Positions 1 to 64,000 of a DNA stretch of 64,000 nucleotides are shown here, in pieces. Origin of the DNA: Moesziomyces globuligerus (Eukaryota > Basidiomycota > Ustilaginomycetes > Ustilaginales > Ustilaginaceae); assembly GCA_030849465.1 (NCBI GenBank), contig JARVLF010000002.1, positions 513,328-577,327 of the forward strand. Direction: 5' to 3'. Numbering within the stretch: position 1 is the first letter of the stretch; each line of letters starts with the position of its first letter. The translations under genes were made by a program, and so were the position numbers. The notes beneath the pieces were generated by a model. It saw only the letters and a list, made by a program, of their open reading frames with translations, was not told where the DNA came from and did no database searches.

Positions 1-960
1 GCCGAGGAGTTCCAGGCGACGTTCGGTGAGGACGCGGCGGCAGCACGCCTCAAACCGCTGCACATCAATGCACAGGCGGTGAACCGCGATGCGAGCGCGA
101 CGCTGTCGCCCAACACAGCCAACACGTTCAGCTTTGCCACGCTCAACCCGAGCTCGGCGGCGGACGACCGATTTTCGCCGCGGATCCGCAACAGCCCAAC
201 CATGGGACGATATTCGCCCATCGGATACAAGGCCGAGACGATCCGCAAGGACTCGGGCGGCGACAACCACTGGCGCAGCCGAGCTACCTCGATCTCGTCG
301 ACGGGGAGTGCGAACGCGAGCACACCGAGCATGGCGACGAGGCCCGAGATGCCCAACCTGACCGAAGTCAGGCGATGGATGGGCGAGGCATCGAGCGTCG
401 CGGCGTCATCGACGGCGGGCGGATCGCGGGACGCGCCTGTCGGCGGCGTGCACGGAGCGCCGGCGACGAGCGGGCCAGCGTCGCCGTCGCCGCAGTCGAG
501 CGAGAGCCAGGTGCAGAGGTCCGAGACGTACGACAGCCTGCACACGACGACGTCGGCGAGCGGCAGCGGATTCGGCAGCCAGACGGGCGAGGAGAACTGG
601 TCGGAGCTGCGCAACTACATCGAGGTGCAGACCGAGGCGATCGTGCACTCGATCCAGGCGCTGCTCTCGGCGATCCGGGAAGGCGCACAAGGCGTGCAGT
701 TGAGCGAGAACCTGACGCAGATCACGACGATCGTATCCTCGATCGTGGCCATCTCCAAGGGCAACCTGCCGGCCAAGAGCAAGGGCGAGGGCGAGCGAAT
801 TCTGGACGAGCTGACCGACAACTGCGACAAGCTGAGCGAGATGCAGAGCCACCCGACGTTTGACAAGAGCACCAAGTCGACCATGGCGAGTGCATCGTAC
901 GGCGTCGCAAAGGGGCTAAAGGCGCTCAATGTGTTGTTCAACGAGGCGGACGCATTGTAG
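1..960 (+). CDS. spa2: Spa2-like polarisome scaffold, C-terminal part (5' end outside window)
   Basis: The frame is open from base 1, so the start codon lies upstream and only the last 319 codons are seen. Residues 1-190 are Ser/Thr/Ala-rich low complexity. The last ~120 residues form a compact helical block beginning ELRNYIEVQTEAIVHSIQAL and continuing LSENLTQITTIVSSIVAISK. To my recollection this matches the conserved C-terminal block of fungal Spa2 polarisome scaffolds, which act at hyphal tips and bud sites with formin and Bud6. The GTG at base 79 is not a start. The identification rests on remembered family pattern; the N-terminal Spa2 homology repeats would be outside the window and cannot be checked. 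An otherwise unknown coiled-coil scaffold is the alternative. Confidence 0.68.
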   Translation, partial: AEEFQATFGEDAAAARLKPLHINAQAVNRDASATLSPNTANTFSFATLNPSSAADDRFSPRIRNSPTMGRYSPIGYKAETIRKDSGGDNHWRSRATSISSTGSANASTPSMATRPEMPNLTEVRRWMGEASSVAASSTAGGSRDAPVGGVHGAPATSGPASPSPQSSESQVQRSETYDSLHTTTSASGSGFGSQTGEENWSELRNYIEVQTEAIVHSIQALLSAIREGAQGVQLSENLTQITTIVSSIVAISKGNLPAKSKGEGERILDELTDNCDKLSEMQSHPTFDKSTKSTMASASYGVAKGLKALNVLFNEADAL

Positions 961-2490
961 TAGTGGCCGGCATGACTTATTGTTGATCGATCTGCGGAGC
1001 ATGATGCCAATGATACCCCCCTTCGGTTGTTCCTGTTTCTTCTTCGGGTGTGTGGTTGCGGCTCGATCTGAAACACATCGGCTTGAGACGCGAATGGGCT
1101 CGATCGATCTTAAAATTGTAGGAGTGTTAGAGTGTTGGGGCTCAGAAGCGCGGGGTGAGGGGCGATTGGCAGCCGACATCGGCGGACGCGTGCGTGCAGA
1201 AAGCGCCACACTGGCCATGCGCTGCCGTCTGCCGGATTACGTGGTGTGGGCTTTTATGCGAGCTGTCTGCTTCGGTGCAGCAGCAAGCTCGGTGTACCCC
1301 ATCCAGCTCTGCCGTGCGCCTCGTCCGACCATGGGTCATGCTTGCAACTCACAACAACAAGAGGTGCATGGCTCCGAGTGAAAGCTCTCCAATTAGATTG
1401 CAGTAGGGAAGCATGGGTGATGGATGTGAATGGACAAAGGTGGCTGGAGGCTCGGATTGACTTACACGAGCAAACAAGGCTCGCCCCAGGTTGAAAGAGG
1501 CGAGACGACGAGTGACCGCATCTCTCACCAACTGCCCCTTGCCTCCACCTGTGGTACAGAACAGCGAGTTAGGCGGTGAGAGGCACCTTTTTTGTTTCCT
1601 GGAACTGCACAACGCAGGCACGCATGCTGTGATGCACTCCGCCTGCAGCGTTGGCCAGACTGTACTGCCACTGTCTTTGTGAGAATTCCCGCTTCTCGCA
1701 CTCGTGGGCAGCCTTGGTCTGTGACACGGATCGGCACCAACCCACGACTCTCTCTACCGCCCGCCCATCCAACACTCGACAGCTCGAGCCTCGCATTCAC
1801 TCGGCACCCTGCCAACACACGGGACCCAGAGCGCCGGAAACACACGCCTGCACTACCGACCCAACGCTCGTGGCCCCCCTCCACTCCGTCACTGCAGCTT
1901 CGGAATCAGCAGAACTCCTCACTGCAAAGCTCAATCAGCTTTCTCATCCTCGTCCTCGCACCACAGTCTTCTGCCGTCATCCGCTGCCTCCCACCATCGT
2001 CCTCACGCTGCTCCGTTCTTGTTCTTGCAGCTCTCTGGCTTGTGCCTCTCCCATCGACCTGGGACGCGACCTCACCGCATACAGCACACAGCTCAACATC
2101 GACCACCGTCCTCACCATCCCACTCGATCCAGCGCTCCAGCTTCTCACCGACTTCCCACCCACCAGATACCCAAAACCTTCGTTGAGATTTCCGATCCGA
2201 GAGCGACGTCTATCGAACCATCCCACATTCCCGGTTTGGCCCATCGACATCGTCCGACTACCGCTTCGTCCTACCTCCTGTTCACAACCCACCGCAGCAG
2301 CCCCAAGCACTTCAGCGCTTAGCACCTCTCGATCTTCGATGCCGACGTAAACTAGCTGCCAACCAATCATCTCGTCCGACTCTCACCAAACGCGGTTCGG
2401 GCCTAGCTGCCCTTCGTGCTGCCTTGGCATCGCCCTCCAGCTCACCTCCGTCTCCACCTCCGCGACGAACGCTGAGCCTGGCTGCCCGTC
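961..2490. other. Intergenic region with long pyrimidine-rich leader
   Basis: This 1.5-kb gap separates the Spa2-like gene from the zinc-finger gene. From about 1,740 to 2,490 the plus strand is strongly C/T-rich with many TC and CC runs. That is typical of promoters and long 5' leaders of regulatory genes in smut fungi. Open frames across it (for example 1,592-2,350) have Ser/Pro/Thr-rich, non-domain translations in two overlapping frames, as expected for pyrimidine-rich noncoding DNA. I infer promoter plus 5' UTR of the downstream gene. Confidence 0.5.
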
Positions 2491-5394
2491 ATGCCTCCTC
2501 AGAAAGACTTCATTCTCTTCGATGATCACGCACCCTCGACCACCCACGACAAAACACTAGCCACCCCCTCAGCCTCCTCGGCGATCCCTGCCCCCCACTC
2601 CTTCACCAAGCATCGCTCACCGAGGCAGTCGCCCGCTTTCGAAGATGCCGCCGCTCCTCTACCCGACGCGATCAGCGACGAAAATGGTCCGCGCCGTAAG
2701 CGTCAAAGAAGCGATGCCTTTGCGCCTCCCCACTCATCGCTCTCCCGCAGCAGCCGCGAGGGGACGACAGGCTCATCCGGACAAGCTTCCAACGAGCGCA
2801 TCTCGCCTTCTGACCCTCCCAGCGGCAGCCTCGGTGCTCCCATGCACGACCTCAGCCTTGCCGACTCGTTGCCCTCGCAGGCCTACGACCGCGCTGCATC
2901 CTCCTCCGCCATGCCCTCACCAGCAATCGCCGCCGGCATGACCCGCGAACAGCAGGAGCGCGTCAAGGCGCAGATCCGTGCAGAGCTAGCTGGCGTTGAC
3001 ACGCGCGCCTTCAAGGGGCCTCTTCGCGACATTCTTCAGAAGCAGGACTATGCTCCTAGGCCCAACGACATGCAGACCAGCCCGCTCTCCGCTTCCAGTG
3101 ACCCCATGCAGGCCGGCGTCGCTCCTTCCTTCAGCCTCTTCCCCGACTACGACATCGGTGGCCCTCGATCCCGCAGCCAGTCCAGCCACAATGGCAAAGC
3201 GACTCCGCACGAGCACAATGCAACCGACGAAGAGATGCCCCCGCTCCTCAGCCAACGCAGCTCCGATATGCGCACCCGAAGCGGCACTTTCGAGCCGGGT
3301 CTGGCTCCCATGTCCTATCCTCCCGCCCGCCATTCTCAAAATTACCTGCCTGAATGGGCCCGTCAGTCCCAGTCGAGCCAAATCAGCCGCGAGTCGTATA
3401 CGCAGCAGCAGTCCCAGTCTTCCCAGCACCGCCCGTACATGCCTCCACCCGCGCTCTCCCAGAGTCTGCTCGCGCAGCGCGGCGGACCGGTCTCAATGCC
3501 ATCGACCGAGCCTAACGGTAACACAGTCTACGCCGAGCCACGCCGACCGCTTAAGCGCGAGTCGAGCGGACTCACCGTTAGCCCGCAAGAAGCCTTCCTC
3601 GACTATGACCATGTGGAGAACGCGCTGTCCCACTCGGGCCTCGGTAAGATGCCCAGCCTCTTTGCGTCCGTGCCGCCCGGACTCTCGGATGCTAAGGCCG
3701 GTGCACCGCTCCATCCAGCAGCTTCGATGGGCACCGCCACGCCGCGCACAGGCTCGCAGCACAACATTGCCAGAGCACGCTATTCTTCCGATGAGGCTGC
3801 TTATGCTACGCGCCCCGTCGCCATGAGTCGCAACGACACCGCCCGCCCGCATCACTACCAGAAGCGTCCAGGCCCCAGCGTGCACCAGAGCCCCAACGGT
3901 CGCTCGCCCTATCCGAACCAGAGCGATGGGCGTGGTTCTGCCAGCCAGGAATCGGGCTCGCAGAGCAGCCTCTTCAGCCCGGCAGACAGCGGCGACACGA
4001 TCTCGACCGATGACGACGAGGATGAGCGTCCCTACTACCCTCCTAACATGCGGCCGAGCATGATCCGTGGCGGGCCCAGCAGCCTCTACCTCAACTATCC
4101 AATCAAGGGCGACGGGCGCTCGTCTCACTCGCCCTCGATGCTCACGCGGCCACTGATGGGCAAGGAGCGCACCTCGAGCACGGGGAGTGGCGCCTGGTCG
4201 CACGTGCGCAGCGAGCCGTGGGCGTTCCGCCAGGCGCACATGAACCAACCTCGCTTCTCCGACGTTTCTGCCTCGAGCAGCGACTCGGATGACGATCGCA
4301 ACGGCAGGCGTAGCGGGATGCAGCATCGCCACGGACACGACTTCCATCCGCGCCACGCAGCGCATCATCAGCCGCATCCGCATCATGCTTACCACCAGTA
4401 CGGTCGCGCACATCCGCATTCCCAGTCGCCGCACTCGCACTACTCCCAGCAGGACCCGCGCGCGGCGCATCGACCGAGCCTGGGGCAGCACCAGTCGTCG
4501 TCGGAGGATGTGGACGATACCAGCGATCGATATGGCCCTCACTCCGCCACGCAGCGTGCGGACGAGCGCGCGTCACGCGCCCACCTACCTGGCGCGCTGG
4601 GTGGTTATGGCTACATCCCTGGTAGCCAGGAGAGCGGGCTGAGCGTCGCGGGTGGCATCGCGCGCGGTGGCGACAGCATAGGCGGTAGCCAGGACGAGAG
4701 AAGCACCAGCCCGTCTATCCGCTCATCGGCACAGACGAGCGACCGCCGCAGTCAGGCCGTCGCTGTCGACATCGGCGCGCCTCCTCCGCTGCTCACTCCT
4801 CGCCAGCCTGCTGGCGGTGCTGCCGTTGCAGCCGATGTAGCGCCGGCGCCCGCGCCAAATGGAGTGGAACGCAACGCACACGGCTTGCCGCTCCGCGACG
4901 AACGCATGGAGACGAGTGGGGGCGACGAGTCGTCTTCGACAGGCACCAACAGTGCGAGTGGCGGGGGCAATGAGTCGGACTACGAGGACGGCTCGCCCGA
5001 CAGCGGATCGAGCAAGCTCGCTGCGCGCAAAGAGGCCAAGTCGGGCACGATCACCACGACGCTGGCGGCGGCCAAGGCTTCGGCGAATGTGGCGGCCGAC
5101 GGGACGACCAAGTGCGACTACGTGTCGCCGATCACGGGTGCCGCGTGTCAGACGGCCTTTCACCGTCCCTACGACCTGGCGCGTCATCGGGAGACAATCC
5201 ATGCTCGAGAAGAGGCCGGTTTCGTCCGCGATGGCAAGCTCAGGTTGGAGAACTGCGTCGTGCTGGGCAAGGAGGTCGATCCGAAGAAATCCACTGCCGT
5301 CGTCGAGTGGAAGTGCAAGTCGTGCGGCGCCAACTTCAGCCGCAAGGACGCCATGCTGCGTCACGAAAGACTCCGCCACAATGCGGTCAAGTAG
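2491..5394 (+). CDS. C2H2 zinc-finger transcription factor (possibly Rpn4-like), 967 aa
   Basis: A single exon starts at an ATG after a pyrimidine-rich leader. The first ~800 residues are Ser/Pro/Gln/His-rich and probably disordered; a His-rich patch lies near residues 600-660. Two C2H2 zinc fingers close the protein. The first, about residues 874-903, has a wide Cys spacing (C-x10-C) followed by RPYDLARHRETIH. The second, near 939-963, reads CKSCGANFSRKDAMLRHERLRH. About 30 residues separate them. A C-terminal finger pair with an RPYDL-RH motif recalls Rpn4, the proteasome-gene activator, but this is recollection rather than a search. The nuclear DNA-binding role is well supported; target genes are unknown. 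Confidence 0.8.
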   Translation: MPPQKDFILFDDHAPSTTHDKTLATPSASSAIPAPHSFTKHRSPRQSPAFEDAAAPLPDAISDENGPRRKRQRSDAFAPPHSSLSRSSREGTTGSSGQASNERISPSDPPSGSLGAPMHDLSLADSLPSQAYDRAASSSAMPSPAIAAGMTREQQERVKAQIRAELAGVDTRAFKGPLRDILQKQDYAPRPNDMQTSPLSASSDPMQAGVAPSFSLFPDYDIGGPRSRSQSSHNGKATPHEHNATDEEMPPLLSQRSSDMRTRSGTFEPGLAPMSYPPARHSQNYLPEWARQSQSSQISRESYTQQQSQSSQHRPYMPPPALSQSLLAQRGGPVSMPSTEPNGNTVYAEPRRPLKRESSGLTVSPQEAFLDYDHVENALSHSGLGKMPSLFASVPPGLSDAKAGAPLHPAASMGTATPRTGSQHNIARARYSSDEAAYATRPVAMSRNDTARPHHYQKRPGPSVHQSPNGRSPYPNQSDGRGSASQESGSQSSLFSPADSGDTISTDDDEDERPYYPPNMRPSMIRGGPSSLYLNYPIKGDGRSSHSPSMLTRPLMGKERTSSTGSGAWSHVRSEPWAFRQAHMNQPRFSDVSASSSDSDDDRNGRRSGMQHRHGHDFHPRHAAHHQPHPHHAYHQYGRAHPHSQSPHSHYSQQDPRAAHRPSLGQHQSSSEDVDDTSDRYGPHSATQRADERASRAHLPGALGGYGYIPGSQESGLSVAGGIARGGDSIGGSQDERSTSPSIRSSAQTSDRRSQAVAVDIGAPPPLLTPRQPAGGAAVAADVAPAPAPNGVERNAHGLPLRDERMETSGGDESSSTGTNSASGGGNESDYEDGSPDSGSSKLAARKEAKSGTITTTLAAAKASANVAADGTTKCDYVSPITGAACQTAFHRPYDLARHRETIHAREEAGFVRDGKLRLENCVVLGKEVDPKKSTAVVEWKCKSCGANFSRKDAMLRHERLRHNAVK

Positions 5395-5611
5395 GTTGAG
5401 GTTGGTACAATTCAGCCCATGTTGCGAGCGACGCAAATCGTGATTGCGCCTGTCGAGTGCTGGCGAGAGCATGTGCGGAATGCGTGAGCGATGGTGAGAT
5501 GAACAATGTGTGGCGCGGAAAACTTGAGAGCAAGGTTGTCTTACAATGAGCTGCGCGAAAACTGACGCACCAACTGAATGTGTATACAATGCTGGCGCCG
5601 GGAAGTATCGC

Positions 5612-5683
5612 GCCTCCTTAGCTCAGCGGTAGAGCACTTCACTAGTAATGAAGAGGTCAGTCGTTCGAGTCGGCTAGGAGGCA
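5612..5683 (+). tRNA. tRNA-Thr (anticodon AGU), copy 1
   Basis: The 72-nt cloverleaf folds fully. Acceptor arms GCCTCCT and AGGAGGC pair over 7 bp. The D stem is GCTC/GAGC and the anticodon stem CTTCA/TGAAG. The loop CTAGTAA places AGT at 34-36 (reads ACU, and ACC by inosine). The T arm is AGTCG-TTCGAGT-CGGCT, and the discriminator is A. There is no intron, and CCA is not encoded. A T7 run follows at once. Confidence 0.96.
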
Positions 5684-5690
5684 TTTTTTT
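5684..5690 (+). terminator. RNA polymerase III terminator of tRNA-Thr copy 1
   Basis: Seven consecutive T residues start at the base after the discriminator nucleotide, the standard Pol III stop signal. Confidence 0.85.
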
Positions 5691-5993
5691 GTTTCACCAG
5701 CGCGGGTTGGGCTTTTTTTTCTTCCCGTGTAGCAGTCCAACACTCTCATATTTCACTCGCAGAGCACTGATGGCCCCGGCCATGACTGTGATTCCCGTGT
5801 GCGGTCATGCTCTTTGGTCTGGGCATCCCCGTTTCAATTGAGATGACAGCGTCAGATCAACACCAATGTCGCTGGCACCTCGCACTTGGGCACAAAGCGG
5901 TGGAACTGATTTCGGAATGATGGTACGGGATTGTGATCCCCTGTGTGATGACGAGAGACTCTGGTATTTACAATAGTGTCGGAGCGGTGCAAT

Positions 5994-8096
5994 CTAGTCG
6001 GCCCGGTAGAGCACGATGGCCGAGCGACTTGGGAGGTAGAGCTGGACGAAGTTCCTGCGCCCGTTCCATTCCATGTCGGTGGTGAACCACTCGGTTGCAT
6101 GGTCGATCCTACCATGGCCGCCGAGCTCCTTGGCGTCAGTGTCGAGGAGGACTTTGTACTTTCCGGGCACGTCTACACCAATTCGGTAATCGGTGTAGGA
6201 CTTGGTGGGATGCCAGTTGCAGACGAAAAGCAGGCCGGCACGTTCGAACGCCACAACGCGATCCGATTCGTGCTTGAGCGAGATGTACGCCTGCGGACTG
6301 GCGAGCCACTTTGCCGTATCCTCTGCATTGTTCATCGCACCGTCAAAGGCGTAGAGGTAGCGGTAGCGGAGCAGGTGGTCGTCGACGAGGTTGAACTGCC
6401 TGCGAGCGTAGTGGAACGAGTTTCCGTTGCCCTCGCGCGGGAAATCGAGCCACTCGGGATGACCGAACTCGTTGCCGATAAAGTTGAGGTATCCCTCGCC
6501 GCCGAGCGCGTGCGTGATGAGACGGATCATCTTGTGGAACGCCAATCCGCGGTCGATGATCGCCGTGCGCTCGGTCAGGTCCGACATGTTGGTGTACATC
6601 TCCTTGTCCATCAGCCAGAAGGCAAGCGTCTTGTCGCCCACCAGCGCCTGGTCGTGCGACTCGGCATAGGCGATCGACTTCTCCAGATGACGCCGGTTCG
6701 TCAGCGTGAAGCAGATGTTGCCAAAGTCCCAGTCCTCGTCCGAGCTCTCCTTGAGCAGCTTGATCCACATATCCGGCACCGCCATCGACAACCTGTAGTC
6801 GAAGCCAACGCCACCCTCGGCGACGGGGCGGCAGAGTGCAGGCATACCGGAGACATCCTCGGCGATGGTGATGGCGTTGGGGTTGTACTTGTGGATCATG
6901 TCGTTGGCCAGCATGAGGTAGACCACCGCCTCGACATCGACCGAGGGACCAAAGTACTCGTGGTAGCCTCCGCTGAAGCCAGTGCCAATGCCGTGGTGCG
7001 TGTACAGCATCGAGGTGACGCCGTCGAAGCGGAAGCCGTCGAAGCCATACTCCTCCATCCAGAAGAGGCAGTTGCTCAGCAGGAAGCGCAACACCTCGTG
7101 GTGGCCGTAGTTGAAGAGGCGGGAGTCCCAGAGCTCATGCCTGCCCTTGCCGCCCTCGTGGAAGTAGAGGTGGTCGGTGCCGTCGAACATATTGAGGCCG
7201 TCGAGCACGTTCTTGCACGCGTGCGAGTGCACAATGTCGAGCAGCACCGTGATACCCAGCGAGTGTGCCACATCGATCAGCTCCTTGAGGTCCTCAGGGT
7301 TGCCGTATCTGCTGCTGGCAGCGAAGAAGTTGGTCACCTGGTAGCCGAACGAGGCATAGTAGGCGTGCTCCTGGATCGCCATGAGCTGGATCGTGTTGTA
7401 GCCGAGCTGCTTGATGCGCGGCAGGACGTCTTTGGTGAACTCCTTGAACTGTCCGACGCGCGCCTCGGGGGTAGCAATACCGACGTGGGCCTCGTAGACC
7501 TTGATATTGTCTGGCTTGGGCGGCTTGGGGAAGCGCATCGTGTATCGCTGGCTCTTGGGCGGGTTCCAGAAGCGGGCGTCGTAGACGGGCGAAACGTCCA
7601 GGTCCTGAGTCACACGCAGGATCCAAGCGGGCAGACGCTCGATGCGCTCGCCCGAGGGCAGAAGCATGGAGATCTTGAGCTTGGAATCATGCGGGATGGC
7701 GCACTGACCGTTGGCAAGCGGAGCAATGGTGATGTGCCACTTGCCAAAGTCGTCCTTGGTCATCTTGTGAGTGTCGCGCGACCAGTTGTTGAAGTCGCCG
7801 ATGAGCGCCGCCTCGACCGCGTTGGGTGCCCATTCGGTGTAAGTGACCGCCTGCGTCTTGGCGTCGACTTGAAAGCCCATGTTGCGGTAGGAGCGCGAGA
7901 AGGCCTCGATGCCGCCTTCGGAAGCTTGGATCTTGTTCAACCAGTCCGAATAGAGGGCGTAGCGCTCTCGAAGCGCGGGTGCGAAGGGCTCGAGCCACGG
8001 ATCACCGCCAACGACGCCTGTGCCATCGGTCGCCTTGGTGTAGTCGATGGGCGCGGGCGCCGCAGCGGCGGACGAGGAGGAAGCAGCGGCCGACAT
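5994..8096 (-). CDS. GLC3: 1,4-alpha-glucan (glycogen) branching enzyme, 700 aa
   Basis: This cytosolic enzyme introduces alpha-1,6 branches into glycogen by cutting and transferring alpha-1,4 chains. The single exon starts at ATG 8096, and its 700-aa length is typical of eukaryotic GH13 branching enzymes. A CBM48-type N-terminal domain (about 75-165) contains [18 protein letters not shown]. The GH13 barrel follows with DIVHSH (287-292), GFRFDGV (354-360, nucleophile D358), AEDVSGMP (412-419, acid/base E413) and ESHDQ (479-483, D482). The family-typical GNEFGHPEW lies near 541-549. All catalytic residues are present. A TATATG-like element sits about 130 bp upstream of the ATG. The gene converges on the zinc-finger gene and is bracketed by the two tRNA-Thr copies. 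Confidence 0.97.
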
Positions 8097-8897
8097 GGTA
8101 GAGGATCGAATCTGTCCGGGCAGCTAGCTTCTTGTGATTCGCGCGGAAGATGCTTTCGATCGTTACAGCAAGACCACAGCGAAATGTGGGGAGAAGGAAA
8201 GGCCCGAAGAAAAGCTCTCTGGCATATAAGAGTCATGGGCGAGTATCTCGCCTGGAAGGTTGAGTTCGAGTCGCCACCGTCGGGCGAGCCGAGCCGAGCG
8301 TGGCTGAAGAGTGGAGGAGCCGAGTGTTGGGAGTGGAAATTCTTGCTGCCAGAGCGCACCTAGCGCGTCGGTGTTGGCTCGTGCTCCAGCGTGCCTTTGT
8401 GCATGTTGGGTGCATTTGGGCCCCCGCATCCAGCAGACGCTCGAATCATTCGCTCGACCAGCGGCGAGAGAAGAAGAAAAACAAAAGGCCCGCTCGCCAA
8501 CTGCACGTTCAAATCGAACCCTGCGCGCCTCTCCAACCCCACGCTGAATTTCACGCCCACCTCGCGTTGCTCTCGCCTGGCCCACACAACGGCGAAACTC
8601 TTGGGCGCTGATCTAGACTCGTCTGTCACTGATAGCAACTTCGCCACTGAACCGCCACGCAAATCAGTCCGCTCGAGCACTGGCTGCTCCTTCGCAAGAA
8701 AGCCTAATCGATCTCTCCATCTCGGTCCACCTCCGACCTCGTATGATTCCCGTCCTATCATCTTTCTCGTCGAGTCGTCGAGGCAGTTCCGATCCGAGAC
8801 TCGCTCAAGCGGGGCTTCCTGGGCGTCTTTCGAAATGCAAATTGAGCGGAAACACGGTGTCACCATATATATGCAATCCAAACTTATGACAGCACAC
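8097..8897. promoter_or_regulatory. Promoter region of the branching enzyme gene
   Basis: This is the upstream region of the minus-strand branching enzyme gene. A TATA-like ATATAA lies at about 8,223-8,228. No convincing gene is seen in the remaining 800 bp; the overlapping open frames have no domain-like translation. Confidence 0.4.
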
Positions 8898-8969
8898 GCC
8901 TCCTTAGCTCAGCGGTAGAGCACTTCACTAGTAATGAAGAGGTCAGTCGTTCGAGTCGGCTAGGAGGCA
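8898..8969 (+). tRNA. tRNA-Thr (anticodon AGU), copy 2
   Basis: All 72 bases are identical to the copy at 5,612-5,683, with the same complete cloverleaf and AGT anticodon. Identity stops at the gene edges, so the flanks are unrelated. T-runs follow at 8,975-8,978 and 8,983-8,989. Confidence 0.96.
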
Positions 8970-8974
8970 CTCCC

Positions 8975-8989
8975 TTTTGCCATTTTTTT
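8975..8989 (+). terminator. RNA polymerase III terminator of tRNA-Thr copy 2
   Basis: A T4 run (8,975-8,978) is followed by a T7 run (8,983-8,989) shortly after the tRNA 3' end. The second run would be the strong stop. Confidence 0.7.
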
Positions 8990-9237
8990 GCTTCCATTTC
9001 TTACTGGCGTCGGAACTCGGCCATATCCATTGACTCAACCATGTGGAGGCAGAAACAGTGTAATTTATTTACAGTATGCAATGAAATGTTGCTCGTGCTG
9101 ACCATTCCATCCCATTCGTTGAAACAGCTCTCGTTGCAGACACCATTCCTCTAGCGGACGTGGCTCCCATCACTGGAACGCATAGCCACAGACACATCTC
9201 TGCAGCCTATATTTGATTAGGGCCCCCTTTTCAAGCC

Positions 9238-9789
9238 ATGTCTTCGTGGGCTTCGAACAACGCCAACCCGCCACCGAACCACGGAGGTAGCGTAGCCGCC
9301 GAAGCCGGAGCCTCGCCCGCTTCGCGCGTCAATCTCGGTCGCAATGCCGGCAAGCTTGACCCCACTCAGCATCCTCCGCTTCCCGTCGCCGAGGTTGGTG
9401 CCGCCAACCGAGCTGCACAGGTGCGCGGCATCTTCCTCGGCATCGGCGGAGGCATCGTCTCGGCCTTCATCTCGCGCAAGGCGCTCAATCTCTCCAAGAA
9501 CGCCAGCTACCTCTCCGGTCTGCTCGCAGGAACCGGCGTCGCCTACATCACCGCAAGACAGCAGCTTGAGCGCAATCTCGGCGCAGTCGAGAACGCAGAA
9601 AAGGGCCTGCTTGGCTCGCTGAGGAGTCCAGACGCCACTGCAGCGGGTCTTCGCGACGGGTCGGCATCGACAGACAAAGACATGCTCAAGTACGACCTAC
9701 AGGCGGGCGCGGAACGTACGCACGAGGCTGGGGTAGCAGGCATGCACGAGCTCAAGGACAAGTACGCCACCACCCGCGGCGATCATTGA
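9238..9789 (+). CDS. Small glycine-rich putative membrane protein, 183 aa
   Basis: I do not recognise a family. The ATG-started single exon encodes a polar Ala/Pro/Asn-rich N-terminus (1-60). Two short hydrophobic, glycine-zipper-like segments follow, near residues 62-82 (GIFLGIGGGIVSAFI) and 90-106 (YLSGLLAGTGVAYI). The C-terminal half (107-183) is charged and probably helical. Two closely spaced gly-rich segments with a basic connector (SRKALNLSK) would suit a helical hairpin in an organelle or ER membrane. The coding frame is clean with GC-rich third positions like neighbouring genes, which supports a real gene. Function is unknown. Confidence 0.65.
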   Translation: MSSWASNNANPPPNHGGSVAAEAGASPASRVNLGRNAGKLDPTQHPPLPVAEVGAANRAAQVRGIFLGIGGGIVSAFISRKALNLSKNASYLSGLLAGTGVAYITARQQLERNLGAVENAEKGLLGSLRSPDATAAGLRDGSASTDKDMLKYDLQAGAERTHEAGVAGMHELKDKYATTRGDH

Positions 9790-9910
9790 CTGGCGCCTCG
9801 ATTCAACGTCCCGCGTATCATCTTGTCACCTCTCATTTTCTCCCTTCCGGTAGCTTTGGAATCGCAAGGAGCATCTTTCTTGTCATTGGCTTGGCAGTCA
9901 CGAACAGCTG

Positions 9911-9960
9911 TAGCCGTGACCCTCGAGGGGGTCCATAGCCGTGATCTTCGAGAGGGTCTG
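9911..9960 (+). repeat. Imperfect 25-bp tandem duplication
   Basis: Two adjacent copies begin TAGCCGTGA and end GAGGGGGTCCA (9,911-9,935) or GAGAGGGTCTG (9,936-9,960). They lie in the gap between the small membrane protein and the TatD gene. No function is evident, and nothing else is seen in this 500-bp gap. Confidence 0.6.
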
Positions 9961-10291
9961 GTCTAGTCGGTTGTCCTCACTTTGAATTTTTCGAACTTGT
10001 GCTTTTCGGACGGCATCTACCATGCTGTCGCTATGAGCTCTTCTGTGCCGCCATGTTGGTTCGTGTCTTCCGACTCTCAATCACAGCGAGCTGAGTGCGT
10101 GGTCAGCCATGTCAAGCGTTGCTTGCACGGGCACTTTGCAGATCTCGAGTCCATGTTCGCTTGTGCCGGGACACCGCGAACCCAAGTGGAGGCATAAAGC
10201 GTGCACGGTCCCGCGGCCGGAGGCATCCTTGTGACCACCATCTACACCGTTGCACACTCCTTCCCCTGCGGATCAGCAAGCCCAGCTAATC

Positions 10292-11389
10292 ATGTGCGCT
10301 GAGGGCTCTTCCTCGTCGAGCCGGCCAAAGGAAGCGATGACGCAACCGCCAGAAGAACTCGCCTGTCTCTTCGTCGATTCTCACTGCCACCCTACCGACG
10401 ACCCTGCGGCCTACACCGAATCGAATCTCGATGAGCTCTCGCGACGAGTTCAAGCGAGCTCCGTTGGACACCTCGTGTGTATGTCGACCAACGCGCGAGA
10501 CCAGACGCTTGTAGCGGAGCTCGCTTCGCGTCACCCGGTCAAGGTGATTCCGTGCTTTGGCTGGCATCCGTGGTTTGCACATCAGATCTCTCTCTCGGAT
10601 CCTGTTCCCAGCAAGCACGACCATTATCACCAGCTTTTTGGAGTCAGCGGAAAACAAGAAGATGACGACGACACAATACAGGCCGAACTCGAAGCAGTGT
10701 GGGAGAACCTGCCGGAACCAGTCTCACTGACGAGTGTGTGCGAGGAAATCGGCAGGAACTTCGAGCGCTTCCCCAACGCGCTCTTGGGCGAAGTGGGCAT
10801 CGACCGAGCCTTCCGCATACCGCGCCGAGCTTGGAACTATGATCCACAGAAGTCCCTGGAGGAAGCCGCTGGCCAACCGAGGCTAACGAAGCTCAAGACG
10901 CCGCAGACGCATCAAATGACGGTCCTACGTGCTCAGATCGAAGTGGCGCTGCGCTTCAGACGCAACATCTCCCTGCATTCGGTTCAGGCAGCAGGCTTGA
11001 CCGTCGACCTGCTCTCATCCCTCCGCAACACCGACCTGGCCTCCTTCGGGGCGGTACGGTTGTCGCTGCATTCGTGTACGATGGACAACAACGTCGTCAA
11101 GTCCATCACCAAGAAGCACGCCAACGTGTACGTGGGCTTTTCGTCCACAATCAACCGCAAGCAGATCCTCCAGAAGGAGTGTCTGGCCAGTGTAGATCGC
11201 AACCGCGTCTTGATGGAGAGCGACTACCACACAGTCAAAGACATTCCCGCATTCCTGCTCCAGGCAAGCCAGTACTTTGCCGACTTGCATAGCATCGACG
11301 TCGAGGAAGCGGCACGTCAGTTGCGCTCCAACTGGAACACATTCTACTCCCCGACGTATGGCCAAGATTCCGATTCGGACACGGATTGA
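10292..11389 (+). CDS. TatD-family metal-dependent hydrolase (Scn1/Cut9-interacting type), 365 aa
   Basis: The family comprises TIM-barrel metal hydrolases, including 3'-5' DNases; the fission yeast Scn1 branch is known as Cut9-interacting. Visible motifs in order: the metal-binding DSHCHPTDD near residues 29-37, CFGWHPWF about 95, LGEVGID near 172 (the conserved metal-ligand Glu), ISLHSVQA near 230, SLHSC near 258, and MESDYHT near 310. Divergence in the last motifs (LHSC, ESDYH) suits the Scn1 branch rather than bacterial TatD. The first ATG is at 10,292; the open frame upstream to 10,250 begins with TTG and is not used. An in-frame ATG at 10,337 is an alternative start. The gene converges on choline sulfatase, 269 bp apart. 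Confidence 0.88.
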   Translation: MCAEGSSSSSRPKEAMTQPPEELACLFVDSHCHPTDDPAAYTESNLDELSRRVQASSVGHLVCMSTNARDQTLVAELASRHPVKVIPCFGWHPWFAHQISLSDPVPSKHDHYHQLFGVSGKQEDDDDTIQAELEAVWENLPEPVSLTSVCEEIGRNFERFPNALLGEVGIDRAFRIPRRAWNYDPQKSLEEAAGQPRLTKLKTPQTHQMTVLRAQIEVALRFRRNISLHSVQAAGLTVDLLSSLRNTDLASFGAVRLSLHSCTMDNNVVKSITKKHANVYVGFSSTINRKQILQKECLASVDRNRVLMESDYHTVKDIPAFLLQASQYFADLHSIDVEEAARQLRSNWNTFYSPTYGQDSDSDTD

Positions 11390-11658
11390 CCCTGCTCGCG
11401 TCAGAAAAAGTCCATCAGACGTCCAGGGGCGATACGGGCCACCGAGCGGCTGCTGCGTCCGGGCAGAACTGCCAGTGGAGTTTCATGGCTCAGCACAAAC
11501 ATCTAGCCCAAAATCGAGCCGTTATGGCGGTGACGAGCTCCTTCAAGCTCGTGAACAGCAGCCTCGGACAAGGAGCCACAGGCGGAGCGATGTCAATCTG
11601 AACTATTCGCGGGTGCAAGTGGCAACTTGTGAAGGATGAACATCGTGAATGCCGTTCC

Positions 11659-13398
11659 TCATGCTCGTTGACTTTTGCTGACAGGCGCAAGGCCAGTTTG
11701 CGGAGGTGTCGAGATGACGTTGCCGTAGGCATCGACGGGAGGATAGCGCGCCATGCGTTCAAGGTCATCCAGATCCATATGGGAGCGGATGTACATGTTC
11801 TGCGTGTCCTGAGGTACCTGGTAGTCCCATGAGGTCCACGCGCCCTGCTTCAGGCTGGAGAACACAAAGCGTCTACGTCTCTGAACCATGAGGACGTCAT
11901 CGGTGATCTTGGCCATGTCCCAGCGCTTGAGCGCCTCGACTTCAAAGTCTTCCAGCACGTTTCGTGTCGCCGCATCGAGCGAGTCCCGGTCCGCAGCGAG
12001 GTTGACCAACTCCTTCGGATCGTGAATCAGGTCGAAAAGCTGCGGTGGGTCGGCGGGGCAAGTGACGAACTTCCAAGGGCCACGTCGGATCATGCAGAGA
12101 GGAGCGACGGTTCCCTCGCCCATGTACTCTGCGATCACAGTGTCGTGGCCCGCACCTCCCAGTAGATGAGGCAGCATGCTGATGCCATCAAGGGGCAGAT
12201 GCTCCTGCAGGGGGATGCCGACGATATCGCAGAAGGTGGGCAAGAGATCCATGGTTGAGACGTTGGCCTTGACCCGGCGAGGTTCGAACATCTTTGGATA
12301 GTTGAAGAGCAGAGGCACACGGACCGAGCTCTCGAAGTAGCTCATCTTGTACCAGAGCGAGCGCTCGCCAAGCATGTCGCCGTGGTCGCCGCTGAACACG
12401 ATGATGGTATCGTCGCGCAGGCCGCACTTTTCGAGTGTGGAGAGCAGCTGCCCAATCTTGGCATCGACGTATGAGACGGAGCCGTAGTAGGCGCGCTTGG
12501 CGCGCTTGATCTGCTCTCGGGTGAATTCGCGGCCGTCCAGATCGCAAACGTGACGGAGGCGCTTCGAATGTGGGTCCTGCCTGTCCGGGTGGATCTCGAC
12601 TTCTGGCATGTTGATGTCGACGTCCTCGTAGAGGTTCCAGAACTCTTCCTCGATGGTGTAGGGGTCGTGAGGATGAGTGAAACTGACGGTAAGCGCAAAG
12701 GGGCGTGTGGAGCTCGCGCCGCCACGTCTTCGAGCGTGATCGAAGAGGTATTGGTTGGACTTGTGCAGTACCTCCTCGTCATAGTCCATCTGGTTCGAAC
12801 GGACGCAAGGACCGGCCTGGAGAATGCTGGATGCGTTGTGATACCATTCGAGCCTTCTGTCGGGCTCGTCCCAGTTGACAGCCCAGCCATAGTCGCCGGG
12901 ATAGATATCTGCGGTCAGACGCTTCTCGAACCCGTGCAGCTGGTCGCCGATGAAGTGCATTTTGCCGGCGAGGACGGTTTCGTAGCCAGCAGAGCGCAGG
13001 TAATGGGCGTAGGTGGGAAGGTCGGAGCTGATGGAGGAAGCGTTATCGTAGGCGCCGATTTTGGAGGGCAGCTGGCCGGTGACAAGGGCCATGCGCGAAG
13101 GAGCACAGAGGGGCGAGTTGCAGTAGGCCGAATCCAAGACGACTGCATCGCGAGCGAGACGGTCCAGGTTGGGAGTGAGGATCTGCGACTTTTCGTTGTA
13201 CATGCGCAGCTGCGGAGCGGCAAGCTGGTCGGCCATGATAAAGAGGATGTTGGGTCTGCTAGTGGGCGTTGCCGCGCCGGGCTGCGCACCGTTGGCGAGG
13301 CCGCTCGCGAGGCCGCTCGCGAGGCCGTCGCCAACCGCCGAGGCGCCTAGATGGAACGAGTGGGCGGCGCCAGAGCCATAAGCATCTTGCACAGGCAT
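11659..13398 (-). CDS. Choline sulfatase, 579 aa
   Basis: It hydrolyses choline-O-sulfate, a fungal sulfur store and osmolyte, to choline and sulfate. The sulfatase fold starts with PNILFIMADQLAAPQLRMY (49-67), where D57 should bind the metal. CNSPLCAPSR (93-102) carries the C-x-P-S-R signature, with C98 the expected formylglycine precursor. GKMHFIGDQLHGFEKRLTAD and FSGDHGDMLGE are typical of BetC-type enzymes. The C-terminal block with QRRRRFVFSSLKQGAWTSWD fits the choline-sulfatase C-terminal domain. I chose the ATG at 13,398; the open frame to 13,503 begins with GTG. N-terminal residues ~25-37 are a short GLAS repeat encoded by a 12-bp tandem repeat. A TATA-like element lies about 110 bp upstream. 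Confidence 0.93.
   Translation of the reverse strand: MPVQDAYGSGAAHSFHLGASAVGDGLASGLASGLANGAQPGAATPTSRPNILFIMADQLAAPQLRMYNEKSQILTPNLDRLARDAVVLDSAYCNSPLCAPSRMALVTGQLPSKIGAYDNASSISSDLPTYAHYLRSAGYETVLAGKMHFIGDQLHGFEKRLTADIYPGDYGWAVNWDEPDRRLEWYHNASSILQAGPCVRSNQMDYDEEVLHKSNQYLFDHARRRGGASSTRPFALTVSFTHPHDPYTIEEEFWNLYEDVDINMPEVEIHPDRQDPHSKRLRHVCDLDGREFTREQIKRAKRAYYGSVSYVDAKIGQLLSTLEKCGLRDDTIIVFSGDHGDMLGERSLWYKMSYFESSVRVPLLFNYPKMFEPRRVKANVSTMDLLPTFCDIVGIPLQEHLPLDGISMLPHLLGGAGHDTVIAEYMGEGTVAPLCMIRRGPWKFVTCPADPPQLFDLIHDPKELVNLAADRDSLDAATRNVLEDFEVEALKRWDMAKITDDVLMVQRRRRFVFSSLKQGAWTSWDYQVPQDTQNMYIRSHMDLDDLERMARYPPVDAYGNVISTPPQTGLAPVSKSQRA
13297..13330 (-). repeat. 12-bp tandem repeat inside the choline sulfatase N-terminus
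   Basis: The plus-strand unit GAGGCCGCTCGC occurs twice perfectly and a third time partially. It codes for the GLAS repeats before the catalytic fold. Because the unit is a multiple of three, copy-number changes would keep the frame. Confidence 0.8.
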
Positions 13399-14397
13399 GT
13401 TGCTCAAGCTCGCAGATCGTGGTGCCGCGAATGGGGGAGCGTAGCGAGAGACCCTGATGATATGGAGGAAGGGGAGGGGCGAGGACAGGAAGATGCTATT
13501 CACTGCAGTATATTTACGGTGTGGGGGTTAGCCTCGGCCATAGGAGCAGGCTTTTGGGTTTGGAGGGGAAGGCATGCCTGCGTCGAGGTGGTCTTGGTCA
13601 GCAGATGGCGCTTGGCCGGCGTGCGAACAAGAGGGGCGGGCGGGGCATGGTCTTGCGTGTTGCAGGTGTTGGCAGGTGAGACTGCATGCTGGATGCAGGG
13701 CGAGCGTGAATGTGAAATGGGCGGGTGATGATGTGGAGAAAGGCGGGGATGAGGGAGCACGCCATCCATGGCCAAACGCGTGCAATTTTTCGCCAAGATG
13801 GCGTCTTTCGCGGACCCTGCGAAGGAGCCCAGATCACACGAGTGTAGGAGCCTCACGGTCCTCGACGGTCAAGCCGATGCGTGGTTCGGTTCGGATCGGA
13901 TGGGTCTGCGCCGCGGAGGCGTGCGTTGGTTTGGCATGCAAGAGAACAAGCCCGACAGAAGCCTCGAAGGCTTATCGAACCCGAACCCTGTTGGGCTGCC
14001 ACTGCAGCGTGGGCCCGACGCGTTTTGACAGCCGGCACTCGTCCGCTTCCAAGGGTCAAGCGGCGCGCGGGGGCGGGGGCGGCACTATACATTTTTCACA
14101 ACCATTTCTTCCAACGAGACCCTGGCCGGCAGAAGCATGCATTCAACCTGCACAGAGTCACATTGAGCTATCCTCCCAAACGTCTGGCTCCCGTCGCCGA
14201 TCCTCATCTGACGCTGACACGCCCGAAATCGGCATCGGGAAGCTCTGGTCATCCGTGCGGGCATCGCGTGCTTCGTTCTTGATCATATTGATTAGCCGGG
14301 CCCCAGATGGCCAAGGGCAGGAAAAGCGGGTCCATTGACTTTGCAAGCCAGCAGCACGGACCTGTCGAGGCTGCGGGGTGCGAAGCGGGTCTATTCG
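13399..14397. other. Intergenic region, promoter of choline sulfatase
   Basis: One kilobase lies between the choline sulfatase start and the 3' end of the FAR-17a gene. A TATATTTA element is at about 13,508-13,515. No open frame here has a recognisable or domain-like translation, and I see no RNA gene. Confidence 0.4.
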
Positions 14398-15409
14398 CTA
14401 CTGACGCTTGGAGCCTTTGGACGCTTGGCCCTTGAATCGAGCTTGCAGTCGCGCGACCACGGCACCCACGGTGCATGCCGCGAACCCAGCGACACTGTAG
14501 AATGCGATTCGCTGCGAGCTGCTCATCAGGTCCAGCAGAGGGTAAGGATAATGTCCGTTCATCTCGGCACACTTTGCTGCCCAAAGACTGCAAAGTAGCC
14601 ACCCGCAGTCGCCAGGACGATAGGTCAAAAGTCAGCGTCGAACGTCGGGATCTCGACGGATACATTCGAGCCTTTCCATCAAATGCTCGTACTTACGCAT
14701 AACCGATCGTCACGGCAGCCGCCACCGCGACGATGTGGATCGAATCGGGCAACCGTCGACTGAACAGGAAGAAGTCGACGAGCAGGAAGACGCCCGGGAA
14801 AGCATGCAAGCTTGCGTCGATCGAGAAAGGCACCGTCACCGCTTCTTCGCGCAGTACCTGACCGGGATTCTGTGGATCCATGACCTGCTTGGGCTGCATG
14901 AGAAGGTCCTTATTGATCAACGCAATCGACCAGTAGAGCGCCGTGATCATCGTCTCGGTCGGCAGAGACGCAGCCATCGCCAAGTCTTTGATCCAGCGCA
15001 GCGCTGACGCCGCGTTCACATACAAAACAAGGGATTCATTCTTATCAGCTGTTTGTCCCAGCCGTCAAGCCCCCAACGTCTACTCAGAGACATACCTTCT
15101 GGCGTGCCACCAATGTCCAGGATCACGGCCAAGGTCATCGTGATGGTCGTTCCCGTCAAGCCGCACATGGTAAGGAATTGCATGAAGCCTTTCAGCCCAA
15201 AGATGAAGCTCCTTGTCAGTATCTGCACCCGCAACGCAGCTCGCTGGTAGAGCATCCTCGGTGTGATTATTCGTACCTCCGTATTCCTCTTGCATGTTGA
15301 CGCCGAGCAAATCCGTCAGGACGTCGAGGGACTTGAAACCATACACGCAGGAGGACAGCGCAATGACATGCCATACAAACCCAGCCAGTCGTTTGATCGT
15401 AAATGTCAT
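14398..15409 (-). CDS. FAR-17a/AIG1-like multi-pass membrane protein, 4 exons, 240 aa
   Basis: I assembled four exons on the minus strand: 15,409-15,277, 15,188-15,096, 15,003-14,697 and 14,587-14,398. Introns of 88, 92 and 109 nt start GTACGA, GTATGT and GTAAGT, end in AG, and carry CTGAC/CTGAT branch-like sites. Phases agree (1, 1, 2). The joined protein reads through the family motifs: GFMQFLTMCGL after the first junction, then TETMITALYW, SIDASLHAFPGVFLLVDFF and HYPYPLLDL. The family (human AIG1/ADTRP) comprises ER or plasma-membrane enzymes that hydrolyse fatty-acid esters of hydroxy fatty acids through a Thr and a His. Several hydrophobic helices are visible. This is the only clearly spliced gene found in the window. 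Confidence 0.88.
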
Positions 15410-16058
15410 GTTGGCTCCTGTCTCGACAGAGTCCGATGCTGGAGCCTTCTGCTATCCCAGAGGTGGTCTCTTGCAAGGGAAGATGAGTGCAGGATGGAGC
15501 GGTAGCAAGTGACGGGATCGATTCAAGGAAGCAACTTGGAGAATCTAACGTCGCCGACTAGATGGTCAAGGGGCAAGGAGCGGCAAGGGGCACGCCATCG
15601 ACATGTGCCCCGGCTCTCGTTGCCGCGACCATCCCGAGTAGCCTTCAGGGCCCTCTGGCACCTGCAGCATCACGAGCGGGCCGGAGTAATGTTTGAGTGG
15701 AGGCCGCCTCGACATATCCGCGGAATCTGCAGGAACGACAGAGCTGATCAAGTGCCGCATGTGGATGCGCGAATTTCTGATCCCCAGTTTAAGGCGTAAA
15801 TTACGATTTTATTGTTGCTTCCGACAATCCGTTCGGTAATAATTCACTCAAGAAATGCAGCTGTCGCACTTCCGCGAAGGAAGTCTACGAACCATGAGCA
15901 AACTTGAATCTGGGATGATGGCTAATATTAACCCAAATGAGTGTGAGTCTATGGATACAAAGCGGTGACAGTAAGATCCCGTGAAAGAGAGTGATTGTTC
16001 GTGGGGAAGGATGGGAGCGCCAAGCAAGTGGTTGAGGGAGAGAAAGGGTTCGGACCCA
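15410..16058. other. Intergenic, no gene seen
   Basis: This 650-bp stretch holds the upstream region of the FAR-17a gene and the 3' flank of the alpha/beta hydrolase. The centre (15,790-15,960) is AT-richer than its surroundings. No supportable coding or RNA feature was found. Confidence 0.4.
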
Positions 16059-17441
16059 TTACAGTCGGCTCTCGCGGAAGAAGGGCATGGTGACATCGGT
16101 CTCGCGCCAGAAGCGGACGATGCGGTGAGCGATCTCGATCGGTCGCTCGTGTGGAAGGTTGTGTGTGCCGGTCATGACCTCAAAGTGCAGGTTGGGGATG
16201 CCTTGTGCCGTGTGGAAGATCTCCTCGAGAGGAAGAAGAAGAGGCTTGTGCGCCGAGACAAACAGAACTGGCAGACGAGCGGGCAGGCAGTGAAGGTACT
16301 GCGATACCTGCATCCCTGGGCGGTTGCCTCGGATCGAAAGCGCTTCCGCCACCTTGTCGGCGCTGCGCTCGACAGTGCCAGGGTTGCTTTGCGACTCTGT
16401 CAGCATACCTGCCGCGAAGGCGTCTCGCACAGATGGATGCCACAGCTTCATGTGCTTGTCCGTGTCGGCTTCGTGGCGGGCCTCTTCGCGCGACTCCCAT
16501 CGGTCCTTCTTCAGCAATGTGTACCTAGCCAGAGGCACAGCGTGAATGCGGTCCACCTGCTCGAAAGTTCCCAGAATGCTTTCGAGCAGAACAACCGAGT
16601 CAAAGAGGTCTGGGAAGTGATAGGATGCTTGCGTCAACGCAGCACCTCCGAAAGAGTGGCCGATGCCAACCAGTTTCTTGCGCGGCAGGCGAGGAAGGTG
16701 GAAGTCGAGCGTGCGTGAAGGCTCCACCGGAGTCGAGGTCGGCGTCGAGGGCATGAAGCAGCAGATGAACTGAAGAATGTCGCGTGCGAGATCGTTGCCA
16801 TCGATGCAGCGATCGCTAAACTCGAGGGGCGAGGGGTCGTCAAGCTGTCTGTTGACGACAGCCGACATGCCGTGACCGAGGGTGTCAATCATCCAGATCT
16901 CCTCGATCTCATTCGGCTTCGTCCTCAGGAGCTCGTCGACGATGGGGATGTAGCACTCCTTGGAGAAGCCGAGGCCGTGTGTGAGGATGAGAATCTTGGC
17001 GTCGGGGTTCTTTGGTGCGCGCTTGGGGATGAGACGCTCCACGACGAGGACACGACGCTTGCGCATCTGCTTGGGGTCGGTTCCACCCCGCACAAAGGGA
17101 GTGTACAGACCCGGGGTAGGCTCCACCTTGACCGGGACAAAGTGGCATGCGTCCACAGCGCGAGCATTCTGAGAGAGAACCTCGTGGGTGCCGGGCAGGA
17201 GCTCCGACAGCGACTCCCCACCGGCAAGTGGTGCAGAGTACGTAGCACGTGGATAGGCGATGGGCATGGTGAAGTTGGCGCGGTGGAAGCCGGCACCATG
17301 CGAAGATCCAGCCGGATATTGCGGGGCGGGAGGGTTGATAGAGAGGTGATGGAGGCGCTCAGCAGCCAGGTGAGCGGCCTCGAGGTCGATGGGCGCGAGA
17401 CAGGAGCCGAAGCCGGTGTCGATCTGCTTAGGAGCCTGCAT
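16059..17441 (-). CDS. Alpha/beta hydrolase with C-terminal peroxisomal signal (SRL), 460 aa
   Basis: The alpha/beta-hydrolase fold is shown by the oxyanion segment LTHGLGFSKE (153-162), the nucleophile elbow GIGHSFGGAA (259-268, Ser263) and a late GTHNLPHERP with the probable catalytic His. The protein ends RESRL. SRL is a canonical type 1 peroxisomal targeting tripeptide. Peroxisomal alpha/beta hydrolases in fungi include the yeast lipase Lpx1 and Alternaria AKT2-like enzymes, so a fatty-acyl or acyl-ester substrate is plausible but unproven. A ~145-residue N-terminal extension precedes the fold. The start is the ATG at 17,441; the longer frame to 17,549 begins with GTG. A TATATAT element lies about 215 bp upstream. 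Confidence 0.88.
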   Translation of the reverse strand: MQAPKQIDTGFGSCLAPIDLEAAHLAAERLHHLSINPPAPQYPAGSSHGAGFHRANFTMPIAYPRATYSAPLAGGESLSELLPGTHEVLSQNARAVDACHFVPVKVEPTPGLYTPFVRGGTDPKQMRKRRVLVVERLIPKRAPKNPDAKILILTHGLGFSKECYIPIVDELLRTKPNEIEEIWMIDTLGHGMSAVVNRQLDDPSPLEFSDRCIDGNDLARDILQFICCFMPSTPTSTPVEPSRTLDFHLPRLPRKKLVGIGHSFGGAALTQASYHFPDLFDSVVLLESILGTFEQVDRIHAVPLARYTLLKKDRWESREEARHEADTDKHMKLWHPSVRDAFAAGMLTESQSNPGTVERSADKVAEALSIRGNRPGMQVSQYLHCLPARLPVLFVSAHKPLLLPLEEIFHTAQGIPNLHFEVMTGTHNLPHERPIEIAHRIVRFWRETDVTMPFFRESRL

Positions 17442-18016
17442 TGTGTCGAAGGGGCTGATCGTGACTCTGAACCCTGTCCAGCAGGAAATTGAGAGAAGAG
17501 ATGGTGGTGACGAAGAAATCGACCAGTACGTCGGATACTTGAGAGACACCAGCTCTGCAAGAGGAGCGCAAGGTCGACAGGAGCGTAGGAGAGGCGAAGG
17601 TAAGGGGTTAGGAGAGCGGGCTTACAGGCACGGGGTCGCAGATTGGGGATCTTGGTATATATCGATCATCTTTGCGTCGGAGAAGGCTCTCGCAAGGCAG
17701 TGTTGTGGAAGCGCAAACACGATAAGCACCGAGAAGGCCGAAGTTCACTTTTCTCGAAAGTTTGTCCGGACGCTGTGAAGGGAAGTCGGAGCTTCACACG
17801 GCACACGGCAGGGATGTCTGAAGGTACTGTCGGTGATCAATGGCTTTCCAGGCGCATCGCCAAGGTCTCAGAACAATATTTGCCGAGGTGTGTGGCGGAG
17901 TGTGGCGGGCGGCGCTAAGCCTTTGCGCACATGCGCGGACTTTGAACGCCGTCAGGCCGCGACGATTGGCGCTGACAGTCCAGAGAATAGGAGGCAGGGC
18001 GTGGGCCCTCTCGAAA

Positions 18017-18036
18017 GGGGGCGGGGGGGGGGGGGG
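18017..18036 (+). repeat. G tract
   Basis: An almost uninterrupted run of G residues with a single C near its start. It could form a G-quadruplex and is a likely site of assembly or length variation. Confidence 0.8.
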
Positions 18037-18710
18037 CAAGCAAGGATGGAGCCCAAGTCGAGATCGGGTATGTCTCGGAACGGTGGAAACACTGTTTTAG
18101 ACAGGATGCGGCAGGACTGACCTCAGCGGAGGAAAGCAAGCGGAGCTGATGCGGTCTGGAAGTAGACTCCGCAGGAGCAAAGCGAGCTTTGGAACGCCAC
18201 GAGGTGGCACCTGCAGTAGATTGCAGGCGCCTGGAGGATTGGTTCCTCGCTTGGCTAGATGCAGGTCCAAGCCAGTGAGTGATCGCCGACTCGCTTCGTT
18301 GGCTTCCCCTTCATACTGAGGCGCAGGCTCTCTGACCCGAAGACAAGCCCCCGCCACGAATGTGGAAGAGGGTTGGTGGGATCAACGCATGTCACTGCCT
18401 CGGTCGCTGTGCAGCGCTGCGAGCAGTCTTTGGCCGCGAAACGATAGGACAAGCGGAGAGCATGACTTGCTTGTTTGCGTGTCAAGATAGCATTTGTTGG
18501 GTTGGCGCAATGGAAAGGTTCAAACACCGCAGAGACGGACGAGGCTGTACGCTGGCTGAGGTCGCGGAGACAGCTTTGCCGCGACGGCCGAGGATGGCTC
18601 AAAGTGACAGCTACAGAATACTCGCCGAATCCGACACGCCGTGACGGGCTGTATTTTCCTCGCGGCGTGGCGCCTTCTAGTGCCCGCACTAAGCGCTAGC
18701 GCCTGCAAGC

Positions 18711-18755
18711 GCTCCAGTTGGCTCCAGTTGGCTGCAGTTGGCTGCAGTTGGCTTT
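18711..18755 (+). repeat. 10-bp tandem repeat (GCTCCAGTTG / GCTGCAGTTG)
   Basis: Four consecutive decamers, two GCTCCAGTTG then two GCTGCAGTTG, followed by GCTTT. A related CAGTTGGCTGCAG string recurs at about 43,644-43,656 upstream of the G-alpha gene. Confidence 0.8.
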
Positions 18756-20181
18756 GCTGCAGACTCGGCGCAAGACACGAGGGTCGATGGATGCACTGTG
18801 CAGCAGCATGTCCACGGGCTCTCGGTCACAGAGTCCGATGCGAAACTGGCTTTGGGTGGTGAAACAAGAGCGGTCGCCGTTAGGGCGCGCCCATCAATTC
18901 AAAATTGGCACTTTTCGAGATCACGCAAGCAGAGCGATGATCTGCAGGCCTCCGCTGCTTCCGATTTCAAACGCAGACAAGTGACAGGCAGCGCTGAATA
19001 CAAATTCAAAATATACGCCGACGCCTCGTGAGACACAGGATTCTGGACTCAGTCAGACCTCGACCCGCCTCGAGGAGCGCAAGCGAGAGGCGTGGGTGCT
19101 CGACCCTTATGCGGCGACGCTTCCGGCAGCCAGCCGCTCTACGGCCTTGTTGTGACTTGCTCCCCGCCCAAGCCCAAAAGACGGACACGGAACCAGTGTT
19201 TATGTTCCTGGATTCTAGCCGCCTTGGCACGCTGACGGGTTGCCATCCGAGTCAGGTCGAGTGCGAAGCGACCCATGAGAAGATTTGCAAAAAGGATGTC
19301 TCTCGGACTTGCCTCAATTCAGCCCCGCTAACCGCTCTGGATGGTGCACTCACACCTGTCAGCCTGCTTGCTGCTCTCTGGCCCCCGACCTAGCCGCGCT
19401 CTCGATGTATCCTCATCTTGGATTCTCGTAATGGCGTGTGCGAGACGGCATGGGAAGATGTCTCATCTGCTCTTGCTTTCTCACGCCTGGGCTACGTAGA
19501 CCGATGGCAACAAGCTCACCTTCTGGATAAGGCTGACGACCCCTTCCCTGCCGTCAATAAAGCAACCCTACCGGGTCTCTTTCTTTTTGCCAGGCTTGGT
19601 CGGGGCCCTTCGGGTTGGCGCTGTCGTTCGCATTCCGGTGCGGTTATCTTTGAAGAGCATCACGTCAATCGGAGATGACATTGTCCGGCAACATGCCCAA
19701 CCTGAGATAGCAGGATGGTAGACACAAGGTTAGCTGGGTTGAAACTCGCCCAAGGCTGTCTCACATACGTTCGGTCCTCTTTTCACTTACGCCTCCTCAC
19801 GATCTCGATTTCTTCTCGATCTCGAGAGCACGCCATCTTCTGACGTCCCGCCCTTCTTCTTCCACTCGACATACATCGAGACGTGTCATGTGTGCAGCTC
19901 AAGCCGGCTTACCATCCGTCGTCCGTCTATTCCGAGCTCTTCCAGCCGGGACCAGCCAGGGAAAACCGCATAGCCATGATGCCGCGGAAGCTCATTGTTC
20001 CGTTGGAAGTAGTATCCATCTCTCAGTGTCTGCGCAAGACGACCTGCTGATCACCGCCACACGCAAGGCAGTCTGACTTCACGTCCACTCGGTCGGGCGC
20101 GCTCGGTCCGGCGCAAAGACTTCTCCGTTCTAGACTGATCATTTCGGAACCTGGACTCGATTGCCAGTGCTGGGTCAAGCT

Positions 20182-21273
20182 TCAGAATACCATGCAAAGT
20201 CGACCCTGCAGCTGCTTCGACTCGTAGTGCTCGGCCATCTTGTTGGCATCCTCCACATCGTACGTCTTCTCGATGTAGGTCGAGCAGCCATTGTCCGCGT
20301 GCAGCTTGATCATCTCCTGGCACTGCTCCGGAGTGCAGATTAGGCGGCCGCGGATGGTCTGCTCTTTGAAGTTCATCGCGAATGGGTCCACCTCAAAGGG
20401 GCCGTCGGCAGGGAGACCAACGTCGACAAGCTGGCCGCCCTTTCGCAAGAATTGCTGGCTAAACTTGATGAGCCCGCGGTCTTCGCAGTTAATGACGACG
20501 CGGTCCACGCCGGGGTTGGTCTCGTAGAGGCTTGAAGAAAGCTCGTCGATGCACTTCTTCTTTGCGTCCTCCGAGTCGATCAAAAACGTCTTGTCGGGCT
20601 TGAGGTGGTCTGCGCATTTGTCGGTGAGCTCCAGTCCCTCCTTGCGATTGTCAATCGCGATCACCTTGCAACCCATTGCTTTGGCATACTGCACGCCCAG
20701 GTGGCCAAGTCCGCCGATGCCAATCATGGCCAGCCACTGGCCCTTCTCAGGCTGGACTGCCAAAAGCGCGCCGTACACGGTCGCACCGGCGCAGAAAAGT
20801 GGGGCTGCCTGATCGAAAGGGATGCTGTCCGGCACCTTGGAGACCACGCGCGCATCCGCCTTCATGTACTGAGAGAAGCCTCCGTTCAGAGTGAGTCCGA
20901 GCATTCCGGGCATGTTGTCGCACAGCTGCTTGCCCTGCTTGCACGAATCACACTTGCCGCAGTAGCCGTAGGTGTTGATCGAGCCGACACGGTCGCCCAC
21001 TTTGATGCCCGATTTCTCTGCGTCTGAGCCCGCCTTGACTACAGTGCCCACAGGCTCGTGCGAGCCAACCAGACCCGGCTTGGCGCCCTGAGACTCGTAC
21101 ACACCGTCCATGACCTGCAGGTCGGTGTGGCAGTAGCCTGCGGCGGCAATCTTGATCAAAAGATCGTTGGGGCCAAGATCGGTCGGCACATCGATATCCT
21201 TGACCTCGTATCCCTTCTTGAAATCTTTGATGGTGGCCGCACGCATCTTTTGCGGGATCGACTCGCTAGACAT
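20182..21273 (-). CDS. Zinc-containing alcohol dehydrogenase, 363 aa
   Basis: A medium-chain dehydrogenase with both zinc sites intact. Catalytic zinc ligands are C48 (GYCHTD), H72 (GSHEP) and C161 (FCAGATVYGA). The structural zinc has C105, C108, C111 and C118 in YCGKCDSCKQGKQLC. The Rossmann motif GIGGLG is at 185-190. Length and layout match fungal cytosolic NAD(H) alcohol dehydrogenases related to yeast Adh1-3. Ethanol or another primary alcohol is the likely substrate. The ATG at 21,273 gives the expected N-terminus. It is divergent from a second dehydrogenase starting at 22,575, and a TATATG-like box sits about 125 bp upstream. Confidence 0.95.
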   Translation of the reverse strand: MSSESIPQKMRAATIKDFKKGYEVKDIDVPTDLGPNDLLIKIAAAGYCHTDLQVMDGVYESQGAKPGLVGSHEPVGTVVKAGSDAEKSGIKVGDRVGSINTYGYCGKCDSCKQGKQLCDNMPGMLGLTLNGGFSQYMKADARVVSKVPDSIPFDQAAPLFCAGATVYGALLAVQPEKGQWLAMIGIGGLGHLGVQYAKAMGCKVIAIDNRKEGLELTDKCADHLKPDKTFLIDSEDAKKKCIDELSSSLYETNPGVDRVVINCEDRGLIKFSQQFLRKGGQLVDVGLPADGPFEVDPFAMNFKEQTIRGRLICTPEQCQEMIKLHADNGCSTYIEKTYDVEDANKMAEHYESKQLQGRLCMVF

Positions 21274-22574
21274 GGTTTGGATCTGTGCCGATGCTGGGGC
21301 TCGCGGTGTTACTGAGAGTTGGTTCGTCGATGGGCTGGGAGCTAGAAGAGATTAGCTGTTGCCTGGCCGGGAGGGGCGAGAGCTGCCACTGAGTTTCTTA
21401 TATGCTTCGACCAACCACCGTCGAGTGGCGTGGCGCTGGCAGCCGAGGCCAAGGGACGGTCTGCGGCGTTCCCGTGCAATATCCACTGCGACCGAAGCCA
21501 CTCTGGCAGACTTTGAGAGAGCGGCAGAGCAGGGGTTGCGAAAAGATAGCTCGCGATTGACAGGGTCCGGCAAGGCGTGGCAGCAGGCACACACGACATC
21601 ACGCTGATTCACGATGCATGGCTGCTCGACCTGTCAAGCGCGTTATAGTGGCAGCGCAGTCGATGCGAGCTGCGACTGAAGCCGACGAGCCAGTCCTGCG
21701 GCCCTGTTTGTCCGTGCACATCCTTTGGTGCGAAAGGAGACAAGAAAGAGTTGATGACTGCAAATGCTTCCGCAGTCCAAGAGTGATTCATCCCGCACGT
21801 CATGGCGAAGCGTGGCGCACGCGCGCACACTCAGCCAGAACGTGGAGCTGGTCCTGGCGTCTTTACGGCCGACGTCGAATAACGCGAGAAACCAGCTGAA
21901 TCACTCTGACGGCTCCACTCGCACGATTGTGGAAGACTCAAAGTGTGAGACCGGCGTAGTACACAAAGATCTGGTCAACCCTGTTGACCTTCGCGATTTG
22001 CAGCTCTGATGTGGAGGCGGGGGGAGCATTGAATTAGCGCATCGATTCGACATATCTCCGAGGGAGGGGTGGAGGATGATGACACTTCCTCTCGCCTCCC
22101 GCCAGCGTTTGCGCCCAGGCTTCTAGGATTACGCCGGTCCCAGGATGAATACCCCTGGCAGTCGTCCATGGACTTGCTTCAGACGAGGAAGCTGTTGAAG
22201 GGCCGCGTTGCCGGACGCGCAACGACCCCCAGGCGGCTCTTCGCATGAAATTTGGAGGCGGTGACGATCGGCGTTTTGGTTTGCTCCCACGGGAATGTCG
22301 CACGACACCGTGGAGGACGATGGCCATTCTCCTTTCTTGCTGGTAGGTCCATGTTCCAGTTCGGAAATGGCTCCGTGCGCGCACACCTTGCGGGCTTTAG
22401 CGCCCATCTCCGCCGGCCACTCCGAGCATCGAGAGATCCTTAGCGACTGGCGGTGCGCCGCCACGGCCGCACCTTTATATATTTGAACTCCTTGCCATCA
22501 TCTGCGTTGCAAATCTTTCATCTATTCCTACCATCCCGCCCATCCTTCACGCGCTTTGCTGCTACCAATCAGTC
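21274..22574. promoter_or_regulatory. Shared divergent intergenic region of two alcohol dehydrogenases
   Basis: This 1.3-kb region carries both promoters. A TATATG-like element at about 21,398-21,403 serves the minus-strand gene, and TTTATATATTT at 22,474-22,484, about 90 bp before the ATG, serves the plus-strand gene. No gene is seen between them. Co-regulation is possible but not shown. Confidence 0.5.
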
Positions 22575-23591
22575 ATGCCGTCTCTGCCCAAGACCTACAA
22601 GGCCGCCGTCTTCGAAACGGCCGGCCAACCGCTTGTCCTCAAGGACGTCGAGCTCAAGCATCCCGAAGAGGGTCAGATCCTCGTCAAAGTCGAAGCCTGT
22701 GGCGTATGCCATTCGGACGCCCTGGTTCAGTCTGGAAATTTCGGCCCTCTTCCTCGCATCCCTGGTCACGAAATCGTTGGCAAGGTCGTCGAGGTCGGTC
22801 CTCACGTAACGAAGTGGAAGGAAGGCGACCGAGTCGGCGGCGCCTGGCACGGTGGCCACGATGGCACTTGTCGCCAGTGTAACCAGGGTCTCTTCCAAAT
22901 GTGCGACAACGAGCAGATCAACGGCGTGACCCGTGATGGTGGGTACGCCGAGTACTGTCTTCTTCGCTCCGAGGCAGCCGTGAGACTGCCCGCCGAAGGT
23001 AACGCCGTCGAAATGGCTCCCATCATGTGCGCTGGCGTGACGGTTCACAATGGTATCCGCAAGATGAACATCACGCCAGGAGAGCTCGTTGCTATTCAAG
23101 GCCTTGGAGGCCTGGGCCACCTCGCCGTTCAGTACGCCCGCAAGATGGGCTATCGCACCGTCGCGCTCTCCCGAGGGACTGACAAGAAGGACTTTGCGAT
23201 GAAGCTTGGTGCGACGGAGTACATCGACACGAGCAAGGAGGATCCTGCCGAAGCATTGCAGAAGCTAGGCGGCGCTGCCTTGATCGTCGCTACAGCTCCA
23301 AACCCAGAGCACATCTCTCCGCTCGTTGGAGGATGCAAGGCACTCGGCAAGCTTCTCATTCTCGCACCTGTCGGGGACGTGCCCGTCAATACTTTTGCCA
23401 TGATCACCAAGGGTGTCTCGGTGCATGGATGGCCTTCTGGCCATGCCCTCGATGCTGAGGACGCGGTCGAGTTTGGCGAGCGCTTTGACATCAAGTGCAT
23501 GTGCGAGACGTTCCCGCTCTCCAAGGTCAACGAGGCATTCGACCATATGATGGCTAACAAAGCTCGTTTCCGTGCCGTTCTGACTATGTAA
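22575..23591 (+). CDS. Medium-chain zinc alcohol dehydrogenase, 338 aa, atypical structural zinc site
   Basis: Catalytic zinc ligands are C45 (GVCHSD), H65 (PGHEIVG) and C152 (MCAGVTV). The nucleotide-binding motif is GLGGLG (176-181). In the structural loop GGHDGTCRQCNQGLFQMC the usual first Cys is replaced by D96, leaving C99, C102 and C110. To my recollection this variant occurs in a fungal subgroup of these enzymes. At 338 residues it is shorter than the neighbouring 363-aa enzyme and clearly diverged from it, so a different substrate range is likely. The ATG at 22,575 follows a TATATA box by about 90 bp. It converges on the inositol-type transporter. Confidence 0.93.
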   Translation: MPSLPKTYKAAVFETAGQPLVLKDVELKHPEEGQILVKVEACGVCHSDALVQSGNFGPLPRIPGHEIVGKVVEVGPHVTKWKEGDRVGGAWHGGHDGTCRQCNQGLFQMCDNEQINGVTRDGGYAEYCLLRSEAAVRLPAEGNAVEMAPIMCAGVTVHNGIRKMNITPGELVAIQGLGGLGHLAVQYARKMGYRTVALSRGTDKKDFAMKLGATEYIDTSKEDPAEALQKLGGAALIVATAPNPEHISPLVGGCKALGKLLILAPVGDVPVNTFAMITKGVSVHGWPSGHALDAEDAVEFGERFDIKCMCETFPLSKVNEAFDHMMANKARFRAVLTM

Positions 23592-24277
23592 GGAGATCGC
23601 ACCAGTCGATAATGGCACGCTCATGTCCTGCAAAGCACTTCCTTCTGTACATTTGCACAACCTCGGCAACAAATGACAAGTTCGAAAAAGCAGGCGTTGT
23701 ACTCCCCCGTTTCATGTAACATTCCCCGTCCCGGAACGCAACCTCCTTGCAAGGGCTTCACCACAGCATCATGCTGGCGGCACGGGAATTTGGGGACACT
23801 CCCCTCCGCCAAGCCCTGGAATGCCAGCGAGCGGACGAAACTTGATCATCAGCACGCCGAACCTTACAAGCGATGAGAGAACCGAGCGAGCTTTTGGCAG
23901 ATGGCGGACGGCCCAACTGAGAACCTCGCAGGGAATACAAGTCTTCTGCTCCAGGAATCAGACGTTGCAAGGACGACCCTCCTCCGCAAGCTCAAGGCAT
24001 TTCGTCCCTGTAACCGGGCGATTATCTCGTTGCCGGGACAAACACGCTGGGAACCTCCCCAACAAGGTTGGCGCACGCATCACAACAATCGAAGCAGGCA
24101 AGCAAGCAAGTCATTGGACGTTGCAAAGATATGCCATTGTGGGTAAGGAGACAAAAGGCATGGTCGGGGATATATGATGGACTATAAGTACAATTCGTGA
24201 TCGTAAAAGGACGTGGCATAACGTCACGCATTCTGTAATTCGAGGCGGATGGATGAGAAAGTGCGTGTTGCCGGAGC
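23592..24277. other. Convergent intergenic region
   Basis: Nearly 700 bp between the 3' ends of the dehydrogenase and the transporter. Neither coding potential nor an RNA gene is apparent. Confidence 0.4.
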
Positions 24278-25984
24278 TCAAGCGCTGGTCTCGGGTCGGG
24301 TGGCCTCCTTCTGCGCCTTCCAGAGGGCGATCTTTTCTTTGCGGACCTTGAGACTCTTCTTGACATTGAAGCCGCCGTCGAGAGTGGTGCGCACCTCCTC
24401 AAGCGAGAGCAATGCGGTCTCGGGGTAGAGGAAGTAGATGAGCACGAGGAAGACACTGGTAAGACCGGCGAAGAAGCCGAACGCGCCCGAGGGCGTAATG
24501 GCATCCATGAGGCTTAGGAAGGTGGACGAGACAACGAGGTTGCCGCTCCAGTTGGCCGCGGTGGAGATCGAGGTGCCAACCATGCGCGTTTCCGTCGAGA
24601 AGAATTCGCCCTGCTGCCAGGGTACATTGCCGAGGCCGGTTGCGTACGAAGCGACGTAGAAGACCATGAAGACGAGCATGGCTGAGGTGAGCGAGCTGGG
24701 ATACGGGTAGCCCTCGGTGAGTCGCTGGTTGGTGGGCTCGAGCATCTTGTGGAAGATCCCGGCGGTGCAGACGAGGAAAATGACGACGCAAGGCATAGTG
24801 GCGAGCAGGAATCGACGTCGGCCGACGCGGTCGATGTACTTGAGGGGGATGAAGGTAAAGATGAAGTTGGCACCGCTGATGACGAGACCGGTGGCGGTGG
24901 GGTTCTCAAGGCCAGCGCTCTTGAAGATTGAGGAACTGAAGTACATTAGCGCGTTGAAGCCACAAAGCTGCTGAGCGACGAGCGTCATGGAGGTGAGGAA
25001 GACAGCTCGTCGAGTCGGAAGGTCGGTCCAGACCTTGGCAATGCGGCCAGAGAGGGGGGTGTTTTCGATCTGAATGTGTTTTTTCAAGACACCGACCTTT
25101 GCATCGATCTGCTCCGGGGTGGCAAGTGGATAGATGCGAGCGAGGGCGCGCGTGGCTTCGTCGTCTCTGCTCTGCTTGACGAGGTATCGAGGCGACTCGG
25201 ACATGAAGAAATGGATGCCGAAGATCTGGACGATGGGAGGGAAAGCACCAAGAGCGATGATCCAACGCCATCCTGAAGAGACGTTGTTGAAGCCGGCGCC
25301 GATGGCGTAAGCGATGACCTGGCCACCGGTGACCGCGATGGAGTTGAGGCAGGTGAGGCGACCACGGGCGCGTGCGGGAGCGAGTTCCTGGATGTAGACG
25401 GGGACGATCTGAGCAGCGGCACCTACGCCGAAACCCATGATGAATCGGCCGGGGATGACCGTCCACTTGGCATGTGCGGCAGCCTGAACGACAGCACCGA
25501 CGATGAAGAGGATGTCGCAGATGACGAGGGTCCACTTTCGACCGATCTTGTCGGCGACGACACCTGCGCCAAGTGCCGAGATGATGGCACCGACGGTGAG
25601 GGCAGAGGTGATGAGCTCCTTGTCGCCGTTGGTGAGAGGCTGGTTGTCCAAGTCGTTGCCGACCTGGACGAGGACGGAAGAGATGGCGCCGGTATCGTAG
25701 CCGAAGAGGAGACCGCCGATGGTGGCGAAGAAGGTGAGGCCCCAGAGGTAGAGGCTGTTGCTCTCGCCTTGGCCTGCGGCCTCGATGGCGGCTTCGTCCA
25801 GGACACGGTTGAGTTCGGCGGCATCGATGACGCCATCCGTAGAGACTACGGAACGGGTGGCGACATGGAGCTGAGGGAGTGTGCTGGGGTCGTACTTGTC
25901 CTCGGCGGAGAGCTTCTGGTCGTCGGAATCGAGGGAGCGTGGCTTCTCCTCGGTGGGGGTGATGGCGGAGCCGGGATCACTCAT
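24278..25984 (-). CDS. MFS sugar transporter, myo-inositol (Itr1-like) type, 568 aa
   Basis: A 12-helix major facilitator of the sugar-porter family. Helix 1 carries GGLLFGYDTGAISSVLV (90-106), and the loop between helices 2 and 3 has DKIGRKW. The helix 5 region reads TGGQVIAYAIGAGFNN, followed by SESPRYLV. After the long central loop comes VAQQLCGFNALMYFSS, then DRVGRR and YPETA near the end. DTGAISS, KELITSALTVGA and GQVIAYAIGAG resemble the yeast inositol permeases Itr1/2, so plasma-membrane proton/inositol uptake is the best guess; hexose transport is the alternative. I prefer the ATG at 25,984 (MSDPGS) over 26,224, because the extra 80 residues look like translated leader. A TTATAA element lies about 145 bp upstream of the chosen start. 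Confidence 0.9.
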   Translation of the reverse strand: MSDPGSAITPTEEKPRSLDSDDQKLSAEDKYDPSTLPQLHVATRSVVSTDGVIDAAELNRVLDEAAIEAAGQGESNSLYLWGLTFFATIGGLLFGYDTGAISSVLVQVGNDLDNQPLTNGDKELITSALTVGAIISALGAGVVADKIGRKWTLVICDILFIVGAVVQAAAHAKWTVIPGRFIMGFGVGAAAQIVPVYIQELAPARARGRLTCLNSIAVTGGQVIAYAIGAGFNNVSSGWRWIIALGAFPPIVQIFGIHFFMSESPRYLVKQSRDDEATRALARIYPLATPEQIDAKVGVLKKHIQIENTPLSGRIAKVWTDLPTRRAVFLTSMTLVAQQLCGFNALMYFSSSIFKSAGLENPTATGLVISGANFIFTFIPLKYIDRVGRRRFLLATMPCVVIFLVCTAGIFHKMLEPTNQRLTEGYPYPSSLTSAMLVFMVFYVASYATGLGNVPWQQGEFFSTETRMVGTSISTAANWSGNLVVSSTFLSLMDAITPSGAFGFFAGLTSVFLVLIYFLYPETALLSLEEVRTTLDGGFNVKKSLKVRKEKIALWKAQKEATRPETSA

Positions 25985-28120
25985 GACGCCAACACTCGCG
26001 ATATTGGATGGGGAGACAGGAGATGGAGAGGTAGGGATGCCAAGGATGGATAGGAGGCGATGGAAGGGGGGAGGGAGGAAGGAGGATGTGGTGTGGAAAA
26101 GTCGGGAAAGGGGAAAACAGCGGCGGATTATAAGGACGTTGTGAGGAGAATCGAGGTTACAGTCGGGGGAACTTTCGCGTGCAGTTGGAGCTGCGCGTGA
26201 TGTGCAGGTTGCCAGGCACGGCATGAAGATGCATTAGGGTTCACGTTGCTCCCACGAGACGATTGCAGTGGGGGCCAGGGAGGCCGCAGCAGAATGCACT
26301 CAGAGCACACACAGCGTGGGAATGGGATGAATTGGAGCGGGGCGACGGACCGGTGACGATGAGAATGGCGGGGTCGGATGAGCTTGCCATGAGATGAGGT
26401 TGGGGCACCTGTACACGAAGGCAAGTGGGGAAGGGGGTGGTACGAGGCAGCTTGCGGGAGGAGCGGAGCGGAAGGCAGGCGGAGCGACTCGCTAAGGATG
26501 TGCCTCGGCAAGAGCGTCGTTTGCAGCATCTCTGTTCCGCGCTTGGCAGCTCTCGGCGACGAGAAGCATGAAAGCTGACCCACTTCCCCGCGCTGTGCTC
26601 GCCACAGGACCGCACGCATCAACGCATGCCGTGCGCATTTCCACAGCACATGTCCCACGCTTGGCTCTCAACCTGTGGCGTGAACAACAAGCCCGCCTGG
26701 TCGAGATGGCGGCTGGTGTGAGATGCTCAACAGCGAGTCGTCAATGTGACACTGCCGTAATTGACCGATCGGAAAGTTTTGGCGGCTCGTCTGGATTTGG
26801 ATTTCCATTCGACGCGAATGGCTGAGGAGAAGCCTCGTTCGCCAGCCAAAAAGGCGCAAAGATTACCGAAAAGAAGGGCGGCAGGAGCATTCTCGGCGCA
26901 ATTCGCGAGGCGAGCTTGGAAAATTCAGGCTCAGCTCGTCGTTCGACTACAGTACTGTAGCACGATCCTGCGCCCGAAGCTCGACATCATCTCGCTCATT
27001 TCGGGACGTCAACCCTGCACGGAGCTTGTGGGGAAGCGTCCCGACTGCATTTGGCTGAGGCTCGGCGCGAGCACCAAGCTGGCACCACGCTGGCACCAAG
27101 CCGGTGGGACACGCGAGCGGATGTCAAAGAGCACGGTCCGGAGAGGGTGACACTTGGCGGCGTCCAATGCCCAAGTTCGGGGCTTTGCGGCTGCATCTCT
27201 GGCCGAACTCGGATGCTCGACGGCGATCCTCGCGACAGACCAATCAGCCGCCTCGCCCCCTCTTGTCCACGCCTAAAAGGCTCGTACGCTGAACTAGCAA
27301 CAAATTTTTCGCCCAGGTCCACTTTTCAAATCTCGCACGAGAGCTTCTGTGGCCTCTCGACTTTTCAATCGACTCGAGGGGCGGAGGCAGTGGACAATGG
27401 GGATGGAACTCGTGATCTGGCCAAGGGGCGGACCATACCACCGGCCACTTTTGTTGGCCGGATTCGCAACCCCACAATCCGGCTCGGCACAACGGTACAG
27501 CTCAGGGTTCTTCGCACCCGCGTGCGGGGGAGCAATGCATCTCACCCCACGTCAGGATGGGCCTGCCAAGCAGCCAGTGCGGGGAAGAGGTGCCACGGCG
27601 GTTTGACTTGGCTGATGCTGCGAGAGAGCGGCGACGACGACGACCTTCGGCGCTAGCGTCTCGACCTTTCTTGCCGACCGGTGCTGGCGCGGCTACCTGT
27701 CAAGGTTGACAGATGCGTGGATCTGATTTGTTAGATGTCGATAGCCTCACAGCTTGAGACCTTTGCACGTGGCATCTATTCACATTGCCAGATTTGGCGA
27801 TCAAGATAATCGGGCCTGGACCGAAGGAAGGTCGCGGGTCTAACAGCCCTGTCGCGCTTCATTTCGCCCCCGCAGGCTAGCCCAGCGGCGAATGGGGCTG
27901 CAGGATTGCTGGCCGTTGCACGGGAGGCTCGCGGCGGCAGAGGCTCAGTCTGCATGCCAGTGAAACATCATGCCACATCAAAGCAGTCCGCTGATCCCGC
28001 GGGCTGCAGCGGGCTAAGCGCCGCTTGCCCGCTAGCTTACGCCGACTTTGTCGACTTTGTCGTGTTTCGCTGAGCTTGGCATAGCATAGCATGGCATAGC
28101 ATAGCATAGCATGGCACAGC
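25985..28120. other. 2.1-kb divergent intergenic region
   Basis: The region lies between the transporter and the DH-BAR GEF gene and presumably carries both promoters. Open frames on both strands have low-complexity or unrecognisable translations. At its right end is a pentanucleotide repeat (28,076-28,147) that overlaps the proposed start of the GEF gene. Confidence 0.4.
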
Positions 28121-28147
28121 ATGGCCTGGCATGACCTGGCCTGGCAT
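28076..28147 (+). repeat. GCATA/GCATG pentanucleotide repeat at the 5' end of the GEF frame
   Basis: About 14 consecutive pentamers, mostly GCATA with GCATG, GCACA and GCCTG variants. They give several ATG triplets in a row. Because the first ATG of the long GEF frame lies inside this repeat, the assigned start is doubtful. Confidence 0.85.
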
Positions 28148-31100
28148 TGTATGCAGACCTGCACTCGACGGCATTCGCCAATCTGTAGATCTGACAGTGG
28201 TGCGGATTTTCCATACGCATTGTTTCGCGCTCGGTCCAGTCACTCAGTCTTTCGGCCTTTCAGCGCGCTCTTCCCCCTGGCAGCAGCCCGGCAGCAGCCC
28301 GGCCGTTCCGCCGCATTCACTTTGCTCCTTCACACACCATCCTCTTCCCGTCCTGATCATCTCGTTGGCATTCTCCACGCCTCGACCGCATCCATCGATG
28401 CCCAATCCCGCTACTTTGTCCATGCGCAGCTTCTGATTGCCCATCTTCCCATCTCAACTCCAGCCACTCGCGCACTTCTGCTCCATCGTCCGTGGCCGGG
28501 CCACATCGTCACGCTGTCGTCGCCTCGCTCCATACCCACCTCCTCGCGCCCTCAGCACCTCGAAGCATCTCCACGCGCCCAGCGCAGCCTCTCTCCGTCC
28601 AGCGTCGCCAAATCACCCTCGGCTAGGAGACCTTCGTACGGCAGCCAGCTCCTCGCCGTCCCGGGCCGCGCGCCCAGCGATGCCGACGCCGACCACGGCT
28701 TCGGCCTCTCGCCCTCCGCTGCATCGCCCGACAGCTCGCGCCATCGTCGTGGCTCACGCTCTTCCATCCTAGCATCTGCTTCCGAAGCGACCGGTGTCGC
28801 TTCCGATCGCGAGTCCATTCGCTCCTCCGCTAGCAGCTCTCGCGCAGCCCCATCTTCTTCCGCCCGCAGATCCAAATCCACGCGCCCAGATGACCGCGAA
28901 CGCAACGCGTCCCCCGTCTCCTTCTACTCCTCATTCGAGGCTCCTCTGAGCTCGCCTCGCACCTCTCGCCAGGGTAGCCTCCAGGTCGAGTCCACACTGT
29001 CTCCACTCACACCGGCCTCACCGCCCGCAGCCGATGGTATCGCCCACATGCTTTCATCACCGCGTGCTCCCAGCAGCTCACATAGAGCACCAAAACCATC
29101 TCCTAGCTCTCCACATCCAACAAGAGCCGCTTCGGATCGTATCGCCTCCGACAAACGGTCCGATCCAGCTGGCGCAACACCCGCAACTCTTCAGCGCGCA
29201 ACATCTGCTCACCACCCATCATCCGCAAACGGCGCCAGCTCCGAAACCTCGATGCCCTCGCTCTCAGCCTACTCGTGGCAGTCCGAAAGGCTTCCCATCA
29301 TTCAACCTCCCCCGAACACACGGCCCTCCAATCAGCTTCGCTTAGCCTCCAACGAGGAACCAAAGACCAGGTCCATCTCCAGCTCCAGGTCAGCCAGTAA
29401 CTTCGCGCACATCGACACTTCCTTGGCCCGACCGAGGTCAAAAAGTAGTGCAACTTCCTCCCCGGCCGTCGGTGTGCCGTCGACAGACGACAACGCGACT
29501 GCCGCGCCTGTTGGGCCTCCCACCTCGACTCTCAACGCAAAGATCCTTCCCAATGCGACTACAAAGCTCAGCTTACGATCTCGCATCTTCGGTCTCAAAG
29601 CTGGCCAGAGCGCTCCTCGTTCCTCCTCCCCGGCGGACTCGGGTAACGACACTCCATCGCCCCGATCCGCGCATTTCACGCCATCCATTCACTCTGAAGG
29701 CTCCCACAGCGATTCTACTCCCCTCGACCAATGCGACAGCCACTCCATCGATCGTGACCTCCCATCACCCAGCTACTCACATTCCGCCCTTGGTCGCAGT
29801 CGTGATGCCGACGACGAGATGGGCGACGCCTTCAGCGCCGATTCACGATCCACTGCTCACGCCGCCCGAAAGTCGAGCGGCGCTACCGGCTTCCTCCGCA
29901 AAACCATCCGTTTCAAGGACAAATCTGCCTTTCTGAAGGCTCGTCCTTCTGTTTCTTCCTTGACTTCCGACTCCGCCGCATCGGCGTCCAACTCCGTGCC
30001 GCCTTCCACCGCCGACCCGCTCAGCAGCTCAGACGCTGAGGACGTCGCAAGAAAAGCACCGTCCTATAAACAGGTCAGCGGCCGCAGAGGCATGCAGTAT
30101 CACGAATCGGCCCCAGATCGAGCTCATCCAGTCGCGACTCTTGCCTCTCCGCACCAGGACCGAACGCGCCTGCACGTCAAGCAAGAGCACGAATCAGTCT
30201 CACTTTTGCCTGCCGTCACCGAACGCGACCTGGAAGCATCTGCGGAGGTACAGCGCCCTCTTACCCATGTCCCTGCGAGCCGTTCATCGGCACGATCTGA
30301 GAGCAGCTCCACACCGACGCATATCCGACCAAATCTCGCCTTTGCCCAGGGCACTGGTGTTGGCGGTTCGACCGTCAGCGCACAAGAAGGCACCGAGGCT
30401 CAGACCCGCATGCCAAGAAGCAGCAGCCTTCACGTTACTCCAGGGCGCGGCCATCTTGACGCTCTTCTGCCCTCTCCGATCGCGGTGGATCGCTCAGTAT
30501 CCTCACCTCAGATCATGCCAGGTGCACCCGAGTCGCCACGTCGCCGGCCTCGGTCAGGATCTGCCAATCTCTACGCGCCACACATCCAGCCTAGGACAAC
30601 GAGCTCACCCATTCAAGGCTCCACGCGCCGACCAGTGACAGCCCAGGGCACTCCTCCAGCTCAATCACCACAGATAATGTCCTCAATCTCAACGCCTCGC
30701 TCGACGCAGCGCCCCAGCCGGCCAAAGACGGCCGACAGCGGTCATGGATACTCAAGCTCCCTCTCCAGTCTCAGAGACATCCTCGTGGTGGCCAACGCTA
30801 TTTCTGAAGAGGGCGCCATCTACAACTCGCCAGACAAGAACGCTCCAAGCCCGAGTACCAAGGCCGCCATCGCCTCTTCACCCGTCGACGCAAAGAGGCC
30901 TGGCTTACCGCCCAAGAATCCGCTCCGTAAACAGAGACCGTCTGCGGCCAGTGCTGCGGATACGCCCTCGGTTTCGGGCGACTCACCCGCCTCCGCCCAC
31001 ACCAGCGGCGTTTTCCCGGGCCCAACAATGCTGACAGCGCAGGAAGCTCCCAACGGAACAACTGCACGTCTTCGCGATTCCATCGGGCCACTCTCGACAT

Positions 31101-34100
31101 CGAGCTCCACTCCATCGCTGTCAGAGTACAGGACACCCACTTCAGAGCCGGCTCCGCTACCCAGCTCGGACAGGCACAGCACGAATGACTATTTCCGCCC
31201 CCGCGAAGCTTCGGGATCGTTCGATCCACCACCCAGGCCGATCCCTGCTCGCTCGCCCGGCGGCTACAGTGGCACATCTTACCCTGCGTATTCTGCCCTG
31301 CCTGCATCTCAACACCTTTCTCGCGCTCCGTCGACTGACTCTGCCATTGGCTATATCCCGCGGAGGCACGAGCGTGCCGCTAGCGACGCAGCGAGCTCAA
31401 TCACTGACCTGCGATCTCCCTCCGGTCTCGGAGCTTCCACCCCGTCGCTGCATTCCGAATCCTCTGCGAGCACCCGGAAGAAGAAGGACGGTGCTGGAAG
31501 CAAGATGTTGGCCTTCGCACGTGACTTTACTCAACGAGAAGTCAGCGAAGGAGGTGCGTCCATCCCGAGCTCGGGGACTTTCCGCCTCGGGAGGAGCAGC
31601 AAATCGAAGAAGGGCGATGCAAGTACTCGCCTAGTTATCCGCCGCTTGTACGACGGGCCCTTGGAAACTGAAGCTGCTGCTCATGCCATCAAGCACGCAG
31701 CGGACTCAGCCGCGAGTTCGCCGAGTACCTACGCGGAAGGCGTCAGTCCTAGTTCTTCCGTTGCCGATCTCGCCAAGGTCGGCACGCCCGATCCTCGGAC
31801 GCCCTCAGGATTCAGCACGCCTGGAAGTGGAGGTCGCTTGCCCAGCTCAGGCAGCCTCGTCCGTACGGTGTCGTCCTCCGGCAGTACAGCCAGAGACTAC
31901 ATGCTGCAAAGCTCGAACCAGCTTCTCACACCGCAGTTTGTCAATCCTGGTAGCGGTGCTTTGATTACTCGAAGCCCCAGCTTTGTCAAGCCGAGCTGGT
32001 CGATTCCACAGGAAGACTTGACGCAGGCACAGAAGCGACTCGTCAAGCGCTGGTTCATCCTGCGTGAACTCTTGGACACCGAGAGGGCTTATGCATCTGA
32101 CCTGGCTGTTGCCCGCGATATCTACTTAGCGCGCGCGAAACTCAGAGCTGGCATTACCGCTCCACTTTCACCCCTAAGCGTCCGATCTGCGAGCATCTTC
32201 TCGCAGCTGGCTTCTCCGGACCCCCCCTCGCAAGGCAGATCCTCGCTGCCGCACCCTCAGCAACGAAGCAGCGTCAATCCCCTAAGCCCTGGAGGGGGCG
32301 CACATCATGGAAAGGGGCATCTGCCTCAACGTACTCTGTTCCGGCATGCATCTGCCGATGGGACCGCGAATGCCGCTCTTGCTAGTCCCAATCCAGCCAA
32401 TCAGACCGCATCGTCGATCTCTCTTGCATCCAGCAACCCGAGCAATCGCTCTTCGGTGTACACAGTGTCGTCTCAAAGCTCGCAGACCTCGGATGCCAGC
32501 CATTTTGCTCTCGCCGGCCATTCCAACCTCGCTGCAGGCCTTCCGTCTCAATTCTCGATCGACGGTGGTGCACCCTCGCCCAGTGCTGGCCTAAAATTCA
32601 ACGCCGGATCGCCACTAACAGCCTCGACTCCGGGCTTCTCGCCCACATCATCGACGCCGGTCACTCCATCTGTTCTAACACCAGCTGGGGTATCTGGCCC
32701 GGGCCTTGGAAGCTCGGCGGAAGCGAGCGTGTCAAGCGCTTCGGATGCGCCCTTCAGCTCGAGCGATGTCCGCATTGTCTTTGCCCAACTTGAAGCCTGC
32801 GCTGCTTTTGCGGACGAGATGGTCGCCATGCTGGAAGGCGCAGTCGGCACAAGGTGCACTGGGACGGCGGAAGAGGCTTCTCAGCTGCTTGCGCGTGGTC
32901 TGGTCAAGGAAGAGTCGGAGAACGATCGCGTGGGTCAAGCCTTCCTCAAGCTGATGCCCCGAATCGAGCAGGTGTATTCGGCCTACTGCTCGCGACACGA
33001 GGCTTCTATGTCCAGGTTGCAGGAGCTCTTGAACACCCAGCCCAGAACGGTGGCCTTCCTTAGCGAATGCACCCAAGCCGCACGTGCCTACACGAATGCT
33101 TGGGATCTGTCCTCGCTTCTGATCAAGCCCGTGCAACGCGTTCTTAAGTATCCGCTCCTTCTCGCACAGATTTTGGAGTCCACGGGCAACAAGCATCCGG
33201 ATGCCGAGAGCCTCTCAGCTGCATCTGCGGAGATCCAAAAGGTGGCTGACAATATCAACGAGGTCAAGAAGCGGAAGGATCTCGTCGAGCAGATCGTCAG
33301 CGGCAAAGCAACGAAACGAAGCACGAGCCAGCGCGTGCAACACGGAGCCACAAAAAAGCTGCTGCGCCGGCAGGAGAAGGTCAAAAAGGCTGTCCTGGGT
33401 CCGTCCGAGGACCTTCTTGCTGATGACGGACAGTTCAAGTCTTTGGTGGTGCAGTTCCGCACTCTGGAGAAGTCCGTGGCCAGCTTCTCCCGGCGGTGCG
33501 CTGGATGGTCGAGCTGCGTCAAGGACACACATCTCGCACAGTTGCGTTTGCTCGATCAATGGTGTAGGGCATATGCCGTCGACGACGCTGCCCCGGAAAG
33601 CGAAGCTGGGACGCGTCTACGCGCATTTATGCATCTGGTGGAACACACTTTCCTCGGCGACTATTGGACGCAGCTCGATTCGGAGATCCGCACTAGCTTC
33701 ACACCAGCTGTGCAGCGGATGGCCGCCCTCTTCGTTCTGCCACAGGCCGTGATCGCCAAGCGGAACGACAGAGAAGCAGACTACTCGCGATACAGAGTCG
33801 AAATGATGCGCAACGGCGCTAAGGCCGCGGACAAGAAGCTCGCAGAGAGTGCCAATGCGTTTATTGCGTTGCACACTCAGCTTATGAACGAGCTTCCACA
33901 GTTCAACTACGGGATCCAGACGCTGATGGATCTGTGCATCGAGTCGCTCTCAAGGACGCAGGCCTCCTACCATCTGCGCGTCCATCGCGCGCTAATTGGC
34001 TTCTGGCAAAATTTCGGCCCCGAAGGCATCGGCGAGATCATCCACAACGAAGATACGGACGAAAAGTCGATGCGCCACCTGAATCCAGTCAAGATCTTCT

Positions 34101-35143
34101 GGCCGCTACACAGCAGCGTCGCTGGCTTTGCCGAATCGCTGAGCATTGTCTCGGGCGCACACGACCACTCGCGTTCCGCTTCGATTAGCATGGATAGCGA
34201 CCTCTTGGCCGCTGGCCATCTCAGTCCGTCGAGCAACACCCACTTCTCTCCGCTGCAGTCGGCGCGAGCGTTGCCCGACTCCGAGTTCGCTTCGAGAGTG
34301 CCAGATGCGTCGGACATGAGCCAGCAGATCGAATCGATCACCGCGGCTGGTTCTGAGGAGCTTTTGGAGCCGATGAGCGCGCGCGCCAGCCCGTTTGCCA
34401 CTCCGCCGCTCGGATCGCGCCGACCGTCGTTTTCGCCTCAGCTGTACCAGCAGCCATTGTTGGGCTCGCCAGCTCCCATCGGCGCCCCCTCGCTGGCTGG
34501 AGTCCCCAGCGGGAGTGGAGCGCCGCCGCTGCGAACGACCAAGTCTAGCGGACTGATCGGACTGTTGCGCTCAGTCGGAAGCAGCTCGGCCATCGGAAGC
34601 GCGGTCGGCTCACGCAAGAACTCGCAGTCCACCGACATTGCGCCCAACAGCTTTGCAGAGGGCTTCGAGTCGAATCCACCGACACCGATCAGCAAAGACA
34701 CGCCGCTGCTCAACGAGCACGCCGACGAAGCGCCTGCCGAAAGCGTAGCGCCCCCGACCTTGCCTGCATTGAGCTTCAACTCAGGCTTCTTCGCTCAGTC
34801 CGACGAGGTCTTTAGCTCTGCACGTCAACGCGGGCCTGGGGCGCACAGCGCCGATCCAAGTTGCCAACAGGCAGATGATCAGAAGCATGCTCACATTTCC
34901 AGGTCCAGCAGGCCGACGGATCTGGCCAGAACGGACGGCCCCGTCGCGCCGTTGGGCACCATGGCCGCTGTGGCCAACAGCCCGCCTGGGCCGCGTGGTT
35001 CCAAGGCGGGGCATCCGCTGCTCGAGTACATTGTCGGGGACCTCTTCCGCGTGGCGGACCACGACGCATCGCATCTCTTTGGCTCGTCCGAGCACGGCTC
35101 AACCGGCTGGGTGGAGCGCGAGAACTTCGTGCCCCTCTCCTGA
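28121..35143 (+). CDS. DH-BAR Rho/Cdc42 guanine nucleotide exchange factor, up to 2340 aa
   Basis: Residues ~1-1290 are Ser/Pro/Arg-rich and probably disordered. The DH (RhoGEF) domain starts near residue 1300 with KRWFILRELLDTERAYASDL. It is split by a Ser/Pro/Asn-rich insert of ~200 residues and resumes before FAQLEACAAFADEMVAML. It ends after SSLLIKPVQRVLKYPLLLAQ (~1665-1685), the hallmark DH helix. A BAR-type helical bundle follows (about 1745-1965), including FRTLEKSVASFSRRCAGW and YRVEMMRNGAKAADKKLAES. DH plus BAR is the layout of fission yeast Gef1 and animal Tuba, which activate Cdc42 at membranes. No PH domain is evident. The 28,121 ATG is only the first in frame; the N-terminal 100-150 residues may be untranslated leader. 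The tail (1990-2340) is again disordered. Confidence 0.85.
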   Translation: MAWHDLAWHCMQTCTRRHSPICRSDSGADFPYALFRARSSHSVFRPFSALFPLAAARQQPGRSAAFTLLLHTPSSSRPDHLVGILHASTASIDAQSRYFVHAQLLIAHLPISTPATRALLLHRPWPGHIVTLSSPRSIPTSSRPQHLEASPRAQRSLSPSSVAKSPSARRPSYGSQLLAVPGRAPSDADADHGFGLSPSAASPDSSRHRRGSRSSILASASEATGVASDRESIRSSASSSRAAPSSSARRSKSTRPDDRERNASPVSFYSSFEAPLSSPRTSRQGSLQVESTLSPLTPASPPAADGIAHMLSSPRAPSSSHRAPKPSPSSPHPTRAASDRIASDKRSDPAGATPATLQRATSAHHPSSANGASSETSMPSLSAYSWQSERLPIIQPPPNTRPSNQLRLASNEEPKTRSISSSRSASNFAHIDTSLARPRSKSSATSSPAVGVPSTDDNATAAPVGPPTSTLNAKILPNATTKLSLRSRIFGLKAGQSAPRSSSPADSGNDTPSPRSAHFTPSIHSEGSHSDSTPLDQCDSHSIDRDLPSPSYSHSALGRSRDADDEMGDAFSADSRSTAHAARKSSGATGFLRKTIRFKDKSAFLKARPSVSSLTSDSAASASNSVPPSTADPLSSSDAEDVARKAPSYKQVSGRRGMQYHESAPDRAHPVATLASPHQDRTRLHVKQEHESVSLLPAVTERDLEASAEVQRPLTHVPASRSSARSESSSTPTHIRPNLAFAQGTGVGGSTVSAQEGTEAQTRMPRSSSLHVTPGRGHLDALLPSPIAVDRSVSSPQIMPGAPESPRRRPRSGSANLYAPHIQPRTTSSPIQGSTRRPVTAQGTPPAQSPQIMSSISTPRSTQRPSRPKTADSGHGYSSSLSSLRDILVVANAISEEGAIYNSPDKNAPSPSTKAAIASSPVDAKRPGLPPKNPLRKQRPSAASAADTPSVSGDSPASAHTSGVFPGPTMLTAQEAPNGTTARLRDSIGPLSTSSSTPSLSEYRTPTSEPAPLPSSDRHSTNDYFRPREASGSFDPPPRPIPARSPGGYSGTSYPAYSALPASQHLSRAPSTDSAIGYIPRRHERAASDAASSITDLRSPSGLGASTPSLHSESSASTRKKKDGAGSKMLAFARDFTQREVSEGGASIPSSGTFRLGRSSKSKKGDASTRLVIRRLYDGPLETEAAAHAIKHAADSAASSPSTYAEGVSPSSSVADLAKVGTPDPRTPSGFSTPGSGGRLPSSGSLVRTVSSSGSTARDYMLQSSNQLLTPQFVNPGSGALITRSPSFVKPSWSIPQEDLTQAQKRLVKRWFILRELLDTERAYASDLAVARDIYLARAKLRAGITAPLSPLSVRSASIFSQLASPDPPSQGRSSLPHPQQRSSVNPLSPGGGAHHGKGHLPQRTLFRHASADGTANAALASPNPANQTASSISLASSNPSNRSSVYTVSSQSSQTSDASHFALAGHSNLAAGLPSQFSIDGGAPSPSAGLKFNAGSPLTASTPGFSPTSSTPVTPSVLTPAGVSGPGLGSSAEASVSSASDAPFSSSDVRIVFAQLEACAAFADEMVAMLEGAVGTRCTGTAEEASQLLARGLVKEESENDRVGQAFLKLMPRIEQVYSAYCSRHEASMSRLQELLNTQPRTVAFLSECTQAARAYTNAWDLSSLLIKPVQRVLKYPLLLAQILESTGNKHPDAESLSAASAEIQKVADNINEVKKRKDLVEQIVSGKATKRSTSQRVQHGATKKLLRRQEKVKKAVLGPSEDLLADDGQFKSLVVQFRTLEKSVASFSRRCAGWSSCVKDTHLAQLRLLDQWCRAYAVDDAAPESEAGTRLRAFMHLVEHTFLGDYWTQLDSEIRTSFTPAVQRMAALFVLPQAVIAKRNDREADYSRYRVEMMRNGAKAADKKLAESANAFIALHTQLMNELPQFNYGIQTLMDLCIESLSRTQASYHLRVHRALIGFWQNFGPEGIGEIIHNEDTDEKSMRHLNPVKIFWPLHSSVAGFAESLSIVSGAHDHSRSASISMDSDLLAAGHLSPSSNTHFSPLQSARALPDSEFASRVPDASDMSQQIESITAAGSEELLEPMSARASPFATPPLGSRRPSFSPQLYQQPLLGSPAPIGAPSLAGVPSGSGAPPLRTTKSSGLIGLLRSVGSSSAIGSAVGSRKNSQSTDIAPNSFAEGFESNPPTPISKDTPLLNEHADEAPAESVAPPTLPALSFNSGFFAQSDEVFSSARQRGPGAHSADPSCQQADDQKHAHISRSSRPTDLARTDGPVAPLGTMAAVANSPPGPRGSKAGHPLLEYIVGDLFRVADHDASHLFGSSEHGSTGWVERENFVPLS

Positions 35144-35289
35144 TTCGTATTGTCGCCCACGGTTCTCCTGCAGAATTCGGCCAGAGTTCGTGGCAATCGA
35201 GACAATGTTCACCCAAAAGTGGGCGCTGAATGCTGTACGCGGGCACCGATTGATTTCCTGGGCGCAAAGTGCAAACTTCGAACAGAGTG

Positions 35290-36237
35290 TCATGGCCTTT
35301 CTAGGGCATCTTTGACAAGTTCGAAGGTTGTGAACGTGGCTGCAGCGGCGGGGATGGCGCGGAGAAGGGTTGGGGAAAGCCCGACTGTGAATGCGCGCGC
35401 GCCCTCGGCAGCATAGATAGCTTTGGCATGGTGCGAGATGTACTTCAAGACAAGTGGACCGCCAACGCCTTTTGGCAGCGGAGTGTTGGAGAGCTGGATG
35501 CGCGACTTGAGCACATCAAGCGGATAGCACGCGAGCCAGTTGCAGATTCCACCGCACGAGCCCGAAACCATGAGTGCCCAGACGGGAAGTGTGGTCCCAT
35601 TGTCCGTCGACGTTGCGGGCAGGCTGCGGCGCAAGGAGGATTTGGCCAGCTCGAAGCCGGTATAGAACGCAGCGTAGGCAGGCATCTCGCGGAGGACTGT
35701 GACCCAGAAGCCGCGCATCACGCCGTTGCGCATCCCGTACTTGCTGTACACCTCTCTCGCCACTTGCGAGAGTTTCTGCGGCCTCGCCTGCGAGGATGAC
35801 TTCGTAGATGTGATCTGTGCCTGCATGCGGATCTTGAACAGCTCAACTGGTGCGGAGAGAATCGAGTTGATGCCACCCGCAATCGCACCGGCGCCGGCGA
35901 TTTGTGCCGTGGAGAGAGTCTGCGAGTGTGGCGAGATCCATCGCTTGGCTGTCTGGAAGGCGGTGAAGAGGAGCGCGTTCTGAGCTGCAATGCCCAGTAG
36001 CGGCGAGGCCATGCCCTTGTACAGTGCTAAAACGCCTTCGTTGCGCACCGTTTGGAGCAACACATCCATCGGTCCTCGATACACGCCGGGTGCGGCGATC
36101 TGCGAGCGCACTTTGACCGTGTCGAGCGGTTGACCCACCACCACCTGCGCAGCTCCCGCCAGTGACCCGGCGATCAAATCGACAGTCGGCAGCGTGAATT
36201 CTGGCCATGGCTCGCCCTTCATCGTCTCGTCCGACAT
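35290..36237 (-). CDS. Mitochondrial carrier family (SLC25) protein, 315 aa
   Basis: Three tandem carrier repeats are visible through their signatures PLDTVKVRSQ (37-46), APVELFKIRMQ near 130 and YPLDVLKSRIQ near 235. Each lies at the end of an odd-numbered helix. Repeat 1 continues with YKGMASPLLGIAAQNALLF. The length is standard for an inner-membrane exchanger. The substrate cannot be read with confidence; the carnitine/ornithine/amino-acid branch is the most likely group. I chose the ATG at 36,237 because the longer frame to 36,300 starts with GTG. It converges on the GEF gene with only 146 bp between stop codons, so 3' UTRs may overlap. Confidence 0.92.
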   Translation of the reverse strand: MSDETMKGEPWPEFTLPTVDLIAGSLAGAAQVVVGQPLDTVKVRSQIAAPGVYRGPMDVLLQTVRNEGVLALYKGMASPLLGIAAQNALLFTAFQTAKRWISPHSQTLSTAQIAGAGAIAGGINSILSAPVELFKIRMQAQITSTKSSSQARPQKLSQVAREVYSKYGMRNGVMRGFWVTVLREMPAYAAFYTGFELAKSSLRRSLPATSTDNGTTLPVWALMVSGSCGGICNWLACYPLDVLKSRIQLSNTPLPKGVGGPLVLKYISHHAKAIYAAEGARAFTVGLSPTLLRAIPAAAATFTTFELVKDALERP

Positions 36238-36707
36238 TGCTGTATCGTACCGAGTTGTCGTCGTGGTCAAGAAGAAATGTGGTTCTCTCAAAAGAGCCAC
36301 ATGTCATAGGCACACGTCGGCTATCCACCTAACCTGTATGGGCCAAGCACGTCATCGAGCCACGCTTTTTGGAATAAAGAAATTAGTAAGTAAGATCCTC
36401 GTCCGCCGCCCATCAGCTGGCATCCCTCCTTCCCTACCATTCGTCTTCGTAGCGCCTCCCACATGCTCTCTTCCGTATTGGCGAGGCCTCTACTATGACA
36501 GGCGAGGAGAAAGGATGGGTCTGATACTACAAGAGTCTAAACGAGTCGTGGGTAATATACATTGTTCCGTGCGAGCAAGGAGTGTGTGGGAAACCTGCCG
36601 AGAAGGGTATCATTCATTCGCCCTGCAAGGGTCTTACTTGGCAGAGGGCGAGAATGGCAGCAGAGTGATAAGGAGACGAAGCAAGTGGGAGAGCTGGACT
36701 GGGCCAT
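36238..36707. other. Intergenic, carrier promoter and 3' flank of the membrane protein gene
   Basis: These 470 bp lie between two tandem minus-strand genes. The carrier promoter must be here. No separate feature is visible. Confidence 0.4.
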
Positions 36708-38942
36708 CTAGTGTGCCCAGAATGCCGATTCGTCGTCGTTCTCGTCGACCAGATCGGCCGCATGCACTTCGACGGGCCGACTGCCAGCATCGGAGATGTC
36801 GACAGAATCAAGGCCGCGCGTGTGCTGTCGCGCTTGGACGCTCGGCTGCGTGCTATGCGATCGGCTTGCGAGATCAGCTGTTTGCACGTACAGTGGCCGC
36901 TGCTGAGAGGCTGTGGCGGGATGGATCGTGTCGTACTGGGGTGGGAGCTCCATCAGCCGTCCCGCATCGAGGTTGATGAGCTCGTCTCCCCGGTCGGTGT
37001 CGTCTAGAAGCAGACCTGCGTCGGCATGGCGCAAGATGCGGGTCGATTGGTCCGAGCCCGCCAGCCAGGCGTCTCGAGGCGCATCGGAAAGTTCTGCCCA
37101 GCCCTGCGTTCTGGCCGTAGCGGCGTTGCGCAACGAGTCTACATGTGGACGGTTGTTGGCCAACAAGTCGTGATAAGCAGCTTGTGATGCAGCGTCCGGG
37201 CGGTAAGTCGGACCGGCACCGACGCGAGTCGACTTGGACGAAGTTCCGTCCGAGCTTGCCGAACGTGAGGCGGTGCGTGGACTGCCTGCGCGATGCTGTA
37301 AAGGATCCGGCGTGTGTGGAGCGTCCGTGTAGAAGCCGAACGTGCGCGGAGTCGAGTCGGTGGGAGACCAAGCTTCGCGCGAGCCGTTGAAAATGGTGCC
37401 CGCGGTGGGTGAGCGCACATGCTGGCCACGGGGTTGTCCAAGTGCGTCAGCAGCTGTACTCCCGGTGCGCACGAGAGCATAGTCGTCTACACCTGAAGAT
37501 GAATGAGTGGCGCCCTGAGCGCCTGAGGCCAGATGCAAGTGGTCAAAGGCGCTCGAGGTCCAACTTCGCAGAGAGGCCCGGGTGGAAGGTGCATGGGTCA
37601 GCGGCCGGGAAGAAAGGGAGAGCGGGTCATAGTTGCTCGCCGCGGACACGCTATTCCGATCTCCTGCGTTGCGGGAATCACTGCTGCGCTGTCGGGTTAC
37701 GGAACGGCCGAATACTCCAGGGGCGATGGGCATGTTGGGGTCGGCATTGAAGGGGACGGCGGGGTCGGCGTTGGGCAGATCCCAAGCTTTGATGTTGTTC
37801 TTTCGCTTTTGGCGACGGCGAAAGCAGAACCAGCCGAGGGCAACGCCCATGAGGCCGAAAGTGACAAAGACGACCACCATGATGATGAGAAAAGAGAGCT
37901 GCGAGAGCCCGCCTCCTTTTCCGTGGACAGTGCGGCCGTTCTTGATGGTTTCGATCACGGTCACGGTAGCGATCACGCCGCCGCTGGTAGTGAGGGATGC
38001 GACCGTGGAGGTGGCATCGGGGAAGACAGAGGCAGGAGGTGCAGTTGTGCCTGGTGCAAAGACGCGATGGGCGTAGTCGGCCAGCGCGATGCAGGCATCG
38101 GTAAAGTACTCGTTCAGCGCGACGATGTTGAGCTTTGAGACACCACCGCTGCCACCGATAAGACGACTGTCGCCGAGCGTGAGAACGAAACGGGTGCCGC
38201 CTTCCATTGCGACTTGCCAGGTCATGTTTTGAGCCGTGTTGCTCGGAGCTGGCACGTAGATTGGGGGAGCCGACTCGGGCAGAAAGAGAGCCGTCATAGG
38301 TGGCGCGAAACTGCCGGTCCAAAAGATGGGGTAGTCCTGGCACATGGAAGGGGCGCCCTGGGTATAAAAAAAGAAGGAGCCCGTGTAATTGAAGGAGGCG
38401 CAGGTGGCGCCGCTGGGCGGACTGCTGACCGGTAGGAAGGAGGAGGAGTTGGACATGAGGCCGGACGAGTCGGTGACGGTGACGATGAGGGAAGGATTTT
38501 TGGTGGGGCCGGTGAAGGCGGGCACGGCGTACTGGTACAACCAGAGGTCCTTGGAGGCGTCGTCATAGGTAGCAGGCAAGCTGACGGTGACGGGCCAGTA
38601 GTCCTCGGCGCTGATCATGACGGTGTAAGGAGGCGTGCCGCGGCTGGGATCGAAAGTGATGTTCATGTAGTCGCACTCGACTGGCTGGGAGATCTGGATG
38701 TCGACGCTGTGATCGGACGACTGGGCGGCCGCTGAAGCGTCGGCGGCCAGCTGCTGGTATTCGCGGATGGGAGACGGCGATTCTGGCACGGGCGTTGGGG
38801 CAGCGGGCCTCACTTCGACCGCGGAGGTGGCGAGGGTGGAAGGGCGTGGCGCAGGAGTCAAGGGAGGGACTGACGAGGCGGCAATCGTGGATCCGACAAG
38901 GGCAAGAAGCAGCCAAAGGAGGGCCGTTGATTGGCTGGCCAT
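36708..38942 (-). CDS. Type I single-pass membrane protein with Ser/Thr-rich ectodomain, 744 aa
   Basis: I place the start at ATG 38,942, where MASQSTALLWLLLALVGSTIAAS is a clear signal peptide; the open frame further up begins with GTG. The ectodomain (~25-335) contains a Pro/Ser stretch, then a segment with SQPVECDYMNITFDPSRGTP and several Cys residues, suggesting one folded disulfide-bonded module. A single transmembrane helix lies near 346-370 (FLIIMVVVFVTFGLMGVALGW), followed by a basic stop-transfer FRRRQKRKN. The ~370-residue cytoplasmic tail is Ser/Arg/Asp-rich. The layout resembles fungal wall-stress sensor-like proteins in general shape only; no WSC Cys pattern is seen. Function is unknown. 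Confidence 0.8.
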   Translation of the reverse strand: MASQSTALLWLLLALVGSTIAASSVPPLTPAPRPSTLATSAVEVRPAAPTPVPESPSPIREYQQLAADASAAAQSSDHSVDIQISQPVECDYMNITFDPSRGTPPYTVMISAEDYWPVTVSLPATYDDASKDLWLYQYAVPAFTGPTKNPSLIVTVTDSSGLMSNSSSFLPVSSPPSGATCASFNYTGSFFFYTQGAPSMCQDYPIFWTGSFAPPMTALFLPESAPPIYVPAPSNTAQNMTWQVAMEGGTRFVLTLGDSRLIGGSGGVSKLNIVALNEYFTDACIALADYAHRVFAPGTTAPPASVFPDATSTVASLTTSGGVIATVTVIETIKNGRTVHGKGGGLSQLSFLIIMVVVFVTFGLMGVALGWFCFRRRQKRKNNIKAWDLPNADPAVPFNADPNMPIAPGVFGRSVTRQRSSDSRNAGDRNSVSAASNYDPLSLSSRPLTHAPSTRASLRSWTSSAFDHLHLASGAQGATHSSSGVDDYALVRTGSTAADALGQPRGQHVRSPTAGTIFNGSREAWSPTDSTPRTFGFYTDAPHTPDPLQHRAGSPRTASRSASSDGTSSKSTRVGAGPTYRPDAASQAAYHDLLANNRPHVDSLRNAATARTQGWAELSDAPRDAWLAGSDQSTRILRHADAGLLLDDTDRGDELINLDAGRLMELPPQYDTIHPATASQQRPLYVQTADLASRSHSTQPSVQARQHTRGLDSVDISDAGSRPVEVHAADLVDENDDESAFWAH

Positions 38943-41239
38943 GTTGCGGCTGCAGTGCCGCCTTGTGGCGTGGGGCCGACGCTGTCGAGCAGAAATCATG
39001 ATCGGAGCCTCGAGCTGAGGTTGGGCTGAGCCGTCGAGGTGCAAGATCGGCAAGAATAGCAGACGTGTGCGGCGAGGCGGCTCCTTGAGGGAGCGGTGGA
39101 TCATGGACCAAGGTCCGAGGGTGATGTTTGTAGCAGGAGATGAGGAGCTGATGTGTGCTGGGCGAGCGAACGGAAGGAGGCTTGAGCTGGCGGCGTTGGT
39201 ATCGCAGCAACAGCGAAGAGGCTGATCAACCGTGCTCGACGGAAGATGACGAGGCGAAGAGGAGAGGCGCGTCACCTAGCTCAAGAGAGGATGCGACGAG
39301 GCGGACAATTATGCAGACATGTGTGTTGATCGCGAACAAGGGCCGCGGTCGCGTTTGCGGGGATGGGGGCGTTCGTGGTAGAGTGGTGGCGAGGTAAAGT
39401 ATTGCACACGGCAGAGGCAAGCGGCTGGCCAGAGTCGATGGTCTGGAGATTTACTAGCGGGAATGCTTGAAGTCCATGTGGGGATGCCGACGAACGCAAA
39501 GGAAACACAACCGAATGTGTGTGAAAAGAGGCGGGTAAGGAACGAATGCCAAAGCAAGAGCAGGCTGGGAGGTGAGCACGAGACGTTGTGCGGGTCTGAC
39601 CGGTGGGGGGAGGGAGGAGGGAGGCGAAAGCAGGCAAAGGAGACGCAGATGGAAGGATGATGAGACGAGGTCGGACGCGGGGGTCGAGGAGGTCGGGATT
39701 GGAGCCCGGGATGGCGAATGGGAGAGTCGGTGAGGCGTGGCGGTCCGAACTGGCTCAGGGGCAGCGAAGCAAGGTGCGGCGTCTTCGCGAGTGATGATGC
39801 ACGGCTGGTTACACGGGCGTGCATCAGGACGAGGCAGTCACGGCCTACTGCCGTCGCGGCTCGTCTGACGACGAAAAAAACTGGCAGCAGCAGGAGCAGC
39901 AGGAGCAGCAGGAGCAGCAGGAGCAGCAGCACCAGCAGCCGCAAAGCAGGCCGAAGCCTTTCGGACCCACCCTCACGATACGGGAAGCGACCCTGCGTTG
40001 CGATATGCAGGCCGGGCGAAACAACAAAAAAAAAAGGCTGCCGAGCCACTTGTAGCACAGACGGCCGGAGCGGCAGGGGCAGATTTTGCGGATTTCCCAG
40101 CTCCGAAGCAATCGCCAAGCCGACGATCGTTTGATCAAGTGCCCTGGCGCTGTGCCTTCTCGAAGCCGAACCGTGTGATTCTATTGTCTCTCTCTTATTC
40201 TGACTGCCGACGAACTTCCCTGTTCGGTTCGCCTTGGCCTGCGATGAGCGTCAACTGCAGCTCGCTTCAGCCACTCTGCAGGCCTCGACCGCCAGCAAAC
40301 TCCAAGACGGGTGGCTACAAGCAGCCAGTCTGAAGTCCAAGGTCGCGGTGCAGGAGCCCTTCGCCGAACACTGCCCCCGATTCTGTGCTGAACGGTGCTT
40401 GCCGCACGGATGCAGATGCCTGCTGCCCTTTGCATCACCGCTCGGCACCAATGTGTTTGGTCACCTCGCAAGCGAGGTTCGTTGGGTTGCATTTGAAGCC
40501 GAGTCTTTGTACTGTACACCGGGCTGCTTCACCGTAACGACCTCGATGGACAGCCTGCCACGCGTCTAGACGCGCATCCCTCTTTCCGAAACAAGGTCCT
40601 CATTGCTTGCCAGGCCCGGGCTCTCCTCGGATAACTATGGTCGCACCGCCTGCGCGAGTAGAGTGCGGCGAACTCACTCGCAAATGCACGCCATGCTTCT
40701 CGCCTAGCCTCTCCTTTTCCATGCGAGGCCGAACGCCGAACCAGAGCGAGGAATCCGCCAGAGCAATGCGAACGTGTCCGCAAGTAGATTAGTTACGCGC
40801 GCATCTCCGACTATGTGACTCTTCCGTGCGCGCCTTGACCCGCCATTAAACACATGTGCCAGGCCGTTACTGAGAATGAAATCGACGCATACCCCCGCTC
40901 TCGGCCTTTCCGCCGGCTGCGCTGCGCCCGAGCTGAGGCAAAACGAGAAAAATCGCCTCGGCCATCCTCGCTCCCGCTCCTCTCGCCAGAATCCAAATAC
41001 TGCTGCTGCTGCTGCTGCTTCGCTCTTGCAACGGCCGCATGGCGCAATGTTCGGAAAGAAAGTGCTTGGCAGATGCGTATGTGACGATACAAAAGGTTTC
41101 CATTAAAACAAGTGTGCGAAGTGAAAGGAAGCAGAGACACAGCAGCCCTGCGCTCGCTGGCTCGCCGTGCCTGCGATTCGGATGCGTTCCGCAGGCGCCA
41201 GCAGTGGCTCCGACGCCGCAGCCAAGAAGCCACCACGCC
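38943..41239. other. 2.3-kb intergenic region with triplet repeats
   Basis: The region lies upstream of the membrane protein gene and downstream of the G-alpha gene. A CAG/GAG hexamer repeat sits at 39,884-39,952, an A tract at about 40,024-40,033, and a short CTG run near 41,001-41,020. The long minus-strand frame 39,309-40,118 is explained by the triplet repeat, which yields a leucine run, and is not called. No other supportable gene is seen. Confidence 0.45.
39884..39952 (+). repeat. (GCAGCAGGA)n-type triplet repeat
   Basis: GCAGCAG and GAGCAG triplets run without frame break for about 69 bp. They lie outside any gene I can support. Confidence 0.85.
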
Positions 41240-42304
41240 TCACAAGATGCCGCTGTCCTTGAGCGCGTTGGTCAGGATGGTCTCCTTGACCGCAGCGAAG
41301 ACGAGTCGGATGTTGCTTGTGTCCGTCGCCTGCGTCAGATGCGGGTAGATGCTGAGTCGCGCTCGATTGGTTTGCGTGAAGCGCCACAAGATGTACTTTG
41401 CCGCCTTGTTGATGTCCGGTCCGCCGCTGTATTCCGGGAAATACTTGGACAGCGGCTGCTTGGGGATCTTTTGCTTGAAGATGTCAATCTTGTTGAGGAA
41501 GAGGATGATCGAGGTGCGCAGGAACCATCGGCTGTTGACCACCGACTCGAACAGCACCAGCGACTCGGCCATGCGATTCTGTCCGCTCTCCTCTAGCAAC
41601 ACCTGGTCGTACTCGCTGAGCGCCACGCAGAAGATGATCGACGTCACCGCCTCGAAGCAGTGGATCCACTTTTTGCGTTCCGACCGTTGTCCTCCGACGT
41701 CAAAGAGATGTATTGAGAGCTGGCCCATGTTGAAGCGTGTCTCGCTGATGCCCGTAGTTTTGGATCGCGCACGCAGCACGTCGTTTTCGTCCGGCACGTA
41801 GTCGGGCTGCCCGATGCGGTTGACGTTGTCGAAGAAGTAGGCGGCGCTGTCCATGAGGTAGAATTCGCTTCCGCGCTCCATGATCGCCGGGATGATGGGG
41901 TCCTTCCAGAGCGAGTCGACCTTTCTGGCCATGGCGTGATCCAGCGTGGCACCCGGATCGGCATCCACGCGGTACTGCAGGATCGCGTCGACGTTCTCGC
42001 GGTTCTCGGGCATCTCTGGCTCCATCTTGAACTTGCGCAGCGCGAGTACGATGGCTTGGGCCGAGTCGACGAGGTTCTTGATGACGGTCAGGCGATAGAG
42101 CAGCAGCTCGTCTTTGGTGTACCCGTTCTGGTGGATGATCTTCATCTGCTTGACGATCGTCGACTTGCCCGACTCGCCGGAGCCGAGGAGGAGGATCTTG
42201 CATTCCTTTTTGAATTTGCGGCTGTCTTCCTCGATCTGCTTGTCGATGGCGACGCTGCGGTCCTTGGCCTCCTTCTGATCGGTTGACGAGAGGCAATTCC
42301 CCAT
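41240..42304 (-). CDS. gpa3: Heterotrimeric G protein alpha subunit, Gpa3-type, 354 aa
   Basis: A complete G-alpha starting MGNCLSS, with Gly2 for N-myristoylation and Cys4 for palmitoylation. Guanine-nucleotide motifs are all intact: GSGESGKST (41-49), RSKTTG (180-185, switch I Arg180), [13 protein letters not shown] (201-213, Gln206), NKID (271-274) and the TQATDT base contact (324-329). The C-terminus NALKDSGIL lacks a Cys at -4, so it is not a pertussis-toxin substrate, and matches the basidiomycete class that feeds pheromone and nutrient signals to adenylate cyclase (Ustilago Gpa3, Cryptococcus Gpa1). Assignment to gpa3 rather than a paralogue rests on remembered end sequences. The coding region is a single exon. 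Confidence 0.93.
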
Positions 42305-45300
42305 CTTGGCTAGGCTAGCTTCGATCGAGTCGAGCGTGAACGTGGATCAGAGGTGTCTCGGCTCCGATGGAGGTGGTGGGGCACTGCGTTAGGTCGGACG
42401 GCGAGCAGAATCGGCCCTCGTTGAAATGTCGCAGTGCTAGAGTTCTGCACGAAGAGAGAGCGTGATCGGGACGCTGGCGCTCCGGACAGGTCCATAAACG
42501 TACGCTGATCTCAGGCCGCAAATCCAGTGGGGGATCGCGTCGTCGTCGATGGCAGGGAAGGAGTGCGGCGCCCTCGCAAGGAATCGAGCTGACCGTGTCG
42601 GAGCGACCGTCGCGGAAGAGCTCAGGGTGAAGCCAGGGCGGTCGGAGAAGCCGACAGAGCTGAAGACGTCAGGCGACTGTAGGCGACGAATGGCGGCGGA
42701 TGCCGGGAGACCCGAGCGCGAGGGCGTTTCTAGCGGCGTGTAGCGTGCTTGGCACCCACGTCGCAGGATGAAGAGTCAATCGATTGAGGTCGGAAGCGAG
42801 ACCTGTTCGGTGTGCTGCTATACGCTGGCTTCCGTGCAGATGTTTCGATTGGCTGTTCTGGACAAAGAGGAAGGCGGAGACCAAGGCGGGACAAGTCGGA
42901 TGCTCTCGAGTTCACGCCGGTCAGACTGGAAGGCCGTCGTGCTCTGTGAGAGAGGGCTGAAGAGTAGTGCGGTCGAGGCAGCCGGTCTCGGTTTTGGAAA
43001 CGTTGCAGACGATGCCGCGCTAGGATAGTTGCAGACGCGATCGGCGATGCGGCGAGGCAGAGCGTCTTGGAAAGGTTGGCTTGGAAGGTCAAGGAAGGTG
43101 GTGGACGTGACACGGGTCCGAGCTGCTGAGGTAGGGAATGAGAGAGTAGCAGAGGATGGGTCCAGAGACGAAGAAGAAGGAGCGAGGTGTTGAGGTGGGC
43201 AGACGAGGAGATGGTTGGGGACTGTTTGGGGCGGCCACGGTGGTCGAGGAGGTGAGAAGCAAACCAACGGAAGCGGATGGCACGCGGCAGCTTGGCGGGC
43301 TAGCGTGAGCCGGGCGGATGGGAGCGGCGTCTAGGCTTGGTGCTCCGAGGCGCCAGATGTGTTTTTGGCGATCGCAATGCACGAGGAGCGCCAAGGGGTT
43401 CGCTGCGACGTGCAGTGGCGATCTACTCTGCTCGACTCGAGGCGACCGAGGGAGGACAGGGGACAGACACAGATACGCCTTGCTGCAAGCAAGCGCCGGC
43501 ACGATGAGAATGGATGGGTGTCGGACCTGGCGAGGTGCGCGCGGGCGGCGGATGCGGTTCAGACGGCGCGGCTGTGGAGAATGAGCTTTGGTGAGAGTCG
43601 CGAGGTGCTGCGAAGCGCAGTTGCACTTGCATTGCAGACCAGTGCAGTTGGCTGCAGCGCTGTCGGACGCCCGTGCAGCCTGGCTGGGCAAGGTAAGCGA
43701 GGCTGAGAAGGGGCGCGGCCGGATCCCCTGGCCTTTGCTCCCGAAACGCGTTGCTCGGGCGCTTGCTGCTGACTTTCGGGAGCGTAGCAGCCATGCAGTA
43801 GCCGCACGGGATGAGAGACCACGAAAATTGCACCAGAATGGGCAACTTAGGCAAAATAAGATTCGAGCAGCTCAGGCGAGCCTCGAGTCTCGCCTTGCCC
43901 ACTCTCGCCTTTGCTTTTTCTTTGCAAGTGTGCGCTTTTCGGATTCCGCGTCTGGTCGAACGTGAACAGACATGGGCTTTGCTGACTCTAAACTGAACAC
44001 AGTATAGCCGCCGCATGGACATTTGATGAGCCTCCGCCCGGCACAACAGCTCAATTCCGGGCTCGAGCTCCGGGGCCTCGTAGGATGGCATGAAAAGAGG
44101 TGGGCGCTCCCCCCCCCTCCTCCTCCTCCCTGCCCCTGGTCCTGTACAGTAGGATGAATTACATTCACATTGTGACTGTGGCGCCATCGCTAGGCCAAGT
44201 TGCAATCGTGGGGGAAGCATGTGACGGCCCACACTATGATGCTAGTTTTTTTCATGCAAGAGTGGCGCAAACACGCCCAGTCTGCATCCTGGTCGACTCG
44301 CTTTTTGCTCCTAGCGAGTCTCGTCGAGCGCGTTAGCGTCGCTTCAGCTCGAGTGCATCTCGCTTTGAGCTTCGCCGGCATTGCGTCGTGGGCCTGAACC
44401 ATCTGCTACACTCCATCACGTCGAGCGAGCAAGGCCATGTCGTTGGGACTCCATTCGTTCAAGCCACTGCGACCAAGATGCAAAGTATGAATAAGAGCGG
44501 GTCTGGCGTAGCGTACACTGCACATCACGATAGCAGATTCATTTGCCCACGGGTCTGCGCAGAGCGCTATCTCTTCATTGATTGGCATCGGCCGGGGAAC
44601 GTGATCTCGTGCTGCGATCGTCCAAGAACAATCGCGGTGGCCCCATGTGCATATCCAACGTGAGATGATATCAACGTTAGACCTTTGATCGTGCACGCGG
44701 CACCCGCGAACAACATGTGATAGGCCCGACACAGCCCATGAGGGCAAGTCGTTCGAATCAGATCCACGAGTTTGAGCTGATTCGCTTTCCCCAGCGATGC
44801 GGCTCCGATCTCTGACACCTCTCGTCGTGTCCGGACGGCTCAAGCCGAGATGATCTGCGGCCTTATTTGTGCAGCAATCGCGGCCCCTTGCCGATTCGCC
44901 CACTCATCTTCATGACCTTTGTTGCAGCGCTCCGCCCTACCCTCGAGTCGCCGTTGACTCCCGTATGGACAAGCAAAGAGAGCAGGTTGGACTTCACCTT
45001 GTCTCGCCTTGGTCGTGCCGCTAGGGGCCAATCACGATTCCTCGCCGCCAGCCAAGCGAAGCTCGCAGCAGACCGATATTCGTTTGCGATGCACGGCTTT
45101 TGCTCGTGCATCTCCAGCTTTTTAGGCGAGGCTAGAGGCGCACCGCTGAGCGCAAGTCCAAGCCTCGAGAATGTGCGTCGCAGCACCGAGCCGAACTGAG
45201 CAGGCACACACCAATTCCGCTACGGCATACCGTACCCTGGATGCCCAACCTCGCTGTCAATTGGCCCCATCCTATGCCAGCACAACGCAATGAAACGTGA

Positions 45301-46463
45301 GTCCTAATGGTCGGGCCGGTCAACTGTCTGTCGACGCTACTGCACTGTACCTGGAAGCGAGCCTGGATCAACGAGCGCCCGATGCCAGCCCGTCTGCTCA
45401 GCCGAATTTTGGCGACACTGTCCCTGCAGAGCGGTCCGATGCTAGCCGAACGGTCACACAAGCGCTGCACAGCGGCCTGATGCTAGCGAAGCGGTCTCTT
45501 CCATCAAGCTTGTTCAGAGCATCGATGCCAATCCTTGCCGTCGACATGCTGTCAGCAGGATCGGCTCATGGGATCCTGTGATCGACAAAGCTTGCAGTCA
45601 CACCTCGTTCTTCGGAGGCCTACGGAGCCGCTTCTGATCGAATGCCACATCCGATGCCCATCCGATGCCCCCGCACCGATGCAGACGGACGGTCAGCCCT
45701 CCGTTCCCGCCATCCAGAGCAGCTGCAAACGGCGATGCAACTCAGGAACAAGGTCCAGTGCAGGGTCTCGGATTTCGGCAGCGACTTCGAGATCGGCAAG
45801 GGGTGAGGGAGCGTTCCTGGTTCCTGTCCTTGCTGAGAACAGCCAAACGACTCGGATCAGTGCCGTTTGCCGCATGGGCTGGCGGCAACGAGGCGGAAGG
45901 CGCAAAGCTGCACGGGCAAAGTCAAGAGCGTCGGAACCGCAATCAGCCTGCTGTCGTTGCAGCAGCATTAGCCCGAACACATCGCAAAGCCACAGCGCCA
46001 GCAAGAAAGCGGAGGATCAATTGTGCGGAGTTGCAAATCTTCCGTCATGCAACCGACCGAAGTGAGCCCTCGCTCGACCCAAACCCCGTGCCCTTCGTTC
46101 GTTGCTTTTGACAGGAGCATTGTGCCCGTGTCAACAGAGCGTGCCGTTCTGCGTGATCAACAGACCCACACCTTCCCTTCGCTGCGACCAAACAAGCCTA
46201 GACAAGCCGCAATGCAATCCCAAGACCGCAGCAAGCTCAACATACGCCCGCTCTCTCGGTCCCGCTTGGTCGGGCCGAGCCCAGCGATCCCCCTAACATC
46301 AAGTCGGTCAACGCTTTTGTATGTCTTCCCGGCCTGGTCCGATCGCCCTTGCTTTGCTCGCGCTCTCGGCTCGAACCCGGTGCACAAAACCGTCCTGAGC
46401 TACAAAAGAAGCGATCGTTGCCTGCACGATTGTGATTGCATAGCTACATGTTGTGGAAATGCG
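42305..46463. other. 4.2-kb intergenic stretch upstream of the G-alpha gene
   Basis: No frame in this stretch has a convincing translation; the longest (43,423-44,232, minus) is Arg/Ser/Cys-rich without domain-like pattern. The part next to the G-alpha ATG (42,305-43,300) is likely promoter and 5' UTR. Two imperfect 26-bp copies (45,430-45,455 and 45,471-45,496) share GATGCTAGC-GAA-CGGTC. A long regulatory region or unannotated noncoding transcript is possible. Confidence 0.45.
45430..45496 (+). repeat. Imperfect direct repeat, period 41 bp
   Basis: AGCGGTCCGATGCTAGCC at 45,430 and AGCGGCCTGATGCTAGCG at 45,471, each followed by GAA and CGGTC. Related CCGATGC strings recur at about 45,384 and 45,650-45,685. 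Confidence 0.6.
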
Positions 46464-49400
46464 CTACTCTGCAGCGACGTTGCCGCTTTCAACCAGCCGG
46501 TAGATCGTAACGAGGCCCACTTTCCTTCTTCTCTGCGACTCCTTGAGCCTATCGAGTGCTAGTAGCGCTGCTGGTGCTGGAAGCGAGCCCAGCAGATCAG
46601 CATGGTGCAAAGTGTTTGCCCCAGCACTGTGTTCATCACCCGAGCCTGCGGCATCGGCTTCAACACCACCACCACCACCACCGTTCCCTGGACGTCTCGT
46701 GCCGGGTGTCGAAGCACCGCTCCCGCTATAGAATCGCGTCTGCACCTTGTGACGTGCGACTAGCGTATCTCTGCCAAGTGGCGTGGCTACGCCGCTTTTG
46801 ACATCCCGTTCAGCGGCACTGTCGAGGATGTTGAAGAAGTCCTTCTTGCGAAGCAGCCTGCGCGCAAAAAAGTCCGTGCTCATGAGCTGAACAACGTCGG
46901 AGTCGCGCACAGAATACCCTGTAGACACGCCCTCACTTGCCGTGCGCGAATAAAATGCAAGCGACGACATGGCGTTCGATAGCGCCGTATACGATCGCAG
47001 AAAGCGCGACTCCTCCTCGCCTTCATCGACATCATCGCGTCGAGGAGCTCCACTGCGATCCGCAGCTCCGTCGCTGTCCCCTTCCTGCGTACCGCGCGTA
47101 CTCGGCCTCGAAGCGGGCCGGGATAGTGAACGCTTGAGCGCCGACACCGACTTGCTTGTCGCACCGGTCACCCTGTCTCCCGGCGCTCGAGAGGCTGAAC
47201 GAGAGCCTTGGCGCGAGACCTGGCGCGACGACTCGCGCGATTGCGGATATTGGTTGAGCGAGCCACCGAAGACTACTAGCTCATTGTTCGGCCCAAAACT
47301 TGCACCCATCCGCCTGGCTGGTATCTGGAGCGCAACGTGTGCCTCGTCGGATCCGATCTCCTTGCGTGCAGGTCTGAAGGCCAGTAGCCCGTTTTCAGAG
47401 TCCGTGTCTGAGACTGCCGAACCCTCGGCTTTGCCCGTCGTGAAGTCACCATCGTCGTCTCCATCGGTCTCGCCCCTTCCCCTGCGATCACGTTCGTCGA
47501 GCGACTTGATGGGCTCTCCAGTAAGAAAGCGAGCACATACCTCCAGGCATGGCATGGCGGCGGTCGCCGCTTTGCTCGATAGCCGGGCCAATCCGCGTAG
47601 CAGATATGCGCGCGTCTTGAGGCTGATATTCGCGCTCTTCTCCAAGTCAAACTGTGGTGCGCGATGCGGATAGCTTGTCGGAAATTTGATCCTGATGCGC
47701 AGAAATGCCGGTTCATGGTCTGCCCATGGCCCGTACATCGTCAACACGCACATGCGTTTGGTAAGCTCGACCTTTTCGAAGACGATTCGTGGCAGCTTTC
47801 GATTGATGCCGATGATCTCATCACCTAAGCCCTGAGCAGTCAGCCCGGTTTCACCTTCCGAATCGTCCTCGGTGGACAGCCCTTCGCGGCCAAAGCCGAC
47901 GGCGGACCGCATAGCTTTGCTTGTGGCTGGACGCGAAGGGGCAGCACTATGAAAGGTGCGTCCAAGGTCGTCGCCAGCGTAATCCTCCGATGTGTTCCTT
48001 TCCATGTCCTTCTCGTCCTTTTCGAGTCGTACGTTGGCGATCCACTCGATCGGGTCCACAGCTGGGGCCGCTGCACGACCCCGGTCGAGACGCATCGCTG
48101 CTCCGACTGCTTTCTTTGTGGTCCGTGGGTCCATCGCTTTCGCCAGCCTGCGCCTCTCCTCCTTCCGAGAAGCTTTGTCGCCTCCCTTTGAGGAGGCCTC
48201 GCCATGTCTACGCGTCTTTGAGCCTTGTTGTTCCTCCTGGATGGGCAATGGGCGTCCAGATGATCGGTGCGGATTCGAAGGCCTCTGCTTGGACCCTGTC
48301 GCTGAGCCAGATACAGTCTTGCTGCGCAGTTTGGGCGGCACTTTGAACGAAGACTGGCCTCCGCTTTGCCGAGAAGCACTGCCATCACCATATTTCGAGC
48401 TATGGAATGAGGCTCCAAAGCGACTCGTCGTGTCCTCGCCGGCGTGCTTGGGTAGCGATCGTGCAAGTTGTTGCATCTGTGTAGCTTGGGCGCGCCCGGT
48501 CCCGCTGCCCATAGCTCTCTGCGCCTCCAATCGACCCCAAGACCTACCAAAGGTGTCGACTGGGCTGCGAGATAGTTGGTCCAGGTTTGTGCCCAGATCA
48601 CCGTGGCTTGAGCTGTGATGCAGACTTCTCCTCCGCGCCGCCCCAGCGCTGGTAGCAAAGGCGGCCAGCGGGCTCGACCTGCCATCGCGCACGATGTTCT
48701 GAAAGCCGGACATGGAGGAGCTGTAGGGCGACGTGGCTTGGATTTTGCTGCCACTGCCTTTGCCGCTCAGCAAAGCGCGTGTAGCATGCTCGGGTGGGAG
48801 GATGGATGAGGTGGTGATGTTGCTTCCCGAAGCCTGACTGGCGGCCAGTGCCGCGTCTTCGCCGCCCGGTGGTAGTGAAATGGGCGGGTCGCGGTACGAA
48901 ACATCCGGAGCGTTGGCTCTGGTGAGCAAGACCCGGATGGGCCCCCCCGGCTTGTGTCCCACTTTGCGCGTCTGCTCGTCACTCACTGGCCAAAGTCGCA
49001 AGGTCTGGTCCTTCGACCACGTGATGAGCTGGAACTGGCGATCATCGTTGTCACGGTCTTGGCCCCCCTTGGCTCGGAAAAGATATTCCTTGACAATGTC
49101 CGTGTGACCAGCGAAAGTTGCCTTGGGCGCTTCAGGCTCGTCTTTGGCCCACATGCTGAGCGTGGTGTCGCCTCGCTGCGGCAGAGTCATTACGCCATTG
49201 CCAAAGGGGAGATGGCGCGCGCGCCATACAGGCGTCTTGGTTTCGATGACCGACTCTGCCTCGGTGACCAACTCTCTTGCACCGATAGCAGCCTGAGACG
49301 TGTCAGAAGCAAGGTTCCAGAACTTTACAGTCCGATCGAGAGAGCAGGTGACGAGTCGGTCCAGGCCGAGACTCGTGTCTCGACTCCAGTCAATGCCGTA

Positions 49401-50480
49401 GATCTTGCTCTCGTGCGCTTCGATGGTTGCGAGAGGAAGAGAGCCCTTGCGATCATCCCAGATCAGCACCTTGTTGTCGCACGTGGAGGCGAGGCGATGC
49501 TCGCTGGCTCGATTGAATTTGACTTGCGTTACAGCGGCATTCCATGCCGAGTATCCCTGTGCCGGCTTTTGCCGACCACCTCCATCCGAGGTCCCACTCA
49601 TGCGAAGGTCCCAAACCCAGGTCCACGTATCGATGGAGCTGGATGCAACGATCTCCGGGTGGAATGGGGACCAGTTGATATCGGTGATAGCTCGAGTGTG
49701 TGCGTGGAGAACATGCTCGATGGCCGACGATCTGGGGTTAGCCAGCTGTAGCTGCGAATGCACCGAGAAGGGGGTGTCTCCGTAAGGCGAGCTTGTCGGA
49801 ATCGCGCCAAATCCACTGCGCGTGCCTCCTGTGACGCCAGAATGGAGGCTATGACTGTTGTGGATGCTCTGATAGGCGCTGCTGCGTTGGGTCGAGAAAT
49901 GAGGATTGGACGGCATCACAGGACTGGGGTTGCTGTGGATGGAGCCACGGTGGAGAAGCCTGGTTAGAGGAGCTGCTGCGCGTGGATCGCCGGGCCTGTC
50001 GAGGTTCCAGATGAGAAGTTTCTGGTTGGAAGTGCTAGCGACCCAATTGCTCCTTGCGGGATGCGGGGACCACTGAATGTCGACGGCTTCCCACGTCGTC
50101 ATGTGTGCCAGAAAGCGAGGAGGGGCGAAAGGATCCTCGAGGTCGATGATGAAGAGACCCTTGCGCGCAGCCAGGACGACGTCGCGGTTGGCTGGGCTGA
50201 TGGACATGGAGCCGACCGGCTCCATAAACGAGATTTCGCACGATCTGTAGAACGTGTTGGAAGCATGACGCTGAGCCACAATCTGCTTTGCGGGTCTCGC
50301 CTGTGTGGTTGGAATGGCTATTGGTGCGGCAGGAACAGTGATGCCGTCGCTGAAACCGGCAACAGCCAATTGTGCATCGAACCCATCTTGACCCGCCGGA
50401 GGCAGGTCGGTCGGCGATGAGGAGGTGCCGGCTGAGATTTCCGTCGAGGGCAGCGCGGGGCTCCCATCCTTTGCCGACAT
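46464..50480 (-). CDS. WDR59/Sea3 (Mtc5)-like WD40-RWD protein of the SEA/GATOR2 complex, 1338 aa
   Basis: GATOR2/SEACAT acts at the vacuole to relieve TORC1 inhibition. The N-terminal WD40 propeller (about 70-490) contains LLIWNLDRPGD, HAHTRAITDINWSPFHPEIV, SSIDTWTWVWDLR, LASTCDNKVLIWDDRKG, AHESKIYGIDW and TCSLDRTVKFWNL, in the order and spacing I recall for human WDR59. A low-complexity, charged middle (500-870) follows. An RWD domain (about 885-1000) includes MYGPWADHEPAFLRIRIKFP and SYPHRAPQFDLE. The C-terminal 330 residues are Ser/Arg-rich with AFYSRTASEGVSTGYS and end without the RING-like zinc site expected in WDR59. I found no RING in the minus-strand sequence just beyond the stop. 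The ATG at 50,480 is clear. Confidence 0.85.
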   Translation of the reverse strand: MSAKDGSPALPSTEISAGTSSSPTDLPPAGQDGFDAQLAVAGFSDGITVPAAPIAIPTTQARPAKQIVAQRHASNTFYRSCEISFMEPVGSMSISPANRDVVLAARKGLFIIDLEDPFAPPRFLAHMTTWEAVDIQWSPHPARSNWVASTSNQKLLIWNLDRPGDPRAAAPLTRLLHRGSIHSNPSPVMPSNPHFSTQRSSAYQSIHNSHSLHSGVTGGTRSGFGAIPTSSPYGDTPFSVHSQLQLANPRSSAIEHVLHAHTRAITDINWSPFHPEIVASSSIDTWTWVWDLRMSGTSDGGGRQKPAQGYSAWNAAVTQVKFNRASEHRLASTCDNKVLIWDDRKGSLPLATIEAHESKIYGIDWSRDTSLGLDRLVTCSLDRTVKFWNLASDTSQAAIGARELVTEAESVIETKTPVWRARHLPFGNGVMTLPQRGDTTLSMWAKDEPEAPKATFAGHTDIVKEYLFRAKGGQDRDNDDRQFQLITWSKDQTLRLWPVSDEQTRKVGHKPGGPIRVLLTRANAPDVSYRDPPISLPPGGEDAALAASQASGSNITTSSILPPEHATRALLSGKGSGSKIQATSPYSSSMSGFQNIVRDGRSSPLAAFATSAGAARRRSLHHSSSHGDLGTNLDQLSRSPVDTFGRSWGRLEAQRAMGSGTGRAQATQMQQLARSLPKHAGEDTTSRFGASFHSSKYGDGSASRQSGGQSSFKVPPKLRSKTVSGSATGSKQRPSNPHRSSGRPLPIQEEQQGSKTRRHGEASSKGGDKASRKEERRRLAKAMDPRTTKKAVGAAMRLDRGRAAAPAVDPIEWIANVRLEKDEKDMERNTSEDYAGDDLGRTFHSAAPSRPATSKAMRSAVGFGREGLSTEDDSEGETGLTAQGLGDEIIGINRKLPRIVFEKVELTKRMCVLTMYGPWADHEPAFLRIRIKFPTSYPHRAPQFDLEKSANISLKTRAYLLRGLARLSSKAATAAMPCLEVCARFLTGEPIKSLDERDRRGRGETDGDDDGDFTTGKAEGSAVSDTDSENGLLAFRPARKEIGSDEAHVALQIPARRMGASFGPNNELVVFGGSLNQYPQSRESSRQVSRQGSRSASRAPGDRVTGATSKSVSALKRSLSRPASRPSTRGTQEGDSDGAADRSGAPRRDDVDEGEEESRFLRSYTALSNAMSSLAFYSRTASEGVSTGYSVRDSDVVQLMSTDFFARRLLRKKDFFNILDSAAERDVKSGVATPLGRDTLVARHKVQTRFYSGSGASTPGTRRPGNGGGGGGVEADAAGSGDEHSAGANTLHHADLLGSLPAPAALLALDRLKESQRRRKVGLVTIYRLVESGNVAAE

Positions 50481-51100
50481 CTTTCGTTGGGAAGGCAGCC
50501 CGCTTCACGGTCGGGGGCTGAGCCTGTTAGCCGATCTGGTGGTTGTGCAAGAGGATGCGGAGCGGGCATTCAGCAACAAAGTGGATGATCGATCATGCTG
50601 ACAATCGGCTCTTGGCGTGCGCCTCCTGGGACAACATCGAGAGCGTTGGTGATAGTGTAGAAGCGTCGACGCAGGATGAGCGGGTCGTCTGCGACGGGCG
50701 TGAGGAGTCGAAGGGGCCGTGGAGGAGAGCGGGACGGAATGCAATGCACCGTGCCTCGTTGCTCGACTCGGCCCAAGCGCAGCTCCTCACGCCCGTGTGC
50801 CCGATCATCGGGCGATAGCAACGGATCCTTTTTGTCCCGACTGCCGAGCTTCAACGGAAAATTTGGGTCTGGCCGTTTCTCGCGAGAAAAAAAGTTGCTG
50901 GCGGACAGCGGGCCAACGGGCGTCCGATTCACCATCACACCTTCAGGTGGTACGGCTAAGAATCCTGCCCCCACCAACGCTACCCTCCGTCACCCCGCCG
51001 GCCCGCCAAAGTCCTACACTGAAAGGGAAGCATCCAAACCAGGTCCTACCCACCCGTACATTCGCTTCGTTCAGCTCCGAGTTACAGAAGTTGCGTCAAG
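50481..51100. promoter_or_regulatory. Divergent promoter region of the WDR59-like and Pxr1 genes
   Basis: A 620-bp region between two divergent ATGs. No TATA box is obvious. Overlapping frames on both strands here are unconvincing. Confidence 0.4.
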
Positions 51101-52429
51101 ATGGGACTTTCGGGCCCAAAGCAGAAACAGCGACTGGTGGGCTCGGCCAGCACGCGCAACACCGCCTGGCTCAACGATGCATCGGCACCAGGCCAACGTA
51201 TGCTCGCTCAAATGGGCTGGTCCGCGGGACAGAGCCTGGGTCTCACCATGCCCGGTCTGACCGAGAACCTCAAGGTCGCCTACAAGATGGACAACAAGGG
51301 TATCGGTGCACAGCGACACGAGCGAGAGGCCAGAGCCAACGGCAAAGACATCTGGGTCGGTGGTGGTGGCGATCTCGGTAGCTTGTTCGAACGCCTCAAC
51401 GCTGCTAACGCCGCCTCTTCATCCAATTCGGCCGCAGCATCTTCTCCGTCCAGCGACGCTGGCGGCGACAACGACAAGACGGCGAAGAAGGCCAAGAAGG
51501 ACAAAAAGGAAAAGAAGGACAAGACGGAAAAGAAGAACAAACGGAACACAGACGCCGAAGCTCGGTCTTCCGACTCCAGCGATGGCAAGGCCGAGAAGAA
51601 GCGCAAGCGAGACGCAGGCAACGAACCGACCGATGACACGGGCAAGAAGAGCAAGAAGGACAAGAAGAGCAAGAAGAGCAAAGACGCTAAGGATAAAGCG
51701 GGGGAACCTTCCAGATCGAAGCGGAGCAAACGTGCACTGGAAAAGCAGAAGGACGAGGCTCCTGCCGCGATCAACGAGATCAAGACAGAAACGACACCAG
51801 CCCGACCAGTCAGGTTAGCGCACCGAGCCAAATTCTTGCGAGCAAAACGCATGGTCTCTGCTTCGGATCTAGCGAGCGTCAATGAGATCCTCGGCATTGC
51901 CTCGACGCCTTCTTCGTCCACAGCCGGCACTCCTCTATCCGGATCCGGCACAGCGACCCCCATCGTCGCAACCGTCAAGACGTATCCAGGGCCCGGCGGA
52001 AGCGAAATCGCCTTGGTGGATGTCGACCGTCGACTCCAAGCCGAACAGATCGTGCAAGTCGAGTCCGAATCGCCAACGGACAAGGACAACGCCAGTGAAA
52101 GGAAGAAGAGCAAGAAGGAAAAGAAGCACAAAAAGAGCGACGAGGATGGCAAGGATGGCAAGTCCAAGTCCAAGAAGCGCAAGTCGGGTCTCTCGGTCGA
52201 GGACGAGGCCGCGTCCCCGAGTCAAACGCAAGCCGAAGTCGCAGAGGTAGCAGCTGCAGCAGCTGCCGAGGAAAAGGAGAAGGCGACGCAGATCGGCACC
52301 AACACGCAAGGACTCTTTGTCTTCGAATACCTCAATCGTCGCTTGATGATGCGCAAAGCGCAGATCGCCAAGCAGAAGAAGGCCGATCACGAGGCCATCT
52401 TTGCCCGCGCGGCTCGCGTCGGTGCGTAG
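51101..52429 (+). CDS. PXR1: G-patch nucleolar protein Pxr1/PinX1-like, 442 aa
   Basis: The N-terminus MGLSGPKQKQRLVGSASTRN-TAWL matches the invariant start of the Pxr1/PinX1 family. A G-patch follows at about 27-70 (GQRMLAQMGWSAGQSLG and NKGIGA). Residues ~125-210 and ~330-370 are Lys/Glu/Asp-rich KKxKKDKK-type tracts typical of nucleolar targeting. A conserved short block FLRAKRMVSASDLASVNEIL lies near 247-266. Yeast Pxr1 helps rRNA and snoRNA processing as a G-patch partner of the helicase Prp43; PinX1 inhibits telomerase. This is the last recognisable core gene before the subtelomere. The ATG at 51,101 is unambiguous. Confidence 0.92.
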   Translation: MGLSGPKQKQRLVGSASTRNTAWLNDASAPGQRMLAQMGWSAGQSLGLTMPGLTENLKVAYKMDNKGIGAQRHEREARANGKDIWVGGGGDLGSLFERLNAANAASSSNSAAASSPSSDAGGDNDKTAKKAKKDKKEKKDKTEKKNKRNTDAEARSSDSSDGKAEKKRKRDAGNEPTDDTGKKSKKDKKSKKSKDAKDKAGEPSRSKRSKRALEKQKDEAPAAINEIKTETTPARPVRLAHRAKFLRAKRMVSASDLASVNEILGIASTPSSSTAGTPLSGSGTATPIVATVKTYPGPGGSEIALVDVDRRLQAEQIVQVESESPTDKDNASERKKSKKEKKHKKSDEDGKDGKSKSKKRKSGLSVEDEAASPSQTQAEVAEVAAAAAAEEKEKATQIGTNTQGLFVFEYLNRRLMMRKAQIAKQKKADHEAIFARAARVGA

Positions 52430-53390
52430 TCTCCTTCAAGTCCATCGCTCCACCTCTTGCTGTACGCATCGCATGCATCAAGTCACGTACTTTATACCCT
52501 CGGCTCCGGACCTTCTGCGTGCGCGTTCCATTTCATTGCCTTTGATGAGGCCTGTAGCTGGGCTCTGCCCGGAGCGATGTGAATAGCGTCTTTGGCCCGT
52601 CGAAGAGCAGCGATTGCGCATTCAGGTGGCGAACCAGTGAGAACGTGGAGCGGGGATGCAATATCTGAACACTGTGATCAAACACTCTCTTTGACCCGCA
52701 GAACGGCACCTTGACCAGCATGTTGGAAACGGTCTTTTCTCTTGTCAGCGGCAAGAAATTGCCGGTGTCAGTGAACACTTACCACACTTCAGATCCCAGC
52801 TCGGATCTTGGACGTGTTGCTGGCCCCGGCAACTAATTTCCCCCAAAGGAACCAAGCTGCAATGTCCGCAGCAGTGCGATGCTCAATACACGTCATGCAC
52901 AAGACTCAGGCTAGCACCATCATGCCCATCGTTGGTAACATGTTCCCAACGTTGGGATGATGGTCCATCCATTGGGACAGATCCAACTCATGGACACTTG
53001 GAGCAACAAGCTCCCCCTTCACTTCTATAGCGTGGTATGCTATAGGGACCCCAGCAACACCTCATACATTGCCAGGAAGCTCATGCCACATATATATGGA
53101 GCTTGCCTTCAGCAATCTCCATCACTTTTACTTAATCAAATCAGTTCCTATTTCCTCATACGCTTTGTACACTCTGCCTGTTCAAGAAACCTTTGCCATC
53201 ACCGCTAAGTATTGCGCCGTCACCAGGATTTCCTTCCCCTTGACCCCTGCTGCTCCTACGTTGCTGCGTCCTCACTGGTAAGGATCATATCTAAGCTGAA
53301 ATATCCTCAGACTTAGCTCTACACGCCAATCCACCACTGGGAAGCCAATAGCAAATTAGCTACTTGCCCTTGATCCTTTTGACAAGAGGG
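52430..53390. other. AT-richer boundary between core chromosome and subtelomere
   Basis: After Pxr1 the composition changes from GC-rich to clearly AT-richer, and codon-like structure disappears. Short frames (for example 52,957-53,208) have no recognisable product. It ends at degenerate telomere hexamers. It may hold decayed gene remnants. Confidence 0.5.
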
Positions 53391-53436
53391 GGGTTAGGGT
53401 TTAGTGTTAGGGTTGCAGCGGATACAGGTTAGGGTT
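53391..53436 (+). repeat. Degenerate interstitial telomere repeat
   Basis: TTAGGG occurs at 53,393-53,398, 53,407-53,412 and 53,429-53,434, with TTTAG and GGTT remnants between. The G-rich strand orientation matches the terminal arrays. It marks the start of the repeat-built subtelomere. Confidence 0.75.
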
Positions 53437-53513
53437 CCAGATCCTTTTGACGGTGGGTTTCCAACTTTTGGACGCGCTTGGCATCCAGCGCTCCCTGGTC
53501 TGCCCTCATGGAA

Positions 53514-53754
53514 GACGGTCCAATTCAAAAATCTGACGCGTTGAATTTCACAGGAAGACAGTCCGCTTCAAAAATCAAAACAGTCTGCTTCAAAAATCAA
53601 GACGGTCCACTTCAGAAATAAGGACGGTCTGCTTCAAAAATGGAGACGGTCCACTACAGTCAGAGAGACAGTCCGCTTAAAAAATGGAGACGGTCTACTA
53701 CAGTCAGAGAGACGGTCCACTACAGTTGGTGAGATGGTCAGCTACAAAAGGGAG
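53514..53754 (+). repeat. 22-bp tandem repeat array (consensus GAcGGTCcgCTtCAaaAAT)
   Basis: Units begin at 53,514, 53,535, 53,557, 53,579, 53,601, 53,623, 53,645, 53,667, 53,689, 53,711 and 53,733. Nine successive units are exactly 22 bp, and the first is 21 bp. Most start GACGGTC or GACAGTC. The fifth to eighth exact units (53,645-53,732) alternate between CTACAGTCAGAGA-type and CTTAAAAAATGGA-type ends, hinting at a 44-bp higher-order unit. The array ends 75 bp before the ATG of the 938-aa zinc-finger gene, so it occupies its promoter or leader. Confidence 0.95.
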
Positions 53755-53829
53755 ACCGTCAAGGGCACGTAGCAGAGATGTGCACCCGTCAATGCCCATC
53801 ACATCACCCACTCCCCTCCGCCAGCCAAT

Positions 53830-56646
53830 ATGTCACGGACAACCTGCCCTGTTTGCGGTCTCTCCTATGCGGCAACAAACATCACCAATCATTTGCGCAA
53901 GGCGCACAGCGGTGCACACGTCAGTCAGGAGGCTGCTGCTGCTGTTGGGCTGGTTGCATGCCAGTGCGGCCAGGTAGTGGTGAATGCTGCGGCACTGCGC
54001 AAGCACCAGGGTATCCGTAAGTGCCAGGGTGTACGGTCCCAGCCCACAGCAGCAGTAGCTGCAGCAGCAGAGGATTTTGCTCCAGCACAGTCAGAATCAG
54101 CACCGGCAGAGCAGGCAGCAGCCGTCATTGTGGCAGCTGCATCAGCGCTGGCGCAGGCTCTGGCCCCGCTGCCACCTCCAAGTGCAAGCCCAGCACCCGT
54201 GCACACAGCATCACCATCTCCCAGCTCACCACTGGCCCCAGAGGCAACAGGCACGGAGGCAGATGTGGAGGAGGAGAATTTCCAGGAAATTGACGCATCT
54301 TCTGGTCTGGTGCCCAGCCTGCCTCCGAGCCCAATCTTGGATTTTCCAGCGGAGACACACGGCTCTGATTCTGAGCGGGAGCCAGATGTGGATCCAGAGC
54401 CAGAGTCTGGGCAAGACAGAGACGGAGACAGAGACGGACTGGAGATGGACATTTCCCTGGAAATTGACGTGTCTCCTGGTCTTGTGCCCAGCCTATCTCC
54501 ACATGGACCTGACACCAACACGGACTCTGACCAGGAGTCGGATGGAGAAGAAGACAGAGAGACGCTACCGTATCTTCCCCAAGAAGGACCTGCGGCACCA
54601 ACACAAGCACATCCCCAGCATATGCTAGAGCTGCAAGATGTTCAAGACATGCCAGCAGACGGTATTGTGGTACTGCTGCCTGCTCTTGACACCGCTGAGG
54701 AGGAGGCAGAAGCACCGTCTGCACCTCAGCTGGTGCTGGACACAGGGGAGCAGCTTCCAGAACTCCCGCCTATCCCAGCCATGGCACCAATTTCCAACTG
54801 GGACGTGCCTGTCCACACGGATGTGGACTCCTTTGCGGTGACAATTTCTCCTGCCAGCATGCTTCAGATTTTTCCAGCTGGCTGCTACGCGTCCTTGATC
54901 AGCCATGCACCTGATTTCAAGGACATGCACGTCTTTGACAATTGGGTCTATTTTGCCGAGCTCAAGGTGGTCTTCCGCTTTGAACCGCAGTTCAAGCTCC
55001 CCCTTGTAGCACGGCTGCAGGGACCGCCACAACACGCCATCCTTGTCCCCTCTGAACACCCCAAGACGCTCACCTTTGGAGAGCTGCGGGTGGAGATCAG
55101 CATCCTGGTGGAGGCGCTGCAGGACATAGGCTGCCAGAGTGTACGCATGGGTGCGTACGGCTTCAAGGTGCCCATCCACCGCTTCCTGGATCCAGCTGCG
55201 CTAGCAGAGCATCCAATGCAGGCGTTCAATGTGTTTGACATTGGCTGCACGGTGGACACAGGCCACGTCACACTGCTTGCACCCAAAACAAAGAAGGGCG
55301 GCTACAAGCAGTATCCCAGCGCTCTGCGCATTGGCCGTGGTTTTGGCAGTGTGGAGCTGAGGTGGACTCAACGTGCAGATGGAATTTCCCATTTCAAGGC
55401 ATATTCCAAACTCACGCACCTGCTCAAAGCCGGAGCAGCAGGTGCCGGGCAGGGAGGTCAGCCGATGATCATGAAGACGGTGAAAGACCGCATTGCCACA
55501 CTGCAGAGGTGGAAAGAGCGCGTCTCTGGCACAGCACCAGAGGTGGGCAGCGGCATCCGGCTGGAGCTCACCGTGCAAGCGGCCACCATGCAGCAGGCGC
55601 AGCAAGTGGCAAAGGCAAGCCGCTTCCTTGATCCACGGTACCTGTTCACCGCACAAGCAGGAGTGCAGCAGCTGCTGACGCACACCATCAAGAAAGAAGA
55701 CATGTTCAGGGATCTTGACGTGCTGCTTGCTGTTGCAGAGCAGAAGCAGCTCTTCCAGGGCAACAGCAGCAAGCAGTCCACACGGCTGCAGCGGCAAGCC
55801 GTGGTGGACCTATACAATGCAATGGGTTGGCATCCGGGAAGACGGCCCACAGCGCTGGACAGTCCCACCGCATGGTGGGTGTCCAACCAAGCTGCGGTGG
55901 ATCTGGCGCAAGAGCTGGAGCGGTTCAGCACGCCCAAGCGGACCAAGAATTTGTTTGGGCACATTCAAATCCACCTGTGGTGCCAGGGTTGCCGGCGCGT
56001 GGGCACGTACATCCTCTGTGGAGGTGCCCATCAGTTCCGCATCCGCTGCACTGAGTGCCGAGCCACCCTTGGCGCGCAGAAATTCCGCATGCACATTGCC
56101 ACGCTGGCATTCAACCGGCAGCTGGGCGTTGACCTCAGCACACTCATTGTGGATCCAGCACGGCTGCTGTTTGCAAGCATACCTGCAGACCAAGCTGTCC
56201 GCAAGCTCAGCCAGCGGAGGGACCTCAGCGGTCTTGTCCGCACGCATGAGTTTGCCAGCATGCGCGAGTCCATGCTGGAGTGCCTCTCCTTTGCGTTGGA
56301 AGATCAACACGGTGGGCCAGGTCCCATTGAGATCCAGGAGGCAGCAACAGACTGGCTGCGGGACAACACTCTGGCAGTGGAGCATCACATTGGTGCACGG
56401 AGCAGGGTTGCTGTCCATGCCTGCATCAACAAGCTGGCTGTGCGTGATGCAGAGCTCAGCACAGAGGAGGAGGTCTTGCTGCTGCACGGTGTGGCAGGTG
56501 CGTTCAACACTCACATTGCCCACCTCATGCTTCTGCGCAGAGCGTGGTCCTGCCAGGTCATTCCGGTTGGCAGCGTTGGGCCATATGTGGGCCTTGTCAA
56601 GCTTATGGGTGATGGATACGAGGTGCTGACACACTCTAGGCAGTAG
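53830..56646 (+). CDS. Subtelomeric zinc-finger protein with OTU-like C-terminus lacking catalytic residues, 938 aa
   Basis: A single exon from ATG 53,830. A C2H2 finger (C6, C9, H21, H26) is followed by a second Cys/His cluster (C44, C46, H59, C65). Residues 70-340 are Ala/Pro/Glu/Asp-rich and acidic. Residues ~350-700 form a folded core colinear with the 668-aa protein on the other strand; shared landmarks are DNWVYF/KDWVYI, LVPSEHPK/LVYPSEYPK, FDIG/FDVG, HVTL, RGFGSVEL/AGYGSVKM, RLELT/RLEVT and AMGWHPG/ALGWNPG. A zinc-ribbon-like site has C718, C721, C740 and C743. Residues ~807-938 align with the OTU domain of the paralogue, but S814 and G929 replace the catalytic Cys and His. I infer a DNA-binding, non-proteolytic family member. 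No known family is recognised for the core. Confidence 0.8.
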   Translation: MSRTTCPVCGLSYAATNITNHLRKAHSGAHVSQEAAAAVGLVACQCGQVVVNAAALRKHQGIRKCQGVRSQPTAAVAAAAEDFAPAQSESAPAEQAAAVIVAAASALAQALAPLPPPSASPAPVHTASPSPSSPLAPEATGTEADVEEENFQEIDASSGLVPSLPPSPILDFPAETHGSDSEREPDVDPEPESGQDRDGDRDGLEMDISLEIDVSPGLVPSLSPHGPDTNTDSDQESDGEEDRETLPYLPQEGPAAPTQAHPQHMLELQDVQDMPADGIVVLLPALDTAEEEAEAPSAPQLVLDTGEQLPELPPIPAMAPISNWDVPVHTDVDSFAVTISPASMLQIFPAGCYASLISHAPDFKDMHVFDNWVYFAELKVVFRFEPQFKLPLVARLQGPPQHAILVPSEHPKTLTFGELRVEISILVEALQDIGCQSVRMGAYGFKVPIHRFLDPAALAEHPMQAFNVFDIGCTVDTGHVTLLAPKTKKGGYKQYPSALRIGRGFGSVELRWTQRADGISHFKAYSKLTHLLKAGAAGAGQGGQPMIMKTVKDRIATLQRWKERVSGTAPEVGSGIRLELTVQAATMQQAQQVAKASRFLDPRYLFTAQAGVQQLLTHTIKKEDMFRDLDVLLAVAEQKQLFQGNSSKQSTRLQRQAVVDLYNAMGWHPGRRPTALDSPTAWWVSNQAAVDLAQELERFSTPKRTKNLFGHIQIHLWCQGCRRVGTYILCGGAHQFRIRCTECRATLGAQKFRMHIATLAFNRQLGVDLSTLIVDPARLLFASIPADQAVRKLSQRRDLSGLVRTHEFASMRESMLECLSFALEDQHGGPGPIEIQEAATDWLRDNTLAVEHHIGARSRVAVHACINKLAVRDAELSTEEEVLLLHGVAGAFNTHIAHLMLLRRAWSCQVIPVGSVGPYVGLVKLMGDGYEVLTHSRQ

Positions 56647-56710
56647 GAGAATATCATTTTGTTCACGTGTGTTTGTGCAAGCTGAACAGTGGTCCGGGTG
56701 AGCTGGATGA

Positions 56711-56960
56711 GAGCTGGGGGTACTGTGTCCAAATTTTCATTTTGGCAGGGGAAGTTGGAATTTTGAGGCGGTACCCCCAATGGGCACGCTCTTTCCAGGT
56801 GGAGGGGGTACCGCGTCAAAATTTTCACTTTGGCTCGGGAAAGTTGAATTTGGAGGCAATACCCCCAGATGGGCGCGCTCTTTCCAGGTGGAGGGGGTAC
56901 CGCGTCAAAATTTTCACTTTGGCTTGGGAAAGTTGAGTTTGGAGACGGGACCCCCGCCTC
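56711..56960 (+). repeat. 89-bp tandem repeat, nearly three copies
   Basis: Copies start at about 56,711, 56,800 and 56,889. Each contains GGGGGTAC, GTC-AAATTTTCA-TTTGG, a GGGAAGTTG-like segment and, except in the truncated third copy, TGGGC-CGCTCTTTCCAGG. The array ends just before the ATG of the broken gene at 56,977, which suggests it was its promoter repeat. Confidence 0.9.
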
Positions 56961-56976
56961 ATCTCCATCCGTCAAC

Positions 56977-57444
56977 ATGCCAGCAAAAACACCTGAAGCA
57001 ATTGCCCGCAAGAAGACGGCAAGGAAGGTCCGTGAAGCAGCTCAACGGCAACTATACCAGCAAAGCAAGCAGGAGGAACTTGCAATCACCGTGGATCCCA
57101 TACCTGGCTGGCAGAAGGAGCACTGGACCGAGGGTACCCAGCTTCAAGTCATCGGAGAGCCGCAGCCCGGATGTGCTGTTCCCAATCTCACACTCATGGA
57201 CGGCAGCAACCACAAGGTGATAGTACAACGGCTAGCTCCAACATCCTGGGAAGTGCATCGGAAGGCAAAAGCTAGCTCCAAGGCGGGCAGGATCCTCCTT
57301 GATGCTTATTTGGCCAAGAAGACCACGCAGACAGGAAAGGCAACACGGAGTGCCATACACAAAAACTTAGGGTTACATGTGGTTATTTTTTGCCTTTCAA
57401 AATTGCCTCAAATCTGTACTAATAGAAGTTGTAGAGCAGGTTGA
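56977..57444 (+). pseudogene. Truncated subtelomeric gene broken at a telomere-like junction
   Basis: From ATG 56,977 about 130 residues look like real protein: a basic start MPAKTPEAIARKKTARKVRE, then PGWQKEHWTEGTQLQVIGEP, LMDGSNHKVIVQRLAPTSW and AGRILLDAYLAKKT. At 57,367 the DNA becomes TTAGGGTTACA, the same junction found in the terminal repeats. The frame then runs on through noncoding sequence and stops at 57,444. I infer loss of the 3' part by breakage and telomere healing or by insertion of a telomere-flanked element. The protein family is not recognised. Confidence 0.6.
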
Positions 57445-57513
57445 GAGCTGCAGAATGCACTTGAGTTACGATTAAAGTTTAATCTGGGGGCCGTGATACG
57501 GGCCGTCAAAGTT
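57367..57513 (+). repeat. Diverged, shortened copy of the terminal subtelomeric unit
   Basis: It starts TTAGGGTTACA and shares CTCAAATCTGTACTAAT (57,407-57,423) and GGGCCGTCAAAGTT (57,500-57,513) with the terminal unit. Spacing between the latter two is almost the same (91 versus 90 bp), while the part nearest TTAGGG is shorter. It is an internal relic of the element now tandemly repeated at the end. Confidence 0.8.
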
Positions 57514-58381
57514 GACACCCAGGATTCTCTCGGGGAAGAAAAAAAAATATGAGCGTTTGCGTGGTGCCCATTCTGGGGTCAGGAACACATAGAAGAACCT
57601 CTAGGGAGTTGGTACACGCATGGGCAAGGTTGATATCTGGATGCGTTGCGGAGATACAGGGGGTCAAAGTTTGCTGAGCAGAGGTTCAGGGGTACCCCAA
57701 AGGTACTTTGAGGTAGGTTCCCAGTGGAGGTTAAACTTCAGCAAGCTGAAGTTGGGGGTACTTCAGCGGAGGTTGGGGGTACCTCAGCGGAGGTTGATGG
57801 ACGTTTGCAAGGTACCTTTTCCAACCAACCTAGCCTATTTCCAGGTTCAATGGCTGACCCAGGTTGAGGTTGACCGAGGTTGAAGGGTACTCTGAACGTA
57901 CGTTGAGGTAGGTTCACAGCGGAAGTTGAACTTCAGCAAGCTGAAGTTGAGGGTACTTCAGTGGAGGTTTGTGTACATTTGCAGGGTACCTTTTGTGACC
58001 AACCTCACCAACTTCCATGCCCAGCAATTGGTCTTGGTTGGGGTTGACCGAGGTTGGAACATACCTTCAACGTAGGTGGAATGGCAGATAAGGTACCTTG
58101 CAGAAGTACCCCCTGCAGTTGAACGTACGTTCCTTGTAGTACCTTTGTCCACCTTGAGTCCACCTTTGGTGAGCGTAGCCCTTGGTCAAAAGGTACCTTG
58201 AATGTAGGTTGAGGTTCAGGTGGGGTACTTCAACATACGCTGGGAAGGTACGTTCTACATGGGAAAGGAACTTCATTGAGAGGAAAAACCCTCCATGGGG
58301 AGGATGAAAAAACCTCTGATGAAGCTCCACAGGAACTTCAAGAAGGTATCTACAAGTATGTACAGGGGAGGCTCAAGGTAC
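57514..58381. other. Repeat-rich noncoding DNA
   Basis: No gene is supported. The sequence is filled with GGTACC, AGGTTG and GTACTT words and contains a duplicated ~195-bp segment with hairpins. Confidence 0.55.
57708..58010 (+). repeat. ~195-bp tandem duplication with a 20-bp inverted repeat
   Basis: TTGAGGTAGGTTC starts at 57,708 and again at 57,903. Each copy is followed by the inverted repeat AACTTCAGC-AA-GCTGAAGTT (57,734-57,753 and 57,929-57,948), then GGGTACTTCAG and GGTACCTTTT. The copies are diverged with small indels. Confidence 0.75.
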
Positions 58382-60388
58382 CTATGCAGCTGGGTTGAAC
58401 TTGAATACAAGTTCATAGTGGTTGCCAGTGTAGTAGAGAGCATGCCACTGGGTTGGAGCATGGACCTTGTTGACCTCAAAGTAGGTTCTGTCTGGGTTGA
58501 TGATGATCAAGCTGAGCTTGAAGATACTTACAGCAGCACTCAAGGTAGCATCATCCCCCCATGTACCCATCATTGCCATCTTGGTAAGGTAGGTTCTGAC
58601 TGTCAGAGGTTGGCCACCTCTGATGAAGGGATGTTGGGGTACCTCCTTGGTTGCCAAGATAGCTTCCACCATATCTTGATGAAGTTCAAGGTAGTTGACC
58701 ACCTCCAAACGTACCCTCCTGTGGGAACTTTGAACCCCATAGATGATCTCTGAAAGTACCCTGAACTGGCAGTTGCCATCCCCCTTGATGTAGCCAGAGG
58801 TCATCCTGTAGTTGTCTGTGCCCTGCAGCTCAGCAAGGAAGGTACCTTCAGGTACCATGTGGGACCCCTGTATATGGTACTTGTCCAGGTCCTGGTCGAG
58901 CTTCTTGGGAGGTTGGGAGGTACCATGGTGGGTACCATTGGCATCTGTGAAAGGGTCCTTCTGGAGGTAGCAGAACCTGGTCCAGTCTGCCTTGTACCTA
59001 TCCCAGATGAGCAGAGCTAGCTTTGCCTTGGTTCCAGCTGAGCCAAAAGGTACCTTGGTCCCACGTTCATTGTAGCACATGGACCTCCACAAGGTACCTC
59101 TCTTGTACATCTTCACACACCTCTCCATCTCCTGGAGGTGAACTTGCTCTGAGAGAGGGTCCTTGAACTTGAGGTTGGAGGTAGGTTGAACCTTGGTTGG
59201 AGCATCTATGTCCTGCTTGGAAGGTCTCCAAAGCCACCATTGAGGTTCCTTGAGGTGCCAGAAGGTGTTCTTCAGGCCTGGGTTCCAGCCCAAGGCCAAA
59301 CCCAGATCATAGATGATGTTCTTCCTGTTCTGACCCGCCTTCTTGTTACCATCACCCTTGAATACCCCCAGTTCCTGGGCCTTGTGAAGTACCTTGTTGA
59401 AGTTCTTGAGGTACCTTGTCTTCTTGATGAACATGACTCCAAGCTTGAGGTTCTCCATCTCTGGCTTGGAAGGCTTGAGGTACTCATGGAGGTTGAGAAG
59501 GGGGGTAGAAGATACCTTGGCTTGCGCTTCCTGGAGGGTCAAAGCTGAGCAAGTTACCTCCAACCTAAGTCCACCTAGATTTTCAGGCTTGAAGCTTTCC
59601 AGCTTCTCCACCTTCTTGAGGAAGCTGGTCTCCCTCTTCTTGCAGGATGCAAGGGTACTTGGATCATACAAGATACCTTTGCCAGAGGTAGCTTTGAGGC
59701 AGTGAACCAACCTTGGATAGACCTTGATCTTGAACAAGGTACCTCTGAACCTGACCTCCATCTTGACTGAGCCATACCCTGCACCAAGGGTCAGCAACAT
59801 AGGATACTGAGTGGAGGTTCCAGTACCTTTCTTGAAGTTGAGGAGCTTCACCAAGGTAACATGAGGTTGGGCAAAGTTCCTTCCAACATCAAAGAAGTTG
59901 GTGGCAGCAAGGGGGTGTTCTGGGTTCCCCAACCTAGGTAGAACCTGCATAACCTCGGTTTTCATACCATAGGCCTGGCATCTAACCCCATCCACCCTAG
60001 CTCCAAGTAGGCAAACATATAGTTCATACATGCTGACCACCTGGGAGCCATGGATCAGGCACTTGGGGTACTCTGAAGGGTACACAAGGTACCCATCAAG
60101 TTCAAGTTCCTGCAGCAAAGGTACCTTGTACCTAGGATGGATCTTGAGCAAGGTAGGTCCAGAACCTATGTACACCCAGTCCTTGTACAGCTCAACATCC
60201 CTGACCAGAGGTACATGGGATGTTAGCTGAACTGAGGCAAAGTACCCATAAAGGTCCAGAAGGTCCTTTGGATGTAGGGTCATGTTGTACCCATCAACAT
60301 CATATACAGGGTAGTTGTAGGTATGTTCCCAGAGCTTGGGGAACTCATGGTCCCCTAGAACCTCCAGATCCTCTGACTCCCAACTCAT
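58382..60388 (-). CDS. Subtelomeric OTU-domain protein (putative cysteine protease/deubiquitinase), 668 aa
   Basis: I use ATG 60,388, since the longer frame starts with TTG. Residues ~45-395 form the unrecognised core shared with the 938-aa protein (YKDWVYIGSG, LVYPSEYPKC, NFFDVG, PHVTLVKL, LGAGYGSVKMEV, LRLEVTCSALTLQEAQ, LGLALGWNPG). The segment 425-480 aligns with the zinc-ribbon region of the paralogue but lacks its CxxC pairs. The OTU domain spans about 532-668. KGDGNCQFRVLSEIIYG carries Asp537 and the nucleophile Cys540, VRLEVVNYL and GTWGDDATLSAAVSIFKL are the usual middle motifs, and GNHYELVF carries His657. The catalytic set looks complete, so activity on ubiquitin-like substrates is plausible. 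The gene body is saturated with GGTACC and its variants yet keeps one open frame, arguing for selection. Confidence 0.85.
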   Translation of the reverse strand: MSWESEDLEVLGDHEFPKLWEHTYNYPVYDVDGYNMTLHPKDLLDLYGYFASVQLTSHVPLVRDVELYKDWVYIGSGPTLLKIHPRYKVPLLQELELDGYLVYPSEYPKCLIHGSQVVSMYELYVCLLGARVDGVRCQAYGMKTEVMQVLPRLGNPEHPLAATNFFDVGRNFAQPHVTLVKLLNFKKGTGTSTQYPMLLTLGAGYGSVKMEVRFRGTLFKIKVYPRLVHCLKATSGKGILYDPSTLASCKKRETSFLKKVEKLESFKPENLGGLRLEVTCSALTLQEAQAKVSSTPLLNLHEYLKPSKPEMENLKLGVMFIKKTRYLKNFNKVLHKAQELGVFKGDGNKKAGQNRKNIIYDLGLALGWNPGLKNTFWHLKEPQWWLWRPSKQDIDAPTKVQPTSNLKFKDPLSEQVHLQEMERCVKMYKRGTLWRSMCYNERGTKVPFGSAGTKAKLALLIWDRYKADWTRFCYLQKDPFTDANGTHHGTSQPPKKLDQDLDKYHIQGSHMVPEGTFLAELQGTDNYRMTSGYIKGDGNCQFRVLSEIIYGVQSSHRRVRLEVVNYLELHQDMVEAILATKEVPQHPFIRGGQPLTVRTYLTKMAMMGTWGDDATLSAAVSIFKLSLIIINPDRTYFEVNKVHAPTQWHALYYTGNHYELVFKFNPAA

Positions 60389-61651
60389 CTCCAAGGTACT
60401 TTACCTGCAGCTGAAGTACCCAGGCAAGGTAGGTTGCAGAGCTTGAAGTTTGGTTGGAAAGGTAGTTGAAGCTTGTCTGAAGGTACCTGAGAATGAAGGT
60501 TGTGAAGATCAGAAAGAAGGTGGAGAAGTGATAAATAGGAAGGGAAGATGCAAATGACCAAAATGATGGCAAGAAATGTCTTTTGGCAAACCACAGTTGA
60601 GGTTGGACCTGGACTGCAACGTACGTTGAAGTTCCGCAAACCTACCTTCACCCATCTCTAGGTACCCTACAACCTCCCTCAGCAACAGAAACGTACAGCT
60701 GCAAACCAACTTTGAGATGCAGGTTTGCAGAGGTACATTCAACTGGGGTTCAGAGTCTGAACATACCGTCAACATACCTTTGCAACGTACCTTTCTATCA
60801 TTGAACTACCCATCAGAAGTTCAGCAAAGCTTAGTCAACGTACATTGGCTCTTTCCTTTCATCAAGTCACCTTCCAGAAGAGAGCACCCCAAAAGGTATG
60901 TTGACTTGCAGCAGACTTGCCTCAACCCCTGTCTGCATGTACCTGCCAAAGGTACCTCAACCTCTGCCAAGCTCAACAGCGCCAAGAGGAGACCTATGTT
61001 GCCTTGTAGCTTCAAGGACCTATAAAGTAGCAGCAAAGGTGGTATCAAGGGAGGGTTGCAAGTTCCTTCCATCCTACCTCAGTTGAGGTTGGGTGAGGTT
61101 TGAACATGGTGTACCCAGCAAATGTCCGATCCAACCTCCAAGCAACGTCCTGCTGGTATGCTGGGTGATGCGTAGCCTTAAATATAGCTGGATATACTTC
61201 AGAGAAGCAGTATTCAGCCAGTGTGATGGACAGCGCTGCTGGCAAAGTCTCTGATTGCTGCAACATGGTCAGCTATATCAGCTGTCAGGGGAAAGGCACA
61301 GCCGCAAGGCAAAAATCAGGAAAAATACATACAGGGCCAAAACATCAGTAAAGTGGAGTTCTAGTACGTTGGAATCAGTGTGCCAAATATGAATGCAGTA
61401 GCTCAAGTATATGGTGTGTGGATTGCAGCCAAAAAAGGGGTGTAAAAAATGGGCCAGAAAGCCATGAAAAAGCTTGTCAGGTCACTAAAAAAATCATAGA
61501 AAATCGTGGAAAAATGCTAGAGGGGCAGGGTAACTTCTAGCAGGCTCGTCTTGATCCAGTGGACGCGTTCAGGCTATAAAAACCCCAAAAAAGCGCGCGT
61601 CCATCTTCCTTCCTGACCACATCCATCTCCCTCCTCCTCAGCTCCTCCAAC
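60389..61651. other. Subtelomeric intergenic region, promoters of two divergent genes
   Basis: The left part (to about 61,100) is still rich in GGTACC, GTACGTT and AGGTTG words and should hold the promoter of the OTU gene. The right part is AT-rich with A runs (61,430-61,520) and ends with a TATA box for the small Cys-rich gene. No gene is supported inside. Confidence 0.5.
61574..61581 (+). promoter_or_regulatory. TATA box of the small twin-CxxC gene
   Basis: TATAAAAA lies 78 bp upstream of the ATG at 61,652 and is followed by a pyrimidine-rich CATCTCCCTCCTCCTCAGC leader, a typical fungal promoter and start context. Confidence 0.6.
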
Positions 61652-62071
61652 ATGTCCTCAGCTTCTCCCCAGCCAGTCTATGGTCCCCAGCCTCAACCTG
61701 CCCCTCCTGCTAGGCCTTCTGGACGTGCTCCAGCCCTCTTGGTCCAGTTTCCCTGCCAGAGATGCATTGATGTTGGCAGAGGCCACAGATGCACCCCAGC
61801 ACCCAGCTCCAGGTCTCTGAAGTGCAAGAGATGCTTTGACCAAGGCCTCAGCCCCTGCAAGGTGGTGGAGACGCCTCAGGGCCTTCCTCAGCCCTCCTCC
61901 TCGTCGTCCAGGCCTGGCCAGCCCTGGCTGGAGTCAGACAAGAAGCTTGCCATCATCAAGAAGAAGGTACAGAAGCTTGCAGCCATGATCAGCCACATCT
62001 CCAACCCTGAGACCAGGGGCATGCTCTCTGAGCAAGTAGATGATGTTCTCAGTGTCTTCCCCACCCAGTAG
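61652..62071 (+). CDS. Small subtelomeric Cys-rich protein with two CxxC-x7/8-C motifs, 139 aa
   Basis: After a Pro/Gln/Ser-rich start, residues 35-47 read CQRCIDVGRGHRC and 58-69 read CKRCFDQGLSPC, so six Cys stand in two similar clusters. The C-x2-C-x7/8-C spacing recalls half-sites of fungal Zn2Cys6 DNA-binding domains, and together they may form one or two zinc sites. A Ser/Pro linker and a helical, Lys-rich C-terminus (KKLAIIKKKVQKLAAMISH, about 97-115) follow, which could dimerise. A TATA box and pyrimidine-rich leader support expression. No family name can be given; a DNA-binding or adaptor role is inference. Confidence 0.7.
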   Translation: MSSASPQPVYGPQPQPAPPARPSGRAPALLVQFPCQRCIDVGRGHRCTPAPSSRSLKCKRCFDQGLSPCKVVETPQGLPQPSSSSSRPGQPWLESDKKLAIIKKKVQKLAAMISHISNPETRGMLSEQVDDVLSVFPTQ

Positions 62072-62215
62072 CCTTGTCGCCATCATGTAGTGTAGCTCAC
62101 AATATGCCCTGACCCCCTGGATAAGTCAGGTTGCCTTGGGAGGCAGACCCAGCATAGCAATATATCACCATACCATGCCCCACCGCCCCCTGACTGCTCA
62201 GCACCATCACAGGGT
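62072..62215. other. 3' flank of the twin-CxxC gene up to the terminal repeats
   Basis: A short noncoding stretch that ends in AGGG just before TTTACAAGG, a degenerate version of the TTAGGG-TTACAAGG junction between terminal units. Confidence 0.5.
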
Positions 62216-63052
62216 TTACAAGGTGCGCCCCTTGGGGTTGGGATTTGACCACCTCTTTTTATGATGTTTATAGGTTACAAGGTTGTCTGATCTGATCTGC
62301 TCAACAATCTCAAATCTGTACTAATGGAATGTGTAGGGATACCCCCAAGGAAGCCACATGCAAAGTCTGACGTTACCACGTAACGCGGTTGCGGAGGTAT
62401 GGGCCGTCAAAGTTTCCAGTCCAGGTTCCTACCCAGGTTGAACCTGGCCCAACCTAGGTTGAACCTAGGTTCAACCCGGTCAAGGTAGGTTGGAGCCTGG
62501 TAACCTGGTGCAACCTAGGTACAACTAGGTTGAATGTCGATGAAGGTGGACCAACCTAGGTTGACATACTTTAACCTAGGATCATAGTACTTGAACCAAG
62601 TTCAACGTGGGCTCAACGTATGTTCAACATAGGTTGAAGATGGGTCTTGGGTATGGCCAGTCTGTGGCAACTTCTGCCGGTACCAGCACGGTAGCAGCCA
62701 GGTGCTGATAGTGTTGTATATTGGTCAGTGAGGAACGTATATGGATTGTGAGGATGGTGGTTGATGTGTTGGGTTGTTTGTGAGTGATGTGTATTGACAA
62801 CGGGAATGGATGTGGCCAGCTGCAATGGCTAGGGTGACTGTGCTGACTGAATTCCCAGGTTACATGACATATAAACTGTAACCAGGTCACATGACTAACT
62901 ATAAACTGTAATTTTGAAAATTCCCACGGCGCTGGACAGAAAATTTGGAAAATTAGGGTTAGGGTTAGGGTTAGGGTTAGGGTAGGGTTAGGGTTAGGGT
63001 TAGGGTAGGGTTAGGGTTAGGGTTAGGGTTAGGGTTAGGGTTAGGGTTAGGG
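62216..63052 (+). repeat. Terminal subtelomeric unit, copy 1 (837 bp)
   Basis: The unit starts TTACAAGGTGCGCCCC and runs through about 737 bp of unique sequence, then 100 bp of TTAGGG. The first third contains five AACCTAGG palindromic cores (62,451, 62,462, 62,512, 62,553, 62,573) among CAACCT/AGGTTG words. Copies 1 and 2 differ only at scattered bases and single-base indels. The 70- and 88-codon minus-strand frames recur in both copies only because the DNA is duplicated. Confidence 0.95.
62953..63052 (+). repeat. Internal telomere array 1 (TTAGGG)n
   Basis: About 100 bp of TTAGGG with two shortened TAGGG units. The G-rich strand points to the right, so the chromosome end lies beyond the right edge of the window. 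Confidence 0.97.
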
Positions 63053-63894
63053 TTACAAGGTGCGCCCCTTGGGGTTGGGATTTGACCACCTCTTTTTATG
63101 ATGTTTATAGGTTACAAGGTTGTCTGATCTGATCTGCTCAACAATCTCAAATCTGTACTAATGGAATGTGTAGGGATACCCCAAGGAAGCCACATGCAAA
63201 GTCTGACGTTACCACGTAACGCGGTTGCGGAGGTATGGGCCGTCAAAGTTTCCCAGTCCAGGTTCCTACCCAGGTTGAACCTGGCCCAACCTAGGTTGAA
63301 CCTAGGTTCAACCCGGTCAAGGTAGGTTGGAGCCTGGTAACCTGGTGCAACCTAGGTACAACTAGGTTGAATGTCGATGAAGGTGGACCAACCTAGGTTG
63401 ACATACTTTAACCTAGGATCATAGTACTTGAACCAAGTTCAACGTGGGCTCAACGTATGTTCAACATAGGTTGAAGATGGGTCTTGGGTATGGCCAGTCT
63501 GTGGCAACTTCTGCCGGTACCAGCACGGTAGCAGCCAGGTGCTGATAGTGTTGTATATTGGTCAGTGAGGAAAGTATATGGATTGTGAGGATGGTGGTTG
63601 ATGTGTTGGGTTGTTTGTGAGTGATGTGTATTGACAACGGGAATGGATGTGGCCAGCTGCAATGGCTAGGGTGACTGTGCTGACTGAATTCCCAGGTTAC
63701 ATGACATATAAACTGTAACCAGGTCACATGACTAACTATAAACTGTAATTTTGAAAATTCCCACGGCGCTGGACAGAAAATTTGGAAAATTAGGGTTAGG
63801 GTTAGGGTTAGGGTTAGGGTAGGGTTAGGTTAGGGTTAGGGTAGGGTTAGGGTTAGGGTTAGGGTTAGGGTTAGGGTTTGGGTTAGGGTTAGGG
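63053..63894 (+). repeat. Terminal subtelomeric unit, copy 2 (842 bp)
   Basis: Near-identical to copy 1. Differences include one fewer C at about 63,180, one more C in TTTCCCAG near 63,250, and AAAGTATATGG in place of AACGTATATGG. It closes with its own TTAGGG array. Confidence 0.95.
63790..63894 (+). repeat. Internal telomere array 2 (TTAGGG)n
   Basis: About 105 bp of TTAGGG with variant units TAGGG, TTAGG and TTTGGG. The variants differ from those in array 1, so the arrays have evolved or been copied separately. Confidence 0.97.
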
Positions 63895-64000
63895 TTACAA
63901 GGTGCGCCCCTTGGGTTGGGATTTGACCACCTCTTTTTATGATGTTTATAGGTTACAAGGTTGTCTGATCTGATCTGCTCAACAATCTCAAATCTGTACT
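63895..64000 (+). repeat. Terminal subtelomeric unit, copy 3 (start only)
   Basis: The first 106 bp of a third unit, TTACAAGGTGCGCCCC onward, are cut by the window edge. The array therefore continues to the right. Confidence 0.95.

Follow-up and report, generated by a model that had tools for sequence, protein, structure and literature searches.

The 64,000-nucleotide stretch analyzed here (the window), taken from the right end of C2, one of the 24 contigs in the 18.5-Mb genome of Moesziomyces globuligerus, carries a truncated copy of a two-gene unit that we consider, with somewhat better than even confidence, to be a Y'-like unit riding on telomeres, spread by breakage, healing and capture of chromosome ends, whose two products, a putative scaffold protein and a dioxygenase-like protein, would guard the unit or the end.

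The window codes for two uninterrupted open reading frames on opposite strands, of 938 and 668 amino acids (the long and the short gene), which the earlier note on this DNA had interpreted as a protease and a pseudoprotease forming one system. We found instead that each gene sits in a unit of its own bounded by TTAGGG, and that the two units are stacked at one end, which is the reason why the genes adjoin (Table 1). Considering that the short gene is part of a separate TTAGGG-joined unit and that the stacking recurs on C21, this neighborhood is the result of stacking and does not represent an operon. Just inside the subtelomere, the window also codes for a lysine-rich G-patch protein (51101-52429, + strand; Pfam E=1.8e-9) that, in our estimation, resembles the telomerase-linked PinX1/Pxr1 family.

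Table 1. Features of the two stacked units, in window coordinates
Feature	Positions	Strand	Remarks
TTAGGG stub, proximal edge of the long-gene unit	53429..53434	+	read directly
Long-gene unit, cut here on its distal side; fixed proximal start TTCCAGATCC	53435..57366	+	other copies run past 57366
22-bp tandem repeats preceding the long gene	53555..53746	+	
Long gene, 938 aa: zinc fingers, acidic linker, core, Cys4 ribbon, pseudo-OTU	53830..56646	+	
Two C2H2/C2HC-like zinc fingers, aa 1-70	53830..54039	+	sub-threshold Pfam zf-C2H2, E=0.067; Cys/His pattern conserved among relatives
Core common to both proteins, aa 316-700	54775..55929	+	high-confidence model
Cys4 ribbon, aa 701-770	55930..56139	+	CxxC...CxxC common to the intermediate proteins P0011, P0012 and P0016 and the C17 copy
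Pseudo-OTU domain, aa 771-938	56140..56643	+	S814 codon 56269-56271; G929 codon 56614-56616
89-bp tandem repeat separating the two genes of the unit	56716..56955	+	
326-aa dioxygenase-like gene, truncated; start and first ~130 codons	56977..57366	+	
TTAGGG, junction of the long-gene and short-gene units	57367..57372	+	read directly
Short-gene unit; fixed proximal start TTACATGTGG; distal edge set at the start of the next unit	57373..62215	+	
Short gene, 668 aa: core and OTU, Cys and His intact	58382..60388	-	
OTU domain of the short gene	58385..58840	-	Cys540 codon 58769-58771; His657 codon 58418-58420

Distribution of the units at chromosome ends

Matches to the long protein were scored for 49 of 69 candidates, a number that represents a lower bound. 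Leaving out a divergent paralogue on C17, all 48 matches read outward, at 24 contig ends, and the 47 found on contigs of known extent are at most 15.4 kb from an end (the extent of C4 is unknown). The confinement to chromosome ends raised in the earlier note therefore held within this genome for every one of the 48 long-type matches (including the one on C4), and so did its idea of an element-like repeat. The start of the unit, TTCCAGATCC, occurs at 67 genome sites when up to two mismatches are allowed, all of them (67/67) in outward orientation and spread over 32 of the 48 contig ends, or 33 when start sites and protein matches are combined. On contigs of known extent, 54 of these sites are located no more than 16,849 bp from an end. 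The other 13 are on C3, C4, C6, C7 and C11, whose extents are unknown; three of them (two on C6 and one on C7) are within 6.2 kb of the first base of the contig, and the other 10 have high coordinates, compatible with a location at the right end but no proof of it.

The boundary preceded by TTAGGG was recovered with at most one mismatch at 49 of the 67 sites, 36 of them being exact. Among 35 boundary sites whose preceding DNA was read, a tally that enters array copies singly, the boundary directly follows full TTAGGG in 23 cases (from one to at least six repeats), a partial repeat in 11, and none in one (C19:733060), with flanks that differ from site to site, arrays and duplicated stretches excepted. 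Partial repeats as short as GG or GGG may in some cases be fortuitous. The complete long-gene unit measures ca. 5.4 kb (coordinates on C1). Sixteen distinct distal endpoints are at TTAGGG or part thereof, or within three bases of it, while five are away from it (54437, with GG only, 53652, 55700, 56579, and 56694). Hence, the unit presents the TTAGGG-bounded, outward copies at many chromosome ends that are characteristic of Y'-like elements. Some copies form regular arrays, one on C15 (2415716-2426738) with seven truncated long-gene copies spaced 1,556 bp apart, two of which were compared and are identical, and another on C16 (4859-11143) with three truncated copies spaced 1,995 bp apart, of equal scores and with DNA that is not identical. 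The C15 array suggests a recent amplification, perhaps through telomeric circles or break-induced replication.

The short OTU gene, a paralogue, belongs to another unit of this type, separate from that of the long gene and less frequent. The start of this unit, TTACATGTGG, was found at eight genome sites, and the gene is intact at just two ends, those of this window and of C21, where the long gene is truncated. On C21, the long-gene unit is cut at 54506 and followed by GGTTAGGGTTAGGG and then by the short-gene unit. C20, C17, and C14 have truncated short-gene units that end distally against GGGTTAGGG and whose proximal edge has no preceding TTAGGG. Within the short-gene unit of the window there are diverged AAGGTACCTT/AACGTAGGTTGA-type repeats (57680-58250 and 60100-60440), partly palindromic by eye, and in its distal part an ORF of 139 aa rich in Cys (CQRC...CKRC...C; 61652-62071, + strand) with no Pfam match. 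The remainder of the window (62216-64000) is occupied by two copies of an 837-bp TTAGGG-ended repeat and the start of a third at the contig end. The start of this repeat has 64 genome sites when up to two mismatches are allowed, and these are densely arrayed at the right end of C12.

Protein architecture and relatives

The colinear core that the earlier note had aligned by eye in both proteins was recovered by BLASTP (E=2e-47), extends over approximately 370 residues, and spans 365 columns in the HHalign profile comparison. Among relatives, its Lys, Tyr, His, Arg, and Glu residues are invariant or nearly so. In the short protein, an OTU domain was recognized by Pfam and has the OTU fold, with Cys540 and His657 in register with the other OTU rows; judging from its sequence, this protein looks like an active OTU cysteine protease. 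The C terminus of the long protein is also an OTU homologue with that fold, although no OTU domain was identified by Pfam, and the replacement of the catalytic Cys by S814 and of the His by G929 that had been proposed was found in all 14 full-length copies. In the alignment of the long-type clade, the Cys is present in none of nine rows and the His in none of 10, counting rows with a residue at the site. Therefore, a zinc-finger form of the family that has lost the catalytic residues does lie beside an active-looking OTU form, as had been noticed. The direct alignment of the long C terminus with the short protein, on the other hand, found no profile support when the clade of the short protein was used (HHalign probability 0.05); the two are bridged by intermediate proteins, one of them in this genome, made of the core and an active-looking OTU (HHalign score 79, against 23 for the best of 100 shuffles). 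The C17 paralogue (L011:406-2760, - strand) is intact and includes the core, a Cys4 ribbon, a charged linker, and an active-looking OTU (Pfam E=2.9e-13). Its neighbor (L011:3476-4111) looks, by eye, like a fragment of a retrotransposon integrase.

Structure prediction gave an OTU fold in both modeled C termini. With Foldseek, the best 50 of 449, 196, and 325 matches (both models against the PDB, and the long protein against BFVD) were OTU domains; among the matches listed, BFVD also returned long alignments of low TM score, which were not taken as homology. OTUD3, OTUD1, and the nairovirus OTU share the fold of both C termini, and the short protein retains their catalytic Cys and His; the long clade differs from these deubiquitinases in lacking both residues and in having zinc fingers, core, and ribbon ahead of the OTU. 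We do not call the fold of the core new, because the VIA-align rows spanned the OTU part alone. A possible Rep/HUH-like resemblance of the core had no supporting Pfam match. Transposase, reverse transcriptase, and recombinase domains gave no significant Pfam match in the long and short proteins, their relatives, or the 326-aa protein; the recombinase zinc ribbon PF13408 was touched by one of 21 rows at a nonsignificant E value (0.2). The PHROGs scan yielded scattered weak matches; in the best of them, a single row out of 21 hit a family annotated as "DNA binding protein" (E=0.0031).

Relatives number 29 (P0003-P0031), 13 of which carry an organism name and belong to Pseudozyma flocculosa, Ustilago trichophora, Kalmanozyma brasiliensis, Tilletia controversa, and Ustilago sp., all of them smut fungi or close kin. 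No Ustilago maydis protein is among these 13. The long-type clade is conserved across species, with identities between species (eight relatives) of 36-69% for the pseudo-OTU and 42-75% for the core.

The second gene of the unit

Downstream of 13 of the 14 full-length long genes, the next gene is one of 326 aa, complete in six cases and truncated in seven, the 14th unit being cut before it. In the window, this gene is cut short and joined through TTAGGG to the next unit. A genome search for it gave 20 matches: 16 are located at ends, seven of which are full length (six of these seven downstream of a full-length long gene), and four divergent ones are deep within contigs, with 27-41% identity. 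Among the seven complete copies, eight of 16 variants change the protein. The product has no Pfam match and no PDB sequence match, the PF12851 profile has no match anywhere in the genome, and the relative on C19 (41% identity) matches PF20515 (Tet-like 2OG-Fe(II) oxygenase) below the cut-off (E=0.21). Both proteins share the HxD...H...R motif (H236, D238, H282, and R294), in which R294 would take the role of the motif Arg. The role of HxD and the later His in TET/JBP-like dioxygenases is described in passages of PMC12730594. We treat TET-like dioxygenase as a weak lead for this protein, not as an assignment to that family.

Selection on the long gene

The long gene is under purifying selection in its full-length copies. 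The 14 copies present 167 single-base codon variants, 76 of them nonsynonymous versus 113.2 expected (none of 2,000 draws was as low), and no copy contains a stop; a further locus (L044) has one TGA. Among the variants restricted to full-length copies, 42 of 88 are nonsynonymous versus 59.0 expected (P 0.0002); those restricted to truncated or internally deleted copies, which include one stop, give 51 of 84 versus 56.9 (P 0.10). However, the contrast between full-length and truncated copies is not clean, since the first 389 codons of truncated copies are also depleted in nonsynonymous changes (32/56 versus 39.4; P 0.025), perhaps a depletion that dates from before truncation. The contrast is located in codons 390-938, with 22 of 48 versus 31.4 (P 0.003) in full-length copies and 19 of 28 versus 19.2 (P 0.54) in truncated ones. 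For the pseudo-OTU alone (7/15, P 0.13) or the ribbon alone (6/10, P 0.40), the signal is not significant.

Spread of the unit

The unit probably spread through telomere breakage, healing, and capture, which we favor because of the fixed start with its telomere stub, the outward orientation, the distal truncation followed by TTAGGG, and the regular arrays. Breaks would arise at interstitial telomere tracts, telomerase would heal the broken ends, and the unit would be captured via break-induced replication or end joining. Since junctions with only GG or GGG, or with no repeat, provide no homology for telomere-telomere recombination, end joining or active joining would be needed for some copies. 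The long protein, which we infer to be a DNA- or chromatin-binding scaffold, would hold ubiquitin in its dead OTU without cleaving it, and together with the putative TET-like dioxygenase may counter silencing of the unit or aid in the maintenance of the end. Target-primed reverse transcription of the long-gene mRNA was rejected, given the orientation of the coding strand, opposite to that required, and the lack of a recognizable reverse transcriptase in the proteins searched.

The unit could also be a true telomere-specific mobile element, with its own proteins (zinc fingers, core and Cys ribbon, aided by the dioxygenase) joining it to broken or exposed ends and its start being the terminus recognized by the core, a possibility that we regard as rather unlikely. 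It would fit the invariant start at 67 sites in a single orientation, the junctions with arbitrary DNA at which the telomere repeat is partial or missing, the purifying selection on the coding sequence of full-length copies, the invariant or nearly invariant residues of the core, and, for what a nonsignificant match is worth, PF13408. Against it, the transposase, reverse transcriptase, and recombinase searches gave nothing significant, and a break-prone interstitial telomere would also yield a fixed start, as reported for the MoTeRs of Magnaporthe (PMC7367193). A bolder version, in which these units would be a new class of telomere-specific mobile elements without reverse transcriptase, the long protein joining broken ends and the TET-like dioxygenase erasing a silencing mark, is slightly less probable still.

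We give rather little credit to the proposal that the protease and the pseudoprotease act as a working pair at this chromosome end. The core and OTU domain that they have in common, and the two units stacked on C21 too, speak for it, but the genes belong to separate units with unlike boundaries, opposite strands, and unequal copy numbers, the C21 long gene is truncated, and an intact short gene shares a contig with only one of the 14 full-length long genes, namely the one described here. Least credible is that both are passive passengers, i.e., genes with a former host role that recombining ends now carry: many copies are truncated and the private variants of these show no significant depletion when the gene is taken in full, but the depletion in full-length copies, their lack of stops, and the conservation of the clade across species all argue against it.

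Comparison with known systems and significance

The nearest systems in behavior are yeast Y' elements and the UTASa and UTASb of U. maydis, which are, like the long-gene unit, multi-copy, subtelomeric, and protein-coding. According to passages of PMC10532341, amplified Y' copies have short telomere repeats between them, UTASa codes for a RecQ-like helicase, and UTASb for a conserved "core" and/or an OrsD domain. The long-gene unit differs in carrying zinc-finger/pseudo-OTU and dioxygenase-like genes, and neither of its two proteins has a helicase Pfam match, as would be expected of a telomere-linked unit with a RecQ-like helicase (TLH, UTASa). OrsD was matched by one of 21 rows (E=0.53), and a profile search of the genome found no match, as was also the case for the control genomes. 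For Sporisorium scitamineum, a section of PMC4466345 gives 35 subtelomeric helicase genes at 22 chromosome ends.

The MoTeRs of Magnaporthe and the FoTeRs of Fusarium, as far as excerpts describe them, resemble the long-gene unit in being embedded in telomere repeats in one orientation, with distal truncation followed by new telomere, and in forming arrays, and breakage at interstitial telomeres, healing, and capture have been reported for MoTeR ends (in part of PMC7367193). However, in the same source the 5' end of MoTeRs is closest to the chromosome end, whereas that of the long gene is proximal and its 3' side is truncated. With regard to telomeric non-LTR retrotransposons, no reverse transcriptase Pfam match was found in the long, short, and 326-aa proteins (ca. 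0.7 kb beyond the second gene lies outside the search), and the coding strand, expected to point inward, is outward in all 48 long-gene matches. The fungal DNA transposons carrying TET/JBP genes are similar in being repeated elements with a TET-like dioxygenase gene, or in our case a dioxygenase-like one, next to another gene. They have been assigned to named lineages of DNA transposons and are reported from Pucciniomycetes, Agaricomycetes, and Pezizomycetes (PMC12730594), and a word search of the main text of that paper for smut, Ustilag-, OTU, and subtelomer- gave no occurrence.

Among the open-licence papers searched, we found no description of the long-gene unit. To our knowledge, the cargo of fungal telomere-riding units consists of helicases or reverse transcriptases. 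Here, the cargo is a protein in which zinc fingers and a core precede a dead but conserved protease, beside a putative DNA-modifying enzyme, and the selection on full-length copies indicates that the long protein does something. The presence of active-looking, intermediate, and dead OTU forms in one genome offers what appears, from their sequences, to be a readable case of the passage from protease to pseudoprotease, and the long-gene unit provides a concrete system for how telomere-riding units acquire and retain chromosome ends.
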